IMG/VR virus record: IMGVR_UViG_3300030107_003634
Coordinates: 16,443-62,499 of that record
Source: a virus
DNA: 46,057 nt
Strand: one strand, 5' to 3'
Translations under genes and position numbers: made by a program
Part shown: in pieces, positions 1-46,057 of the stretch
How positions within the stretch are numbered: position 1 is the stretch's first letter
Layout of the letters: the number at the start of each line of letters is the position of its first letter
Notes under the pieces: model-generated
What the model was told of the DNA's origin: nothing
What the model saw: the letters and a program-made list of their open reading frames with translations, nothing else
The model's database searches: none

Positions 1-872
1 AAGAGCCTGCTTATACTGACGAGGATTTTGTGGAAGTGCTTAACGAGGAGTTTGGCACTGAATACAAAACTTTAGATGAATTTGATGAGGCACTAGATAA
101 CAAAGGAGGTAGTTTTGCTAACGAACAGTTAGAAAAAATGAACAAGTTTGTTAAAGAAACAGGTAGAAGTGTTTCTGATTATCTTAGAACACAGGAGGTT
201 GATTATAAAGATATGAAAGATGATGTTTTAATGAAGGAATATTTAAAGCAAAATAATCCTGATTTAACAGAAAAAGAAATTGATTTATATTATAACGCTA
301 CCTACAAGACGGACAAGAAAAAATATTCTGAAGATGAAGTTGCACTTGGTAATATTCAGCTAAAAAAAGATGTAAAGAACGCTAGAAAAGAAATGATGAA
401 TTTGCAAGAGTCTTATAAAATGCCAGTTGCTGATGAAGAAACAGGCTTAACAAAAGATGAGGCAGATAAATTACGAACAGACTGGCTTTCTAACATGGAA
501 AATGAAGTTGATGACCTTGAGTCTATATCTTTTGCTATAAATGATACGGGTGAACAATTTGATTTTATGCTAACTCCTGAACATAAGGAGCAGATTGTAA
601 AATCTAATCAAAACCTTGATACATTTTTTGATAGATATATTGACAAAGAAAGTGGTAAGTGGGATTATGATAAACTAAACCTAGATATGTTTATACGAGA
701 CAATTTTGAAGCTATTGTTAGAAGTGTTGCAAATCAATATAGGTCAAAGGGTACCGAACAGGTCATTAACGAAATAAAAAACCCTTCTTACAAGACAGAA
801 AAAGCGCCACCTACTGTTGAGAAAAAGTCTATTTTAGAGCAGATTTCGGATAAAATATTTGGAGACGATTAA
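1..872 (+). CDS. Scaffold-like protein, 5' end off the window
   Basis: The reading frame is open from base 3 of the window, so the gene is cut by the left edge. The GTG at 30 is just an internal codon. The visible 290 codons encode a very acidic, lysine- and glutamate-rich, mostly helical protein with no membrane segment, ending in IFGDD. It sits 36 bases before the major capsid gene, where tailed phages usually keep the capsid scaffold (portal, scaffold, capsid order). Composition and position suggest a scaffold or capsid assembly protein. No motif proves this, so the role is inferred from context. Confidence 0.55.
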   Translation, partial: EPAYTDEDFVEVLNEEFGTEYKTLDEFDEALDNKGGSFANEQLEKMNKFVKETGRSVSDYLRTQEVDYKDMKDDVLMKEYLKQNNPDLTEKEIDLYYNATYKTDKKKYSEDEVALGNIQLKKDVKNARKEMMNLQESYKMPVADEETGLTKDEADKLRTDWLSNMENEVDDLESISFAINDTGEQFDFMLTPEHKEQIVKSNQNLDTFFDRYIDKESGKWDYDKLNLDMFIRDNFEAIVRSVANQYRSKGTEQVINEIKNPSYKTEKAPPTVEKKSILEQISDKIFGDD

Positions 873-908
873 TTTAAAAAATATTAATAATTTAAAAAAT
901 AAAATAAA

Positions 909-2366
909 ATGGCAACAGTAAGTTTAGCTTCTGGTATGCACTTAACTCCTACCTCTGTTATGCAGGCGACTACTAACAATTATGTTAGTTCTCTTACAGC
1001 AACATCAGGTGAGTTACATAAAAGAGACGTATCAGAAAAATTAATTAAAAGATATGGAGACCAAGGTATTACAGGTCTTCTAGAGCTAATGGGGTCAAAA
1101 GCTCCAGTGGCTAATACAAATTTTGAACATTATGAAGAAGCATTTCGTCATAATGACATGACAGTTACAGTTCAATCAGATGGCGAGGCAGGTGCTTCGG
1201 CAGATGGTACAGGCGCTATTGATGTGGCTATAACTGACAATCACGACACAGGTGATTTTAACAACGACCACCCAGTTAGGGTTGGTGATATTGTTTTGTT
1301 TGCTGATGGTGATATGGGTTACGTAACAGTAAGAACAGCAAGTCCTGCTATTGACCCAATAACAATCATGCCTCTTACAACATGGGGTTCTGATAAAACA
1401 GCAAGCGCAACATATGAAATGACTATTATAGGTAATGCTTATCCAGAAAAATCTGGACAACCAGAATCAATAATTCCATTATTACATGAGTACGAAAACA
1501 ATGTGATGATTCTTAAAGAATCGTTTGAAGTTTCAGGTTCTGAGGCTACTAACGTTGTTTACGTAAAAGTTGATAATGAAAAAATGGGTTCAGGATACCT
1601 TTGGTATTTAAAAGGTGAGGCAGATACTTATAAAAGATTCTTAGATTATTGTGAGTTACAACTTATCTTAGGTAAGAAAATGACTAACACTACTACTTTA
1701 GTAAATTCTTCTGTTTCTGCAACTATTGACGGAACGGCTCAATCGCTAGAAACTCTTAGGGGTACAGAAGGTTTATTTAGTTTTGTAGAAAACAAGGGTC
1801 AATCAATGGATTTAGGTTCAGCGTCTATTACAATGGCTGATTTTGATGCTATGGTAAAATCATTAGATAAATATAGAGGTGCTAAAGAATACGCTATGTA
1901 TTGTGGTATTAATCTATCTTTAGATATTGATGATTTATTAGCTGCTCAAGGAGCTTATGCTGCGGGTGGTGCTAACTATGGTACTTTCCAAAACAGTAAA
2001 GACATGGCGTTAAATCTAGGATTTAATTCATTCTCAAGAGGTGGATATACATTCCATAAGAAAACTTATGATTTGTTAAATCACCCTAAATTAACTGCTA
2101 TGACAGGTTCTAATTATCCAGGATGGGGAATTTGTATTCCTATGGATATGCAGAAAGACGCTAAGAGTGGAAATAAAATTCCTTCATTAAGAATGCGTTA
2201 TAAAGCTGCTAACGGTTATTCAAGAGAGATGGAACACTGGTTAACAGGTTCTGCGATTCTACAGAATAAAACAGAAACTCAAGATAGACTTAAATCTCAC
2301 TATAGAACTGAGAGAGGTTTTGAAGGTTTCGCTGCGAATCGTTACATGTTAATCAAGAAATCTTAA
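909..2366 (+). CDS. Major capsid protein
   Basis: This 485-aa protein is probably the main shell protein (HK97-type fold assumed). The length matches crAss-like and other Bacteroidota phage capsid proteins. The C-terminus ends in RGFEGFAANRYMLIK, and an arginine-rich tail with an FxANRfxl ending is typical of this capsid type. The middle is rich in Gly, Ala, Thr and aromatic residues, with EHYEEAFR near residue 75. There is no obvious cleaved prohead peptide. The start is ATG after an AAAATAAAATAAA leader, with no Shine-Dalgarno site. It follows the scaffold-like gene and precedes three small capsid-adjacent paralogues. The capsid role rests on position, size and C-terminal pattern. Confidence 0.8.
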   Translation: MATVSLASGMHLTPTSVMQATTNNYVSSLTATSGELHKRDVSEKLIKRYGDQGITGLLELMGSKAPVANTNFEHYEEAFRHNDMTVTVQSDGEAGASADGTGAIDVAITDNHDTGDFNNDHPVRVGDIVLFADGDMGYVTVRTASPAIDPITIMPLTTWGSDKTASATYEMTIIGNAYPEKSGQPESIIPLLHEYENNVMILKESFEVSGSEATNVVYVKVDNEKMGSGYLWYLKGEADTYKRFLDYCELQLILGKKMTNTTTLVNSSVSATIDGTAQSLETLRGTEGLFSFVENKGQSMDLGSASITMADFDAMVKSLDKYRGAKEYAMYCGINLSLDIDDLLAAQGAYAAGGANYGTFQNSKDMALNLGFNSFSRGGYTFHKKTYDLLNHPKLTAMTGSNYPGWGICIPMDMQKDAKSGNKIPSLRMRYKAANGYSREMEHWLTGSAILQNKTETQDRLKSHYRTERGFEGFAANRYMLIKKS

Positions 2367-2392
2367 TTATTAACCTTTAATACTCATTAATC

Positions 2393-3046
2393 ATGAAAGA
2401 AAAATATGTATATTTTAACTCAACGGCTGCTGCTACCGCAACAGTTGGTGAGTTGGTATTAACAGCTAATGACAGTAGTGCTGCTGGAAACGAAATTTCT
2501 ATTACAATACCAGAATCAGGAACAGAGAGTCAAGTCACTGTTACGGTTTCAGGTAACGCTATTACTGCTGCTATTGGTACTAGTAATGACATGGGTGCTG
2601 ACAATATTGTAACAGCGATTGCTGCAAGTGCGGATGCGTCTGCTTTGGTTACTGCAACCAACACGGGTACTACGCATATTACTTCAGCGGTCTCTCAGAC
2701 GTTTTTGTCTGGAGGGGAAGCTTTTGTTGGATTTCCTGTATCCTCGTTTACGGGGATGCAGCCAACAGGAGACTCTGAATTAACACTATATTTTAAGTCA
2801 ATGAAGAATCGTGATGGACACACTGATGGAGCTAACGAAGTTATTACCTCTGACTCTGTGCCATTAACTTTAGTGACTGCTAACACTCACAAAGAGCTTA
2901 TGCAAGAAATTTGTGAAATGTTTAACTCTGCTTCAGGAGGGTATGGTGACATTATTATAGGAGACGACTCTACAGGCAATACGCAATATGCGTCATCTTT
3001 AATTTCAGCTGTTGGAACAATAGCTGTTGCAGATGCTAACTCTTAA
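2393..3046 (+). CDS. Capsid-adjacent virion protein, paralogue 1 with inserted domain
   Basis: This 217-aa protein is the first of three tandem related genes. The shared frame starts MKEKYVYF and continues with FPVSSFTGMQP, LTLYFKSM, a DSVPLTL strand, NTHKELMQE and a closing GTIAVADANS. Residues about 18-108 are an insertion absent from the other copies. The insertion contains SGNAITAAIG, an alanine-rich helix and a final FLSGG, a pattern familiar from small beta/alpha domains in phage head and tail proteins. A role as capsid auxiliary or decoration protein is likely from position beside the capsid gene. The gap to the next copy is 12 bases. Confidence 0.6.
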   Translation: MKEKYVYFNSTAAATATVGELVLTANDSSAAGNEISITIPESGTESQVTVTVSGNAITAAIGTSNDMGADNIVTAIAASADASALVTATNTGTTHITSAVSQTFLSGGEAFVGFPVSSFTGMQPTGDSELTLYFKSMKNRDGHTDGANEVITSDSVPLTLVTANTHKELMQEICEMFNSASGGYGDIIIGDDSTGNTQYASSLISAVGTIAVADANS

Positions 3047-3058
3047 AAATTATAAAAA

Positions 3059-3436
3059 ATGAAAGAAAAATATTTATATATAAGAACAGAGGCTACAGCT
3101 GCTGATGATGATGCTACAGGGGACTCTTGTTGTTTTCCGTTATCGTCTTTTGTTGGCGCTACGCCAATATCTGACAGTATACTAAATCTGTATTTTAAGT
3201 CTATGTGTAATTTTAACGGAGACTCAGATGGAGCCAATGAGGTTGTTATAAGTGACAGCGTTCAGTTAAGGCTAGCTAATAATAACACTCATAAAGAAGT
3301 AATGCAAGACCTTGTAAGTTTTTTTAGCTCTCCAAGGGATGGTATGTTAGTATTAGTTGATGACCAAACTGGTGAAATGTTTAGTAGTAAAGTTGTATCG
3401 GCAAACACGTTAGCCGTTGCTGGTAAGAACTCTTAA
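3059..3436 (+). CDS. Capsid-adjacent virion protein, paralogue 2
   Basis: This 125-aa protein is the shortest of the three tandem copies. It has the common core MKEKYLYIRTEAT, FPLSSFVGATP, LNLYFKSM, ISDSVQLRL, NTHKEVMQDL and the ending TLAVAGKNS. It lacks the inserted domain of paralogue 1. Predicted beta strands and no cysteine pairs or membrane segments fit a small capsid-binding or connector protein. The true binding partner is not visible from sequence. Only 13 bases separate it from the next gene, so all three are probably on one mRNA with the capsid gene. Confidence 0.6.
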   Translation: MKEKYLYIRTEATAADDDATGDSCCFPLSSFVGATPISDSILNLYFKSMCNFNGDSDGANEVVISDSVQLRLANNNTHKEVMQDLVSFFSSPRDGMLVLVDDQTGEMFSSKVVSANTLAVAGKNS

Positions 3437-3449
3437 AAATTGTAAAAAA

Positions 3450-3851
3450 ATGGAAGAAGTTTATTTATACTTTAGAACTCAAGCTACGATAGGTAATGAT
3501 GATGCTGCGGCGGACTCTTGTTTATTCCCATTATCATCTTATGCTGGAATGCAATCTCTTGGTACTGGAGGGTCAACTATTGTTACGCTATACTTTAAGT
3601 CTATGCACAATTATGATGGCATGGACCAAGCGGACGACTCTGTTACTATTTCAGATAGTGTTCAGGTAACATTAACAACAGGAAGAACTGTAAAAGAATT
3701 TATTTCTGACTTTACTGCAAAAATCAATGATATTGCATCAAAGCAAAATAGATTTTTAACAGTTGGTGACGACTTAACAGGAGCTACCGAATTTTTCTCC
3801 ACTGTTATTGACCGTGTAGGCACAATTGCTATTGCTACAGCACATAGCTAG
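3450..3851 (+). CDS. Capsid-adjacent virion protein, paralogue 3
   Basis: This 133-aa protein is the third copy of the tandem family (MEEVYLYFRTQAT, FPLSSYAGMQ, VTLYFKSMHNYDG, ISDSVQVTL, VKEFISDF, GTIAIATAHS). The start at 3450 is chosen because it gives the family N-terminus and follows an AAAAAA leader. An upstream ATG at 3417 would lie inside the previous gene. It is as diverged from copies 1 and 2 as they are from each other, so the duplications look old. It is followed by a hairpin that may end the capsid transcript. Confidence 0.6.
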   Translation: MEEVYLYFRTQATIGNDDAAADSCLFPLSSYAGMQSLGTGGSTIVTLYFKSMHNYDGMDQADDSVTISDSVQVTLTTGRTVKEFISDFTAKINDIASKQNRFLTVGDDLTGATEFFSTVIDRVGTIAIATAHS

Positions 3852-3903
3852 GTTTTAAAACTGTCTTGAAATGATATACAGGCAGGATAAAGAACATATC
3901 TAA

Positions 3904-3924
3904 GGAAGGGGTTTTTCCCCTTCC
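3904..3924 (+). terminator. Strong hairpin after the capsid gene cluster
   Basis: A perfect 8-bp stem, GGAAGGGG and CCCCTTCC around a five-T loop, lies 53 bases after the third paralogue. Only short T runs follow, so it may be a weak terminator, an mRNA stabiliser or a partial stop that sets capsid gene excess over downstream genes. The 117-base gap holds no credible gene. Confidence 0.55.
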
Positions 3925-3967
3925 ATGGGTATTTTAATGAATTTAATTTAATTTAATTTTTAATATA

Positions 3968-4876
3968 ATGACAAAAACAAAAAAAACTACAACAAAGACT
4001 GCGGAACCAATGTCTATAAAGACCGTTGTTAATCCCGTAGCAGATATGCCTAAAAAAACAAATACTCATGGCATACAAAATCTCAACACACCTAAAAAGA
4101 AAGAAACAAAACCATCTATGTACCAATTAGTGCAAAATGGCGGAAAAGATAAAAAAGGAAAACCAATTTATCCAGTTGTTTATATGATAAAAGCTGAGGA
4201 TATTATTTATGACCCAGAAAAAGATGTAAACAGAAAAATTAGATATATACCTGGAGAAATCTCTATATACGAAGATGAACAAAAAGAAGATGCTAAAGTC
4301 AAGTCTCCAATTACTTTTAATAATGGATTTTTAATGGTAGACAGAACAAATCCTACTTTAAGAAAATATTTAAATTGTTGTAATTTAAACCAAAGTAATC
4401 CTGATAGAGATAAAAATATTAGGCCTGCGTTTAAATTATTAAATCATCAAGAAAAGGCTAAAAATAATCTTGAGAAAATGATGGTAGAAATGGATGCTAT
4501 AAGAACAGCTCTAGAAATGCCTCTTGAGAAATTAATTGGTTACGCTAAAGTTTTGGGAATAAATGTAAACAAATCTACTGATGAGATTAGATATGATATG
4601 AAAATGTTAGCTCAAAAGGACCCTAAATCATTTATTGCTGGAATGGATGACCCAAAAACAGAGCTAAAAGAAACTTTATTAAAAGCTTCTGAATATAATA
4701 TCATTAAATTAGATAGAGATAAAATTACTTGGATTAAGGGAGACCAAAGACCTGTTATAACTAACGTCCCACTAGGAGTTAAGGCTATTGACCACATGAC
4801 AGAATATTGTCTGTCAGGCAAGGGAGAGACTGCGTTGGAGCACATAAAACTTCAACTAGAACGATTGGAGGGATAA
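3968..4876 (+). CDS. Head-associated conserved phage protein
   Basis: This 302-aa soluble protein has a basic, Thr/Lys-rich N-terminus (residues 1-50). A central part reads RYIPGEISIYEDEQ, ITFNNGFLMV, TLRKYL, followed by a helical C-terminal half ending ALEHIKLQLERL. I recall similar layouts in marine phage structural regions, but no function can be named. The Leu/Lys-rich C-terminal helices could mediate assembly. It lies between the capsid cluster and the connector genes and ends just before a terminator. The start follows an AT-rich leader with a repeated AATTTAATTT. Virion or head-completion role is inferred from context only. Confidence 0.5.
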   Translation: MTKTKKTTTKTAEPMSIKTVVNPVADMPKKTNTHGIQNLNTPKKKETKPSMYQLVQNGGKDKKGKPIYPVVYMIKAEDIIYDPEKDVNRKIRYIPGEISIYEDEQKEDAKVKSPITFNNGFLMVDRTNPTLRKYLNCCNLNQSNPDRDKNIRPAFKLLNHQEKAKNNLEKMMVEMDAIRTALEMPLEKLIGYAKVLGINVNKSTDEIRYDMKMLAQKDPKSFIAGMDDPKTELKETLLKASEYNIIKLDRDKITWIKGDQRPVITNVPLGVKAIDHMTEYCLSGKGETALEHIKLQLERLEG

Positions 4877-4896
4877 AGGTAAGACCCTAATAAAAG

Positions 4897-4927
4897 AGGA
4901 GGTTCGTTTGCGGCCTCCTTTTTTTTT
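4897..4927 (+). terminator. Rho-independent terminator
   Basis: The stem AGGAGG / CCTCCT encloses an 11-base loop and runs into nine Ts, 20 bases after the preceding stop codon. It would end transcription of the capsid unit. The upstream box of the next promoter is in the loop of this hairpin. Confidence 0.75.
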
Positions 4928-4937
4928 GTTATATTTG
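4907..4937 (+). promoter_or_regulatory. Bacteroidota-type promoter for the connector/tail unit
   Basis: TTTG at 4907-4910, 19 bases, then TATATTTG at 4930-4937. This matches the Bacteroidota consensus (TTTG at -33 and TAnnTTTG at -7). The ATG of the next gene is at 4953, giving a very short 5' leader. Confidence 0.7.
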
Positions 4938-4952
4938 TTTAAAATTAACAGT

Positions 4953-5645
4953 ATGACAATAGATGAATTATATAAATGGATTCAATTCATGTGTAATAAA
5001 GAACAAAGGGGTTTTGTAAAACCTTCTGAGTTTAATTTATTAGCAGACAGAGCTCAGCTTGATATTATACAGGATAGATACGGGAAATATACTTTGGCGT
5101 CAAACCCTGCTACTGGGGGGTACGCTCAAACTCATTCATCTATGGATGATATAAGAACTGTTGTGGAAAGAACGAATTTATCCTATTCTTCTGCTAATAA
5201 TGGAGCGTGGGGTTATCCTACTGATATGTTATACTTTTTAAAATTAGAGTATGAGGGAAAGGGTGTAGAAATATTAACACAAGACCAGTTAAGGTCTAGA
5301 TTAAATAGTCATTTATTACCTCCTAGTTCCTCTAATCCAGTTGCGGTAATGATAGACGATGGATTTGAAATATATACAGGTCCTTCTGATGAGTTAAATA
5401 GTGGAATTGTAAAATGCACATACATAAAAAATCCATCAACAAGTAATGCTCCTAATTGGACATATACAGTAATAGATGGAATGTATATATATGAGTCTAC
5501 ATCACAAACTCAAAATTTATTATTACCAGAACACACTCATAATGAGATAGCTCAAAGAATGCTTTCTTATATAGGAATAAACTTACGTGAAACAGCGGTG
5601 TCTCAATATGGAGATGTAAAAACAAAAGATAAAGAAATGTCATAA
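4953..5645 (+). CDS. Connector or ring-type head-tail protein
   Basis: This 230-aa protein begins MTIDELYKWIQFMCNKEQ, then FNLLADRAQLDIIQDRYG. That start recurs in the head-tail joining region of Bacteroidota short-tailed phages, just upstream of ring proteins. The start at 4953 is preferred over an in-frame ATG at 4908 because the earlier one lies inside the terminator hairpin, upstream of the promoter. It probably takes part in the portal-to-tail connector. The stop codon overlaps the next start by one base (TAATG), a sign of translational coupling. Confidence 0.6.
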   Translation: MTIDELYKWIQFMCNKEQRGFVKPSEFNLLADRAQLDIIQDRYGKYTLASNPATGGYAQTHSSMDDIRTVVERTNLSYSSANNGAWGYPTDMLYFLKLEYEGKGVEILTQDQLRSRLNSHLLPPSSSNPVAVMIDDGFEIYTGPSDELNSGIVKCTYIKNPSTSNAPNWTYTVIDGMYIYESTSQTQNLLLPEHTHNEIAQRMLSYIGINLRETAVSQYGDVKTKDKEMS

Positions 5646-7003
5646 TGGCTACAAAAAAGAAAATAGCAGAACAAATACTTAGAATAGTTCAAGGTGGAAA
5701 TGTGTCAGACGACTCTAGTATTGACATAAGAGAGGTAATGGCTCTTATCGACCAAGAAAGAGACGCTATTATTAAAAGAGAGATAATGAACAGAGTTTAT
5801 GCTAAAAGCACAACTACAAACTCTGCTGAACTAGAAATTACTGGAGATTGGTTAACAAACGAAGTTATTAATGTTTATAATAACTCTTATGGGATTTTAA
5901 ATAATTCTCCCATAAACTTACCTAATGATTTAGGTTTATATAGAGTAGAGGCTATTGGAAAAACTTATAATAAACAAAAAACTAACATAACCATTACTAC
6001 AGGAGTTACAGAACCTAATACAATTTCGGATTTATCTGTTTTGCAGTTTTCAGCAGGACCTATAAAATTAGACTCTGTTTATAGAATTTCTTTTACATTT
6101 ACAGAGGGAGGTAATGAGCATAAAATATCATTGAACGTTAAAACTATTAATAACGATAAAAATTTTTATAACACACAAAATATCGCTCAATCTATATTAA
6201 ACAGCCCTGATTTTAATAAATTTTTAAATGACTTTGACTTAAAGAACTCGTCTTATAATACAGGTGATGATGATGACAATGTTGGTGTTAGCGGGTTATA
6301 TAGTTTTTCTATTAGCGATGTTAAGATAAACGGAAAAGAAAGTGAAGACTCTTCACATGGATTTACTTTTTCAATACAAAATCAGGCTACAACATTTACT
6401 CAATCAAATATTTCGGATACACAGCTTAAAGTTATTATTAATGATTCTATGTACGTTCTTCCTTATTCAAATGAAGATTATGGGGCCACATCAACAGGGC
6501 AAGTGGCTACAAATTTTGTAGATAAATTTTCTACCAAAATAGCTATGGAAAAAAACATATCTGTAACTAATGATGATAATATTATAATTTTTGAAGAAAT
6601 GGAGTCTATGGGGGGTTTTAATATTTCAACGTCTAACACTGGAGAGTTAGCTACTTCTATTTCTACAGTAACGGCTTCAAGTATGTCATCTAAATTTCAA
6701 AAAAGAAGGGTTTTAACAAGAATGCCTAGTGGAGGGGGTCACAACAATATGTATCATAATTTGGCAGTAAAAAGTGGAAGGGAATTTTATTATATAGAGG
6801 GTAATAGAGTATATTTATATAAAAATAATAAACAAACACTTTCTTTAAATGTTAATTATATAGCCACGTCTAGAAGTATAGGGTCAGATGATTATTACCC
6901 AATACCCGCTGACTATGAAAAAGAAATAATAGTTAATACAGTAAATCTATTTGGTTTAATGAAAAAAGCTAGAGAAGATTTAGTAAATGATAATATTGGA
7001 TAA
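5645..7003 (+). CDS. Virion connector/tail protein
   Basis: This 452-aa protein starts with a helical segment (QILRIVQGGNVSDDSSIDIREVMALI), then is mostly beta-rich with many Asn/Ser/Thr repeats. The N-terminal pattern is familiar from structural proteins placed between two ring-like proteins in crAss-like and related Bacteroidota phages. The C-terminus (YYPIPADYEKEIIVNTVNLFGLM) is helical. The gene is coupled to the previous one by TAATG and is followed after two bases by the next start. Its exact place in the particle is not determined. Confidence 0.55.
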   Translation: MATKKKIAEQILRIVQGGNVSDDSSIDIREVMALIDQERDAIIKREIMNRVYAKSTTTNSAELEITGDWLTNEVINVYNNSYGILNNSPINLPNDLGLYRVEAIGKTYNKQKTNITITTGVTEPNTISDLSVLQFSAGPIKLDSVYRISFTFTEGGNEHKISLNVKTINNDKNFYNTQNIAQSILNSPDFNKFLNDFDLKNSSYNTGDDDDNVGVSGLYSFSISDVKINGKESEDSSHGFTFSIQNQATTFTQSNISDTQLKVIINDSMYVLPYSNEDYGATSTGQVATNFVDKFSTKIAMEKNISVTNDDNIIIFEEMESMGGFNISTSNTGELATSISTVTASSMSSKFQKRRVLTRMPSGGGHNNMYHNLAVKSGREFYYIEGNRVYLYKNNKQTLSLNVNYIATSRSIGSDDYYPIPADYEKEIIVNTVNLFGLMKKAREDLVNDNIG

Positions 7004-7005
7004 AA

Positions 7006-7746
7006 ATGGAACAAGCACAACTTATAACATTAGATGAGGTAATACAAGGCTTGCTTATTGAAGAAGGAAAGTCAAGCGAGCATGAATATTTAAGATATTT
7101 TAATCTAGGCTTAAAAGGGTTAAAAGAACTTAATTTTGACATAGTAAGGCAAGTAAGGTCTGTAGAGTTAACTTTAGACTCTAAAAATACTGTTGTATTA
7201 CCATCAGATTATGTAAAATATATAAGAATAGGGGCTTCTGATTCAAATGGAAAATTTCAATATTTAGGACATAAAAGAGATATAAATTTAGTTCCTGGCT
7301 CTGTTTCTACAGGCAATTCTACTGATGACACTACAGACCCTCCAGTTTTTCAATACAATTCATATAACGATGGTTTATGGGGTAGATATGGTCAAGGAGG
7401 GGGGACCAACGCTAATGGATATTATAGAGTTAATTTTGATGCAGGAACAATAGAATTTTCTGACTTAGGGGTTTCTAATATAATAATGGAATATATATCA
7501 GATGGCTCAACAGGCCTTACTGGTGAAGATATAACTGTTCATGTTTTTGCAGAAGAGGCTCTTCGTTCATATATATATTGGAAATCTATTTATAGAAAAA
7601 GAGGTATTAATATGAATGAGAAGCAAGTGGCTAAAAAAGAGTATTATAACCAAAAAAGACTAGCTAGGGCTAGAATGCAATCATTTAACAAAGACGAGGC
7701 TCTCCAAACATCTAGAAAGGCGTTTAAGCAGTCTCCTAAATTTTAG
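7006..7746 (+). CDS. Ring / tail tubular (gp11-like) protein
   Basis: This 246-aa protein has the layout of the tail tubular or ring proteins of Bacteroidota podophages. An N-terminal helix (LDEVIQGLLIEEGKSSEHEY) is followed by YFNLGLKGLKELNFDI, a strand with TVVLPSDYVKYIRIG, and a C-terminal helical region with RARMQSF. In such phages it forms a ring between portal and tail hub. It directly precedes the large tail hub gene with a 3-base gap. Family assignment is by pattern, and the fold was not computed. Confidence 0.65.
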   Translation: MEQAQLITLDEVIQGLLIEEGKSSEHEYLRYFNLGLKGLKELNFDIVRQVRSVELTLDSKNTVVLPSDYVKYIRIGASDSNGKFQYLGHKRDINLVPGSVSTGNSTDDTTDPPVFQYNSYNDGLWGRYGQGGGTNANGYYRVNFDAGTIEFSDLGVSNIIMEYISDGSTGLTGEDITVHVFAEEALRSYIYWKSIYRKRGINMNEKQVAKKEYYNQKRLARARMQSFNKDEALQTSRKAFKQSPKF

Positions 7747-7749
7747 AAG

Positions 7750-10700
7750 ATGGCTAAACAGATTAAGAAAAGTTTTACAGGTGGATTAGATAAAGATACT
7801 AGCGAAAGGTTAATATCTCAAGGGGATTATTCTCACGCTCTTAATATTCGTAATATAAGCTCTGAGAGTAATCAAGCTGGTGTTGTGGAAAATATTAAGG
7901 GTAATAAAATACCAGCTACAAACTACATATTTCCTAATTTAAGCGAATCCGCTGCTCAAGAAGTGTGGCTTGCTCCAGGTTTGGCTGTAAACGATACAGT
8001 TACTTTTTGGATTATAGTTTCAAATAATAATTATTCTGATAGCTCTGAATTATCTCATACAGATGCAAATGTAGATTATATACCAGATACTTATTTTGTA
8101 TCTGGGGGTGTTCCTTATGCGGAAACAGATAATGGTGAAAAAATGTATCCTGTAACTGGAAATGGTTCTTATTTATGGGGTAGGGCTAAAATGTGGGTAG
8201 ATTTTATAAATAATTATAAAGCAGATTTGCTTGCAAACTTTTCAATTACTGCTAGCATGTACTTAAGTAGTCAAGCGGTATCAAATAATGTGGTTACATA
8301 TAATGCAGCTACAGCGTTATGGGAAATAGAGCCCTACGATGTTTCTAACGAAATACACAATATGCAAATGGGCGGTGAAGGGGGAATGGGAACTAACTTT
8401 CCTATAGTTACTTTTTCAAAGGACAGTATAGTTGGAGAGGAAGACTTTTTTTATGTTTATTTAGCCCCAGGGACATTTGCGCCTATTCCTGCTGGGACGG
8501 ATGGGGAAAACATTACTGTTACAGCAGTTACTTATTATGACGATGAATCAGAGGCTATTAATAATATGGATTATACGTTCGCTTCTGAATCTGGAACTTT
8601 TAATATGAGTTTACAAAAATCAGCAACTTATAAGGTTCCTGATTACGGAGATGATTATGGAATACAGGTTTCTTATAATTGTATAGGGGCCTATGAAGAC
8701 ACACAGGATGATAAAATATATTACTTTGTTGCTAGTAAAATAACAGACACAAATGAAAATGCTTATTTATCTCACATATTAGAATACGATTTACAAACAG
8801 ATGCTGTAGGAAAAGTATTTAGAGACACGGCTAATTTTAATACTCATTTTTTTGATTGGGAATTTGAGCACAAAATAACCAATATAAATAAAATGGGAGA
8901 CATGTTATATTGGACTCATGAGTTATATGGTAACACAAAAAAATTAACACAAAAAAGAAAGGGTGATGGGAAATCTTGGGGAGGCGGAGAACCTAATTCT
9001 ATAAACATAAAAAAAGCTAAAGCAACTTTAGAGATTTATGATGGAGTTGGGGTTGGGTATTTTCCTCAATCTAAATACTACCCATCGTGGTTTTATTCTC
9101 CAACAGCTCCTTTTTTAGACCCACATCCAAGTGATTTTATGACCGCTAGAGAGCGAAAGTTAGAATTTGTTCAGGTTATAAAAAGAATGCCTAGATACCA
9201 ACCTATATACAACTTTGAAACAGACGAAACACGTGATAAAAATAATATATTTGGATTCTCATGGCAATTTAAGTATAGATTTCATTATTATGATGGAGAG
9301 GTTAGCACATGGTCTCCCGTTAGTGATGTTAACGCATCTTTAAATTTAATGACTAATAGTAATATTCAAGACCCCGCTATAATATCTACATCAAATAAAA
9401 TAAATGTTAAGGTTAGAAATGGTTCTCACTTGGTTGAATTTATAGAGGTTGCTGCAAGAAAATGTAAAGATTTAGGAGAAATACCTTTTGGAAATAGAGG
9501 TGAATTTTTCAGTATAGCTAAAGTAAGGAACGATTCCTCTAATTGGCAAACAACGTACTCTATAGATGAGGGTGATTGGATTGATTCAATTTTATATCAA
9601 ACAATACCTTTTTATAACGATAAAATATACACATATATAGCCCCTACAGAAGGTTCTAATTTATATGATAACGTACCTAGAAGAGCTAAAACTCAAACTG
9701 TAATAGGAGATAATAGATTAGCTTACGCTAATTATATTGAGGGGTTTAATTTACCTGATAAACCTATTATAACAGTAAATCCTAAATATACGGAAAATGA
9801 CCAATTAGCTGTATCTGCTGTTATAAACAATGATATAGTGCTATATCCTTTCTGGACTGATTTAAGAGATAGTGCAAGTAAACCTGGCGCTTATTCTTTT
9901 AAAAACGATAAACATTGGAACAAATATCGTAATGATGATGATGGTGATTGGGTTACAGGTGATGACAGCGGGTGGAGTAAAGATTTATCATCCACAACAT
10001 CACGAAGATGGAGAGAAGGGAGTGGTTATAATGGTGGTGGAGAATACTACCCTAGTTTTGATACTGATTCTCTTAATGAGTATTTTAGCGGACCTTCTTC
10101 TATTGATAGTGAGGGAAACCAAATTTATTGGTCTTCAGAACAATATGAGGGAATGGAAATAGAAAACCCTTTAATGGTGTTAGGTTTAGCCAGAGATTAT
10201 GGCGACGACCTTAGTGTTACCTCTCTGTCAGGTTATGGTTTTGACCAATTTAATGAAGGTGGTTTAGAAAACCCATATTGGAAAAGTGACTGGCATTCTG
10301 ATGCGGGAGAAACTATTAATTTGTATACAGTTAGTCAAAGTAGTAGTTATTGCGGAATGCACAATGACCAGTCTCTTATGTCTTCTTTTGAGGGTCCTGG
10401 ATTTAATATGGATGATGGGGGTAATTGGAGAAAGGCTAGGGATTGGGACCTTTCTGATGTAGAGGGCCAATATGGAGCTACTCAAACAGGTCATTTTTAC
10501 GTATGGAACCCTTTAGCTAGGATGTATGGAAGCGGGTATGGAGAGCCAGATGCTGTTGAGGGAGACAAGCACGCTGCCTCTGGATTCTTTTGCGGAACAA
10601 GTGGTGGTGGCGCAGATGGGTACGCTAGAATAAGGTTTAACTTTAATTGGGAAAGTTTAGAAGAAGAATTTGTGCCTGGAGCGTCTATAGTATTAACAAT

Positions 10701-13700
10701 AAATTTTAGCTCTTGCGTTTGGTTAGAAGATGATGGTGGGGAGGGTCCTTATAATAAAGATACTTATAGAAGAAATAAATTAGGTAACCCTGACAAAAAG
10801 TGGATAATAAAATGTCCAGAATCTTTAGACAGTATATATGAACAAATGAAGTGGGTTACTCATGTCATAACAGACTGGGGAGATGTGGCAGGGCCAGGAA
10901 CTAGCAACGATGCACTCCCTGGTAATGATGTTGGAGGGGGGCCCCCCGTCTTTTATGACGCTGCTGGTATTGCAGGAGTAGGCCTTCCTTTTTGGACTAA
11001 ATACGAAGATGCTGTTAAAGCTGCTAGCGACATGAGAGCCCAGTGGACGTGGACACAAAGACCGATGGCTTTACAATATCAAAAAATACTTACCATGGAA
11101 CTGTCTGCTGATAAACAAAACCCCTGGGACGATTTAAACTTACACAATACTGGTGGGCAAGACCCTGGTGACACAAGGCTGTGTACGGACAACAAAGGAG
11201 TTTCTTTAGCTTTTAATGTAGACTCTTCTATTACGGAGAATATGGGAGATGAAGGCCTTGAAGGATGGGAGTCAAATTTAAAAGAAGCCACAGCGAGACA
11301 GTCTACTAATGTAGTGACTTTAGAATATAAAAAAGATACATCTGTAATGTTAGAGGGATTAGCAGAGAATGTTTCTCAAACATTTAAAACAGGAGCTTTT
11401 CATAGTTTTGGTTTAATTTATTATGATTTAGAAGGAAGGTGTTCTACAGTAGTTACTGACCCTAATAATAATACGTATGTTAAGTTTGCGTCTGAATCTA
11501 AAACGGCAGACGAATTAGATGTAGAAGATGGTGATGGATTAGGGTCTGTTTATATGGAATGGGGTATAGCTCATAAACCACCACCATGGGCTAGGTCATT
11601 TAGATGGGCTTATGGAAGAAATTCTTCAGTAGATGATTTTATACAGTTCTTAGGAAGAAAGGCCTTTTGCGCACCTAGTGATAGTGATGACACTAGGATA
11701 TATTTAAGTTTTAATTCTTTTAGAGGTAATAATGAAAGTTATGTTGAAAATGATGACCCTTTAATAGAATATCAATTTGTTAAGGGAGATAGAATAAGGT
11801 TTTTATATAAAAAAGAAGGGGGTGGTTATGCGGCCTTTAATAGTTATATAGACCTAAAACTTTCAGGAATGAATTTTTATGATGCTGGGATGTCTGAAGA
11901 AGACTGTCCTTTTATTGATTCACTGGATACCGAGGGTAGTGACGATGGTTTTTACTTAGAATTTCAAGAGGTATCACAAGGCTCTGAAGCTCCTGTTATG
12001 AGTAAAGATGCTGTATTATCTAATATTCATGTTTATAACGATGTTATGTTTGAGGTTTATAGACCTAAAAAATCTACGGACCCAGATAAAACTATTTACT
12101 ATGAATATGGACCTTTATATTCAATACTACCTTTATCTGATGACGTTAGCTTACATACTGGAGATATTCAAAACCAAGGGCTTGCTGGTGGAGATGGTGT
12201 TGAAAGTGGATTTTTAGTTGATAATGATGGAAATTATTATTCTTCATCAGGTTCTGAGGCAAGGGGTAAATTTAATTTAGGTGATGTTTGGTACAAGCCT
12301 AGAATAATGAAGGCTGGAGAACCTGACACTACAATAGTAAATTTTGTTGAAGATTATTTTTTAAATGACTTTTATGACACCAATCACTTTAGTATAGGTA
12401 GAATAAACACCTACTCTCCTTACTCAAAAGAAATACATCATATAGCTGGAGTTACTTGGTCGGAAATTTATAATCCTGAAATGAGTTATAACGGACTTAG
12501 CTCTTTTATACCTGCTAATTTAAATTATAAATCTTATGAGGTAACAGATGGGGCTATTCAGAAAATTGTAGGTAGAGATACTGATATGATTATGATTCAT
12601 GAGGACAGAACTCATAGAGTTGCTGTAAACAAAGATATAATGGTTAATGCTTCTGGAACAGGAAATATGGGATTATCAAGTGAGGTTTTAGGAAACGCTA
12701 TTCCTTATCCTAACTTTTTTGGAATAAGTAAAAATCCAGAGTCTTTAGTTAAAGAAGGTAATATATTATACTGGACGGATATAAAAAGAGGAGCTGTTGT
12801 AAAACTAGGTGGTAATATACAAGTTATATCAAACGCAAAAATGGTTGATTATTTTAGAGACAAATCTGTTCTTTATAATCCTTATAACCCTGAGTACGGT
12901 TTTTATGATGCTGAGTTAAATATAAACGAATACCCTGATAATAAAAAATTCAGATTACTTGGTGGATATAACCCTAAGCATTTAGAGTATATGATTCAGC
13001 ACCCAGAGATATTAGTGTTAGCAGGAACGTATGGACAAATATCTACTTTATGGGAAAACACAACGGGAACTTGGAATGCTGATTTAACGGGTGGTAATAC
13101 AACAACTATAGAGGCTGAGACTGTTTCTTGGGCTGATAGAGCAAATAGATGGACTTCATTCTATTCTCACAATACAGCAGATTATTATGGAAAAATAAAC
13201 AGAACTTTTGTTTCTTGGAAAAATGGACAAATATATATTCATGACTCTGATGTAAGTAATTATTGTTCATTCTATCCTGCGATAGACGGAACTCTTACAA
13301 TTTACAATACTGAAGTTGAGGCTCCTTTTACTCAAGGACCTTCTACTGTTAAAACGTTTAAAGCTTTTTCTATAGAAGGAAATCAAACAAAAGCATGCAC
13401 GACAGCTGGGGTTAATGAAAGTACAGATTCTGCTTATGATGTTACTTTTACAACAGAATTAATAAATACAGAAATAGATAAAAGTCGTTTTGATGAGAGA
13501 GAAAGAATACAGTACGCTCAAATTCCTTTTGGTTCGCCAACCACAGAATCAGGATTAACTTCTTCAGGTTCAGAATGGATAGGTCTTGGTCAGTGCGCTG
13601 TTGTGACAACAGCTGTTACTGGGACAAATACAACATTTACATCAATGAACTTAATAACAACTGGAACTACTCCAGACCCAGTATATATATTTATTAATGA

Positions 13701-14010
13701 TGTGGGGTATCAATTATGCACGTCTGGGGGAACTTTAATTACAATATCTTCTATAACTACAGATACAGCATTAGTTCTTAGTGGTAACCCAGTTGCTGGC
13801 TCCAATCTTATGTATTATAATAATGGCGTAGTAACCTCCTCGCAGGCCGCAAGTAGCGTTAAGCTATTTGTAAAAAGGTCTGGTATAGCAGAAGGAGATA
13901 GTGTAAAAGGAACTTTCGGAAAAGCTAAACTAAGTAAAAAAACAAAAGAAAAAATAGAAATTATCGCAGTTAACTCTATTGTAAGTAAAAGTGAGTTGAG
14001 TGACAGATAG
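7750..14010 (+). CDS. Giant tail stabilisation / muzzle-like protein
   Basis: This 2086-aa protein opens with SFTGGLDKDTSERLI, HALNIRNIS and VVENIKGNK. This signature is shared by stabilisation/muzzle proteins of crAss-like phages and, more distantly, by the P22 gp10-type tail hub. The rest is beta-rich, acidic and full of Gly, Asn, Tyr and Trp, suiting a large extracellular assembly. The HYYDGEVSTWSPVSDV segment near residue 515 and the MIMIHEDRTHRVAV segment near 1615 fit beta-propeller-like repeats, but I cannot verify this. It probably closes the tail and may contact the receptor. It is at least twice the length usual for the family, so extra domains (possibly receptor binding) seem to be inserted in the centre. 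Confidence 0.65.
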   Translation: MAKQIKKSFTGGLDKDTSERLISQGDYSHALNIRNISSESNQAGVVENIKGNKIPATNYIFPNLSESAAQEVWLAPGLAVNDTVTFWIIVSNNNYSDSSELSHTDANVDYIPDTYFVSGGVPYAETDNGEKMYPVTGNGSYLWGRAKMWVDFINNYKADLLANFSITASMYLSSQAVSNNVVTYNAATALWEIEPYDVSNEIHNMQMGGEGGMGTNFPIVTFSKDSIVGEEDFFYVYLAPGTFAPIPAGTDGENITVTAVTYYDDESEAINNMDYTFASESGTFNMSLQKSATYKVPDYGDDYGIQVSYNCIGAYEDTQDDKIYYFVASKITDTNENAYLSHILEYDLQTDAVGKVFRDTANFNTHFFDWEFEHKITNINKMGDMLYWTHELYGNTKKLTQKRKGDGKSWGGGEPNSINIKKAKATLEIYDGVGVGYFPQSKYYPSWFYSPTAPFLDPHPSDFMTARERKLEFVQVIKRMPRYQPIYNFETDETRDKNNIFGFSWQFKYRFHYYDGEVSTWSPVSDVNASLNLMTNSNIQDPAIISTSNKINVKVRNGSHLVEFIEVAARKCKDLGEIPFGNRGEFFSIAKVRNDSSNWQTTYSIDEGDWIDSILYQTIPFYNDKIYTYIAPTEGSNLYDNVPRRAKTQTVIGDNRLAYANYIEGFNLPDKPIITVNPKYTENDQLAVSAVINNDIVLYPFWTDLRDSASKPGAYSFKNDKHWNKYRNDDDGDWVTGDDSGWSKDLSSTTSRRWREGSGYNGGGEYYPSFDTDSLNEYFSGPSSIDSEGNQIYWSSEQYEGMEIENPLMVLGLARDYGDDLSVTSLSGYGFDQFNEGGLENPYWKSDWHSDAGETINLYTVSQSSSYCGMHNDQSLMSSFEGPGFNMDDGGNWRKARDWDLSDVEGQYGATQTGHFYVWNPLARMYGSGYGEPDAVEGDKHAASGFFCGTSGGGADGYARIRFNFNWESLEEEFVPGASIVLTINFSSCVWLEDDGGEGPYNKDTYRRNKLGNPDKKWIIKCPESLDSIYEQMKWVTHVITDWGDVAGPGTSNDALPGNDVGGGPPVFYDAAGIAGVGLPFWTKYEDAVKAASDMRAQWTWTQRPMALQYQKILTMELSADKQNPWDDLNLHNTGGQDPGDTRLCTDNKGVSLAFNVDSSITENMGDEGLEGWESNLKEATARQSTNVVTLEYKKDTSVMLEGLAENVSQTFKTGAFHSFGLIYYDLEGRCSTVVTDPNNNTYVKFASESKTADELDVEDGDGLGSVYMEWGIAHKPPPWARSFRWAYGRNSSVDDFIQFLGRKAFCAPSDSDDTRIYLSFNSFRGNNESYVENDDPLIEYQFVKGDRIRFLYKKEGGGYAAFNSYIDLKLSGMNFYDAGMSEEDCPFIDSLDTEGSDDGFYLEFQEVSQGSEAPVMSKDAVLSNIHVYNDVMFEVYRPKKSTDPDKTIYYEYGPLYSILPLSDDVSLHTGDIQNQGLAGGDGVESGFLVDNDGNYYSSSGSEARGKFNLGDVWYKPRIMKAGEPDTTIVNFVEDYFLNDFYDTNHFSIGRINTYSPYSKEIHHIAGVTWSEIYNPEMSYNGLSSFIPANLNYKSYEVTDGAIQKIVGRDTDMIMIHEDRTHRVAVNKDIMVNASGTGNMGLSSEVLGNAIPYPNFFGISKNPESLVKEGNILYWTDIKRGAVVKLGGNIQVISNAKMVDYFRDKSVLYNPYNPEYGFYDAELNINEYPDNKKFRLLGGYNPKHLEYMIQHPEILVLAGTYGQISTLWENTTGTWNADLTGGNTTTIEAETVSWADRANRWTSFYSHNTADYYGKINRTFVSWKNGQIYIHDSDVSNYCSFYPAIDGTLTIYNTEVEAPFTQGPSTVKTFKAFSIEGNQTKACTTAGVNESTDSAYDVTFTTELINTEIDKSRFDERERIQYAQIPFGSPTTESGLTSSGSEWIGLGQCAVVTTAVTGTNTTFTSMNLITTGTTPDPVYIFINDVGYQLCTSGGTLITISSITTDTALVLSGNPVAGSNLMYYNNGVVTSSQAASSVKLFVKRSGIAEGDSVKGTFGKAKLSKKTKEKIEIIAVNSIVSKSELSDR

Positions 14011-14011
14011 T

Positions 14012-14042
14012 TTTGTTTAACCAAATAAATAAATTATATTTG
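14012..14042 (+). promoter_or_regulatory. Bacteroidota-type promoter, predicted leaderless start
   Basis: TTTG (14012-14015), 19 bases, TATATTTG (14035-14042). The next ATG is at 14048, only five bases further on, so the transcript probably starts at or next to the start codon. Confidence 0.7.
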
Positions 14043-14047
14043 TAATC

Positions 14048-15070
14048 ATGGCTAAAAAAAGAATATATAAACCAAATACAAAACTTTTTAAAAAAGGAGG
14101 GAAGCTTAAAAAATCTACCAAAAATAACAACAAGAAGAGGAGTTATTTTGTTGGTGGTATTCTTAGTGGTATAGGGGGTATGATTGGAGCGGGAATGCAA
14201 AAAAAGGCTGGTAGAGAGCAGTATGAGCAAGCTCAGAAAATGGGTAAAGAATTTGAGGAAAGTGGTTATGCTCTTTCTGATGCTGAACAAAACCTTCTTC
14301 AAAAAGGTTCTTCTGAGCTTAGAAAGATGGGTAAAATGGACTATAGAGATATGGTCGGAGAATCTTTAGAAGGAAGAGAGGAACAAAGACAGGCTAACTT
14401 AGCTCAGTTTTTAGAACAAACTGGAAAAATGGGAGGCCCTAGGTCTCAGGCTATGATGAATCAGATGCTAAGGTCACAAGAACAAACTGGGGCGCAAGAA
14501 TTTGCCAATATACAAAAACAAGAGGCGGCCTTTGAAAAAGACATTTCTACTCAAATAACACAAGAACAGCAACAAATAGCTAAACAAGAAGCTGCTTTAA
14601 AGCAACAAAAGTTGCAAGAAATAAAAGCTCAAGAGCAAATGGGTAAACAAATGGAGTTTGAAGGAAAGCAGGGTATGTTGGAGGCTGGGTCCCAATTAGT
14701 TAGCACTGGTGTTAGTGCTTTATTTCCTGGTTTTGGTAAAGAGGGTATGAAGGTAAAAGCTGGTGAGCCAGAACTTACTCCAGGAAAAGAGAGTCACTCA
14801 AAAAATCCTATAGACTTAATTCAAAAAGGAGCTAAAATAGGAGAGATGACGGGTGGTGAGGTTATTATGCCATCTAAAGATGTTAAAACGGTAAGGCAAT
14901 TTATAGAAAAAGGAGATGCTAAATCATTAATGTCTCTTATGTCTAAATTATTTACTAAATGGGAGAAAGAAGCTAATGAGCATTCGGACAAAACTTTAAA
15001 AGCTAAAAGCGGAGCCAAAATTCCCAAGTCTTTTGATGGGAGCATTAAACAAACTAAAATAAAATATTAA
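14048..15070 (+). CDS. Probable internal virion protein
   Basis: This 340-aa protein has a very basic N-terminus (15 Lys in the first 35 residues). A short hydrophobic Gly-rich stretch follows (FVGGILSGIGGMIGAG, about 38-53), then a long Gln/Glu/Lys coiled coil (about 60-215). The C-terminal motif HSKNPIDLIQKGAKIGEMTGGEVIMPS recurs in internal or ejected proteins of Bacteroidota podophages. It may be packaged in the head and ejected with DNA, with the hydrophobic patch helping cross the envelope. It heads its own promoter and lies two bases before the next large gene. Confidence 0.55.
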   Translation: MAKKRIYKPNTKLFKKGGKLKKSTKNNNKKRSYFVGGILSGIGGMIGAGMQKKAGREQYEQAQKMGKEFEESGYALSDAEQNLLQKGSSELRKMGKMDYRDMVGESLEGREEQRQANLAQFLEQTGKMGGPRSQAMMNQMLRSQEQTGAQEFANIQKQEAAFEKDISTQITQEQQQIAKQEAALKQQKLQEIKAQEQMGKQMEFEGKQGMLEAGSQLVSTGVSALFPGFGKEGMKVKAGEPELTPGKESHSKNPIDLIQKGAKIGEMTGGEVIMPSKDVKTVRQFIEKGDAKSLMSLMSKLFTKWEKEANEHSDKTLKAKSGAKIPKSFDGSIKQTKIKY

Positions 15071-15071
15071 A

Positions 15072-17147
15072 ATGTCAAAAGGAGGAGTTAATTCTAAAGG
15101 GTTTATGTTCTTGTCCCCATATTATGGGAAATCTAGAACAACAGAAATTTTAAATAGGGGGGTGGAGCTAGATAAGATAAACTTAGCTAGAAAACAAAAA
15201 AAAGAACAAGCAAAAACTCCTAAGCCTAATAATTGGCAACCATCAAAAAACACTCAAAAGGTTCACGCTAAGTTTTCAAAAATATTCAATCATGTTAATT
15301 CTCAAAATTATGATTGGGCGGTATCTCAGGGCCAAGCCCTTAATCATGAACATGAAGCATATAATCCAGCTGTATGGGCGGAATGGCAAAAAAGATTAAA
15401 TCAAGAAATGCAACTTGCCGAATTTTTTAATGAACAGGTTTCTGAATACGACGCTTTTATGGAGGTATATAACAACCCAGAATCAAATCTTGATTTTTCT
15501 GCTTTAGCTTATGCTCCTCTTCATGTAACAGTTAATGATTACAATACAGAAAAAAATGAAAATGCCGCTGGAGATTCAAGTTGGATGAATAGTTATTTTA
15601 AGGAGCAACAAATATTAATGGATGAAGAGGGGACGCCTGTCCCCATGCAAGACGGAACTAATAGACTACAAACAATACAAGGAAAACCTGTTGTGGGTTA
15701 TGATAGATATGGTTCGGTTATAGAAGACCAAAGGCCAGAAAGGTTAGTATATAATGTAAATTGGCGTAATGTTGATAACATGAATTTAAGTGACTGGACG
15801 ATAGGCCGTAATGGAATTATTTATTATAAAGACAAGGATTACCATGATAATAACTCATTTGTTTTTGGAGAGGAGTTATATAAAAAACAACCAAAGGGTA
15901 TTAATAATGTACAAGAATTTATCACAGACTTGCCAGGCTGGAAAATAGGAGACGAAACACACTCGTTTAACGGAAAGCCTAAAAGAGAGTATATCAATGA
16001 CATAGCCTCTCAAATTAATAGTAGTTTAGGAACTCACACAGAAACCGTTCAAGGTGAGGGCGTGCAAGTTTTTAACAATGAGTACGCATCCAAAATATAC
16101 GAACAAATTGCTAGAGATTATTTAGAATCACGTGGGAATTATAATCCTGGAAGCGGTGTTATAAGTAGGATGTTAAGTAATCCAGAAGAATATAAATTAA
16201 ATCCAGGCGAAGACTCTAAATTAAAAAATGATTGGGACAAATTTATAAAAAATCACGGATGGAAAGGTACTGAGTATGGAGGTTATAATTTAAAAAACTA
16301 TGCTCTATATCAGGTTTTAGATGAGTGGTATTCTCACGTAGGTGCTGAAAACTTAAAGTTAGATAATGAGACAAATGTTCCATTTACTACTGTAATGATA
16401 CCTTCTGATAGGTTTACTGGCACAGGTATGAGTGTTAATGCGCATAAAGTAGACCCAGACAAGAAAGAACCTTTTATGATGACCCCTGCTGGTGAGTATT
16501 CATATAATCATTTATATAACCATGGTGTACCATATTCCCCTCCAGGTGGTGGTGGCACACAAGTAACGTATCGTTTAATGGCAGATAACAATGGTGTTCT
16601 TAATGCGTTTATGGAGGGAATGCCTCTTCCTAATAATAACTTAAAAACATCAACAGAAGGAAGGATGTTTATGGATAATATAAATATAGATGTTAAGGGT
16701 TCTTGGCAACATATTGATGCTATGGTTGTAATGGACGTACTCGAGGATGGTGTGGTTGTGGGTCAAAAATTTGTCCATAAAGACGATATAGAGAGTATAA
16801 AAAAATCAAAGCCTAATACAAAATTAAGATATGTGCCTATGGTTAGATTAACTATTGGAAGTGAGCAAATTAAAGAATTGATAGCTAGATTTACTGAAGA
16901 TATTGCAGGAGGAGAGGGGGACACCTTACTTCAAATGTATCTAGCTAAATTAGAAGAGAGAAGTAAATATACAATTCATGTTCCTTTTGAAGAATTATAC
17001 AAAGGGGATAATACTGGTACGTTAGAGAACTTTAAACAATCTGAGTTTAAAGACCACATAAAAGACATGCAAGCATGGTTAGATGGGGTTTCGGGTTACA
17101 GCACAGCGGTTAATGAAGCAACAAATAATTTACTTTCAACACAATAA
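15072..17147 (+). CDS. Large virion protein, probably internal or ejected
   Basis: This 691-aa protein is soluble, with no signal peptide or membrane segment. The N-terminus (SKGGVNSKGFMFLSPYYG) is small and basic, then come Trp- and Tyr-rich helical segments, a beta-rich region, and a helical end. A Pro/Gly patch, PYSPPGGGGTQ, is near residue 482. I recognise no domain. Its position between two probable internal proteins, on one transcription unit, suggests it is part of the same internal set. Function unknown. Confidence 0.5.
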   Translation: MSKGGVNSKGFMFLSPYYGKSRTTEILNRGVELDKINLARKQKKEQAKTPKPNNWQPSKNTQKVHAKFSKIFNHVNSQNYDWAVSQGQALNHEHEAYNPAVWAEWQKRLNQEMQLAEFFNEQVSEYDAFMEVYNNPESNLDFSALAYAPLHVTVNDYNTEKNENAAGDSSWMNSYFKEQQILMDEEGTPVPMQDGTNRLQTIQGKPVVGYDRYGSVIEDQRPERLVYNVNWRNVDNMNLSDWTIGRNGIIYYKDKDYHDNNSFVFGEELYKKQPKGINNVQEFITDLPGWKIGDETHSFNGKPKREYINDIASQINSSLGTHTETVQGEGVQVFNNEYASKIYEQIARDYLESRGNYNPGSGVISRMLSNPEEYKLNPGEDSKLKNDWDKFIKNHGWKGTEYGGYNLKNYALYQVLDEWYSHVGAENLKLDNETNVPFTTVMIPSDRFTGTGMSVNAHKVDPDKKEPFMMTPAGEYSYNHLYNHGVPYSPPGGGGTQVTYRLMADNNGVLNAFMEGMPLPNNNLKTSTEGRMFMDNINIDVKGSWQHIDAMVVMDVLEDGVVVGQKFVHKDDIESIKKSKPNTKLRYVPMVRLTIGSEQIKELIARFTEDIAGGEGDTLLQMYLAKLEERSKYTIHVPFEELYKGDNTGTLENFKQSEFKDHIKDMQAWLDGVSGYSTAVNEATNNLLSTQ

Positions 17148-17161
17148 TAAAATTTAATTAA

Positions 17162-20100
17162 ATGAATGACGATAATGGATATAAAATTTTAGAAATACTT
17201 TCCTCTAATGAGGTTAGTAAAGACGTGGGTGTTAGTATGACCCCAGAAGAAATGATTAGTTTATCTGAAGAGTTTGGGGATGACTATGTTGGGCTTATAC
17301 AATCTTTTGGCAAAGAATATCACAACAAAGAAATAGATAACGATATTGCCACAGAGTATTTAGAGACACTTTATACAGATGGTGTTCTTAAAAAAAAAAA
17401 TTCATTCGAGAGCGAGTTCCCTACGGATACTATATCACCATCTGGGGATGGTCCTTCGGTTTCTTCAGAAGAAGGTGATGAATTTCTAAGTAACGCTTTT
17501 GGCGATGTTGTTGATGGCGTTTACAACATGTTTCCTTTAAATAATAGCACTAAGGATAGTAATTTCTATGGCTTTGAGTGGAATCAAGATGGTTATTTTA
17601 ATGCAGGTTATACTGAACGGGTTTTTAAGGGTATTTTTGGGTCATTTGACGGAAGGCCTAATTATGACCAAAACAGGTATGTAATCGTAGACCCAAGTAC
17701 GGGTAAGTATTTCGTAAATGGGGTAATGGTAGATGACCTTAGTGAACTAAGCAAGCTGGACTATGAACAAGCTTGGGTAAATGCTCGTAACAACGATATT
17801 GAAGGAATACCTGGAGAACATGATTATGGTATTACATCTGAGTTTGATGAAAACAGGAACTTTGAGAAGTATAATATTCCAGCAGAACACAACATGTATT
17901 GGAGTAATGAGTATTTGTTTAATGAAGCGAACCCTAGAAAGACGGAGTATATAAAACACCCCAACCAAATAACCTATCCTTATGGAGGGGCTAATTACGA
18001 CATATATGAGTTTTCAGGTGGTGGAGATGACAAAATCAGCTCCTCCCTGGGACGGAGAGATGGTACTGCGGGGCCCAATGCGACTATTGACGGAACTATG
18101 ATAGGTGATGGTTTTCACGCCCCTTATTTTGAAAGTAATACGGCAGATTATTGGAAAACTACAAGCAAACAGGAAGGTCATGAAGTAGGACAAATAAAAT
18201 ATAATCATTGGGATATGGACGCTAACTACAGGCTCCCAACACTTGGCGTTTTAGAGGAACTAGGGGAACATCAATATTTTTATTCTAGCGTAGCTGGAGG
18301 AGCTAAAAGCTATGAAGGGCTAATTCCTAAAAAAAGGCTTGAAAACATGATTAGAAAAGGCCATACTATTGAAAACCCATATCTAAAAGGAGAGGAAGCG
18401 AATGATATATTGTTGTTTACGATGCAGGTAAGCTCAGCCCTAGGGGATGGATTATTCTACGCAAGTAAAGATTGGAATAAAGACGTTTATAGAATGAATC
18501 ATATTATAAGAGAGTTAATAATAGATAAAAGAAGGAATCCTGGCGACAGAAAATACCACACAAGCGAAAGAGACGCAGAGTTATATAAAAAAGAAAAAGG
18601 AAGGGAATTAACAAGTGGGGCAAGTTTTATGGTGTCTAAGTTCAATGAAGACGGGCAAAGAATATATGATGAACTTTTAGATATTTATAAAGATATTCGT
18701 GAAAATGTTTTAGATGCTGAATTTGGCGTTGTTCAAGCTAGAGAATATTATATGCAATCATCTATGTTAGATGGAAATAGTTTTTTTGACGCAGTTGTTT
18801 TAAATGACCCATCTATAACAGATAATTTTTTCCATGGAATATCTGGTGCTACGAAAAACCCTATTATAGAGCTTTATTCCGCAGGAAGTTCGGATAAATT
18901 TAACCCAGAAAATGTAGTTTTAAACAGATGGTCTAGAGCGAGGTATAAACAAGATTTTCATGACCTACAGATGTGGCAACAAATGGACATGCTTGATGAA
19001 TTATTTAATGAGGACTCGGAAGGTTATAATGAGGACAGAGTAAAAGAATTTGAGCAAGACATAAAAGAGGAAATGGATATATATGAAGAGCTTTTCCTTT
19101 CTATACCTAGAGATAAACCTGGTTGGTCAAAAGACTCTGTTGACCAAGAAAAAGAACTTTATAAAAAACTAAAAAAGCTCTCAGGTTATTTAAATCTACC
19201 AGAAGACGAACAAAACAAGGGCGCTATAGACTCATTAAAATCAGAAATAAAAGGCTTGAGAGATGACATGGCCTGGATAGGTGATGAGTTTTATGATGAA
19301 AATGGAATGAGAATTGACAAGCCTACTTTAGAGCAGATGGAGGAGTCTGACCCTAAGGGAGCTGATAGAATTAAAACTTTTACTTCAGATTTTAAACAAA
19401 GATTAGCAGAATTTGAAGGATATTATGATAATGAAGGAAATTGGGTTGTTCCAGATATAGTAGACATATTAGCCCTTTACCATCAAGCGGCGGCTGAATA
19501 TAAATATTTAGAAAACTTAGAAGAAAACTACGAAATAACATTATCAAACGGAAAAAAAATAACATTAGGTCAAATAATAGACCAGCCTTATGTTTATAAT
19601 GCAGCTTTCTCTGACTATTATCTCGATAAAATGCAACAGATGGTGGGAGATAAAAGCGAGATAGAAAAAGCGAGAGGTCAAATTGATAGCATTACTAACG
19701 AGGATAGGAAAAGAATGAGATTAATACACGAAAGCTATTTAAAACAAAAAGATAGAGTAAATCTTGACATACTTGCTGCTGGAAGGTTTGTTCTTTTAAA
19801 TTCAGACCCTGGGACAGTAGATTATGAGGGGGGTTGGTACAAGTCTTTAGGAGAAGGTTTAGCAGAAGGGTTTATGAATTTGTTTGGCTTATATGAGTTT
19901 ACACATGGAGAGAGATATGATTATGATAGTGTTATAGACATAAACAGAAGAATGGTGAACTGGATGCAGGAAAATAATATTCCAGTAACAGAGGCTCAGT
20001 TAGAATCATTTGAAAGAACCTGGAATGAAGAGGCTATGTACGGACTTGGAGCTTCTATTCCTTTAATACTTGCGATTAGTTTGGTTACAGGTCCTGCTAC

Positions 20101-23100
20101 AGGATTAGCGTCTAGAACTTTCATAGGAGCGGGCTCTAGACTTTCTGCAAACCTTCTTTCTAGGTATCAGGGCTTTAGTAGAGTGGGTGGTTGGCAGCAC
20201 AACACAATGACTGCTAAATCAATTAGAGATGCTTATAACGCAACTATGATTTCATTAAGAAATAATGGAACAATGGGTCATTTTGCTCTTAGGTTAGCCG
20301 AAGAAATGGGTAAAGGGTATTTTAGTTTTAAATTAGCTGGAGCTCATCCAGAAATGGGGGCTGGTATACATGCTGGAACAATGACTTTTAATGCTATATT
20401 TCCGCAAACAAAACTTTCTAGATGGCTTTTTTGGGACAAAAGTAGCCCTATTAACGTAAGGCCAGACGCAAGGCCTTTATTTAAAGATGGAGCATTTTTA
20501 GGGTGGGCTGATGAAGCTGGAAATATGATTAGAAATCTTGGGCCAACTCCTCTTAACTATACTCCTATGTACACAAAAGCTGTTGAAAAAATGTTACAAT
20601 TTAGTCACGCTACTGCGGGTGGTACGCTAGGTATGTACGTTGGAGAGGTTTTTGACCACGCCGCTAGAAACGGAGTTAATTTAGACGCTATATTTAAAGA
20701 CGTTTTTGGTATTGGTATACAAGATGATAAGTATGCGTGGCTAGATAAATTCACAATGACTTTATATCTTTCAGCAATATTTTCAAGTGTTCAAACATAC
20801 AAAATGGAGTCCGCTATAGAAAATGTTCTTGTTAGATATTCTAAAGACATGACGGTTCCTGAGGGCGTTAGAGACCAGTTAACAAGTTATTTATCTAGTT
20901 ATAATAGACATAAACTTACCCATCAAACGGATTTTAAAAAAATGGTATCAACCACTAAAGGAACCGAAAAGTGGAAAAACATACTTTTAAGAGACCCTTA
21001 TTCTCAATATTATAATATTGATATAGATAAAGCTGGAAACATAACAGCAAGAGAGCTTACTATTAGTGATGGATATTTTACTAAAGAAAGTTTTAATTTT
21101 AATAAAAATACAAATACTTGGGAGGCTAAGATTCCTAATGTAGATTTATCTTTTACTATTAAAAGATTTCCTAAAAATGACCCCGTTAATCCTGGAGCGT
21201 TTTACATGAGAACACATCGAACTGGCCAATATACCTCTGAGCTTGTGAAGAAAGCAAAAGAGTTGGGGCTTAAAGTGGAAGCTGTTGGTGACAAGGAAAT
21301 AGTTGTGTTAGGAAAAAGCAAAGCTGAGGTTATAGAATATTTAAATAACTATATGTTAGAAAAGGTTGGAAGACAGCAAGCTGATATTGTAAGAACTGAA
21401 AACCCTTTAGCTGGAGTATTTGATTATATAGGAGAGTATAATAGGAAATCTATTAATAAGGAGCAAATGATGATGCACGAAAAAAATGGATTCAGTATTT
21501 ATAATGACAGGGCTGGTAACCAACAAGGAAGAGAGGGGTATTTAGTAAGAATGTTTCCAGAAACAAGAATAGAAATAACAAGTGATGGTAACCTTGCGGG
21601 CACTATTCCAGGTATGAATATAAATGTAACAGGCTTAAAAGGAAAACCAAAGCACCGTGTAATAGAAACTTATAAAAAAATGTTTGAAGAGGTTTTATTG
21701 GGGAGTAGTGTTTTAGATATTGTTACTTACAACCATGGGGGTAAACAATATATAGAGATAATGGGGAGAACGCAAAGTTCTCAACACGCAAGTATTTTGG
21801 CAAAAAATTATAATATAGGAGAAATACTTAACCTTAAAGACTTATCTTCTACAAAGGTTGATATAGAAGGGGTGGATATTAATAAAGATGGAAACATAGA
21901 ATCTATTCTTACCCGTAAAAATAAACTTGATTTTAATAACTCTGGATTAAAAAACATAGACCCTAATAATACTTATTTTCAAAAGTCATTCGCAGAAAGA
22001 ATAGCTGATTTTGAAAACGTTGCGTTTACAGAACAAAGTAGAATAGAAAGTGCGTTTAAAGTTCAGAATATTCTAAAAAACATACAAAGCTCAGGGACAA
22101 AAACATCTAATGCTAATTTTTGGTCTGAGAAATTTTATAGCAACTTATTGAAAGAGTTGGCTAGTGAATCAGTCCCTACTGTAGAAAAGGCTTTTGATAA
22201 CTCCTTATTAAAATATAAAGAATATATAACTAAACTAGAAAATAATATTAAAAATTCAAAAAGCCCATCTAGAAAAAGTGTTGACAAATTAAAATTTGGA
22301 CAGGACTATTTATCTAAAATAGAAGGTATGGGTAAAGAGAAGTTTATAGAACTTATTACACCAAATTATTATTTAGAAGGGGTTAATGCTAGACATGTTT
22401 CAGATGGTGTAATAAAAGCGACAGAAGAGTTTTTAAGTTTTGAACATAAACCTACAGAGCCAGTATATAATATAGACTTTTCTAGATATAAATACGACAA
22501 GGATGGAAAATTAGTAGAAAAAACTCCAGAAGAAATAGCTAGAGATGCGACAGAACTGCTTAATTCACATAGGAAAAAGCAAGTGATGGAATATTTTAAT
22601 AGATGGAGAGATAAAAATTCGGATGACTATTTTTCTAAAAAATATGAACACCTTAGGACTAAGTTCGGTGAAAAAATTTGGGACAGTAAAACAAAGTTTA
22701 AAGAAACTCTTTTGTTTAAAAATAGTATTTTAAGAGATTTTTATAAAAACATAGAAAAAGAGAATCCAGAGCTTGCTCTTTGGTTACAATCTAAAGGTAT
22801 GGAGAGTGTCGCCTTAACAAATACTCTTAAAGGGGCTAGCGGATGGTCTAAAGTATTAACTAAAGATGTTAGAAACATGTTTAATGGACTAAAGGTTTCT
22901 GAAAAAATACTATTTGAAGACATAGCTTGGTCTAGACATATTATATCAATGGATAGAGCTAAAGATAATTTTAAAATAGAATTAGACAAATCTATTGATG
23001 AGTTAAATTTTATGGTTCAAAATAAATTTTCCGCAAAACAAATAGAGAGCGCTTTTAATAAGTTAAAACAACAGGCTGAATCAGGAACTACCTACGCCTT

Positions 23101-26100
23101 GAATAGGCATAAAATAACAGTCAGAGAAGTTGATGGTGTATATGGGTTATACAGAATAGAGTACAATGAACAAGGGAATACTTTAATAAGAGAGCTTATA
23201 CCAAAATCACAATTAAAAAATGGGGAAATTGATGTTTTACAATATGCTGATTTATACCACAGAACAACCGAATCGGGTCAGATTTATTTTAAGTTACCTT
23301 GGAGAATGGAACATGGTAGGGTGCATGACAAAGACATGTACTATGATAAAGAATCTGCAACAGATTTTCTTAATCAACTAAAAAAGGGGGGTGTTACTAA
23401 GTATGATAAAATAAATTCCAAGGTAGACATAATGTTTGAGCACCATAAGATGTTAGCCAAAGAAATGCTTGACGCAGGTATTATAAATATGGATGCTTAT
23501 AAAACGATGCTAGAAAGAGATTATATACCTAGAGACTTTGTAGAGTCTATTAAGAACACTAAAAACAGTAGCGCTAAAAATAAAGAGGGGTTTGAAGCCG
23601 AAAATATATTTGCGGACTTACAGCTTTTAAAAGGGGGTTCTGCGGGACAGTTAAATCTAGATTTAAGTAATCTTACTATAAACAAAACACAGGCTATAAC
23701 ACAAATGATTTTCCAAAATAAACAAAGGGCAAATCTGGCTGAATTTATACAAATATCTGAGATGTCTGCAAAAAAATACAATGACACAGGATTTCTTGAT
23801 TTTGGGTTTTCTCTTAATTTAGGCGCAGGTAAAGACATAAAAACAAGGGCTAGGGAGTTAGGTTTATCAGAAACTCAGGCAATAGATTATGTGCAAATAG
23901 AATATAGAGCTAACGGTAAATCTGAACACTTTGCTTTACATAAAGACATGTATAACTCTATGATGAAAGAAAATTTTTGGACAACAAATCCAAATGCAAG
24001 TAAATACGTTTCTATGTTTTCTGGTTCTTATTATACAAGGTTGACCTCAACAACTCTTAATCCGCTGTTTGCTGTAAGAAATTTCTTTAGAGATTCTCAA
24101 CATATATTATTTAATACAGATGCTTATTCTATACACTTACCTACAGCGTTAAGACAATTTACTGGAGATATGGTTAAAGTATCTTCATCCGCCTTTTCTC
24201 TTAGAAAATCTAATAACCCTTTAATTCAAGACTTTGCTAGACATGGAGGTTCTATGGACTTTCTAACTACTCAAGGTAGGAGAGTGGGCTCAGAGGCAAA
24301 CCCATATCTTAGTGATGGTGTTATGGATAAATATATAAACAAAAAACTCCCTGGTTGGCAATATTTGTATACAGTTAGAAACACTACACGAAATCATCTT
24401 AGGAGGTTTACAGAAGTGTTTAGTTATCTTGGAGAGTCTAGTGAGATGTTTACAAGACTAGCGGTATATGAAAGGGCAATAGGAGATAGGGTTAAAGCTT
24501 TTGAAAAATACAATGAAAGGCCTCCAACCACATCAGAGTTAGAAATAATAAAAAGGCGTTCTGCTGATGATGCTAGAGCTACTTTAGATTTTGGTCAAGG
24601 GGGAACGTTTACTAAGTTGTTGGATGCTTTTATTCCTTATACGAACGCAGCAACACAGGGGTTTAGGGTCACTAAAGATTATTGGTTAAATAATCCTAAA
24701 AAAGCGGCATACAAGTGGACTCAAATGGCAACTTATACAGCGGGGTTAAACATGTATAATTGGGAGGCCCATCCAGATGAAATGGAGAGGCTTTGGAGAA
24801 ACGAGCCTTGGGTACCTCTTAATAATTTTTTGTTTTTTATTCCTGGATGGGTTGATGAAGAGGGCCACCCACAAGCAATTAAAATAAAAAAAGAATACAC
24901 CCTTATACCTTCAGCGGCTTTAATTGAGGGAATGGTTTCAGAGCAATATACTGGTGTTAATTACACACAGCAGGGAGATTGGAACCCCTTTATTGATGAC
25001 AAGGAACAAAATGTAATAATGCAAAGTGTTACAGATGCTATTCCTTTTGGGGGTGGGGTAGATATTCCTTTTCTTGCGGAGCACGTTCCTTTTGTTAGGG
25101 CTTGGTTTGGTAGTAAACATAACTATGATTACTTTAGGCAAGAAAGAATATATCACAATAATTATCTTGGAGACGAAGCAAAAGCGCTTGACCTTATATA
25201 TCCAGGTGAAGGAAACCCTACTAATCAATTTTATGGAGACTTAGCAAACCTACTTCCTTTTGAGATGTCTGGTAAAGACTATGAAGTAATGTTGAGGGAA
25301 TATGGTATAGGAAAGGGGTATATATTTGATTTAGCACTATATGGTTATAATAAAATGTTTGACCAACCAACTCAAACGGAATTAAAGATGGAGTTTAATA
25401 ACACAATAAATCCAATTATAAATGAGAATATAGAGCAAATACTAGGACCATTCTTTGATGACATGGTTCATTCTATTGACATGAGTGCTAGTGCTGCGCC
25501 TAGTGAAATAACTGAAGCTTGGCAAAACAAGGTTGATGAAGCCACGTTACTTGATGAGATAAATGACGTGTTGATGAAGCAACACACTACGTTTTATTAT
25601 AATATGGTTGAAAAAGCTTTAAATGAAATTCCAGACTTAGCTTTATCAGAACTAGATGAACAAACGTATGTTATTGATAATATTAGAGGAGAGTTTAAAA
25701 GATATATATATAGTCAATTTTTTGAAGGAAAAGATGGTTATAAATACGAAAGCTTGAAGGGGACAGAAGAGTTAGAAAATAAGTTAGAAAGTTTTATGAA
25801 AAACACCGAGCATATGATTATATATCAAAAAAACGATATTAACAGAGATATAATAAATATTCATAAGTTAGTTAAAAGCGGACAAGTTCAGGAAGCGGCT
25901 TTGAATTACTACGCACTATTACAGTCTGTTCCTGAGGAATCTATGTATAAATACGAACAACAACTGTTTAATTTAGGAGTTTATGACCCTCAAAAAAAGA
26001 ACCCATTTTGGAAAGAAATAGACTATTTGGTAAATGGCGGTGGATATGAGTCATATTTATCGGGATTAAGTAAGAGAGAGAGGTTTTTAATGGAAGTGAC

Positions 26101-26332
26101 AGACGCTATATTTAAGTCTGCAAAATTTAACGAGCATTATCAAGCGGGACATGTTGATTTCCTTGGTATAGACATCGAGCAGATTGAATATTTTATTGAT
26201 TGGCAAAATATACCTGAGGATAAATTAACCGAAGACGGGGACCTTACAGAAGAATATAAGGAGGAGCTTAAAGACAGTGTTACAGAAAAATATAATGAAG
26301 GAGCAATAACTTACGGTAATTATATAAAATAA
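17162..26332 (+). CDS. 3056-aa giant polyvalent (LPD38-like) protein
   Basis: This is the largest gene here, with no stop or gap. The first ~900 residues are acidic and helical with coiled-coil stretches. Around residues 960-985 is a hydrophobic segment (SIPLILAISLVTGPATGL) that could cross a membrane. Residues ~2290-2510 contain NPLFAVRNFFRDSQ and later DFGQGG plus IPYTNAATQGFR, the pattern of the large polyvalent protein-associated domain LPD38. Proteins with this domain are carried in phage heads and injected with the DNA. It is probably an ejected multifunctional protein. I see no clear catalytic motif (no protease, nuclease or polymerase signature). Confidence 0.65.
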   Translation: MNDDNGYKILEILSSNEVSKDVGVSMTPEEMISLSEEFGDDYVGLIQSFGKEYHNKEIDNDIATEYLETLYTDGVLKKKNSFESEFPTDTISPSGDGPSVSSEEGDEFLSNAFGDVVDGVYNMFPLNNSTKDSNFYGFEWNQDGYFNAGYTERVFKGIFGSFDGRPNYDQNRYVIVDPSTGKYFVNGVMVDDLSELSKLDYEQAWVNARNNDIEGIPGEHDYGITSEFDENRNFEKYNIPAEHNMYWSNEYLFNEANPRKTEYIKHPNQITYPYGGANYDIYEFSGGGDDKISSSLGRRDGTAGPNATIDGTMIGDGFHAPYFESNTADYWKTTSKQEGHEVGQIKYNHWDMDANYRLPTLGVLEELGEHQYFYSSVAGGAKSYEGLIPKKRLENMIRKGHTIENPYLKGEEANDILLFTMQVSSALGDGLFYASKDWNKDVYRMNHIIRELIIDKRRNPGDRKYHTSERDAELYKKEKGRELTSGASFMVSKFNEDGQRIYDELLDIYKDIRENVLDAEFGVVQAREYYMQSSMLDGNSFFDAVVLNDPSITDNFFHGISGATKNPIIELYSAGSSDKFNPENVVLNRWSRARYKQDFHDLQMWQQMDMLDELFNEDSEGYNEDRVKEFEQDIKEEMDIYEELFLSIPRDKPGWSKDSVDQEKELYKKLKKLSGYLNLPEDEQNKGAIDSLKSEIKGLRDDMAWIGDEFYDENGMRIDKPTLEQMEESDPKGADRIKTFTSDFKQRLAEFEGYYDNEGNWVVPDIVDILALYHQAAAEYKYLENLEENYEITLSNGKKITLGQIIDQPYVYNAAFSDYYLDKMQQMVGDKSEIEKARGQIDSITNEDRKRMRLIHESYLKQKDRVNLDILAAGRFVLLNSDPGTVDYEGGWYKSLGEGLAEGFMNLFGLYEFTHGERYDYDSVIDINRRMVNWMQENNIPVTEAQLESFERTWNEEAMYGLGASIPLILAISLVTGPATGLASRTFIGAGSRLSANLLSRYQGFSRVGGWQHNTMTAKSIRDAYNATMISLRNNGTMGHFALRLAEEMGKGYFSFKLAGAHPEMGAGIHAGTMTFNAIFPQTKLSRWLFWDKSSPINVRPDARPLFKDGAFLGWADEAGNMIRNLGPTPLNYTPMYTKAVEKMLQFSHATAGGTLGMYVGEVFDHAARNGVNLDAIFKDVFGIGIQDDKYAWLDKFTMTLYLSAIFSSVQTYKMESAIENVLVRYSKDMTVPEGVRDQLTSYLSSYNRHKLTHQTDFKKMVSTTKGTEKWKNILLRDPYSQYYNIDIDKAGNITARELTISDGYFTKESFNFNKNTNTWEAKIPNVDLSFTIKRFPKNDPVNPGAFYMRTHRTGQYTSELVKKAKELGLKVEAVGDKEIVVLGKSKAEVIEYLNNYMLEKVGRQQADIVRTENPLAGVFDYIGEYNRKSINKEQMMMHEKNGFSIYNDRAGNQQGREGYLVRMFPETRIEITSDGNLAGTIPGMNINVTGLKGKPKHRVIETYKKMFEEVLLGSSVLDIVTYNHGGKQYIEIMGRTQSSQHASILAKNYNIGEILNLKDLSSTKVDIEGVDINKDGNIESILTRKNKLDFNNSGLKNIDPNNTYFQKSFAERIADFENVAFTEQSRIESAFKVQNILKNIQSSGTKTSNANFWSEKFYSNLLKELASESVPTVEKAFDNSLLKYKEYITKLENNIKNSKSPSRKSVDKLKFGQDYLSKIEGMGKEKFIELITPNYYLEGVNARHVSDGVIKATEEFLSFEHKPTEPVYNIDFSRYKYDKDGKLVEKTPEEIARDATELLNSHRKKQVMEYFNRWRDKNSDDYFSKKYEHLRTKFGEKIWDSKTKFKETLLFKNSILRDFYKNIEKENPELALWLQSKGMESVALTNTLKGASGWSKVLTKDVRNMFNGLKVSEKILFEDIAWSRHIISMDRAKDNFKIELDKSIDELNFMVQNKFSAKQIESAFNKLKQQAESGTTYALNRHKITVREVDGVYGLYRIEYNEQGNTLIRELIPKSQLKNGEIDVLQYADLYHRTTESGQIYFKLPWRMEHGRVHDKDMYYDKESATDFLNQLKKGGVTKYDKINSKVDIMFEHHKMLAKEMLDAGIINMDAYKTMLERDYIPRDFVESIKNTKNSSAKNKEGFEAENIFADLQLLKGGSAGQLNLDLSNLTINKTQAITQMIFQNKQRANLAEFIQISEMSAKKYNDTGFLDFGFSLNLGAGKDIKTRARELGLSETQAIDYVQIEYRANGKSEHFALHKDMYNSMMKENFWTTNPNASKYVSMFSGSYYTRLTSTTLNPLFAVRNFFRDSQHILFNTDAYSIHLPTALRQFTGDMVKVSSSAFSLRKSNNPLIQDFARHGGSMDFLTTQGRRVGSEANPYLSDGVMDKYINKKLPGWQYLYTVRNTTRNHLRRFTEVFSYLGESSEMFTRLAVYERAIGDRVKAFEKYNERPPTTSELEIIKRRSADDARATLDFGQGGTFTKLLDAFIPYTNAATQGFRVTKDYWLNNPKKAAYKWTQMATYTAGLNMYNWEAHPDEMERLWRNEPWVPLNNFLFFIPGWVDEEGHPQAIKIKKEYTLIPSAALIEGMVSEQYTGVNYTQQGDWNPFIDDKEQNVIMQSVTDAIPFGGGVDIPFLAEHVPFVRAWFGSKHNYDYFRQERIYHNNYLGDEAKALDLIYPGEGNPTNQFYGDLANLLPFEMSGKDYEVMLREYGIGKGYIFDLALYGYNKMFDQPTQTELKMEFNNTINPIINENIEQILGPFFDDMVHSIDMSASAAPSEITEAWQNKVDEATLLDEINDVLMKQHTTFYYNMVEKALNEIPDLALSELDEQTYVIDNIRGEFKRYIYSQFFEGKDGYKYESLKGTEELENKLESFMKNTEHMIIYQKNDINRDIINIHKLVKSGQVQEAALNYYALLQSVPEESMYKYEQQLFNLGVYDPQKKNPFWKEIDYLVNGGGYESYLSGLSKRERFLMEVTDAIFKSAKFNEHYQAGHVDFLGIDIEQIEYFIDWQNIPEDKLTEDGDLTEEYKEELKDSVTEKYNEGAITYGNYIK

Positions 26333-26360
26333 AAAAAGAAAGAAAGTAAAAAATAAATGT

Positions 26361-26368
26361 TATATTTG
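26361..26368 (+). promoter_or_regulatory. -7 box (TATATTTG), leaderless start predicted
   Basis: TATATTTG ends four bases before the ATG at 26373. No TTTG is seen at the usual distance upstream (the region is A-rich), so this is a weaker call than the other rightward promoters. Confidence 0.5.
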
Positions 26369-26372
26369 TAAA

Positions 26373-27404
26373 ATGAGAAATTTAATAATTATATTTTTAT
26401 TGATGTCTATATCTGTTAACGCACAGATAGAGGACTTTTTAAAATACTCTACGTTTTATACGTCAATGAGTATGAATACTTCTTTTTCAGAAAGAGAAGA
26501 TTATATAGCGATTGATAAAGGTTATGAAAATGTTACTGAAATACACCCTTACGATTTTAACATAACTTTTGGAATCCGAAAAATAGCAAGATTTGATTAT
26601 GAATACAAAGTTAAAACATGGTATTACGGCACTGAAAAAGCCGTTGCAGACAACGTTACTATTGGTAATGCTACTGGTTGGGAGTATTTACTTAATTATT
26701 CGTTTATACGTAATCGTGGCAATAGTTTTACTGAGCAAAATTTCTGGCTTAGATACTTGGGAAATAGATGTGTAACAAAATTACAATACACTGATAATCA
26801 AAGGGTTGACTTAAAATACAGTTCTTTTGACACAAGGTACAGAATAACAAAAGGTAATTGGGATTTTACAATCGGAATGTGTTTTCGTATACATGACCCG
26901 TATGGCATAAATCCTATTGAGGATTTTTGGACTCCAGGAGAATCTACTTTTAATCAATTAGCTGGAGATTTTGGATATTCTACTCAGTATGTTCAGGGTC
27001 AGTGGCACTGGTTTAATAGTGATAGTGAATTAATATCTACCTCAAATGATGAGTTTTTTAAACATTATTTTGGAGATGCTGTAGCTAGTTTTAATGAAAG
27101 AGAATTAGAAAAACTAGGGTTACAAAAAGAATTAAGTGCGGTTATGGGCGTTGCTTATTATAAGTATACACCAACCTTTTGGATGCACGCATGGGGAAAT
27201 ATAATGCCTTATCATTATGGATTAGATGACTACTCTTATGAATACGGGCAAGATAATTTAGACTTTTTAGAATGGGACGCTGGTATAGTTTTAGGTGTTC
27301 GTGTTAATAAACACTTAGGTTTATTTGTGGAAGGAACTCATATGAACTATTGGATGAAGCCTGTTTTTGATGTTAAGTTTGGGTTTAACTATTTAATATT
27401 TTAG
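26373..27404 (+). CDS. Exported outer-membrane beta-barrel-like protein
   Basis: This 343-aa protein starts with a Sec signal peptide (RNLIIIFLLMSISVNA, cut before Gln). The mature part is made of alternating polar and aromatic strands (many Tyr, Phe, Trp) and ends GFNYLIF. A terminal Phe after amphipathic strands is typical of outer-membrane barrels folded by BamA. It has no long hydrophobic helix. It probably inserts in the host outer membrane during infection, for instance to block superinfection or alter the envelope, but its purpose is unknown. It begins a block of exported proteins and appears to have its own promoter. Confidence 0.65.
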   Translation: MRNLIIIFLLMSISVNAQIEDFLKYSTFYTSMSMNTSFSEREDYIAIDKGYENVTEIHPYDFNITFGIRKIARFDYEYKVKTWYYGTEKAVADNVTIGNATGWEYLLNYSFIRNRGNSFTEQNFWLRYLGNRCVTKLQYTDNQRVDLKYSSFDTRYRITKGNWDFTIGMCFRIHDPYGINPIEDFWTPGESTFNQLAGDFGYSTQYVQGQWHWFNSDSELISTSNDEFFKHYFGDAVASFNERELEKLGLQKELSAVMGVAYYKYTPTFWMHAWGNIMPYHYGLDDYSYEYGQDNLDFLEWDAGIVLGVRVNKHLGLFVEGTHMNYWMKPVFDVKFGFNYLIF

Positions 27405-27407
27405 CGT

Positions 27408-28148
27408 ATGAAAAATTTACTATTATTATTTGTTTTTGTAAGTTCATTTTCTTTTGGACAAGATTATGACTACCAGCAATTATGTTTAGACTGTGCTGAA
27501 CAAAATGGATTTTATTGTGGAGATGACCCATCTAACTGGACGCAATATGCTCCATTAGGGTGTGTGCAAACATCTTGGATTAACGATGGGTGGATAGATT
27601 GTGTCGATGCCAGCGATGAGGGCGCTGATGTGGTGCCAACCTTACCTTTAGATTGTATACCGCCTCCACCAGATTGTGATACTGTATATGTAGATGTGCC
27701 AGTCTTTGTATATGAAACTATTTTCCAAACAGACACTATATATAATACAGAATATATAACTCAAATAGTAGTAGATACTATAATAGAAACTGAATATGAA
27801 ACTATATTTGAAGAAATATTTGTTACAGACACGTTATGGATGGAAGGAGCGTTAGATACTATGTTTATAGACGTAATAGAATATGTAGATGTATTTATCT
27901 TTGATACAATAGTAGAGATAGAAACAGAATATATAGAATTTTTTACTACAGATACTATAATAGAATATGTAGAAATAATTAATACAGAGTATATTGATTG
28001 TGATACAGGAATGCCTTGTAACTCAAATATACCTGAATTTAATAAATCTGAAGGAGATAATAGAATATATGACTTGTTAGGAAAAGAAATAAGAGAACCT
28101 AGTGGATTATATATAGAAGATGGAAAGGTTAAGTTTAAAGTAAAATAA
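27408..28148 (+). CDS. Secreted protein with LDLa-like domain and T9SS-like C-terminal signal
   Basis: This 246-aa protein has a Sec signal peptide (KNLLLLFVFVSSFSFG, then Gln). A cysteine-rich domain follows, with GWIDCVDASDEG near residues 61-72, matching the calcium-binding end of LDL-receptor class A repeats. Next is a long acidic Thr/Tyr/Ile-rich linker with repeated DT(I/V) units (about 90-200). The C-terminus reads RIYDLLGKEIREPSGLYI, close to the short type IX secretion sorting domain of Bacteroidota (YDLLGxE ... GxYI). The protein would cross the inner membrane by Sec and be sent to the cell surface by the host T9SS. It starts four bases after the beta-barrel gene. Function at the surface unknown. 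Confidence 0.65.
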   Translation: MKNLLLLFVFVSSFSFGQDYDYQQLCLDCAEQNGFYCGDDPSNWTQYAPLGCVQTSWINDGWIDCVDASDEGADVVPTLPLDCIPPPPDCDTVYVDVPVFVYETIFQTDTIYNTEYITQIVVDTIIETEYETIFEEIFVTDTLWMEGALDTMFIDVIEYVDVFIFDTIVEIETEYIEFFTTDTIIEYVEIINTEYIDCDTGMPCNSNIPEFNKSEGDNRIYDLLGKEIREPSGLYIEDGKVKFKVK

Positions 28149-28149
28149 T

Positions 28150-28524
28150 ATGTATCATTATAATGCAACCCTAGTCAGAGTAATAGATGGAGACACTGTT
28201 GATGCTATGATTGATTTAGGTTTTGACATACAAGTTAAAAAAAGAATTAGATTGGCTGGTATTAATGCTCCAGAATCTAGAACTAGAAACAAGGTTGAAA
28301 AAAAATTAGGACTAGCGGCAAAAGAAAGATTGATAGAATTAATGGAGGGAGCTGCGAATGTTTTTGAATTAGAAAGCAAGGAGGTCGGTAAATACGGAAG
28401 AATACTTGGCGTTATATATATCAACAAATTATCTGGAAAGGATACAATAACCCAAGCATGTATTAACGAAATGCTTGTTAGTGAGGGCCACGCTACGGAG
28501 TATGATGGTGGCAAAAGGATTTAA
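28150..28524 (+). CDS. Staphylococcal nuclease-like (thermonuclease) protein
   Basis: This 124-aa protein is a compact SNase domain. It shows IDGDT (Asp15 is the metal ligand equivalent), RIRLAGINAPE (Arg34, Glu42) and YGR (Arg84). The usual second Asp in the D-x-PE segment is Asn39 here, as in some other phage and bacterial relatives, and the protein may still be active. It would cut DNA or RNA with calcium. No signal peptide is visible, so it acts in the cytoplasm, perhaps on host DNA, unless released at lysis. It follows the T9SS-like gene with one base between. Confidence 0.8.
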   Translation: MYHYNATLVRVIDGDTVDAMIDLGFDIQVKKRIRLAGINAPESRTRNKVEKKLGLAAKERLIELMEGAANVFELESKEVGKYGRILGVIYINKLSGKDTITQACINEMLVSEGHATEYDGGKRI

Positions 28525-28543
28525 TTAATTAAATAATTTTAAT

Positions 28544-28783
28544 ATGAAAATTTTTAAAGACAATAATGACTGGAATGAAAAAGCTATAGTTGGTTTTATT
28601 GCATTCCTTATTATGTGCATGATTATGATGGCTGATATGATTACAGGATGGATGGGTATGGACTTGGTTATAAACAAGTTTGTATACGATTCATTTGTGT
28701 GGATTGTATTAGGTTGCTTTGGTATTAGCGGAGTTGAAAAATTCGCTAAGAAAAATTGCGAAAAAAATTGTGACAAAAAATAA
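28544..28783 (+). CDS. Two-helix small membrane protein, holin candidate
   Basis: This 79-aa protein has two likely membrane helices (about 15-36 and 43-63) and a short basic/cysteine tail (KKNCEKNCDKK). Size, topology and placement near lysis-type genes fit a holin or antiholin. No family is recognised. A second holin candidate (3TM type) is encoded on the other strand at 32560-32949. Confidence 0.5.
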   Translation: MKIFKDNNDWNEKAIVGFIAFLIMCMIMMADMITGWMGMDLVINKFVYDSFVWIVLGCFGISGVEKFAKKNCEKNCDKK

Positions 28784-28800
28784 GTAACATTGTTTATAAA

Positions 28801-28828
28801 AATATCCCCCTTTTATTAGGGGGGTATT
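28801..28828. terminator. C5/G6 hairpin in a gene gap
   Basis: AATATCCCCC and GGGGGGTATT form a 10-bp stem with one T-G pair around TTTATTA-type loop bases (8 nt). A T-rich side is found only when read on the minus strand, and no leftward gene lies to its right here. On the plus strand it may protect or process the mRNA ahead of the next start at 28842. Confidence 0.45.
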
Positions 28829-28841
28829 AAAAAAAGAAAAA

Positions 28842-29186
28842 ATGGCAAAAGAGTTTTCAGAGGATAGTAAATTTAAAATAAGTATTAAAACCCTTGCTTG
28901 GATAATAGCTGGGGTATCTGCTGTTATAGCAGGATATTATGGAATGCTTTCTAATATAAATTCTAAATTTGTAGAACTTGAAACTAAAGTTCAAGAAGCT
29001 TTAGAAAAACCTAAACCAGGAACAGGTACTTATACTATAGATATGGGAGACCCTGCCGCATCACAAACATGGCCACCAACAAGAATGGAGTTTAATATGA
29101 AGGATGAGATGGCTAGACAGAAAATTGATAATATAATAAAAGAATTAGATGAACTTAAAGATGAACTTAAAGACCTAAAAAAATGA
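28842..29186 (+). CDS. Inner-membrane anchored coiled-coil protein, i-spanin candidate
   Basis: This 114-aa protein has one N-terminal membrane helix (about 17-37) and no signal cleavage site. A periplasmic-sized domain follows with a Pro/Gly linker (EKPKPGTGTYT), then a charged coiled coil (IKELDELKDELKDLK). That topology matches inner-membrane spanins. Its last codons overlap the next gene by four bases (ATGA), like the overlap of Rz and Rz1 genes. The function is inferred from layout; no sequence family was recognised. Confidence 0.45.
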   Translation: MAKEFSEDSKFKISIKTLAWIIAGVSAVIAGYYGMLSNINSKFVELETKVQEALEKPKPGTGTYTIDMGDPAASQTWPPTRMEFNMKDEMARQKIDNIIKELDELKDELKDLKK

Positions 29187-29584
29187 CAAAAAGAATAGAT
29201 ATTACAAGCTTTTTATATGCGTTATTAATGATATTAATATTTGCTTGTGGTACCGCTTTTAGTCAAGATTTTATTTCCTCTGATAACTTTAAAAATAAAA
29301 TAGCCAAAGATATTGTTGTAGTTGAGTTTTGGGCTGGATGGAACTCACAAAATGAGTTTAAAGAATTAACAAAATTAAATGACTGCATAACTTATAGAAT
29401 AGATATATCAAAACACATGGACGTTCAAATGAAGTATGATGTTTCTGCTATACCTACAGTTATTATATTTGAGAATGGAATACTAAAAGAAAAGTTTGGA
29501 GCCACTGTAATGTTTCAGTTAGACGCTGACAAGAAAACCGTACAAAACTCCATTGACACATTATTACTAAATAAATTTAATTAA
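29183..29584 (+). CDS. Exported thioredoxin-fold protein without the CxxC pair
   Basis: This 133-aa protein has a signal sequence that could be cut by signal peptidase I (AFS before Gln28) or read as a lipobox (IFAC, Cys22). The rest follows thioredoxin order: VVVEFWAGW, then the cis-proline turn AIPT (Pro91), then IIFENG and a C-terminal helix. The active-site pair is replaced by Asn54 and Asn57 (WNSQN), so disulfide chemistry is not expected. It could bind peptides, act as an envelope chaperone, or be the outer partner of the spanin-like protein it overlaps. Confidence 0.6.
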   Translation: MTKRIDITSFLYALLMILIFACGTAFSQDFISSDNFKNKIAKDIVVVEFWAGWNSQNEFKELTKLNDCITYRIDISKHMDVQMKYDVSAIPTVIIFENGILKEKFGATVMFQLDADKKTVQNSIDTLLLNKFN

Positions 29585-29585
29585 T

Positions 29586-29759
29586 ATGAATTGGATAAAT
29601 TCTTGGAAGAAAGGAAATAAGAAAAACAAACTTGATATTAAATTAAGGTTTGGAACGTTAACTATATTTGAATTTTACCTTTGTCTTAACTCTTGTGAAA
29701 AAGATAGTGGATGCAAAAGGTGTAGATTTATGATACTAAATTTTGGATTTGAGATATGA
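29586..29759 (+). CDS. 57-aa cysteine-rich small protein
   Basis: ATG at 29586, TGA at 29757-29759. The protein is lysine-rich at the start and carries four cysteines in the spacing C-x3-C-x5-C-x2-C (CLNSCEKDSGCKRC, about 33-46), which could hold a zinc ion. It starts just after the thioredoxin-like gene and overlaps the next start by four bases (ATGA), so translation is probably coupled. No family recognised. The clean overlap and coding-like frame support it being real. Confidence 0.6.
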   Translation: MNWINSWKKGNKKNKLDIKLRFGTLTIFEFYLCLNSCEKDSGCKRCRFMILNFGFEI

Positions 29760-30667
29760 GACTAAATAAAAAATCAAAAGGAACAACTAGGATGAAGAAA
29801 TATTTTATGGGAGGAATGCCAGGAGGCGCTCCACCGCAAGGGGGTCCACCACCAGGAATGGGGGGAGGAATGCCAGGAGGCGCTCCAGGAGGGGGCCCTG
29901 GGGGTATACCACCACAAGTTCTTCAGGCTATTATGGCTAAAAAAGCAGGGGGTGGCCCAGGGGGACCAGGAGGACCAGGAGGCCCACCAGGACCAGGTAA
30001 AGATGACCCAGCTGCAAAAAGAGAAGATGTTAGTTTAGACACATTTAAAACAGCTATAAATTTTGCTGAAGCATCTGGTGAAATGGATTATTCTTTAACA
30101 AATAAATCAGGAACTACTGCTATAGGCCCATATCAAATAATGTACTCTACTTATTCTAAGGTTCTGAAAGAAAAGTATGGAGTAACAAGCAAAGAGGATT
30201 TTATAGGAAACAAAGAGGTTCAAGAAGAGCTTATGGATTGGCTTGTGACTAATGAATACCCAAGGTTGGTTGACTCTATTAAAAAACAATATGGCCCTGG
30301 GGGAACCAAACTAAAAAGCAAAGGTGGTCAAGACTTTTCAGAGCAAGGTTTGTTAGGGGATTTAACGGATTTAGACATTATGGCTTTGGAGCACTTTTTA
30401 GGCCATGAAAATTTAAGAAATTATTTTGCTCATAAAAGAGAAGGTAAGCAATATACGCCTCCAGGTAAAAACCTTTCTGTTGATGAATATTTAAAAAGAT
30501 TTAATTCTTCTTATTCAGGAAAAAAAGAAAGACCAGCTACTGAAGAGGGTGGTGGTAGAGGAGATGTTCCTATGGAAGGAGAAGGTGTAAGAGCGGAAGG
30601 TGGCCCTCCAGGATTACCTCAGTTTATGCCAGGTCCTTCAGATGTTCCACCAGGCTTGCCTGTTTAA
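29756..30667 (+). CDS. Transglycosylase-like protein with Gly/Pro-rich arms
   Basis: This 303-aa protein has a low-complexity N-terminus of Gly/Pro/Met (residues 17-82, with GGPGGPGGPGGPPGPG resembling collagen repeats). A lysozyme-fold-like domain follows: INFAEASGEM, with Glu105 as the likely catalytic acid; AIGPYQIMYSTY at about 122-132; and a Gln/Glu-rich helix. A second Pro/Gly tail ends it. It probably cleaves peptidoglycan, either as a virion-borne enzyme for entry or at lysis. The Gly/Pro arms suggest a structural or flexible tether. The start overlaps the previous gene (ATGA). An in-frame ATG at 29792 (Met13) is possible. Confidence 0.65.
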   Translation: MRLNKKSKGTTRMKKYFMGGMPGGAPPQGGPPPGMGGGMPGGAPGGGPGGIPPQVLQAIMAKKAGGGPGGPGGPGGPPGPGKDDPAAKREDVSLDTFKTAINFAEASGEMDYSLTNKSGTTAIGPYQIMYSTYSKVLKEKYGVTSKEDFIGNKEVQEELMDWLVTNEYPRLVDSIKKQYGPGGTKLKSKGGQDFSEQGLLGDLTDLDIMALEHFLGHENLRNYFAHKREGKQYTPPGKNLSVDEYLKRFNSSYSGKKERPATEEGGGRGDVPMEGEGVRAEGGPPGLPQFMPGPSDVPPGLPV

Positions 30668-30686
30668 TAAATTTTTAGTATATTTG
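30656..30686 (+). promoter_or_regulatory. Bacteroidota-type promoter
   Basis: TTG (30656-30658) inside the end of the previous gene, 20 bases, TATATTTG (30679-30686). The next ATG is at 30703, leaving a leader of about ten bases. Confidence 0.6.
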
Positions 30687-30702
30687 ATAAAATTATAATA
30701 AT

Positions 30703-31065
30703 ATGGCAACAGTAACAGCAGCATTAACATTAACAAGCACAACAGCTACTACAGATGATTTAAAGTTATCTGTATCAAGTAATTTAACTACAGGGGAGCC
30801 TTCGATTGGTATGTCAAGAATATCTCTAGTTGGAGACGCAGCTGCTACAACTATATTTGAGAATAACACAACAACAACGTATGTGTACTTAAAGAATATG
30901 GATAGCACAAATCATATAAAATGGTTTAATGACACTGATGATGGGGTGGGTATTTTATGGCCAGGTGAATTTGCCTTCTTCGCTGTAATAGATGCAGAAG
31001 GTTTAAAAGTACAGGCCAATACGGGTAATTGTATCCTAGAATACGCATATTGGACTAAGGCATAA
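30703..31065 (+). CDS. Small beta-rich structural protein, related to the 31583 gene
   Basis: This 120-aa Thr/Ala-rich protein begins MATVTAALTLTST. Its core TYVYLKNMDSTNHIKW and GEFAFFAVIDAEGL resembles RYIRITNLDNENFV and GQSFIYNADL in the 157-aa gene at 31583. It has no signal peptide or membrane segment. A virion surface or tail-tip role is likely from composition and late position, but the part is unknown. It has its own promoter and is followed after five bases by the DUF5675 gene. Confidence 0.5.
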   Translation: MATVTAALTLTSTTATTDDLKLSVSSNLTTGEPSIGMSRISLVGDAAATTIFENNTTTTYVYLKNMDSTNHIKWFNDTDDGVGILWPGEFAFFAVIDAEGLKVQANTGNCILEYAYWTKA

Positions 31066-31070
31066 TTAGA

Positions 31071-31580
31071 ATGAAACTAGAGGTATATAGAATATCTAGC
31101 GGAGAGGATTCTACTTCTGGAATTATGTTTGAGGTAGAAACAGTTAATAATCCTTATGGAGAAGGATTTAGATGTAAAAAGAATTTTTTGTGTTACACAT
31201 TAGAAGATGAGAAAAGGGAAGAGAAAAAGATGGGTGAAACAAGAATACCAGCGGGGACTTATGATTTATCTCTTAGAACGGTTGGCGGTTTTCACAAAAA
31301 ATATAGCAAGAGGTTTGGTGATAGTCATAGGGGTATGCTTCATGTGCTTAATGTTCCTGGCTTTGAGTATATTCTTATTCACTGTGGTAATACTGACGAG
31401 CACACGTCTGGGTGTTTACTTGTTGGGGACTCCCAGGAAAATAACCAAATCAAGAAGGACGGTTTTATAGGAAAATCAACTCAGGCTTATAAAAGGATAT
31501 ATCCTAAAATAGCTGAGGCTTTAGAAAAAAAAGAACAGGTAACTATAACTTATATAGACTTTGATAATATAAAAGAATAA
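31071..31580 (+). CDS. DUF5675-family endolysin-like protein
   Basis: This 169-aa protein contains the conserved order of DUF5675: FLCYTLEDEKR, GETRIPAGTYDL, His75, SHRGMLH (His86), VPGFEYILIHCGN (His104) and TSGCLLVGD (Cys115). The His...GC pattern resembles L,D-transpeptidase or cysteine peptidase sites, and the family is often found in phage lysis regions. It probably cuts or modifies peptidoglycan. There is no signal peptide, so it needs a holin to reach the wall. It lies between the two related small structural proteins. Confidence 0.7.
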   Translation: MKLEVYRISSGEDSTSGIMFEVETVNNPYGEGFRCKKNFLCYTLEDEKREEKKMGETRIPAGTYDLSLRTVGGFHKKYSKRFGDSHRGMLHVLNVPGFEYILIHCGNTDEHTSGCLLVGDSQENNQIKKDGFIGKSTQAYKRIYPKIAEALEKKEQVTITYIDFDNIKE

Positions 31581-31582
31581 CA

Positions 31583-32056
31583 ATGGCAACTAGATTAACA
31601 ACATCTACACTTAGAGTGACAATAGAAGAGGATTTAACTCTTAATGGGGTTCAGCAAGGAACAACTAACGTTTTAACAATACCTTCTATAGCAGAGGTTT
31701 CTAGGAGAATTATTAGCGTTCCCGCAAGTGAGGTAACGATAGTATCTATGTCCACAGCTGTTTCTGCTGGTACTTTTGCTGAAGCTGATGTTAGATATAT
31801 AAGAATTACTAATCTAGATAACGAAAACTTTGTATCATTATTATTTAAAAATGAAAACAATGATGAATTTGCTGTTAAATTAGATTACGGCCAATCTTTT
31901 ATTTATAACGCCGACCTAGTAGGTGGTGTTGTAGACACAATGGATGCTGTAGATAACTCAGGATTAACTCCAGGAACGTTTGGAGACTTAGTAGATATTA
32001 CTGCTACAGCCAATACAGCTGCTGTAGATTTAGAAGTTTTTGTAGCTTCTGCGTAA
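31583..32056 (+). CDS. Small beta-rich structural protein, related to the 30703 gene
   Basis: This 157-aa protein is Thr/Val/Ala-rich and starts MATRLTTSTLRVTI, two bases after the DUF5675 gene. The strand pattern (IRITNLDNENFVSLLF, YGQSFIYNADL) matches the 120-aa protein at 30703, with a longer N-terminus and C-terminus. No signal peptide. It is the last rightward gene before the convergent terminator. Function unknown; virion protein by context. Confidence 0.5.
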   Translation: MATRLTTSTLRVTIEEDLTLNGVQQGTTNVLTIPSIAEVSRRIISVPASEVTIVSMSTAVSAGTFAEADVRYIRITNLDNENFVSLLFKNENNDEFAVKLDYGQSFIYNADLVGGVVDTMDAVDNSGLTPGTFGDLVDITATANTAAVDLEVFVASA

Positions 32057-32077
32057 ACCCCCTTTGTTTTATTAAAA

Positions 32078-32085
32078 TATATTTG
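32078..32085 (+). promoter_or_regulatory. Isolated -7 box (TATATTTG) in the convergent gap
   Basis: TATATTTG lies between the last rightward gene and two hairpins. A TTTG exists only 11 bases upstream, too close for a normal promoter. If used, it would make a transcript of about 60 bases ending at the terminator. Confidence 0.3.
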
Positions 32086-32093
32086 TATATTGT

Positions 32094-32152
32094 AACTATG
32101 TTTTCATAGTTTTAGTTTTGCGGGCCAGACGTTCTGTCTGGCTTGCTTTTTA
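32094..32152 (+). terminator. Two tandem hairpin terminators at the convergence point
   Basis: First hairpin: AACTATG-TTTT-CATAGTT (32094-32111), followed by TTAGTTTTG. Second: GCCAGAC-GTTCT-GTCTGGC (32124-32142), followed by TTGCTTTTTATT. Both would stop rightward transcription. The second ends right at the stop codon of the last leftward gene and may also slow leftward transcription. Confidence 0.8.
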
Positions 32153-32287
32153 TTACCTACCCTGACCCCTATATTTTTTAGTATAATTCTTAGAGTTTTT
32201 TGAATTACTACTTTTGCATTTAGAGTGAACCCCAGGCCTTTTTCTTTTAGACCTTGTTATAAAAGAAAATACGTTACTTTTTTTCAT
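32153..32287 (-). CDS. 44-aa basic phage protein
   Basis: ATG at 32285-32287, stop at 32153-32155. The 44-aa product ends RPGVHSKCKSSNSKNSKNY followed by TKKYRGQGR, strongly basic. This RxGVHsK ... YrGQGR pattern is one I know from small proteins of several tailed phages, role unknown (nucleic-acid or virion binding likely from charge). It overlaps the end of the upstream gene by 14 bases and is the last leftward gene, its stop adjoining the terminator hairpin. Confidence 0.75.
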   Translation of the reverse strand: MKKSNVFSFITRSKRKRPGVHSKCKSSNSKNSKNYTKKYRGQGR

Positions 32288-32558
32288 TAGGAACAAATAC
32301 TCCTTTATCTAGATTTATATATCCTTCTCCGTATTTTTGATTCAATTTAGCCGCTATTTTTTGTTCTTTAGAGATATTTCCTTTATATTTAGCCGACATA
32401 TCTGACTCAATTTTATCTAACTCCCTCATTCTATGTTCAAGGTTTATTCTTTCTAATTTAATCTTACCGAAGTCGAACATCATTTTACTATTCTCTTCTC
32501 TGTTATCTTTTATTTGTTTGATTTCTTTTTCGTCTATTTTAATTTCTTTATTTTCCAT
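32274..32558 (-). CDS. Coiled-coil hypothetical protein
   Basis: This 94-aa protein is nearly all Lys, Glu and Asp with heptad-like leucines and isoleucines (IKQIKDNREEN, LEHRMRELDKIE), so probably a coiled coil. No membrane segment or signal. It starts one base after the holin gene's stop and overlaps the 44-aa gene. No family recognised. Confidence 0.5.
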   Translation of the reverse strand: MENKEIKIDEKEIKQIKDNREENSKMMFDFGKIKLERINLEHRMRELDKIESDMSAKYKGNISKEQKIAAKLNQKYGEGYINLDKGVFVPNEKK

Positions 32559-32559
32559 T

Positions 32560-32949
32560 TTATTTATTTTTATTAGGTGATTTTAATTTTTCGATGGACC
32601 TTCCTCCGAAGTAGCTCCCCACGATTGTAATTAACAAAAGCGAAAGTAAATCCGTCCATTTTTCTTCGACATGAAAGTCTATTGTGCCAGCGTCAATAAA
32701 TATTAACAACATAGTACATATAAGGCAGAATATAAGAGTTATAGGTCTAACACTTCTTGTTAACCAATTTCCGTGCTCTAAGTCTGCTTTCCACCTATCT
32801 GTCACATTTTTTTGTAAATCATTTTCAGAATCGAGAAGCATCTTCTTCATCTCGTTCTTTAATTTCATTTTTTCTTCCTTAGTGGTGACCACATTATCTA
32901 TAATGTTTCCTGCGTCACCAATTAATTTATTTAATACTCCTTTTAGCAT
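32560..32949 (-). CDS. Holin, 3TM (gene-transfer release) type
   Basis: This 129-aa protein has a charged helical N-terminus, then DRWKADLEHGNWLTRSVRP (51-69), and two clear membrane helices (about 70-88 and 99-114) ending in GSYFGGRSIEK. This RWxxD...WLxxxVRP...YFGGRxxEK pattern is that of the holin family first known from gene transfer agents (Holin_3TM). It would form pores that release the endolysin. The ATG at 32949 is chosen over a TTG at 32955. Overlaps the upstream nuclease gene by 23 bases. Confidence 0.75.
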   Translation of the reverse strand: MLKGVLNKLIGDAGNIIDNVVTTKEEKMKLKNEMKKMLLDSENDLQKNVTDRWKADLEHGNWLTRSVRPITLIFCLICTMLLIFIDAGTIDFHVEEKWTDLLSLLLITIVGSYFGGRSIEKLKSPNKNK

Positions 32950-33403
32950 AACCAAATTTATTTTTAATTATATTTACAGTCTCCAAAACCTGTGTCTTGG
33001 TTCCTGGCATATAAAGTTCGTAATTTAAATCATTCTTTACAAGATAGTTTTTAAATAACTTCCATCGTAAATTAAACGCCTCTGTTCTAAGTCCTTTACA
33101 CTCTATTATCCAACCATCTTTTATGTTAGTAAAATCTGGTAAATAGGTCGCTTGAGCTATTTTATTACTAACCTTAACAAAAGTGTTTTTACCCTTTTTC
33201 TTTTTCTTCTCATGGCAATCAGCTTCATATTTGAAAGAGTCTATAATAACAAACCTTTCTTTTTCGTAGCTAAAGGGAATTGAATTTAATTTAAGTTGGT
33301 TGTAAGTAAATAACTCAAGCTTGGACCTAAATTTTAAAGAACCTTTTCTAGCTCTTGTTGCGTTCCTTATTTTTTTATTTATGAACCTCTTCATATTCTT
33401 CAT
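32927..33403 (-). CDS. PD-(D/E)XK endonuclease, T7 endonuclease I-like
   Basis: This 158-aa protein shows FRSKLELFTYNQL (Glu30), YLPDF (Asp90) and IIECKG (Glu101, Lys103), the E...PD...ExK layout of T7 endonuclease I and related DUF1064-type phage nucleases. The N-terminus is very basic and suits DNA binding. It may resolve branched or recombining DNA before packaging. Start could be 33403 or Met4 at 33394; both overlap the preceding gene (by 29 or 20 bases). Confidence 0.65.
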   Translation of the reverse strand: MKNMKRFINKKIRNATRARKGSLKFRSKLELFTYNQLKLNSIPFSYEKERFVIIDSFKYEADCHEKKKKKGKNTFVKVSNKIAQATYLPDFTNIKDGWIIECKGLRTEAFNLRWKLFKNYLVKNDLNYELYMPGTKTQVLETVNIIKNKFGYAKRSIK

Positions 33404-33785
33404 CTAATTCTTTTATAAACCTATATTCTGTAGACTTTCTATACCAATGAGTGTCTTCGTCTAAATCATGAAATATCATAATACCCTCTAGGTCTTCAGA
33501 CCAAACAACCCTATTTCTGTTTGACATTATATAGGTTTGATAATTTTGATATATACCTATATAGGTCCAGGGATAATATCTTCCTATCAGTTCATCATTG
33601 TATATCCTCAGCCCATTCTCATCTACATGTAAATAAGCGTACTCACCAAGAATAAATGATTCATGCTGAATAACACCTTCCCATATATCGCAGTATATAA
33701 TTTCATCTGTATAATAAGTACCTTCCTTAATTTGGCTATACAACTGAGACGTAAGAAGTATAGCTAGTAATAACATTTTTCTCAT
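33375..33785 (-). CDS. Exported protein of unknown function
   Basis: This 136-aa protein has a classic Sec signal peptide (RKMLLLAILLTSQLYS, then Gln). The mature part is acidic and aromatic (many Tyr, Trp, Glu), with no cysteines after the first third except Cys32. It would be periplasmic or surface exposed. It is the only exported protein in the leftward (early) half, placed between two nucleases, so it may act early in infection, for example in envelope change or exclusion. No family recognised. Confidence 0.6.
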   Translation of the reverse strand: MRKMLLLAILLTSQLYSQIKEGTYYTDEIIYCDIWEGVIQHESFILGEYAYLHVDENGLRIYNDELIGRYYPWTYIGIYQNYQTYIMSNRNRVVWSEDLEGIMIFHDLDEDTHWYRKSTEYRFIKELDEEYEEVHK

Positions 33786-33800
33786 AACAATTTAATTTAA

Positions 33801-34298
33801 TTAATATTTTTCTGGGTGAGCTTCTGGTATAAATGTATCTACATGAAACCGCTCTCTAAATTTTTCTCTAGGGATGAGAACTATCTCGCTTTGATTATCG
33901 TCCCCGCCCTTTACTACTCTCAAATCTTTTATATTATTTTTAATAAACTCTTTTAATTTATTTATTTTAATCATCCAAACATTATCTTTATTAAAGTAAG
34001 GAAAATAATACATTAAAACATCTGACTCACTAGATGATATTCCACTAGGCTTTCCTTTATATCTTATTTCCACAGCTATATTTCCTGTATCTGTTTCTTT
34101 ATCTTTACAAAAAAAGTCTGTCTTTACTTCAAAAAAAGTCATCATTCCTGTGTTGGGGCTGATACTTTTTAAATCCCATTTAGCGTCAGTGTTAAAGTGT
34201 ATCGTTTCAAAATTTTTATCTTTAAGGTAAACCGCCATATCGTATTCGCCCGTTACCCCTTTAACTAAGTCTTCTTTAAAATTACTTTTATAATCCAT
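33801..34298 (-). CDS. PD-(D/E)XK nuclease-like protein
   Basis: This 165-aa protein has KGVTGEYDMAVYL (Glu18), DAKWDLK (Asp42) and FFEVKTD (Glu57, Lys59), fitting a PD-(D/E)XK core. It continues with IAVEIRYKGKPSGISSSESD, which resembles resolvase-like nucleases found in phage replication modules. It probably cuts structured or damaged DNA. The start overlaps the end of the primase-helicase gene by 11 bases, so it is in the same operon. Confidence 0.6.
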   Translation of the reverse strand: MDYKSNFKEDLVKGVTGEYDMAVYLKDKNFETIHFNTDAKWDLKSISPNTGMMTFFEVKTDFFCKDKETDTGNIAVEIRYKGKPSGISSSESDVLMYYFPYFNKDNVWMIKINKLKEFIKNNIKDLRVVKGGDDNQSEIVLIPREKFRERFHVDTFIPEAHPEKY

Positions 34299-36030
34299 AA
34301 TGTACTGAATGTGTGTTACTAAAGTTATCTAAAGGACAGGTATTCATTTCATCCAAAAACCTACCTGACCTTCTATCGTATTTAAGCATACCTTCTCCAG
34401 GTACACCTACAAGTTTTTGGAACTTTACTTTTTGAACATTAAATCTAACCGAGGTGTCGTATATATCCATAGGATTAACTCTATGTACACACACCACATT
34501 ATCCGCTTTATTAAACCAATTCTGGCTACCACTAATATCATAAGCTGTAGGCATTTTATAATGAACACCAGACTCATCTCTATCCATTTTTCTAGGATGT
34601 GCTATGACTATAAATTTTAAATCATTTACTTGCTCAAATCTTCTGATAGCGGTCAAGCATTCTCCTATGTAAGTAGTTTCGTCCTTACCTTGAAACTTGT
34701 GGTCTAGTTGATTAAATGGGTCTAATAAACAACCTTTTATTCCATGCCTCATAACTAGATGTTTGAACTTTGAGATGATGTTATCTAGAGTAAAATCATC
34801 TTCTGGGTATATTGCGTAGAAGTGTTCGTGTAAAAACTCTATTGCCTTTTCATACTCATGTATCGTCATTCTTCCGCTTTTCTCTATATCAGAAGTGTTT
34901 CCTATAAGCATTTCAACTAGGGTGTCAAACAGGTCGCCTATAGGGTAATTTTCTGGAGAAAAGACCCCCCACTTCCACCCGTACATTAAAGAAGAATTAA
35001 GCATGATTTGAAAGGCCATCATTGTTTTACCGCTTCCAGGCACGCCTGTCCAAACATCTAGCTCTGAGGTCCTTAATTTATAATGATTGTCTAAACATTT
35101 ATATCCTGTAGTTATTCCCTTTTTCTTTCCTCTGTTAAATACGTCAATCATATATTCTTTTTCTGAATTTACTGTAAAAACCCCTTCTATAGGATATGGT
35201 TCAGCAGATTCTATGTGACTTAACATCTCTTGTTTGCCTTGTCGCATTAACATATCATTAGCATCTTTTATTCCCTCAGGAAATCTTACTACATAACATC
35301 TTTCACGGCCAAGCCTTCTACTTAATTCTTCTAATAATATTCGTCCATTTGTATCATTATCCACACATATATAAATCTTTTCCGTTTTTTCAAAATACTC
35401 CCAACAATTATCTATATAAGAGAATTTATTATTATAATTCTTTGTACCAGGATTTGGCGCTCCATCAGGTACAGATATACAACTTTTTATACCCACTTCT
35501 TCCATAGATAGTTTATCTATTTCTCCCTCTACTATATAAATATCTTTAGCGTCTTTTATGTCATCTAATCCGTAAAATATTTTTTCAGCACCTTTATATT
35601 GTTTAAAATTCTTTTCCCCGTCTCTATATTTTATATTTATAAGCTCTCCATCTCTATAATAATTAAAACATATAACATTTCTTTTTTTATCTACTTGAGG
35701 CATATACTCTACCCCTTGAGTTATTTTATTTCTATTAATAACTCCTTGAGAAATACCTCTAGACCTAAACCAGTCTACAGTATTTTGTGATAGTGATGTG
35801 TTATTAATAGGCTTTGGTTTTTCATAAAAAACTTTTTCTTTTTTCATTGTTTTATGTGTGTCCAATATTCCTGAGTCTCCACAGTGATGACATAAATAAG
35901 TTCCTGTATAAGAGTTTACAGCTAAACACTTTTCTTTCTTCTTAGTCCTGTCATGTGAACACATATCACAAACCATTCTAACCTCTCCCTCTGTTTTTCT
36001 TATTACTATTTTATCGTTTTGTGCGCTCAT
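34288..36030 (-). CDS. Primase-helicase
   Basis: This 580-aa protein joins a primase and a replicative helicase, like T7 gp4. The N-terminal zinc ribbon uses Cys21/24 and Cys47/50. The TOPRIM part has YIVEGEID (Glu168) and CVDNDTNG (Asp224, Asp226). The helicase has Walker A GVPGSGKT (329-336), a Walker B strand near GCLLDPFNQ and IAHPRK. It unwinds DNA and makes primers for synthesis by a host polymerase, as no phage polymerase is in this window. Its ATG overlaps the stop of a small membrane protein gene by one base (TAATG). Confidence 0.9.
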   Translation of the reverse strand: MSAQNDKIVIRKTEGEVRMVCDMCSHDRTKKKEKCLAVNSYTGTYLCHHCGDSGILDTHKTMKKEKVFYEKPKPINNTSLSQNTVDWFRSRGISQGVINRNKITQGVEYMPQVDKKRNVICFNYYRDGELINIKYRDGEKNFKQYKGAEKIFYGLDDIKDAKDIYIVEGEIDKLSMEEVGIKSCISVPDGAPNPGTKNYNNKFSYIDNCWEYFEKTEKIYICVDNDTNGRILLEELSRRLGRERCYVVRFPEGIKDANDMLMRQGKQEMLSHIESAEPYPIEGVFTVNSEKEYMIDVFNRGKKKGITTGYKCLDNHYKLRTSELDVWTGVPGSGKTMMAFQIMLNSSLMYGWKWGVFSPENYPIGDLFDTLVEMLIGNTSDIEKSGRMTIHEYEKAIEFLHEHFYAIYPEDDFTLDNIISKFKHLVMRHGIKGCLLDPFNQLDHKFQGKDETTYIGECLTAIRRFEQVNDLKFIVIAHPRKMDRDESGVHYKMPTAYDISGSQNWFNKADNVVCVHRVNPMDIYDTSVRFNVQKVKFQKLVGVPGEGMLKYDRRSGRFLDEMNTCPLDNFSNTHSVHYGL

Positions 36031-36149
36031 TATTTTTTGTTTGATTTAAAAAAATTACACATTATCCCATAAAAAACAATACATAAATACCCTGCTAAAA
36101 ACCCAACAGGTGTCATTAAATACCCAAGAACTAATTGTATATATTCCAT
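36030..36149 (-). CDS. 39-aa single-helix membrane protein
   Basis: ATG at 36147-36149 directly follows the stop of the replisome-organiser-like gene. Its own stop shares one base with the primase start. The product (MEYIQLVLGYLMTPVGFLAGY, then CIVFYGIM and a KSNKK tail) is one membrane helix or a re-entrant pair. No family known. The tight fit of both ends suggests a real, coupled gene rather than a gap. Confidence 0.55.
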   Translation of the reverse strand: MEYIQLVLGYLMTPVGFLAGYLCIVFYGIMCNFFKSNKK

Positions 36150-36638
36150 TTAAAATAAGTTATCAATATCAAAGTTTTGTTTTTTAACGCTATCTGTTGC
36201 GTTTATATCATCATTCCAATGCTCTCCATTTAGCCAAGTCAAAGGGTTTTTTCTATATCTAACGTTAGGTGTTTTTTTAACGTATTCCCCCACAACTTCG
36301 TTTATTTTTATCATGGTGTCTAAGCTTAATCTAAAAAACTTTTGTTTACATTTTTGCATACCAACCTTTTTGTCATAAGTGTCCCAAAATTTATTAAACA
36401 ATTTTTCAACCTCTTCGCCTTGCTCTTTACTCTTAATCTTACTATTTTTTGTTAAGTCTTTCGCTTTAAAGTGTTTTAGTATATTTTCATAGATAAAGTA
36501 AACCTCTGTTTCATTAAAAAATATTTCTATAGGTTTTTCGCTATACTTTACCCTTATAATTATTTTATTCTCATCTAACTCACAACTATATATTGAGCTA
36601 CTATCTATTATTATATCTTCTTTTAATTTTAAATACAT
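36150..36638 (-). CDS. Replisome organiser / helicase-loader-like protein
   Basis: This 162-aa protein has a beta-rich N-terminal domain (1-60). The C-terminal part reads FNKFWDTYDKKVGMQKCKQKF ending with NPLTWLNGEHW. This FWxxYxxKxxKxxA...PxTWLNxxxWxD pattern is shared by phage replication initiator and helicase-loading proteins. It probably brings the primase-helicase to the origin. It is preceded by a terminator-like RNA element that ends just before its start codon and may control its expression. Confidence 0.6.
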   Translation of the reverse strand: MYLKLKEDIIIDSSSIYSCELDENKIIIRVKYSEKPIEIFFNETEVYFIYENILKHFKAKDLTKNSKIKSKEQGEEVEKLFNKFWDTYDKKVGMQKCKQKFFRLSLDTMIKINEVVGEYVKKTPNVRYRKNPLTWLNGEHWNDDINATDSVKKQNFDIDNLF

Positions 36639-36643
36639 ATCCC

Positions 36644-36730
36644 AAAAAAGGGGGCTCTCACGTGCTTGAAATTATGAAAAAACTGCACGTACGACTGAGT
36701 GAATAACCGCTACTTACGCCGAGCACCCCC
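36644..36730 (-). ncRNA. Structured, terminator-like RNA element upstream of a replication gene
   Basis: Read leftward, GGGGGTGCTC (36730-36721) pairs with GAGAGCCCCC (36659-36650), ten positions with one mismatch and one G-T. It encloses a second stem (ACGTGC 36690-36685 with GCACGT 36665-36660). Six Ts follow the outer stem. The ATG of the next gene is at 36638. The shape is that of an attenuator or riboswitch-like element; no known class recognised. Confidence 0.5.
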
Positions 36731-36746
36731 TTAATTATTTATTTAA

Positions 36747-37016
36747 TTAAAATGGTAAATCATCTTCCTTTTTAGACTTAGAAGAGTCAGGCTTATAATC
36801 ATTAATTTTAATATAATGAGTCTTACCATATTCATTAGCCCCATCTTTATTAGCACACATCGTTAAGTTTACATATTTATTACCATTAAATTCATAAACA
36901 TGGTCTTTGATTTTTGCTAAATTCATTGTGAAGTGAACGACTGAACCTCCATCTTCAAATTTGTGCTCCTTTCCATTACCGCAGTAAACTGGAGCCTCTT
37001 TTGTTTTTGTATCCAT
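36747..37016 (-). CDS. SSB-like single-stranded DNA-binding protein
   Basis: This 89-aa protein is a short beta-rich domain (VVHFTMNLAKIKD, YVNLTMCANKDG, THYIKIND). A flexible Ser/Lys linker follows and the C-terminus ends EDDLPF. An acidic tip ending in PF is the hallmark by which SSB proteins contact replication partners. It is small for an SSB but lies in a replication operon, between the DnaA-IV-like protein and the replisome organiser. It probably coats single-stranded DNA. Confidence 0.65.
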   Translation of the reverse strand: MDTKTKEAPVYCGNGKEHKFEDGGSVVHFTMNLAKIKDHVYEFNGNKYVNLTMCANKDGANEYGKTHYIKINDYKPDSSKSKKEDDLPF

Positions 37017-37026
37017 AAGATAATTT

Positions 37027-37449
37027 TTATTTAGTTAAACATTTTTGTAAATCAACTATTTTTTCTTCCAAAATAGTTATCCTTTTAATAATACTCTCTA
37101 TATCATTTTCTTCTTTTGGGTCACTTAGTTCATTAATAACCCCGTTATACATAGATGCGTATTTTTTATATAAACCCATATCAATTTCGTGCATTTTAAT
37201 AGCGTGAATAACTGAACTATGATTCGTATATCCAACTGTCTCTGCTATTTTACTCAGCGTAATTGATTCGTTTCCACTTAATATAGAACAAACCATATTT
37301 CTAGCTTGAACGTATTCCCTTTTTCTACCTGAAGATGTTTTTATTTTATTCTTATCAATTTCCATGTGCTTGGAAACACAATTAATAATCTCTTTAAAAT
37401 AACCTTCTCTTCTAAGCTTTTCTTTATTTAAATAATTTCTCAAACGCAT
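37027..37449 (-). CDS. Stand-alone DnaA domain IV protein
   Basis: This 140-aa protein contains the DnaA C-terminal DNA-binding domain: GRKREYVQARNMVCSIL (41-57), LSKIAETVGYTNHSSVIHAI (65-84), where DnaA has GGRDHSTVxHA. The ATPase domain is absent. It may bind DnaA boxes, either to start phage replication or to compete with host DnaA. A C-terminal helical/coiled-coil region (100-140) may allow dimerisation. Its start overlaps the end of the HTH gene by 26 bases. Confidence 0.8.
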   Translation of the reverse strand: MRLRNYLNKEKLRREGYFKEIINCVSKHMEIDKNKIKTSSGRKREYVQARNMVCSILSGNESITLSKIAETVGYTNHSSVIHAIKMHEIDMGLYKKYASMYNGVINELSDPKEENDIESIIKRITILEEKIVDLQKCLTK

Positions 37450-37618
37450 AGTTAGTATCTACTTTTAATAATAACGCAATTTCTCTAGCACTTTTAACTG
37501 AAAACAAATCTGGTTGTTTTAAGTATTTCCTTACCGTTGGTTTTGATATTCCAATTTCACTTGATAGTTTGTTTCGGCTTATATTTTTATCAGCCATTTC
37601 TTTTATTAGCTTGTTCAT
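37424..37618 (-). CDS. Small helix-turn-helix regulator
   Basis: This 64-aa protein has a helix-turn-helix (ISRNKLSSEIGISKPTVRKYL) like Xre-type repressors or resolvase-type HTH. The start at 37618 follows an AAAATAAA leader; an alternative at 37666 would overlap the exonuclease gene by 29 bases. It is a natural candidate for a phage regulator, perhaps acting at the palindromes near the leftward promoters, but this link is a guess. Confidence 0.7.
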   Translation of the reverse strand: MNKLIKEMADKNISRNKLSSEIGISKPTVRKYLKQPDLFSVKSAREIALLLKVDTNYAFEKLFK

Positions 37619-37637
37619 TTTATTTTGTTTTAGTGGT

Positions 37638-38432
37638 TTATAATAATCCTTCGTGTATATGTTCATAAGGGTCTTTTATTTTGTCTATAAAGTATTCCTT
37701 ATATTGTGATAGTAAATTTTTATATTTTTCCCTACCCTCTTCTATAAACTCAGCGCTACATTCATATATACCTATGTTATATGGAGCTGATTTTTCTATT
37801 ACTATGAATATAAATCTTTCAGCCTTAAATCCATCTCCATAAAAAGCTGATTGTCTATCGTATCCATACTTATAAGCGCTTCCTTTAAAAGAATAAAAAC
37901 TAGAGTCTTGTGTTGTTTTAATATCAACTAATGTTTTTTCATTATCTTTCCAATAATCAGCCTTACATTTACACAATACCCCTGAGTCTGTATCTTTCCA
38001 CACTTGTACCTGCTCACTAACCCCATTTGATAAATAATCCATACACTCATGAGAAGAAAACAATCTATTTCTCATTCCTATTAAAGAATAGAAAGACTTT
38101 TGGTCCAAAACTATATTGTCTTGATTTTTAAGCATAAACATAGCCAACTCTTCCCTTCCAGCTTTAGTTCTTTTGTTAATACCCTCTGGTTCGGGCAATA
38201 CCCTTTCATCAAATTTCTCAGGCTCCAACATACACATATGAAAAGCTCTACCAAATTCTAATGCTTTAGTTTCGGGTCTTAAATCAGGATTCGTTTTAAA
38301 ATGTTCGTACACTAGGGGGCTTTTTTTAATCAACCCTAATTGTGAGTTAGTCACAAAGTCAAAGTCCCCGTAGTACGCCTCATCAGACTTGAATTTGTCT
38401 ATGAAGTGTTTTACTTCTTTTTTAGTTTTCAT
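37638..38432 (-). CDS. recE: RecE-like exonuclease (exodeoxyribonuclease VIII type)
   Basis: This 264-aa protein has the PD-(D/E)XK exonuclease pattern of RecE/YqaJ-type enzymes: LEFGRAFHMCMLEP (His65), CKCKADYW (Asp159), LVDIKTT (Asp170, Lys172) and YGYDRQSAFY (Gln185). It chews one strand from double-stranded DNA ends to leave tails for annealing. It starts one base after the annealing protein's gene, forming a two-gene recombination pair. Confidence 0.85.
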   Translation of the reverse strand: MKTKKEVKHFIDKFKSDEAYYGDFDFVTNSQLGLIKKSPLVYEHFKTNPDLRPETKALEFGRAFHMCMLEPEKFDERVLPEPEGINKRTKAGREELAMFMLKNQDNIVLDQKSFYSLIGMRNRLFSSHECMDYLSNGVSEQVQVWKDTDSGVLCKCKADYWKDNEKTLVDIKTTQDSSFYSFKGSAYKYGYDRQSAFYGDGFKAERFIFIVIEKSAPYNIGIYECSAEFIEEGREKYKNLLSQYKEYFIDKIKDPYEHIHEGLL

Positions 38433-38433
38433 T

Positions 38434-38952
38434 TTATTTTAGTTTATCCGTTAAAGTTTTTATTTGTGCGTCCGTCATATCATATTTACCCATGTGTGTC
38501 CTAACTAGGTCTCCATTACCTTTTTCTATTGACTCTAGCATGGAATTAAATACTTTTGAAGTAGCTTTTTTCTTTACTGGTTTTACTGGTATAGGTGATA
38601 TTGAATTAGATTTTGCTATAGCCATATTCACTTCTTCTGCTGAAGCAACAGAGGTTTTAATACCTATACCAAAATTAGCTAACGCTCTACCCCAAGCAGA
38701 TGTTTCACAATTTTCTACAAAAGAAGTTTTATTAATATAACTTGAGTCTTTTGTCTCATGAGCAATCCCAGTGGCTATAACAAAACCATCCTCGTCTGTA
38801 ATAGTGGCTTTTACAACACAAGCGCCGTCGTCATAATGTATTAAATCTGTTGATAGTGAATATCCGTTGAAGTTTTCTCTGAAGTATCTAAGTCTCTCAT
38901 TAACTTCGACGTAGTCCTTCCCTTTAATTTTAATTGTTTTCAAGTTTTTCAT
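38434..38952 (-). CDS. Single-strand annealing protein (Rad52/ERF-like)
   Basis: This 172-aa protein has the conserved order YVEVNERLRYFRENF, SLSTDLI, VKATITDEDG, GIAHE, NKTSFVENCETSAWGRALA, GIGIKTSVASAEEV. The ENxETSAxGRAL stretch is typical of ERF/DUF1071-type and related phage annealing proteins. It would anneal complementary single strands made by the adjacent RecE-like enzyme. A leftward promoter (38980-39011) precedes it. The last third is a linker and small helical domain. Confidence 0.75.
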   Translation of the reverse strand: MKNLKTIKIKGKDYVEVNERLRYFRENFNGYSLSTDLIHYDDGACVVKATITDEDGFVIATGIAHETKDSSYINKTSFVENCETSAWGRALANFGIGIKTSVASAEEVNMAIAKSNSISPIPVKPVKKKATSKVFNSMLESIEKGNGDLVRTHMGKYDMTDAQIKTLTDKLK

Positions 38953-38979
38953 GGTTTTTTAATTTAATTTAATTTTAAT

Positions 38980-39011
38980 CTAATATACAAAATTTTTTTC
39001 TATAAAAAAAA
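38980..39011 (-). promoter_or_regulatory. Leftward promoter of the TATATTAG family (weak -33)
   Basis: Read leftward: TTTT (39011-39008), 20 bases, TATATTAG (38987-38980). The annealing protein ATG is at 38952. The downstream sequence TTTTGTATATTAGA matches four other sites in this window. Confidence 0.55.
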
Positions 39012-39317
39012 TTATCCTGCGTTTTTTTTCTTTATTTTGTCCCAATTAATTATTATTTTATCCAGCACGGCACATTTTTCATAATCCTCCCCCTCTGCAA
39101 AATGGTCAATCAAATTATCAATCATTCTTAAAAAGCTTTTTTCTTGTTTAATAACTTTTTTTGGCAACTTGTTTATATTTTGTATAATATATTCATATAA
39201 CTCATCTTCTTCGCTTATCAAATATGCCTTGTTTTCGTTCTCTGATAATTTTTCCAATATAAGCATGAACATTACTGCCCTCAACTCTTTCAATATAGTC
39301 TTTAACTTTTTCGCCAT
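39012..39317 (-). CDS. Hypothetical protein, helical, UVR-like tail
   Basis: This protein, 101 aa at most, is helical and acidic; its end GEDYEKCAVLDKII resembles UVR/McsA-type motifs that bind partner proteins. The start is uncertain. At 39317 it overlaps the upstream gene by 116 bases in another frame; ATGs at 39272 or 39266 still overlap it by 65 or more. Either a real long overlap or a frame error. No family assigned. Confidence 0.5.
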   Translation of the reverse strand: MAKKLKTILKELRAVMFMLILEKLSENENKAYLISEEDELYEYIIQNINKLPKKVIKQEKSFLRMIDNLIDHFAEGEDYEKCAVLDKIIINWDKIKKKNAG

Positions 39318-39564
39318 CTAATTTTGTTACTTTATATTCAACAATCTCTAATAATCTTTTTAGTTTAGTTTTTTTTCTAGCCCCAAGTTTTTTGATTTTG
39401 GACAATTTCTCTATAACATCATCATTTATAAGAGACTTGATTTTTCTTATTAATTTTCTTTCGTTTACATAGTCTGAACATGGAGTTCTTCTGGGACCAG
39501 AACCTCTCATTTCTCCCCCTAAGTTACGCAAATTAGCCGATAAATTTAGTATTTCTGCTTTCAT
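39202..39564 (-). CDS. Basic hypothetical protein
   Basis: This 120-aa protein has a Gly/Arg/Pro N-terminal patch (GGEMRGSGPRRTPCSDY), helical middle and basic end (KIIRERKQGIFDKRRR). Likely nucleic-acid binding from charge. It overlaps the next gene heavily (see that entry). No family recognised. Confidence 0.5.
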   Translation of the reverse strand: MKAEILNLSANLRNLGGEMRGSGPRRTPCSDYVNERKLIRKIKSLINDDVIEKLSKIKKLGARKKTKLKRLLEIVEYKVTKLDGEKVKDYIERVEGSNVHAYIGKIIRERKQGIFDKRRR

Positions 39565-39565
39565 T

Positions 39566-39706
39566 TTATTCTTTTATTAAGTTTTCTAGTATTATAATTG
39601 TGTGTGATAGTGCTTGAATTTTTGACTTTCTATTCATCATAGTCTCAAATTCCTTGATTTTATTATTCATTACGCCTATTGCGATTCTTATTTTTTGTTT
39701 ATCCAT
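39566..39706 (-). CDS. 46-aa hypothetical protein
   Basis: Start at 39706 (MDKQKIRIAIG) is chosen because it follows the AAAACTAAAACT leader seen before many neighbours. A TTG start upstream would put coding sequence into the structured gap. Short and helical, ending in IIILENLIKE. One base separates it from the next gene. Function unknown. Confidence 0.6.
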   Translation of the reverse strand: MDKQKIRIAIGVMNNKIKEFETMMNRKSKIQALSHTIIILENLIKE

Positions 39707-39797
39707 AGTTTTAGTTTTTAGTAAAGTATTTTTGGTTGAGGGTTGGTAACGCAAGTGTTTTGTCCTCAATTAAGTTGGTATAACCCCGTCAGGTTGG

Positions 39798-39851
39798 AAA
39801 TCATACACGACTAATAGTATGATTTTATAAGATTGGTTTCTCCTAATCTTA
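39798..39851 (-). ncRNA. Tandem hairpins in a 175-base intergenic gap
   Basis: The gap 39707-39881 has no credible gene. Two adjacent perfect hairpins, each with a ten-base loop, lie inside: TAAGATT / AATCTTA (39828-39834 with 39845-39851) and AAATCATAC / GTATGATTT (39798-39806 with 39817-39825). Neither is followed by a T run, so simple termination is unlikely. It could be a small RNA, mRNA processing site or protein-binding site. Confidence 0.45.
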
Positions 39852-39881
39852 ACCTTTTACACCATTCAACGCCTTAAATAC

Positions 39882-40244
39882 TTATTTTTTTTTATTTTGT
39901 ACCATATACATCAAAGCAACGCTTTCTTTTTCAAATAGTTTTTTACTTGGGTTGTTTCTATACAATTCTTCGCTAATATTATCCCAACAACTCTCAACTA
40001 CCTTTCCATCTTCAATAGTATAGTAAGTATCCCCTTCTTCAAACGGGTAAGCAATTTGTTCTCTAATTTCGTTTAAAAAATAATTAAAGTATTTATTTGC
40101 GTCTCCCATAACTCCTTTTCTATACTTTCTTCCGTAAAATTCCTCATAATTATCTTCGAAAACCGCTTCGTCCCCGTATATTTCTTTTAGTTTGTTGTTT
40201 GTTAGCTTCCTTGCTAACTCTCTTGTTTTAATTTTTATCTTCAT
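39882..40244 (-). CDS. Conserved phage hypothetical protein
   Basis: This 120-aa protein has the stretch GDTYYTIEDGKVVESCWDNIS followed by FEKESVALMYM, a pattern I know from small proteins of Bacteroidota and other phages without known role. The N-terminus is basic. It overlaps the 51-aa gene upstream by 17 bases. The conserved YTIEdgkvv segment often precedes variable domains. Confidence 0.6.
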   Translation of the reverse strand: MKIKIKTRELARKLTNNKLKEIYGDEAVFEDNYEEFYGRKYRKGVMGDANKYFNYFLNEIREQIAYPFEEGDTYYTIEDGKVVESCWDNISEELYRNNPSKKLFEKESVALMYMVQNKKK

Positions 40245-40383
40245 TTTTTTTGTTTATTAAGTCTATACATTTTTGTTTATAAGACTTCTCTGCCTCGCTT
40301 CCTAACTCACTTAATCTCATAAGTATTTCTTCATAACTTTTGTCCATTTTCCCTATTCTTTTTATAAATTCTTTTTCTTTCAT
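40228..40383 (-). CDS. 51-aa charged hypothetical protein
   Basis: ATG at 40381-40383, TAA at 40228-40230. A lysine/glutamate-rich helical protein starting MKEKEFIKRIGKMDKS and ending NKKNEDKN. First gene after the leftward promoter at 40410-40440. The overlap with the next gene and the clean frame support it. Confidence 0.6.
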   Translation of the reverse strand: MKEKEFIKRIGKMDKSYEEILMRLSELGSEAEKSYKQKCIDLINKKNEDKN

Positions 40384-40409
40384 AGCGTTTAGTTTTAATT
40401 ATTATATCT

Positions 40410-40440
40410 CTAATATACAAATAATTTTCATATAAACAAA
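40410..40440 (-). promoter_or_regulatory. Leftward promoter of the TATATTAG family
   Basis: Read leftward: TTTG (40440-40437), 19 bases, TATATTAG (40417-40410). ATG of the next gene at 40383. A degenerate version of the 19-bp palindrome (40433-40451) covers the TTTG. Confidence 0.6.
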
Positions 40441-40457
40441 ATTATTTCATACTTTTT

Positions 40458-40700
40458 TTATTTATTTAACTCGTTATTACTATATACCCCTAATAAATTG
40501 TTGGCTAAAGTTTCATACTCATCATACGCTTCGTTATAAAATTCTTGTGCGTTTTCGTTGAATATCATAAATCCATCTTCATTTTCTTGTAAACTACCCT
40601 CTGTGTATGCCTCTTCCCCAAATCTTTCTTCAACTATTCTTGTTACTATTTCATCTATAAATTCCATGAATTTTGAATTTTCTATATATATTTTGCTCAT
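40458..40700 (-). CDS. Acidic hypothetical protein
   Basis: This 80-aa protein is strongly acidic (many Glu, Asp, Tyr) with no membrane segment. Small acidic phage proteins often mimic DNA or bind host enzymes, but nothing here proves that. Leader AACTAAAAATT before ATG. Function unknown. Confidence 0.6.
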   Translation of the reverse strand: MSKIYIENSKFMEFIDEIVTRIVEERFGEEAYTEGSLQENEDGFMIFNENAQEFYNEAYDEYETLANNLLGVYSNNELNK

Positions 40701-40720
40701 AATTTTTAGTTTTTAATTGT

Positions 40721-41017
40721 TTATAAATGCCCTCCATATTTTTCTCCCTCTATATCATATCTCGTTTCGCTTTCTGATTCCCTTTCGTTAAAGTTAGATT
40801 TGTGATAGTTATTTGCGTCATAATCTAATCCAAATCCAAAATGATATTCTGATTCGTGTAATCGTTGCTCTAAATCATCTGTATATAAATGTTCATTCTC
40901 AAATAGCCAATCTGCTACATCATCTTGTTTGATATGTTTAGGTATAGGTATAGTTACCTCTGCGTATTTATGATATACGCTTCTGTTTGATATTGTTACT
41001 AATCTTTCTTTTTCCAT
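40721..41017 (-). CDS. Acidic hypothetical protein
   Basis: Start at 41017 (MEKERLVT) follows the AATAAAATT leader; an ATG at 41032 in frame is possible. The 98-aa product is acidic with many Tyr, Glu and His (LHESEYHFGFGLDYDAN), DWLFENEHLY near the middle. Family unknown. Confidence 0.6.
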   Translation of the reverse strand: MEKERLVTISNRSVYHKYAEVTIPIPKHIKQDDVADWLFENEHLYTDDLEQRLHESEYHFGFGLDYDANNYHKSNFNERESESETRYDIEGEKYGGHL

Positions 41018-41021
41018 AATT

Positions 41022-41192
41022 TTATTCTTCATTTAATTCATAACCATTTATTCTTGTGTCTACTATAAGTTTATGTTTAATTTCATAACTCATTTCATTA
41101 ATAATTTCCTCAATCTGTTCTTCTGTTAAGTCCATTTCAAAATATAAACCTATATTTATATAAGCAACACCATATTTATTTTCTTTTTCCAT
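41022..41192 (-). CDS. 56-aa acidic hypothetical protein
   Basis: ATG at 41190-41192, TAA at 41022-41024. Starts MEKENKYGVAYINIG and ends RINGYELNEE, with an acidic helix (LTEEQIEEIINEM). It has the same leader type (AAAAATT before ATG) as its neighbours and sits four bases before the next gene. Function unknown. Confidence 0.65.
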   Translation of the reverse strand: MEKENKYGVAYINIGLYFEMDLTEEQIEEIINEMSYEIKHKLIVDTRINGYELNEE

Positions 41193-41197
41193 AATTT

Positions 41198-41560
41198 TTA
41201 TTTTTTATATTTAATTAATTCATTTAATCTAATCACTAATTCATCATTTTGTAGGTTTGCTAATTCTGTTATATTATTCCTACCCATACAATTAATCTTT
41301 TGTATTTGGTTTATTACTCTTTCTCTATCTATAATTTCTTCCATAATTTTATTTTTTTCATTTAAAGAGACAGAAGAACTTATTTTTTCATTGACTTTTT
41401 TTTCAATATTTTCTATTAAACTATCTTTTCTTGTTAGCATGTCTATTACAAATTCTATCTCTGCTATTTCATCACTACCTATTCTGTCTGACCAATCTAA
41501 CATAGATTTTAAACATTCTATTGCTATTTCTTGATTTACTTGATTTACTTTATTTTTCAT
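41198..41560 (-). CDS. Helical hypothetical protein
   Basis: This 120-aa protein is a mostly helical, Glu/Lys/Asn-rich protein (IAECLKSMLDW-like start, ending NDELVIRLNELIKYKK). Leader AATAAATAAAATT. It is five bases from the previous listed gene. No family recognised. Confidence 0.6.
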   Translation of the reverse strand: MKNKVNQVNQEIAIECLKSMLDWSDRIGSDEIAEIEFVIDMLTRKDSLIENIEKKVNEKISSSVSLNEKNKIMEEIIDRERVINQIQKINCMGRNNITELANLQNDELVIRLNELIKYKK

Positions 41561-41572
41561 AATTTTATTTAT

Positions 41573-41734
41573 TTAAGTTATTTCTTTAATTAATTTGATT
41601 AATAAATTATCATATATTCTTTTTTCTTTACAATTCCATTTATATGTATTATTATTTATTAATATCTCTATTTTTTTTTGCTCATTTTCGCTTAAATACA
41701 TAATTATTTTAGATTGATTATAAAATGCTTTCAT
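41573..41734 (-). CDS. 53-aa hypothetical protein
   Basis: ATG at 41732-41734, TAA at 41573-41575. Starts MKAFYNQSKIIMYLSENEQ, mostly helical and basic at the end. The leader AAATAAATAAAATT runs over the stop codon of the upstream gene. Function unknown. Confidence 0.6.
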   Translation of the reverse strand: MKAFYNQSKIIMYLSENEQKKIEILINNNTYKWNCKEKRIYDNLLIKLIKEIT

Positions 41735-41738
41735 AATT

Positions 41739-41846
41739 TTATTTATTTACTATTGTTTCTATTCTTTTAATTAATTCCCATACATCAATACCCCCTAATT
41801 CAAATTCTTCTAATTGATATTTTATATCCTCTTTTAATTTTTCCAT
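41739..41846 (-). CDS. 35-aa hypothetical protein
   Basis: ATG at 41844-41846, TAA at 41739-41741. A tiny acidic helical protein (MEKLKEDIKYQLEEFELGG...). Tight spacing (four bases on either side) and the common leader support it being translated. Function unknown. Confidence 0.55.
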   Translation of the reverse strand: MEKLKEDIKYQLEEFELGGIDVWELIKRIETIVNK

Positions 41847-41850
41847 AATT

Positions 41851-41991
41851 TTATTTATTTAATGTTGATGTTTTAAAATAATCTTCTATCCAATCGTTGT
41901 ATAGATATTGCCTATCTTCTTCATTACTTAATAAACAATCTTTCCAAAATTGTTCTTTATTTTCTTGATAATACTTTATAATCTTTTCCAT
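41851..41991 (-). CDS. 46-aa hypothetical protein
   Basis: ATG at 41989-41991, TAA at 41851-41853. Acidic and aromatic (YYQENKEQFWKDC, YLYNDWIEDYF). First gene after a 196-base gap. No family recognised. Confidence 0.55.
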   Translation of the reverse strand: MEKIIKYYQENKEQFWKDCLLSNEEDRQYLYNDWIEDYFKTSTLNK

Positions 41992-42187
41992 TGTTTAAAT
42001 TTTTTTATTAATACTATTGATTTTGTCATTTTTTAGTTGTAACTTTCCTCATCTTCTCATATTTATCTCTTACACAATCTTAATGTAAATAAAACACACA
42101 CAAGCCGAAGGCGATAAATATTCTAGGAAGATTTTAATAACACACTTGTATTAAGGCTACCTATACCCTTTTTTTAATGATAGTGAT
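41992..42187 (-). other. 196-base gap between leftward genes
   Basis: No convincing gene is present; only a 17-codon ORF (start 42029) that overlaps the next gene. Read leftward it has two GTGTGTT-containing stretches (one ACAAGTGTGTT, one TTGTGTGTGTT) and a small GCC-TTC-GGC hairpin. It may be an untranslated leader or small RNA. No TATATTAG-type promoter is seen in it. Confidence 0.3.
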
Positions 42188-42352
42188 TTATGTATCGTAT
42201 TTTTCTATTAACTCTCTATAATTCTTCATAATATATACCCATTGTTGTTTAGATAAATTTGTCATAGCCATAGCTTTAGGGCTAAACATATTATATATTC
42301 CTAATTCTTGTACTTCTGTATATTCGTTGAATTGTTCTTTTGTAATGTTCAT
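42188..42352 (-). CDS. 54-aa hypothetical protein
   Basis: ATG at 42350-42352, TAA at 42188-42190. Starts MNITKEQFNEYTEVQ, ends MKNYRELIEKYDT, helical, with three Met in a row of alternations (FSPKAMAMTNL). Common leader (ATAAAATT before ATG). Function unknown. Confidence 0.6.
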   Translation of the reverse strand: MNITKEQFNEYTEVQELGIYNMFSPKAMAMTNLSKQQWVYIMKNYRELIEKYDT

Positions 42353-42373
42353 AATTTTATAGTTTTTAGTTAG

Positions 42374-42595
42374 TTATTTTAATAGTTCATTCACATAATC
42401 CCAATTTATAGTTCCATCTTTATCTATATAATTATCATCTATTAATGATTTTGCAAATCTACCATAATGCCCTTGTAAATTCCAAGCCATACCATTTTTA
42501 ATAAGATGACTAAATAATTCTAATGTTTCTGTATCGTTTAAGTCTCCACATTCATATCCCATAATGTAGTTTACTCTGTTTTCGTTTGTTATCAT
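42374..42595 (-). CDS. Small conserved phage protein (AWxLQGxYGR type)
   Basis: This 73-aa protein carries LFSHLIKNGMAWNLQGHYGR, a stretch shared by a widespread family of small phage proteins of unknown role. It lies directly downstream of the leftward promoter at 42612-42643, so it is an early gene. No signal or membrane segment. Confidence 0.65.
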   Translation of the reverse strand: MITNENRVNYIMGYECGDLNDTETLELFSHLIKNGMAWNLQGHYGRFAKSLIDDNYIDKDGTINWDYVNELLK

Positions 42596-42611
42596 AGTTT
42601 TTAATTTTATA

Positions 42612-42643
42612 CTAATATAAGTAAAATATTTTTAATATGCAAA
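42612..42643 (-). promoter_or_regulatory. Leftward promoter of the TATATTAG family
   Basis: Read leftward: TTTG (42643-42640), 20 bases, TATATTAG (42619-42612). ATG at 42595. The TTTG is part of a 19-bp palindrome (42636-42654). Confidence 0.65.
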
Positions 42644-42654
42644 TATTTTTCATA
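42636..42654. promoter_or_regulatory. Operator-like palindrome at the 42.6 kb promoter
   Basis: TATGCAAAT-A-TTTTTCATA; right arm matches the ideal ATTTGCATA at seven of nine positions. It covers the TTTG box of the promoter and lies just after the stop of the upstream gene. Confidence 0.55.
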
Positions 42655-42879
42655 TTAATCTATTGTATTTATAGTTTTTATTTCATTTGATGATAATTGT
42701 ACTCTTATATATTCTCCGTGTTCATCTTCATCTACATCTGCTATATTATATTCATCTGTTTCTATTATATTAATCTTGTTTCTGTAAAATATATTATCCT
42801 TATATTTGTTATTATCTAATTTTTTAACATTTAATTCTACTATATCATTTCCGTAATAATCTTCTATTTTTATTCTCAT
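42655..42879 (-). CDS. Hypothetical protein, beta-rich
   Basis: This 74-aa protein is acidic with alternating strand-like segments (VELNVKKLDN, YIRVQLSSNE). Reads like a small beta-barrel. Common leader (AAAATT before ATG). Five bases separate it from the gene before. Function unknown. Confidence 0.6.
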   Translation of the reverse strand: MRIKIEDYYGNDIVELNVKKLDNNKYKDNIFYRNKINIIETDEYNIADVDEDEHGEYIRVQLSSNEIKTINTID

Positions 42880-42883
42880 AATT

Positions 42884-43186
42884 TTAAATTTTAGTTAATT
42901 TAATTTCTTCTGTTGTAAAATATACTTCTGTTTGTTTTGCTATATCTCTAATATTTGTACATAAATGTTCTATTTCTATCGTTCCAACATCTTGTAAAAT
43001 TTCTAATTTATATGATGTTTCTTCAATCATTTTGTTAGTTTCTTTATCTAAATATCCCCCTTTCATTTCTATTAAGGAATATCCGTTAAAGGTTTTTACT
43101 ACCTGTTTTAATATTTTTTCTAATTGATTGCTTACACTACCTGTATTATCAATAGCAAAATATATTGTATGTTTATAAGTTTTCAT
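42884..43186 (-). CDS. Small mixed alpha/beta phage protein
   Basis: This 100-aa protein begins YKHTIYFAID and contains FNGYSLIEMKGGYLDKETNK then SYKLEIL and a helical end. The pattern (strand, helix, GxxSxxxxxGxxxD, strand) looks like a ferredoxin-type fold that I have seen in other phages; function unknown. Confidence 0.55.
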   Translation of the reverse strand: MKTYKHTIYFAIDNTGSVSNQLEKILKQVVKTFNGYSLIEMKGGYLDKETNKMIEETSYKLEILQDVGTIEIEHLCTNIRDIAKQTEVYFTTEEIKLTKI

Positions 43187-43190
43187 AATT

Positions 43191-43409
43191 TTATTGTTTT
43201 AATAGTTCTGGTTTATTTTCTTTTATATAATCGTAACATTTTGTTTCGTTTTCTCTAAATAGCATAGATTGTTTTATATAATCTATTTGTCCGTTATTAT
43301 CTAATACTGCAAATTTAGAGTATAAAAAATGTTTGGTATTATTGGTGTCAATAAAAAATACTTTTTTCTTATTGTGTATCAAGTTTTGTCTAAATTGTGA
43401 TAGTGTCAT
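43191..43409 (-). CDS. Hypothetical protein
   Basis: This 72-aa protein has basic N-terminal helix (FRQNLIHNKKKVFFIDT), then strands, and ends YIKENKPELLKQ. It is overlapped by 20 bases by the end of the gene upstream. Function unknown. Confidence 0.55.
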   Translation of the reverse strand: MTLSQFRQNLIHNKKKVFFIDTNNTKHFLYSKFAVLDNNGQIDYIKQSMLFRENETKCYDYIKENKPELLKQ

Positions 43410-43530
43410 AGTAATAAGTTTTTATAGTTAATTCTTTTGCTTTCTTTCTAAATAAATAAGTATTAAAATTTATTAATTTATATTTCAATAATGTATTTAA
43501 GTAATTGATATTATTATTTTGTTCCTTCAT
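43390..43530 (-). CDS. 46-aa basic hypothetical protein
   Basis: ATG at 43528-43530, TAG at 43390-43392. Asn/Tyr/Lys-rich (MKEQNNNINYLNTLLKYK...). Overlaps both neighbours (20 and 17 bases). Composition fits the region but the case is weaker than for other small genes. Confidence 0.4.
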   Translation of the reverse strand: MKEQNNNINYLNTLLKYKLINFNTYLFRKKAKELTIKTYYYDTITI

Positions 43531-43660
43531 TGTTTAATTTATTTAATTTCCATTGTTTTAGATATTCTTGCACGATTTTCTGCGCTTTAATATGTTTGTC
43601 TATATTTCCAAAATTCTCTGTTAGTGGATTAGATACTAATTTTTTCTTTGTTTTTATCAT
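43514..43660 (-). CDS. 48-aa basic hypothetical protein
   Basis: ATG at 43658-43660, TAA at 43514-43516. Starts MIKTKKKLVSNPLTENFGN. Common leader (AACTAAAATT). Helical C-terminal half (HIKAQKIVQEYLKQWK). Function unknown. Confidence 0.55.
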   Translation of the reverse strand: MIKTKKKLVSNPLTENFGNIDKHIKAQKIVQEYLKQWKLNKLNNEGTK

Positions 43661-43664
43661 AATT

Positions 43665-43751
43665 TTAGTTTTTAATTGTTTCAAAAGTTTGTTTAATTTC
43701 TTCGTTTAGTTCGCTTTGCTCTGCGATAAATTGCTCTAGTAATTCGTTCAT
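43665..43751 (-). CDS. 28-aa acidic peptide
   Basis: ATG at 43749-43751, TAA at 43665-43667. MNELLEQFIAEQSELNEEI..., an acidic amphipathic helix. Its small size makes it tentative; four bases from the next start. Confidence 0.4.
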   Translation of the reverse strand: MNELLEQFIAEQSELNEEIKQTFETIKN

Positions 43752-43774
43752 AGTGATAGTGTTTTAAGTTTATA

Positions 43775-43903
43775 TTATTTATTTTTCTTTTTTTCTTTTT
43801 TTTCTTTTATAATTTCGTTTATTATATCGTTAATATCTTTTTCAATAGATTCTTTACTATCTAATTCCCATTGAGCATTAAGCCAAGTTAATTTCTTTTT
43901 CAT
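43775..43903 (-). CDS. 42-aa hypothetical protein
   Basis: ATG at 43901-43903, TAA at 43775-43777. Starts MKKKLTWLNAQWELD and ends with a Lys-rich stretch. First gene after the leftward promoter at 43927-43958, which supports it. Confidence 0.55.
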   Translation of the reverse strand: MKKKLTWLNAQWELDSKESIEKDINDIINEIIKEKKEKKKNK

Positions 43904-43926
43904 TTTTTTAATTTTTTAATTATACT

Positions 43927-43958
43927 CTAATATACAAACTTTTTATTTACTATGCAAA
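43927..43958 (-). promoter_or_regulatory. Leftward promoter of the TATATTAG family
   Basis: Read leftward: TTTG (43958-43955), 20 bases, TATATTAG (43934-43927). ATG at 43903. Covered by a 19-bp palindrome (43951-43969). The promoter overlaps the end of the upstream 131-aa gene. Confidence 0.65.
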
Positions 43959-44345
43959 TTTTTTGCACATTATTATTATTTCTTTGCTTATTTTATTAAA
44001 ATAAGTTTGCCCTATTGTATCCCTTTGGCTTTCTGTTATTGTATTAATATCTACTTTGTGAAGTTTTGCGACATCTTTTATAATATTATGATACATATAA
44101 GGAAAAGAAAACGGCAAACCTTGTAAATAATTTTCTGCCCTGTCTATAATATTTGGATATTGTTTAATATTATAATCGTAATTAAATTCTGAATTAAATC
44201 TATTTATAAAATGTTGCAACGCTTGTTTTTCTGTTGCTCTACTTTTATTATTATATTCTTTGTAATCTTCTTTTAATGTTTCTAAGATATATTTTTTTAA
44301 TCTTTTTTTATATTCTCTTTTATTAGTTTTTAAATTTGCTTTCAT
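43950..44345 (-). CDS. Conserved phage hypothetical protein
   Basis: This 131-aa protein is basic at the N-terminus and contains IIDRAENYLQGLPFSFPYMYHNIIKD then TYFNKISKEI, a layout seen in other phage and plasmid proteins (R..eWLqGLP...N). No function known; possible nucleic-acid binder. Its last codons hold part of the operator palindrome. Confidence 0.6.
   Translation of the reverse strand: MKANLKTNKREYKKRLKKYILETLKEDYKEYNNKSRATEKQALQHFINRFNSEFNYDYNIKQYPNIIDRAENYLQGLPFSFPYMYHNIIKDVAKLHKVDINTITESQRDTIGQTYFNKISKEIIIMCKKFA
43951..43969. promoter_or_regulatory. Operator-like palindrome at the 43.9 kb promoter
   Basis: TATGCAAAT-T-TTTTGCACA; right arm matches ATTTGCATA at seven of nine. Same distance to TATATTAG as at the other two clear sites. 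Confidence 0.6.
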
Positions 44346-44400
44346 AATTTTATTTTTATTGGTTAATACTATGTTTTATTTAATTAATAATTCTGTTTCT

Positions 44401-44586
44401 CTATCTAATATTTTCCCCCAGATAAAAAGAAATCTTAGCCTTTTCGTATTCTTTTAATAAATAATCAATAACTTTATTTTTCTGTTTAATTTTATTATTT
44501 AATTCTTTATTTTCTTTCTTTAATATATTCAATTGATATTTATAATCAAATAATGCGTACTCCATATGCCGTTCTTTATTTTTCAT
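44401..44586 (-). CDS. Coiled-coil hypothetical protein
   Basis: This 61-aa protein is a helical Lys/Glu/Leu protein (LNILKKENKELNNKIKQKN), probably a coiled coil. It is the first leftward gene after the divergent noncoding region. Leader ATATAAAATT. Function unknown. Confidence 0.6.
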   Translation of the reverse strand: MKNKERHMEYALFDYKYQLNILKKENKELNNKIKQKNKVIDYLLKEYEKAKISFYLGENIR

Positions 44587-44626
44587 AATTTTATATTTAA
44601 ATTAATATTATATTTTGTTTATAATA

Positions 44627-44658
44627 TAAATATACAACTAATTATTTAAGTATGCAAA
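44627..44658 (-). promoter_or_regulatory. Outermost leftward promoter
   Basis: Read leftward: TTTG (44658-44655), 20 bases, TATATTTA (44634-44627). ATG at 44586. It would drive the first leftward genes. The -33 box lies in a perfect 19-bp palindrome (44651-44669). Confidence 0.6.
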
Positions 44659-44669
44659 TTATTTGCATA
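44651..44669. promoter_or_regulatory. Perfect 19-bp palindrome at the outermost leftward promoter
   Basis: TATGCAAAT-T-ATTTGCATA, both nine-base arms exact. It covers the TTTG box of the promoter at 44627-44658. The best candidate operator for a phage or host regulator. Confidence 0.65.
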
Positions 44670-45088
44670 GTTTATTAATAAATATATCTATAAATTATAT
44701 ATAAATAATTAATATTGAATTGTTAGTAAAATCTGTTTTGGGGTTAGTGGGTGTATTGCTCCACATTTCAACACACCTCACAAAGAAATAAATATATATA
44801 TATTATTATTATTATTGTTGTATGTTATTAACATTTGTTTGTTAATAGTGAACCGAACCGACAGACACACACACATAATAAAAATATTATTTATAGAATT
44901 GTATTTTATATTTATGATAGTGAAATTAAAAATCCTGTTTTGGTTTTGGGGTTTCAGATTTCAAAATAAATATTTCTGCGTTCAGCTGGGGGGATGGGGT
45001 TAAAATATTCGATTTGGGTGGAGGTTTGCCGTGCTACTTGTATATATATTATCCCCAACCTACACATACCTCATATCCTAAAAAACTA
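44670..45088. other. Divergent noncoding region, candidate origin
   Basis: About 420 bases without a gene. The left part is very AT-rich, with ATATATAT and TATTATTATT runs. It has a hairpin (TATTAACA / TGTTAATA, 44826-44847) and a 15-base near-repeat AAAATC(C)TGTTTTGG at 44728 and 44929. The right part has G runs (GGGGGGATGGGG near 44990, GGGTGG near 45016). One site, TTATCCCCA at 45049, differs from a DnaA box by one base. Layout suits a replication origin and divergent control region; no direct proof. Confidence 0.45.
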
Positions 45089-45118
45089 TTGCAAGCTCCA
45101 TTTTTTTTTATATATTTG
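45089..45118 (+). promoter_or_regulatory. Rightward promoter, leaderless start predicted
   Basis: TTG (45089-45091), 19 bases, TATATTTG (45111-45118), then CATT and ATG at 45123. The transcript is probably leaderless. Confidence 0.7.
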
Positions 45119-45122
45119 CATT

Positions 45123-45551
45123 ATGAAGATTCAAAAAAACTTAGTGGAATCAAATTTTAAAGACTGGTGGAATAAAATTAGTAATATGGAGGGTAGAGAG
45201 TGGATGAAGGAAATTGACCCCAACGACCCTAATTTAGATTATGATTATAAGTTGTTTTTTGAAAAGCAAAAAGATGAGGCTTTAGATATGTTAAATAAAG
45301 ATTCTGACGCTCACTTTACTGATATAGGAAAAAGGCCCTGGCACGCCACATTTTCTAATGAATCCGCTTATCATAGTGAAGACACCCCAGGGGGAAATTG
45401 GGTTGAACATAAAAGTGGAGCTTGGGAATTTCAACACTCTGACTTTACGGTTAAAAACTCAGATAAAACAGAAGAATATTTAAAGGATACTGATGAGTAT
45501 GCTACATATAAAGGAGGTAAAATGTTAAAGTCTGTAACGCTAAAAGAATAG
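45123..45551 (+). CDS. Conserved phage protein (TFSNES ... PGGxW type)
   Basis: This 142-aa protein contains LDYDYKLFFE, then HATFSNESAYHSEDTPGGNW. This DYDxxxx...HPTFSxES.Y...GGxW arrangement is found in many tailed-phage genomes close to packaging genes, function unknown. The start at 45123 is chosen because the promoter ends four bases before it; an upstream frame start at 44994 would lie before the promoter. Likely a late gene. Confidence 0.65.
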   Translation: MKIQKNLVESNFKDWWNKISNMEGREWMKEIDPNDPNLDYDYKLFFEKQKDEALDMLNKDSDAHFTDIGKRPWHATFSNESAYHSEDTPGGNWVEHKSGAWEFQHSDFTVKNSDKTEEYLKDTDEYATYKGGKMLKSVTLKE

Positions 45552-45554
45552 AAT

Positions 45555-45992
45555 ATGGCAAAAAGAAACTATAAAGAAGAATATAAAAAATTCCACGCCA
45601 GCAAGGGTGCTATTTCCAAACGAGCTACATTAAATAAGATAAATAGAGATAAGGGTACTTATGGAAACGGGGATAATATGGACTGGTCTCACCAGAAAGA
45701 CGGTAGTGTTAAATCTGAGGAGTCTTCAGTTAATAAAGGCCGCAGCGACAATAGCCAGGGAGACAGAAATGCTAGAGGGAAGGGCTCTAAAAGAAAAATT
45801 AAAATAAATAAAAAGTCTGATAAAATAGCGCTGATAGAAAGCTCAGAAATGACTGATAGACAAAAATCAGCTATGAAAAGACACGCAAAACATCATACAG
45901 TTAAACACATAAAAATGATGATAAAACTAATGAAGCAAGGAAAACCCTTTACAGAGGCACATGAAATAGCGATGAAAAAGGTCGGTAAATAA
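45555..45992 (+). CDS. Phage protein with degenerate HNH-like start and His/Lys-rich end
   Basis: This 145-aa protein begins NYKEEYKKFHASKGAISKRA, like small HNH-type proteins of tailed phages, but the usual DVDHK site reads DNMDWSHQ, so catalysis is doubtful. The C-terminus (MTDRQKSAMKRHAKHHTVKH, then MKQGKPFTEAH) matches a short phage motif of unknown role. It may bind DNA during packaging. Its stop overlaps the next start by one base (TAATG). Confidence 0.6.
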   Translation: MAKRNYKEEYKKFHASKGAISKRATLNKINRDKGTYGNGDNMDWSHQKDGSVKSEESSVNKGRSDNSQGDRNARGKGSKRKIKINKKSDKIALIESSEMTDRQKSAMKRHAKHHTVKHIKMMIKLMKQGKPFTEAHEIAMKKVGK

Positions 45993-46057
45993 TGTGTATT
46001 AAAAGTAAAAAAAAGAAACAATTAGGGATAGACCCTGGAACAGCATCAAATAGATTA
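45992..46057 (+). CDS. HNH endonuclease, start only (cut by window edge)
   Basis: ATG at 45992 overlaps the previous stop. The visible 22 codons read MCIKSKKKKQLGIDPGTASNRL. The LGxxPGTAxNRL start is typical of the phage HNH endonuclease that lies next to terminase genes. The catalytic part is outside the window. Confidence 0.65.
   Translation, partial: MCIKSKKKKQLGIDPGTASNRL

Follow-up and report, generated by a model that had tools for sequence, protein, structure and literature searches.

A predicted secreted protein of marine flavobacterial phages pairs with an outer-membrane barrel and ends in a candidate minimal type IX secretion signal

A marine phage of probable flavobacterial host, together with more than 100 relatives, appears to carry a secreted protein whose C-terminus is a shortened label for the type IX secretion system (T9SS) and that is, from its gene context, always paired with a putative outer-membrane barrel. 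This barrel-paired protein suggests that the viruses re-dress the surface of the infected cell. The window analysed here is a stretch of 46,057 nucleotides and forms part of a 62,499-base virus record (IMGVR_UViG_3300030107_003634), in which genes for terminase, portal and major capsid protein can be identified. The latter protein shares 28-31% identity with its counterparts in Maribacter phage Panino and the Flavobacterium elemo phages, and Cellulophaga phages match too. The isolates with the nearest capsid proteins have Flavobacterium, Cellulophaga and Maribacter as hosts, which makes a flavobacterial host likely here as well.

The features of the protein under study and of its neighbours are collected in Table 1. 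A preliminary description of ORF 27408-28148 had named a Sec signal peptide, a cysteine domain, a DT-repeat linker and a distinctive C-terminus, and all four were found as quoted. The signal peptide reads MKNLLLLFVFVSSFSFG followed by Q, the LDLa-like cysteine stretch reads GWIDCVDASDEG and the C-terminal stretch reads RIYDLLGKEIREPSGLYI; the ten residues that follow the latter, up to the stop codon, are part of the same tail module. Homologues are encoded in 44 viral contigs at 46-86% identity, with an identical order of parts wherever the protein is complete, so that the architecture is not a product of chance. The n/h/c pattern of the signal peptide is common, by sequence, to all complete LDLa-type homologues. 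Across 30 aligned sequences, the positions without variation are mostly cysteines, calcium-type acidic residues and residues G225, I228, Y235, I236 and G239 of the tail. In the family the linker opens with CDT and ranges from 8 to about 168 aa while its ends are conserved, as expected for a spacer between two functional ends. The AlphaFold model has a mean pLDDT of 45, with values mostly of 65-80 in the LDLa region and of 23-29 over most of the linker. Foldseek returned six matches to this model, of which the top two are LDLa receptors at E 2.8-4.2, insufficient when taken alone. Pfam and PHROG scans of the protein gave nothing usable.

Table 1. Coordinates of the protein under study, its parts and its cassette neighbours (positions in the window)
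Feature	Position	Strand	Remarks
Exported LDLa-like / DT-linker / mini-CTD protein (predicted)	27408..28148	+	246 aa, ATG to TAA
Sec signal peptide, residues 1-17	27408..27458	+	from sequence; cleavage expected before Q18
LDLa-like cysteine module, C26 to C83	27483..27656	+	PDB profile and PF00057
Calcium-cage motif W57-x-N-D60-G-x-x-D64-C-x-D-x-S-D70-E71	27576..27620	+	pattern in 91/91 distinct sequences
DT-rich linker	27675..27986	+	length variable in family; low predicted order
Conserved EYxDCxTGxPC two-cysteine element	27987..28019	+	invariant E194, Y195, D197, C198, G201, P203, C204
Mini-CTD, 28-aa C-terminal tail with motifs B, D and E	28062..28145	+	alignment, cellular CTD profile ranking, unrelated N-termini
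Putative phage-specific outer-membrane beta-barrel	26373..27404	+	343 aa, signal peptide, C-terminal Phe; immediately upstream of the protein under study
Small membrane protein, two hydrophobic segments, holin-like in form	28544..28783	+	79 aa; usual cassette member
Protein with N-terminal membrane segment and coiled-coil-like part, spanin-like in form	28842..29186	+	usual cassette member
Exported thioredoxin-fold protein lacking CXXC	29183..29584	+	PF00085 E 6e-9; usual cassette member

The cysteine-rich module is supported, at the level of sequence, as LDLa-like, that is, as a non-canonical LDLa. A family profile matched 42 chains among PDB sequences (best E 0.007), all of which we take, from their names or from general knowledge, to be LDL-receptor-type modules or molecules containing them. 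PF00057 matched 25 of 30 family members, with a best E of 4e-4. The calcium cage is kept, with small variations, in all of the 91 distinct LDLa-type viral sequences, and so is the tail pattern described below. With these three results the LDLa reading of the preliminary description holds in the form LDLa-like. The comparison with LDLa models that it had proposed gave matches for those 25 members; the window protein itself gave no match to PF00057, and the phage members inspected individually scored 14 bits, under the gathering cut-off of 24.1. The module shares with PF00057 the W-x-x-D-G-x-x-D-C-x-D-x-S-D-E spacing and the flanking cysteines, but it differs by Asn in place of C4, an extra N-terminal CxxC, an insertion between C2 and C3 and extra cysteines. 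At the fourth-cysteine position, Asn is found in 90 of the 91 sequences and Gly in the remaining one, and the canonical set of six cysteines, paired C1-C3, C2-C5 and C4-C6, is therefore incomplete. At one locus outside the 91 (L210), D-E-W-E-D-C replaces D-G-W-E-D-C (E for G). The nearest cellular relative is a secreted Crocinitomicaceae MAG protein of 1,123 aa with two LDLa copies. It reaches 26.8 bits with PF00057 (cut-off 24.1) and bears a canonical Por_Secre_tail C-terminal sorting domain (CTD) scoring 36.2 (cut-off 27). Since this relative joins an LDLa module to a canonical CTD, a host T9SS cargo is the likely source of the phage protein.

Type A CTDs carry motifs A to E across 70-80 aa. 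In alignment, the tail of the phage protein matches motif B (IYDLLGKEI), motif D (SGLYI) and motif E (KVKFKVK), and it is without motifs A and C. The family consensus is YNLxGQxIRxPEGxYIENGKIKYK. The conserved part measures 28-35 aa in all homologues and so falls short of a complete Ig-like, seven-strand domain of about 70-80 aa. What it shares with TIGR04183/PF18962 domains is the Sec signal on the same protein, a beta-strand signal at the extreme C-terminus, the GxY and the terminal basic strand; like the carriers of these domains, the hosts of the phages are likely Bacteroidota. Unlike them, the mini-CTD has 28 aa against 70-80, lacks the PNP motif A as well as motif C and lies under model detection. 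Indeed, when the C-terminus was compared with TIGR04183, as the preliminary description had advised, no match was obtained at E up to 10 in the window protein or in the phage genome, and PF18962 behaved likewise. Nor did the Pfam sorting-domain model match any of 30 family members. The curated models miss the tail because motifs A and C are lacking.

We therefore relied on a CTD profile derived from 24 CTDs that came from three cellular genomes. In a full-length and two shorter versions, it was used to search the C-terminal 40 residues of 1,319 distinct phage ORFs. The top ranks were taken by five canonical phage CTDs and then solely by mini-tails of the family studied here. With the full profile the first unrelated C-terminus came at rank 45, and with both shorter ones it fell outside the first 45. 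For the window's own tail, the version restricted to motifs B, D and E gave rank 12 (E 0.0086), and the remaining versions placed it lower. By contrast with this ranking, profile-profile alignment of the tail with the CTD was weak: hhalign gave a probability of 39% with motif B alone aligned, and one of 200 column shuffles scored equally high. Taken together, these two results indicate a likeness that is specific but short. That motifs B, D and E lie at the very C-terminus is borne out by the profile ranking and by the pattern in 91 of 91 sequences, the profile-profile check being weak. We infer that the protein works like type A cargo, although it is not a member of TIGR04183. In Porphyromonas gingivalis, the last 22 residues of the HBP35 CTD, which hold motifs D and E, suffice for export of GFP, and motifs B, D and E are modelled as contacting PorV (PMC10202324, PMC4804311). 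That the 22-residue result was obtained in Porphyromonas and not in Flavobacteriia counts against the T9SS reading.

Searched against the PDB, the tail profile gave chance matches. Against 150 cellular genomes of one order its matches were mostly internal or due to chance, with one real C-terminal case, L081. This is a secreted protein of cellular genome G038 ending in MYDLLGRELKEAPFRQLYIQNGKKLFRIE, a mini-CTD-like tail outside phages, and it hints that short CTDs may exist in hosts too.

The tail also occurs on other proteins. A search with the tail alone found 168 viral loci, and most of the 80 kept are LDLa-type. Among the rest are Sec proteins of 166 aa (L148, L150, L151, L153, L154) and lipobox proteins of 188-195 aa (L152, L155, L166), which have a DT linker and the same tail and are without the LDLa module. 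Judged by sequence, the tail is thus a module carried on three kinds of N-terminus. A lipobox on three tail proteins fits poorly with ordinary T9SS cargo and speaks against the simplest T9SS reading. The N-termini of the lipobox proteins (L152:3536-4102, L155, L166:532-1119) read ..LLLAGCGLFxPxxYNPNP..CCD. A 62-aa lipoprotein at L148:691-879 shares this N-terminus without the tail; the lipobox N-terminal module thus appears to be shuffled between proteins. In annotated phages and plasmids, tblastn found no homologue of the protein under study, of its barrel neighbour or of the alternative tail protein.

We then considered the barrel gene, which the preliminary description had missed. Its AlphaFold model (pLDDT 75.7) shows about 12 long membrane-type strands, and Foldseek matched it to outer-membrane barrels exclusively, generic ones at low TM. 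The barrel is linked to the tail protein in every family locus in which that side is sequenced. A search starting from the barrel gave 257 relatives; the best 80 were examined, 76 of them with enough downstream sequence, and a tail protein lies downstream in all 76, immediately next in 69. As the best 80 are the closest barrels, this linkage is a statement on that clade, in which the barrel is an obligate partner. No barrel homologue was found in 199 cellular genomes of one order, a result that is weak for want of a positive control, though the profile does match phage records. Pfam gave no match for 18 barrels and there was no PDB sequence match. By these searches the barrel does not fall into the PorP/SprF family, and it shows no sequence relation or specific fold relation to PorV or SprF. 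Distance matrices for barrel, LDLa, tail and thioredoxin-like protein showed that barrel and tail distances correlate no better than those with the thioredoxin-like control. The gene of a type B CTD cargo clusters with the gene of its cognate PorP/SprF barrel (PMC10202324). The phage pair resembles this arrangement in that a cargo gene is clustered with a dedicated outer-membrane barrel gene; it departs from it in that the tail is type A-like and the barrel is unrelated in sequence, has about 12 predicted strands and stands upstream of the cargo.

The proteins of the record with a hydrophobic N-terminus are nearly all encoded in one cassette (genes starting at 26373, 27408, 28544, 28842 and 29183). 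It sits behind a giant late-type gene with a 3,056-aa virion-type product, whose apparent positional counterpart in Flavobacterium elemo phages is annotated as structural. The 79-aa membrane protein has no significant family match, and its coiled-coil neighbour matches the Rz-like spanin PHROG 739 at E 0.015 only. Barrel, LDLa-tail protein and thioredoxin-fold gene occur together in 98 contigs. The thioredoxin-fold protein, found in most cassettes, has VEFWAGWN in place of the CXXC active site and is possibly a binding protein or chaperone for cysteine-rich cargo. Within the cassette, 28150-28524 encodes a Staphylococcal-nuclease-like endonuclease (PF00565, PHROG 452), the position of which differs among relatives. 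Near it lies the gene of a DUF5675 protein (31071-31580; PF18925, PHROG 1501), conserved in many related loci and perhaps lysis-related. Outside the cassette and on the opposite strand, 33375-33785 encodes a small protein with a signal-peptide-like N-terminus.

In sister phages, the barrel homologue is preceded by a gene whose product, about 1,000 aa long, combines GCTD-type cysteine repeats with a canonical type A CTD. With TIGR04183 (cut-off 23), the CTDs of this cargo score 40.7 bits in L148 and 41.9 bits in L154, and whole-record searches gave 43-46 bits in six of 49 records. In G158, where the start of the cargo was read, it has a Sec signal peptide. The barrel homologues (E about 1e-80) start about 10 to 800 bases from the CTD cargo. 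One such Sec/GCTD/CTD gene of about 1,000 aa, running from L192:17153-20000 into L154:3-1160 (IMGVR_UViG_3300030101_002520), lies directly before the barrel gene, and similar genes are present in five other phage records. In the largest sister record, of 115 kb, the large terminase is split over both ends, which makes it probable that the phage is complete and circularly permuted; a thioredoxin-like exported protein is encoded just upstream of the cargo. By sequence, then, the place beside the barrel is held by a bona fide T9SS cargo in one lineage and by the mini-tail protein in the other. Of the circumstantial arguments that the mini-tail takes the same route, this occurrence of canonical cargo in the corresponding position is the strongest. 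Overall, the export through the host T9SS that the preliminary description had proposed draws support from the CTD-profile ranking, from the reuse of the tail and from the sister CTD cargo, and none from the TIGR04183 test.

The explanation that we favour, and to which as a whole we give even chances, is Sec export followed by passage through the host T9SS by means of a minimal signal, anchoring by the barrel and display of the LDLa module at the surface. The protein would be a late phage product leaving the host cytoplasm by Sec. The host T9SS would then carry it across the outer membrane by a minimal type A-like signal consisting of motifs B, D and E. The cognate phage barrel would most likely receive or anchor it, as PorV, PorQ or PorP/SprF do for host cargo, and a long flexible stalk would hold the LDLa-like calcium module out from the surface of the infected cell. 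Among these steps, T9SS-dependent export can be called well supported as a deduction from sequence; Sec export, late expression, contact or anchoring between barrel and tail and surface display are presumed. Against the explanation stand the missing matches to curated models, the lack of motifs A and C, the weak profile-profile alignment, the three lipobox proteins, a barrel unrelated to PorV or SprF and barrel-tail distances that correlate no better than the control. The displayed module might most plausibly mask or remodel the surface and thereby limit superinfection or re-adsorption of progeny. In phage-resistant F. columnare, the T9SS/gliding genes sprA, gldM, gldK and gldN are hit (PMC9233685), so that T9SS-made surface structures matter for infection there; this makes a block of superinfection or re-adsorption the most economical proposal. 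Surface remodelling, probably for superinfection exclusion, is nevertheless a guess. The phages may even possess a T9SS branch of their own, with the barrel as a private shuttle or anchor that takes minimal-CTD cargo through the host T9SS and retains it at the surface, where LDLa, GCTD repeats and other display modules could be interchanged, an idea that we regard as possible but doubtful.

Because holin-like and spanin-like genes are close by, lysis is the main rival. The barrel and the tail protein would together disrupt the outer membrane in place of an outer spanin, alongside the holin-like and spanin-like membrane proteins encoded beside them, and the tail would dock on the barrel in the periplasm instead of signalling export. 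An Rz/Rz1 system consists of an inner-membrane coiled-coil spanin and an outer-membrane lipoprotein; here the coiled-coil neighbour has the Rz-like match at E 0.015, and the window protein has no lipobox. In the lysis reading no exported protein would need to exit the periplasm, some tail proteins bear a lipobox as outer spanins do, and the cassette stands at the end of the late genes beside the two-segment membrane protein and the coiled-coil protein with its weak Rz-like match. That match is insignificant, however, and the membrane-gene neighbours are not always adjacent, whereas the barrel is. In addition, the tail is specifically CTD-like, canonical CTD cargo adjoins the barrel in sister phages and a calcium-binding LDLa module on a stalk of 8-168 aa suits display better than membrane fusion. 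We consider lysis unlikely. It is still harder to see the tail as a coincidental short beta-hairpin on a protein that is simply periplasmic: the motif is short, the profile-profile score weak and a model match absent, as convergence would have it, but the top CTD-profile ranking, the strict C-terminal position in homologues, the modularity and the canonical CTD neighbours make this highly improbable.

Two other readings give the tail a different task. As a decoy held by the barrel in the periplasm or outer membrane, the protein could occupy CTD-binding sites and block export of host adhesins that serve as phage receptors, so that superinfection would be excluded by jamming. The tail retains precisely the motifs for which contacts with PorM and PorV are reported (PMC10202324), the N-terminal half of the domain being missing, and loss of T9SS function accompanies phage resistance in F. 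columnare (PMC9233685). Yet a decoy would leave the conserved LDLa module superfluous, and the equivalent site of the sister phages holds a fully equipped canonical CTD cargo; we find this account improbable. The protein could also be a virion component with a hydrophobic N-terminus, such as a fibre decoration, its tail being a structural or chaperone-recognised tag. Its gene does lie just behind that of the 3,056-aa virion-type protein, and the elemo-phage counterpart by position is annotated as structural. A cleavable Sec signal and a cysteine-rich module are, however, ill-suited to assembly in the cytoplasm, the partner gene encodes an outer-membrane barrel and, among cellular proteins, the closest relative is a secreted T9SS cargo, which renders a place in the virion quite improbable.

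The preliminary description had regarded T9SS export by a phage as an unusual viral strategy. The strategy itself has a precedent: in 2020 a phage-encoded T9SS cargo was described in Cryophage, where a role in superinfection exclusion was suggested (PMC7468147). Gut phage clusters encode T9SS-domain proteins as well (PMC6949934). Common to these cases and ours is that phages encode proteins addressed to the host T9SS and, with Cryophage, that superinfection exclusion is proposed. As presented in the available portions of the two papers (PMC7468147, PMC6949934), those proteins have canonical sorting domains on enzymes or on PA14/BACON proteins, and no mini-CTD, LDLa module or dedicated barrel is described for them there. 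Our literature search likewise found no mini-CTD below detection, no LDLa-like phage module and no dedicated barrel. The new part is thus the combination of mini-CTD and dedicated barrel cassette. If the T9SS reading is true, a large group of marine flavophages uses host surface export with a signal that annotation models miss, and the extent to which phages remodel the surfaces of flavobacteria is greater than now appreciated. Outside Porphyromonas, the mini-CTD would also offer a natural way to find out which portions of the T9SS signal are indispensable, and the retention of T9SS cargo at the surface could be approached simply by way of the phage barrel.

A second shared C-terminal tag was observed in phages of the L152/L154 type. 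Small basic proteins encoded in runs (L152:2707-3528, L154:2726-3611 and similar) end in (A/I)(V/I)GPN(G/K/N/R)(V/I)L.
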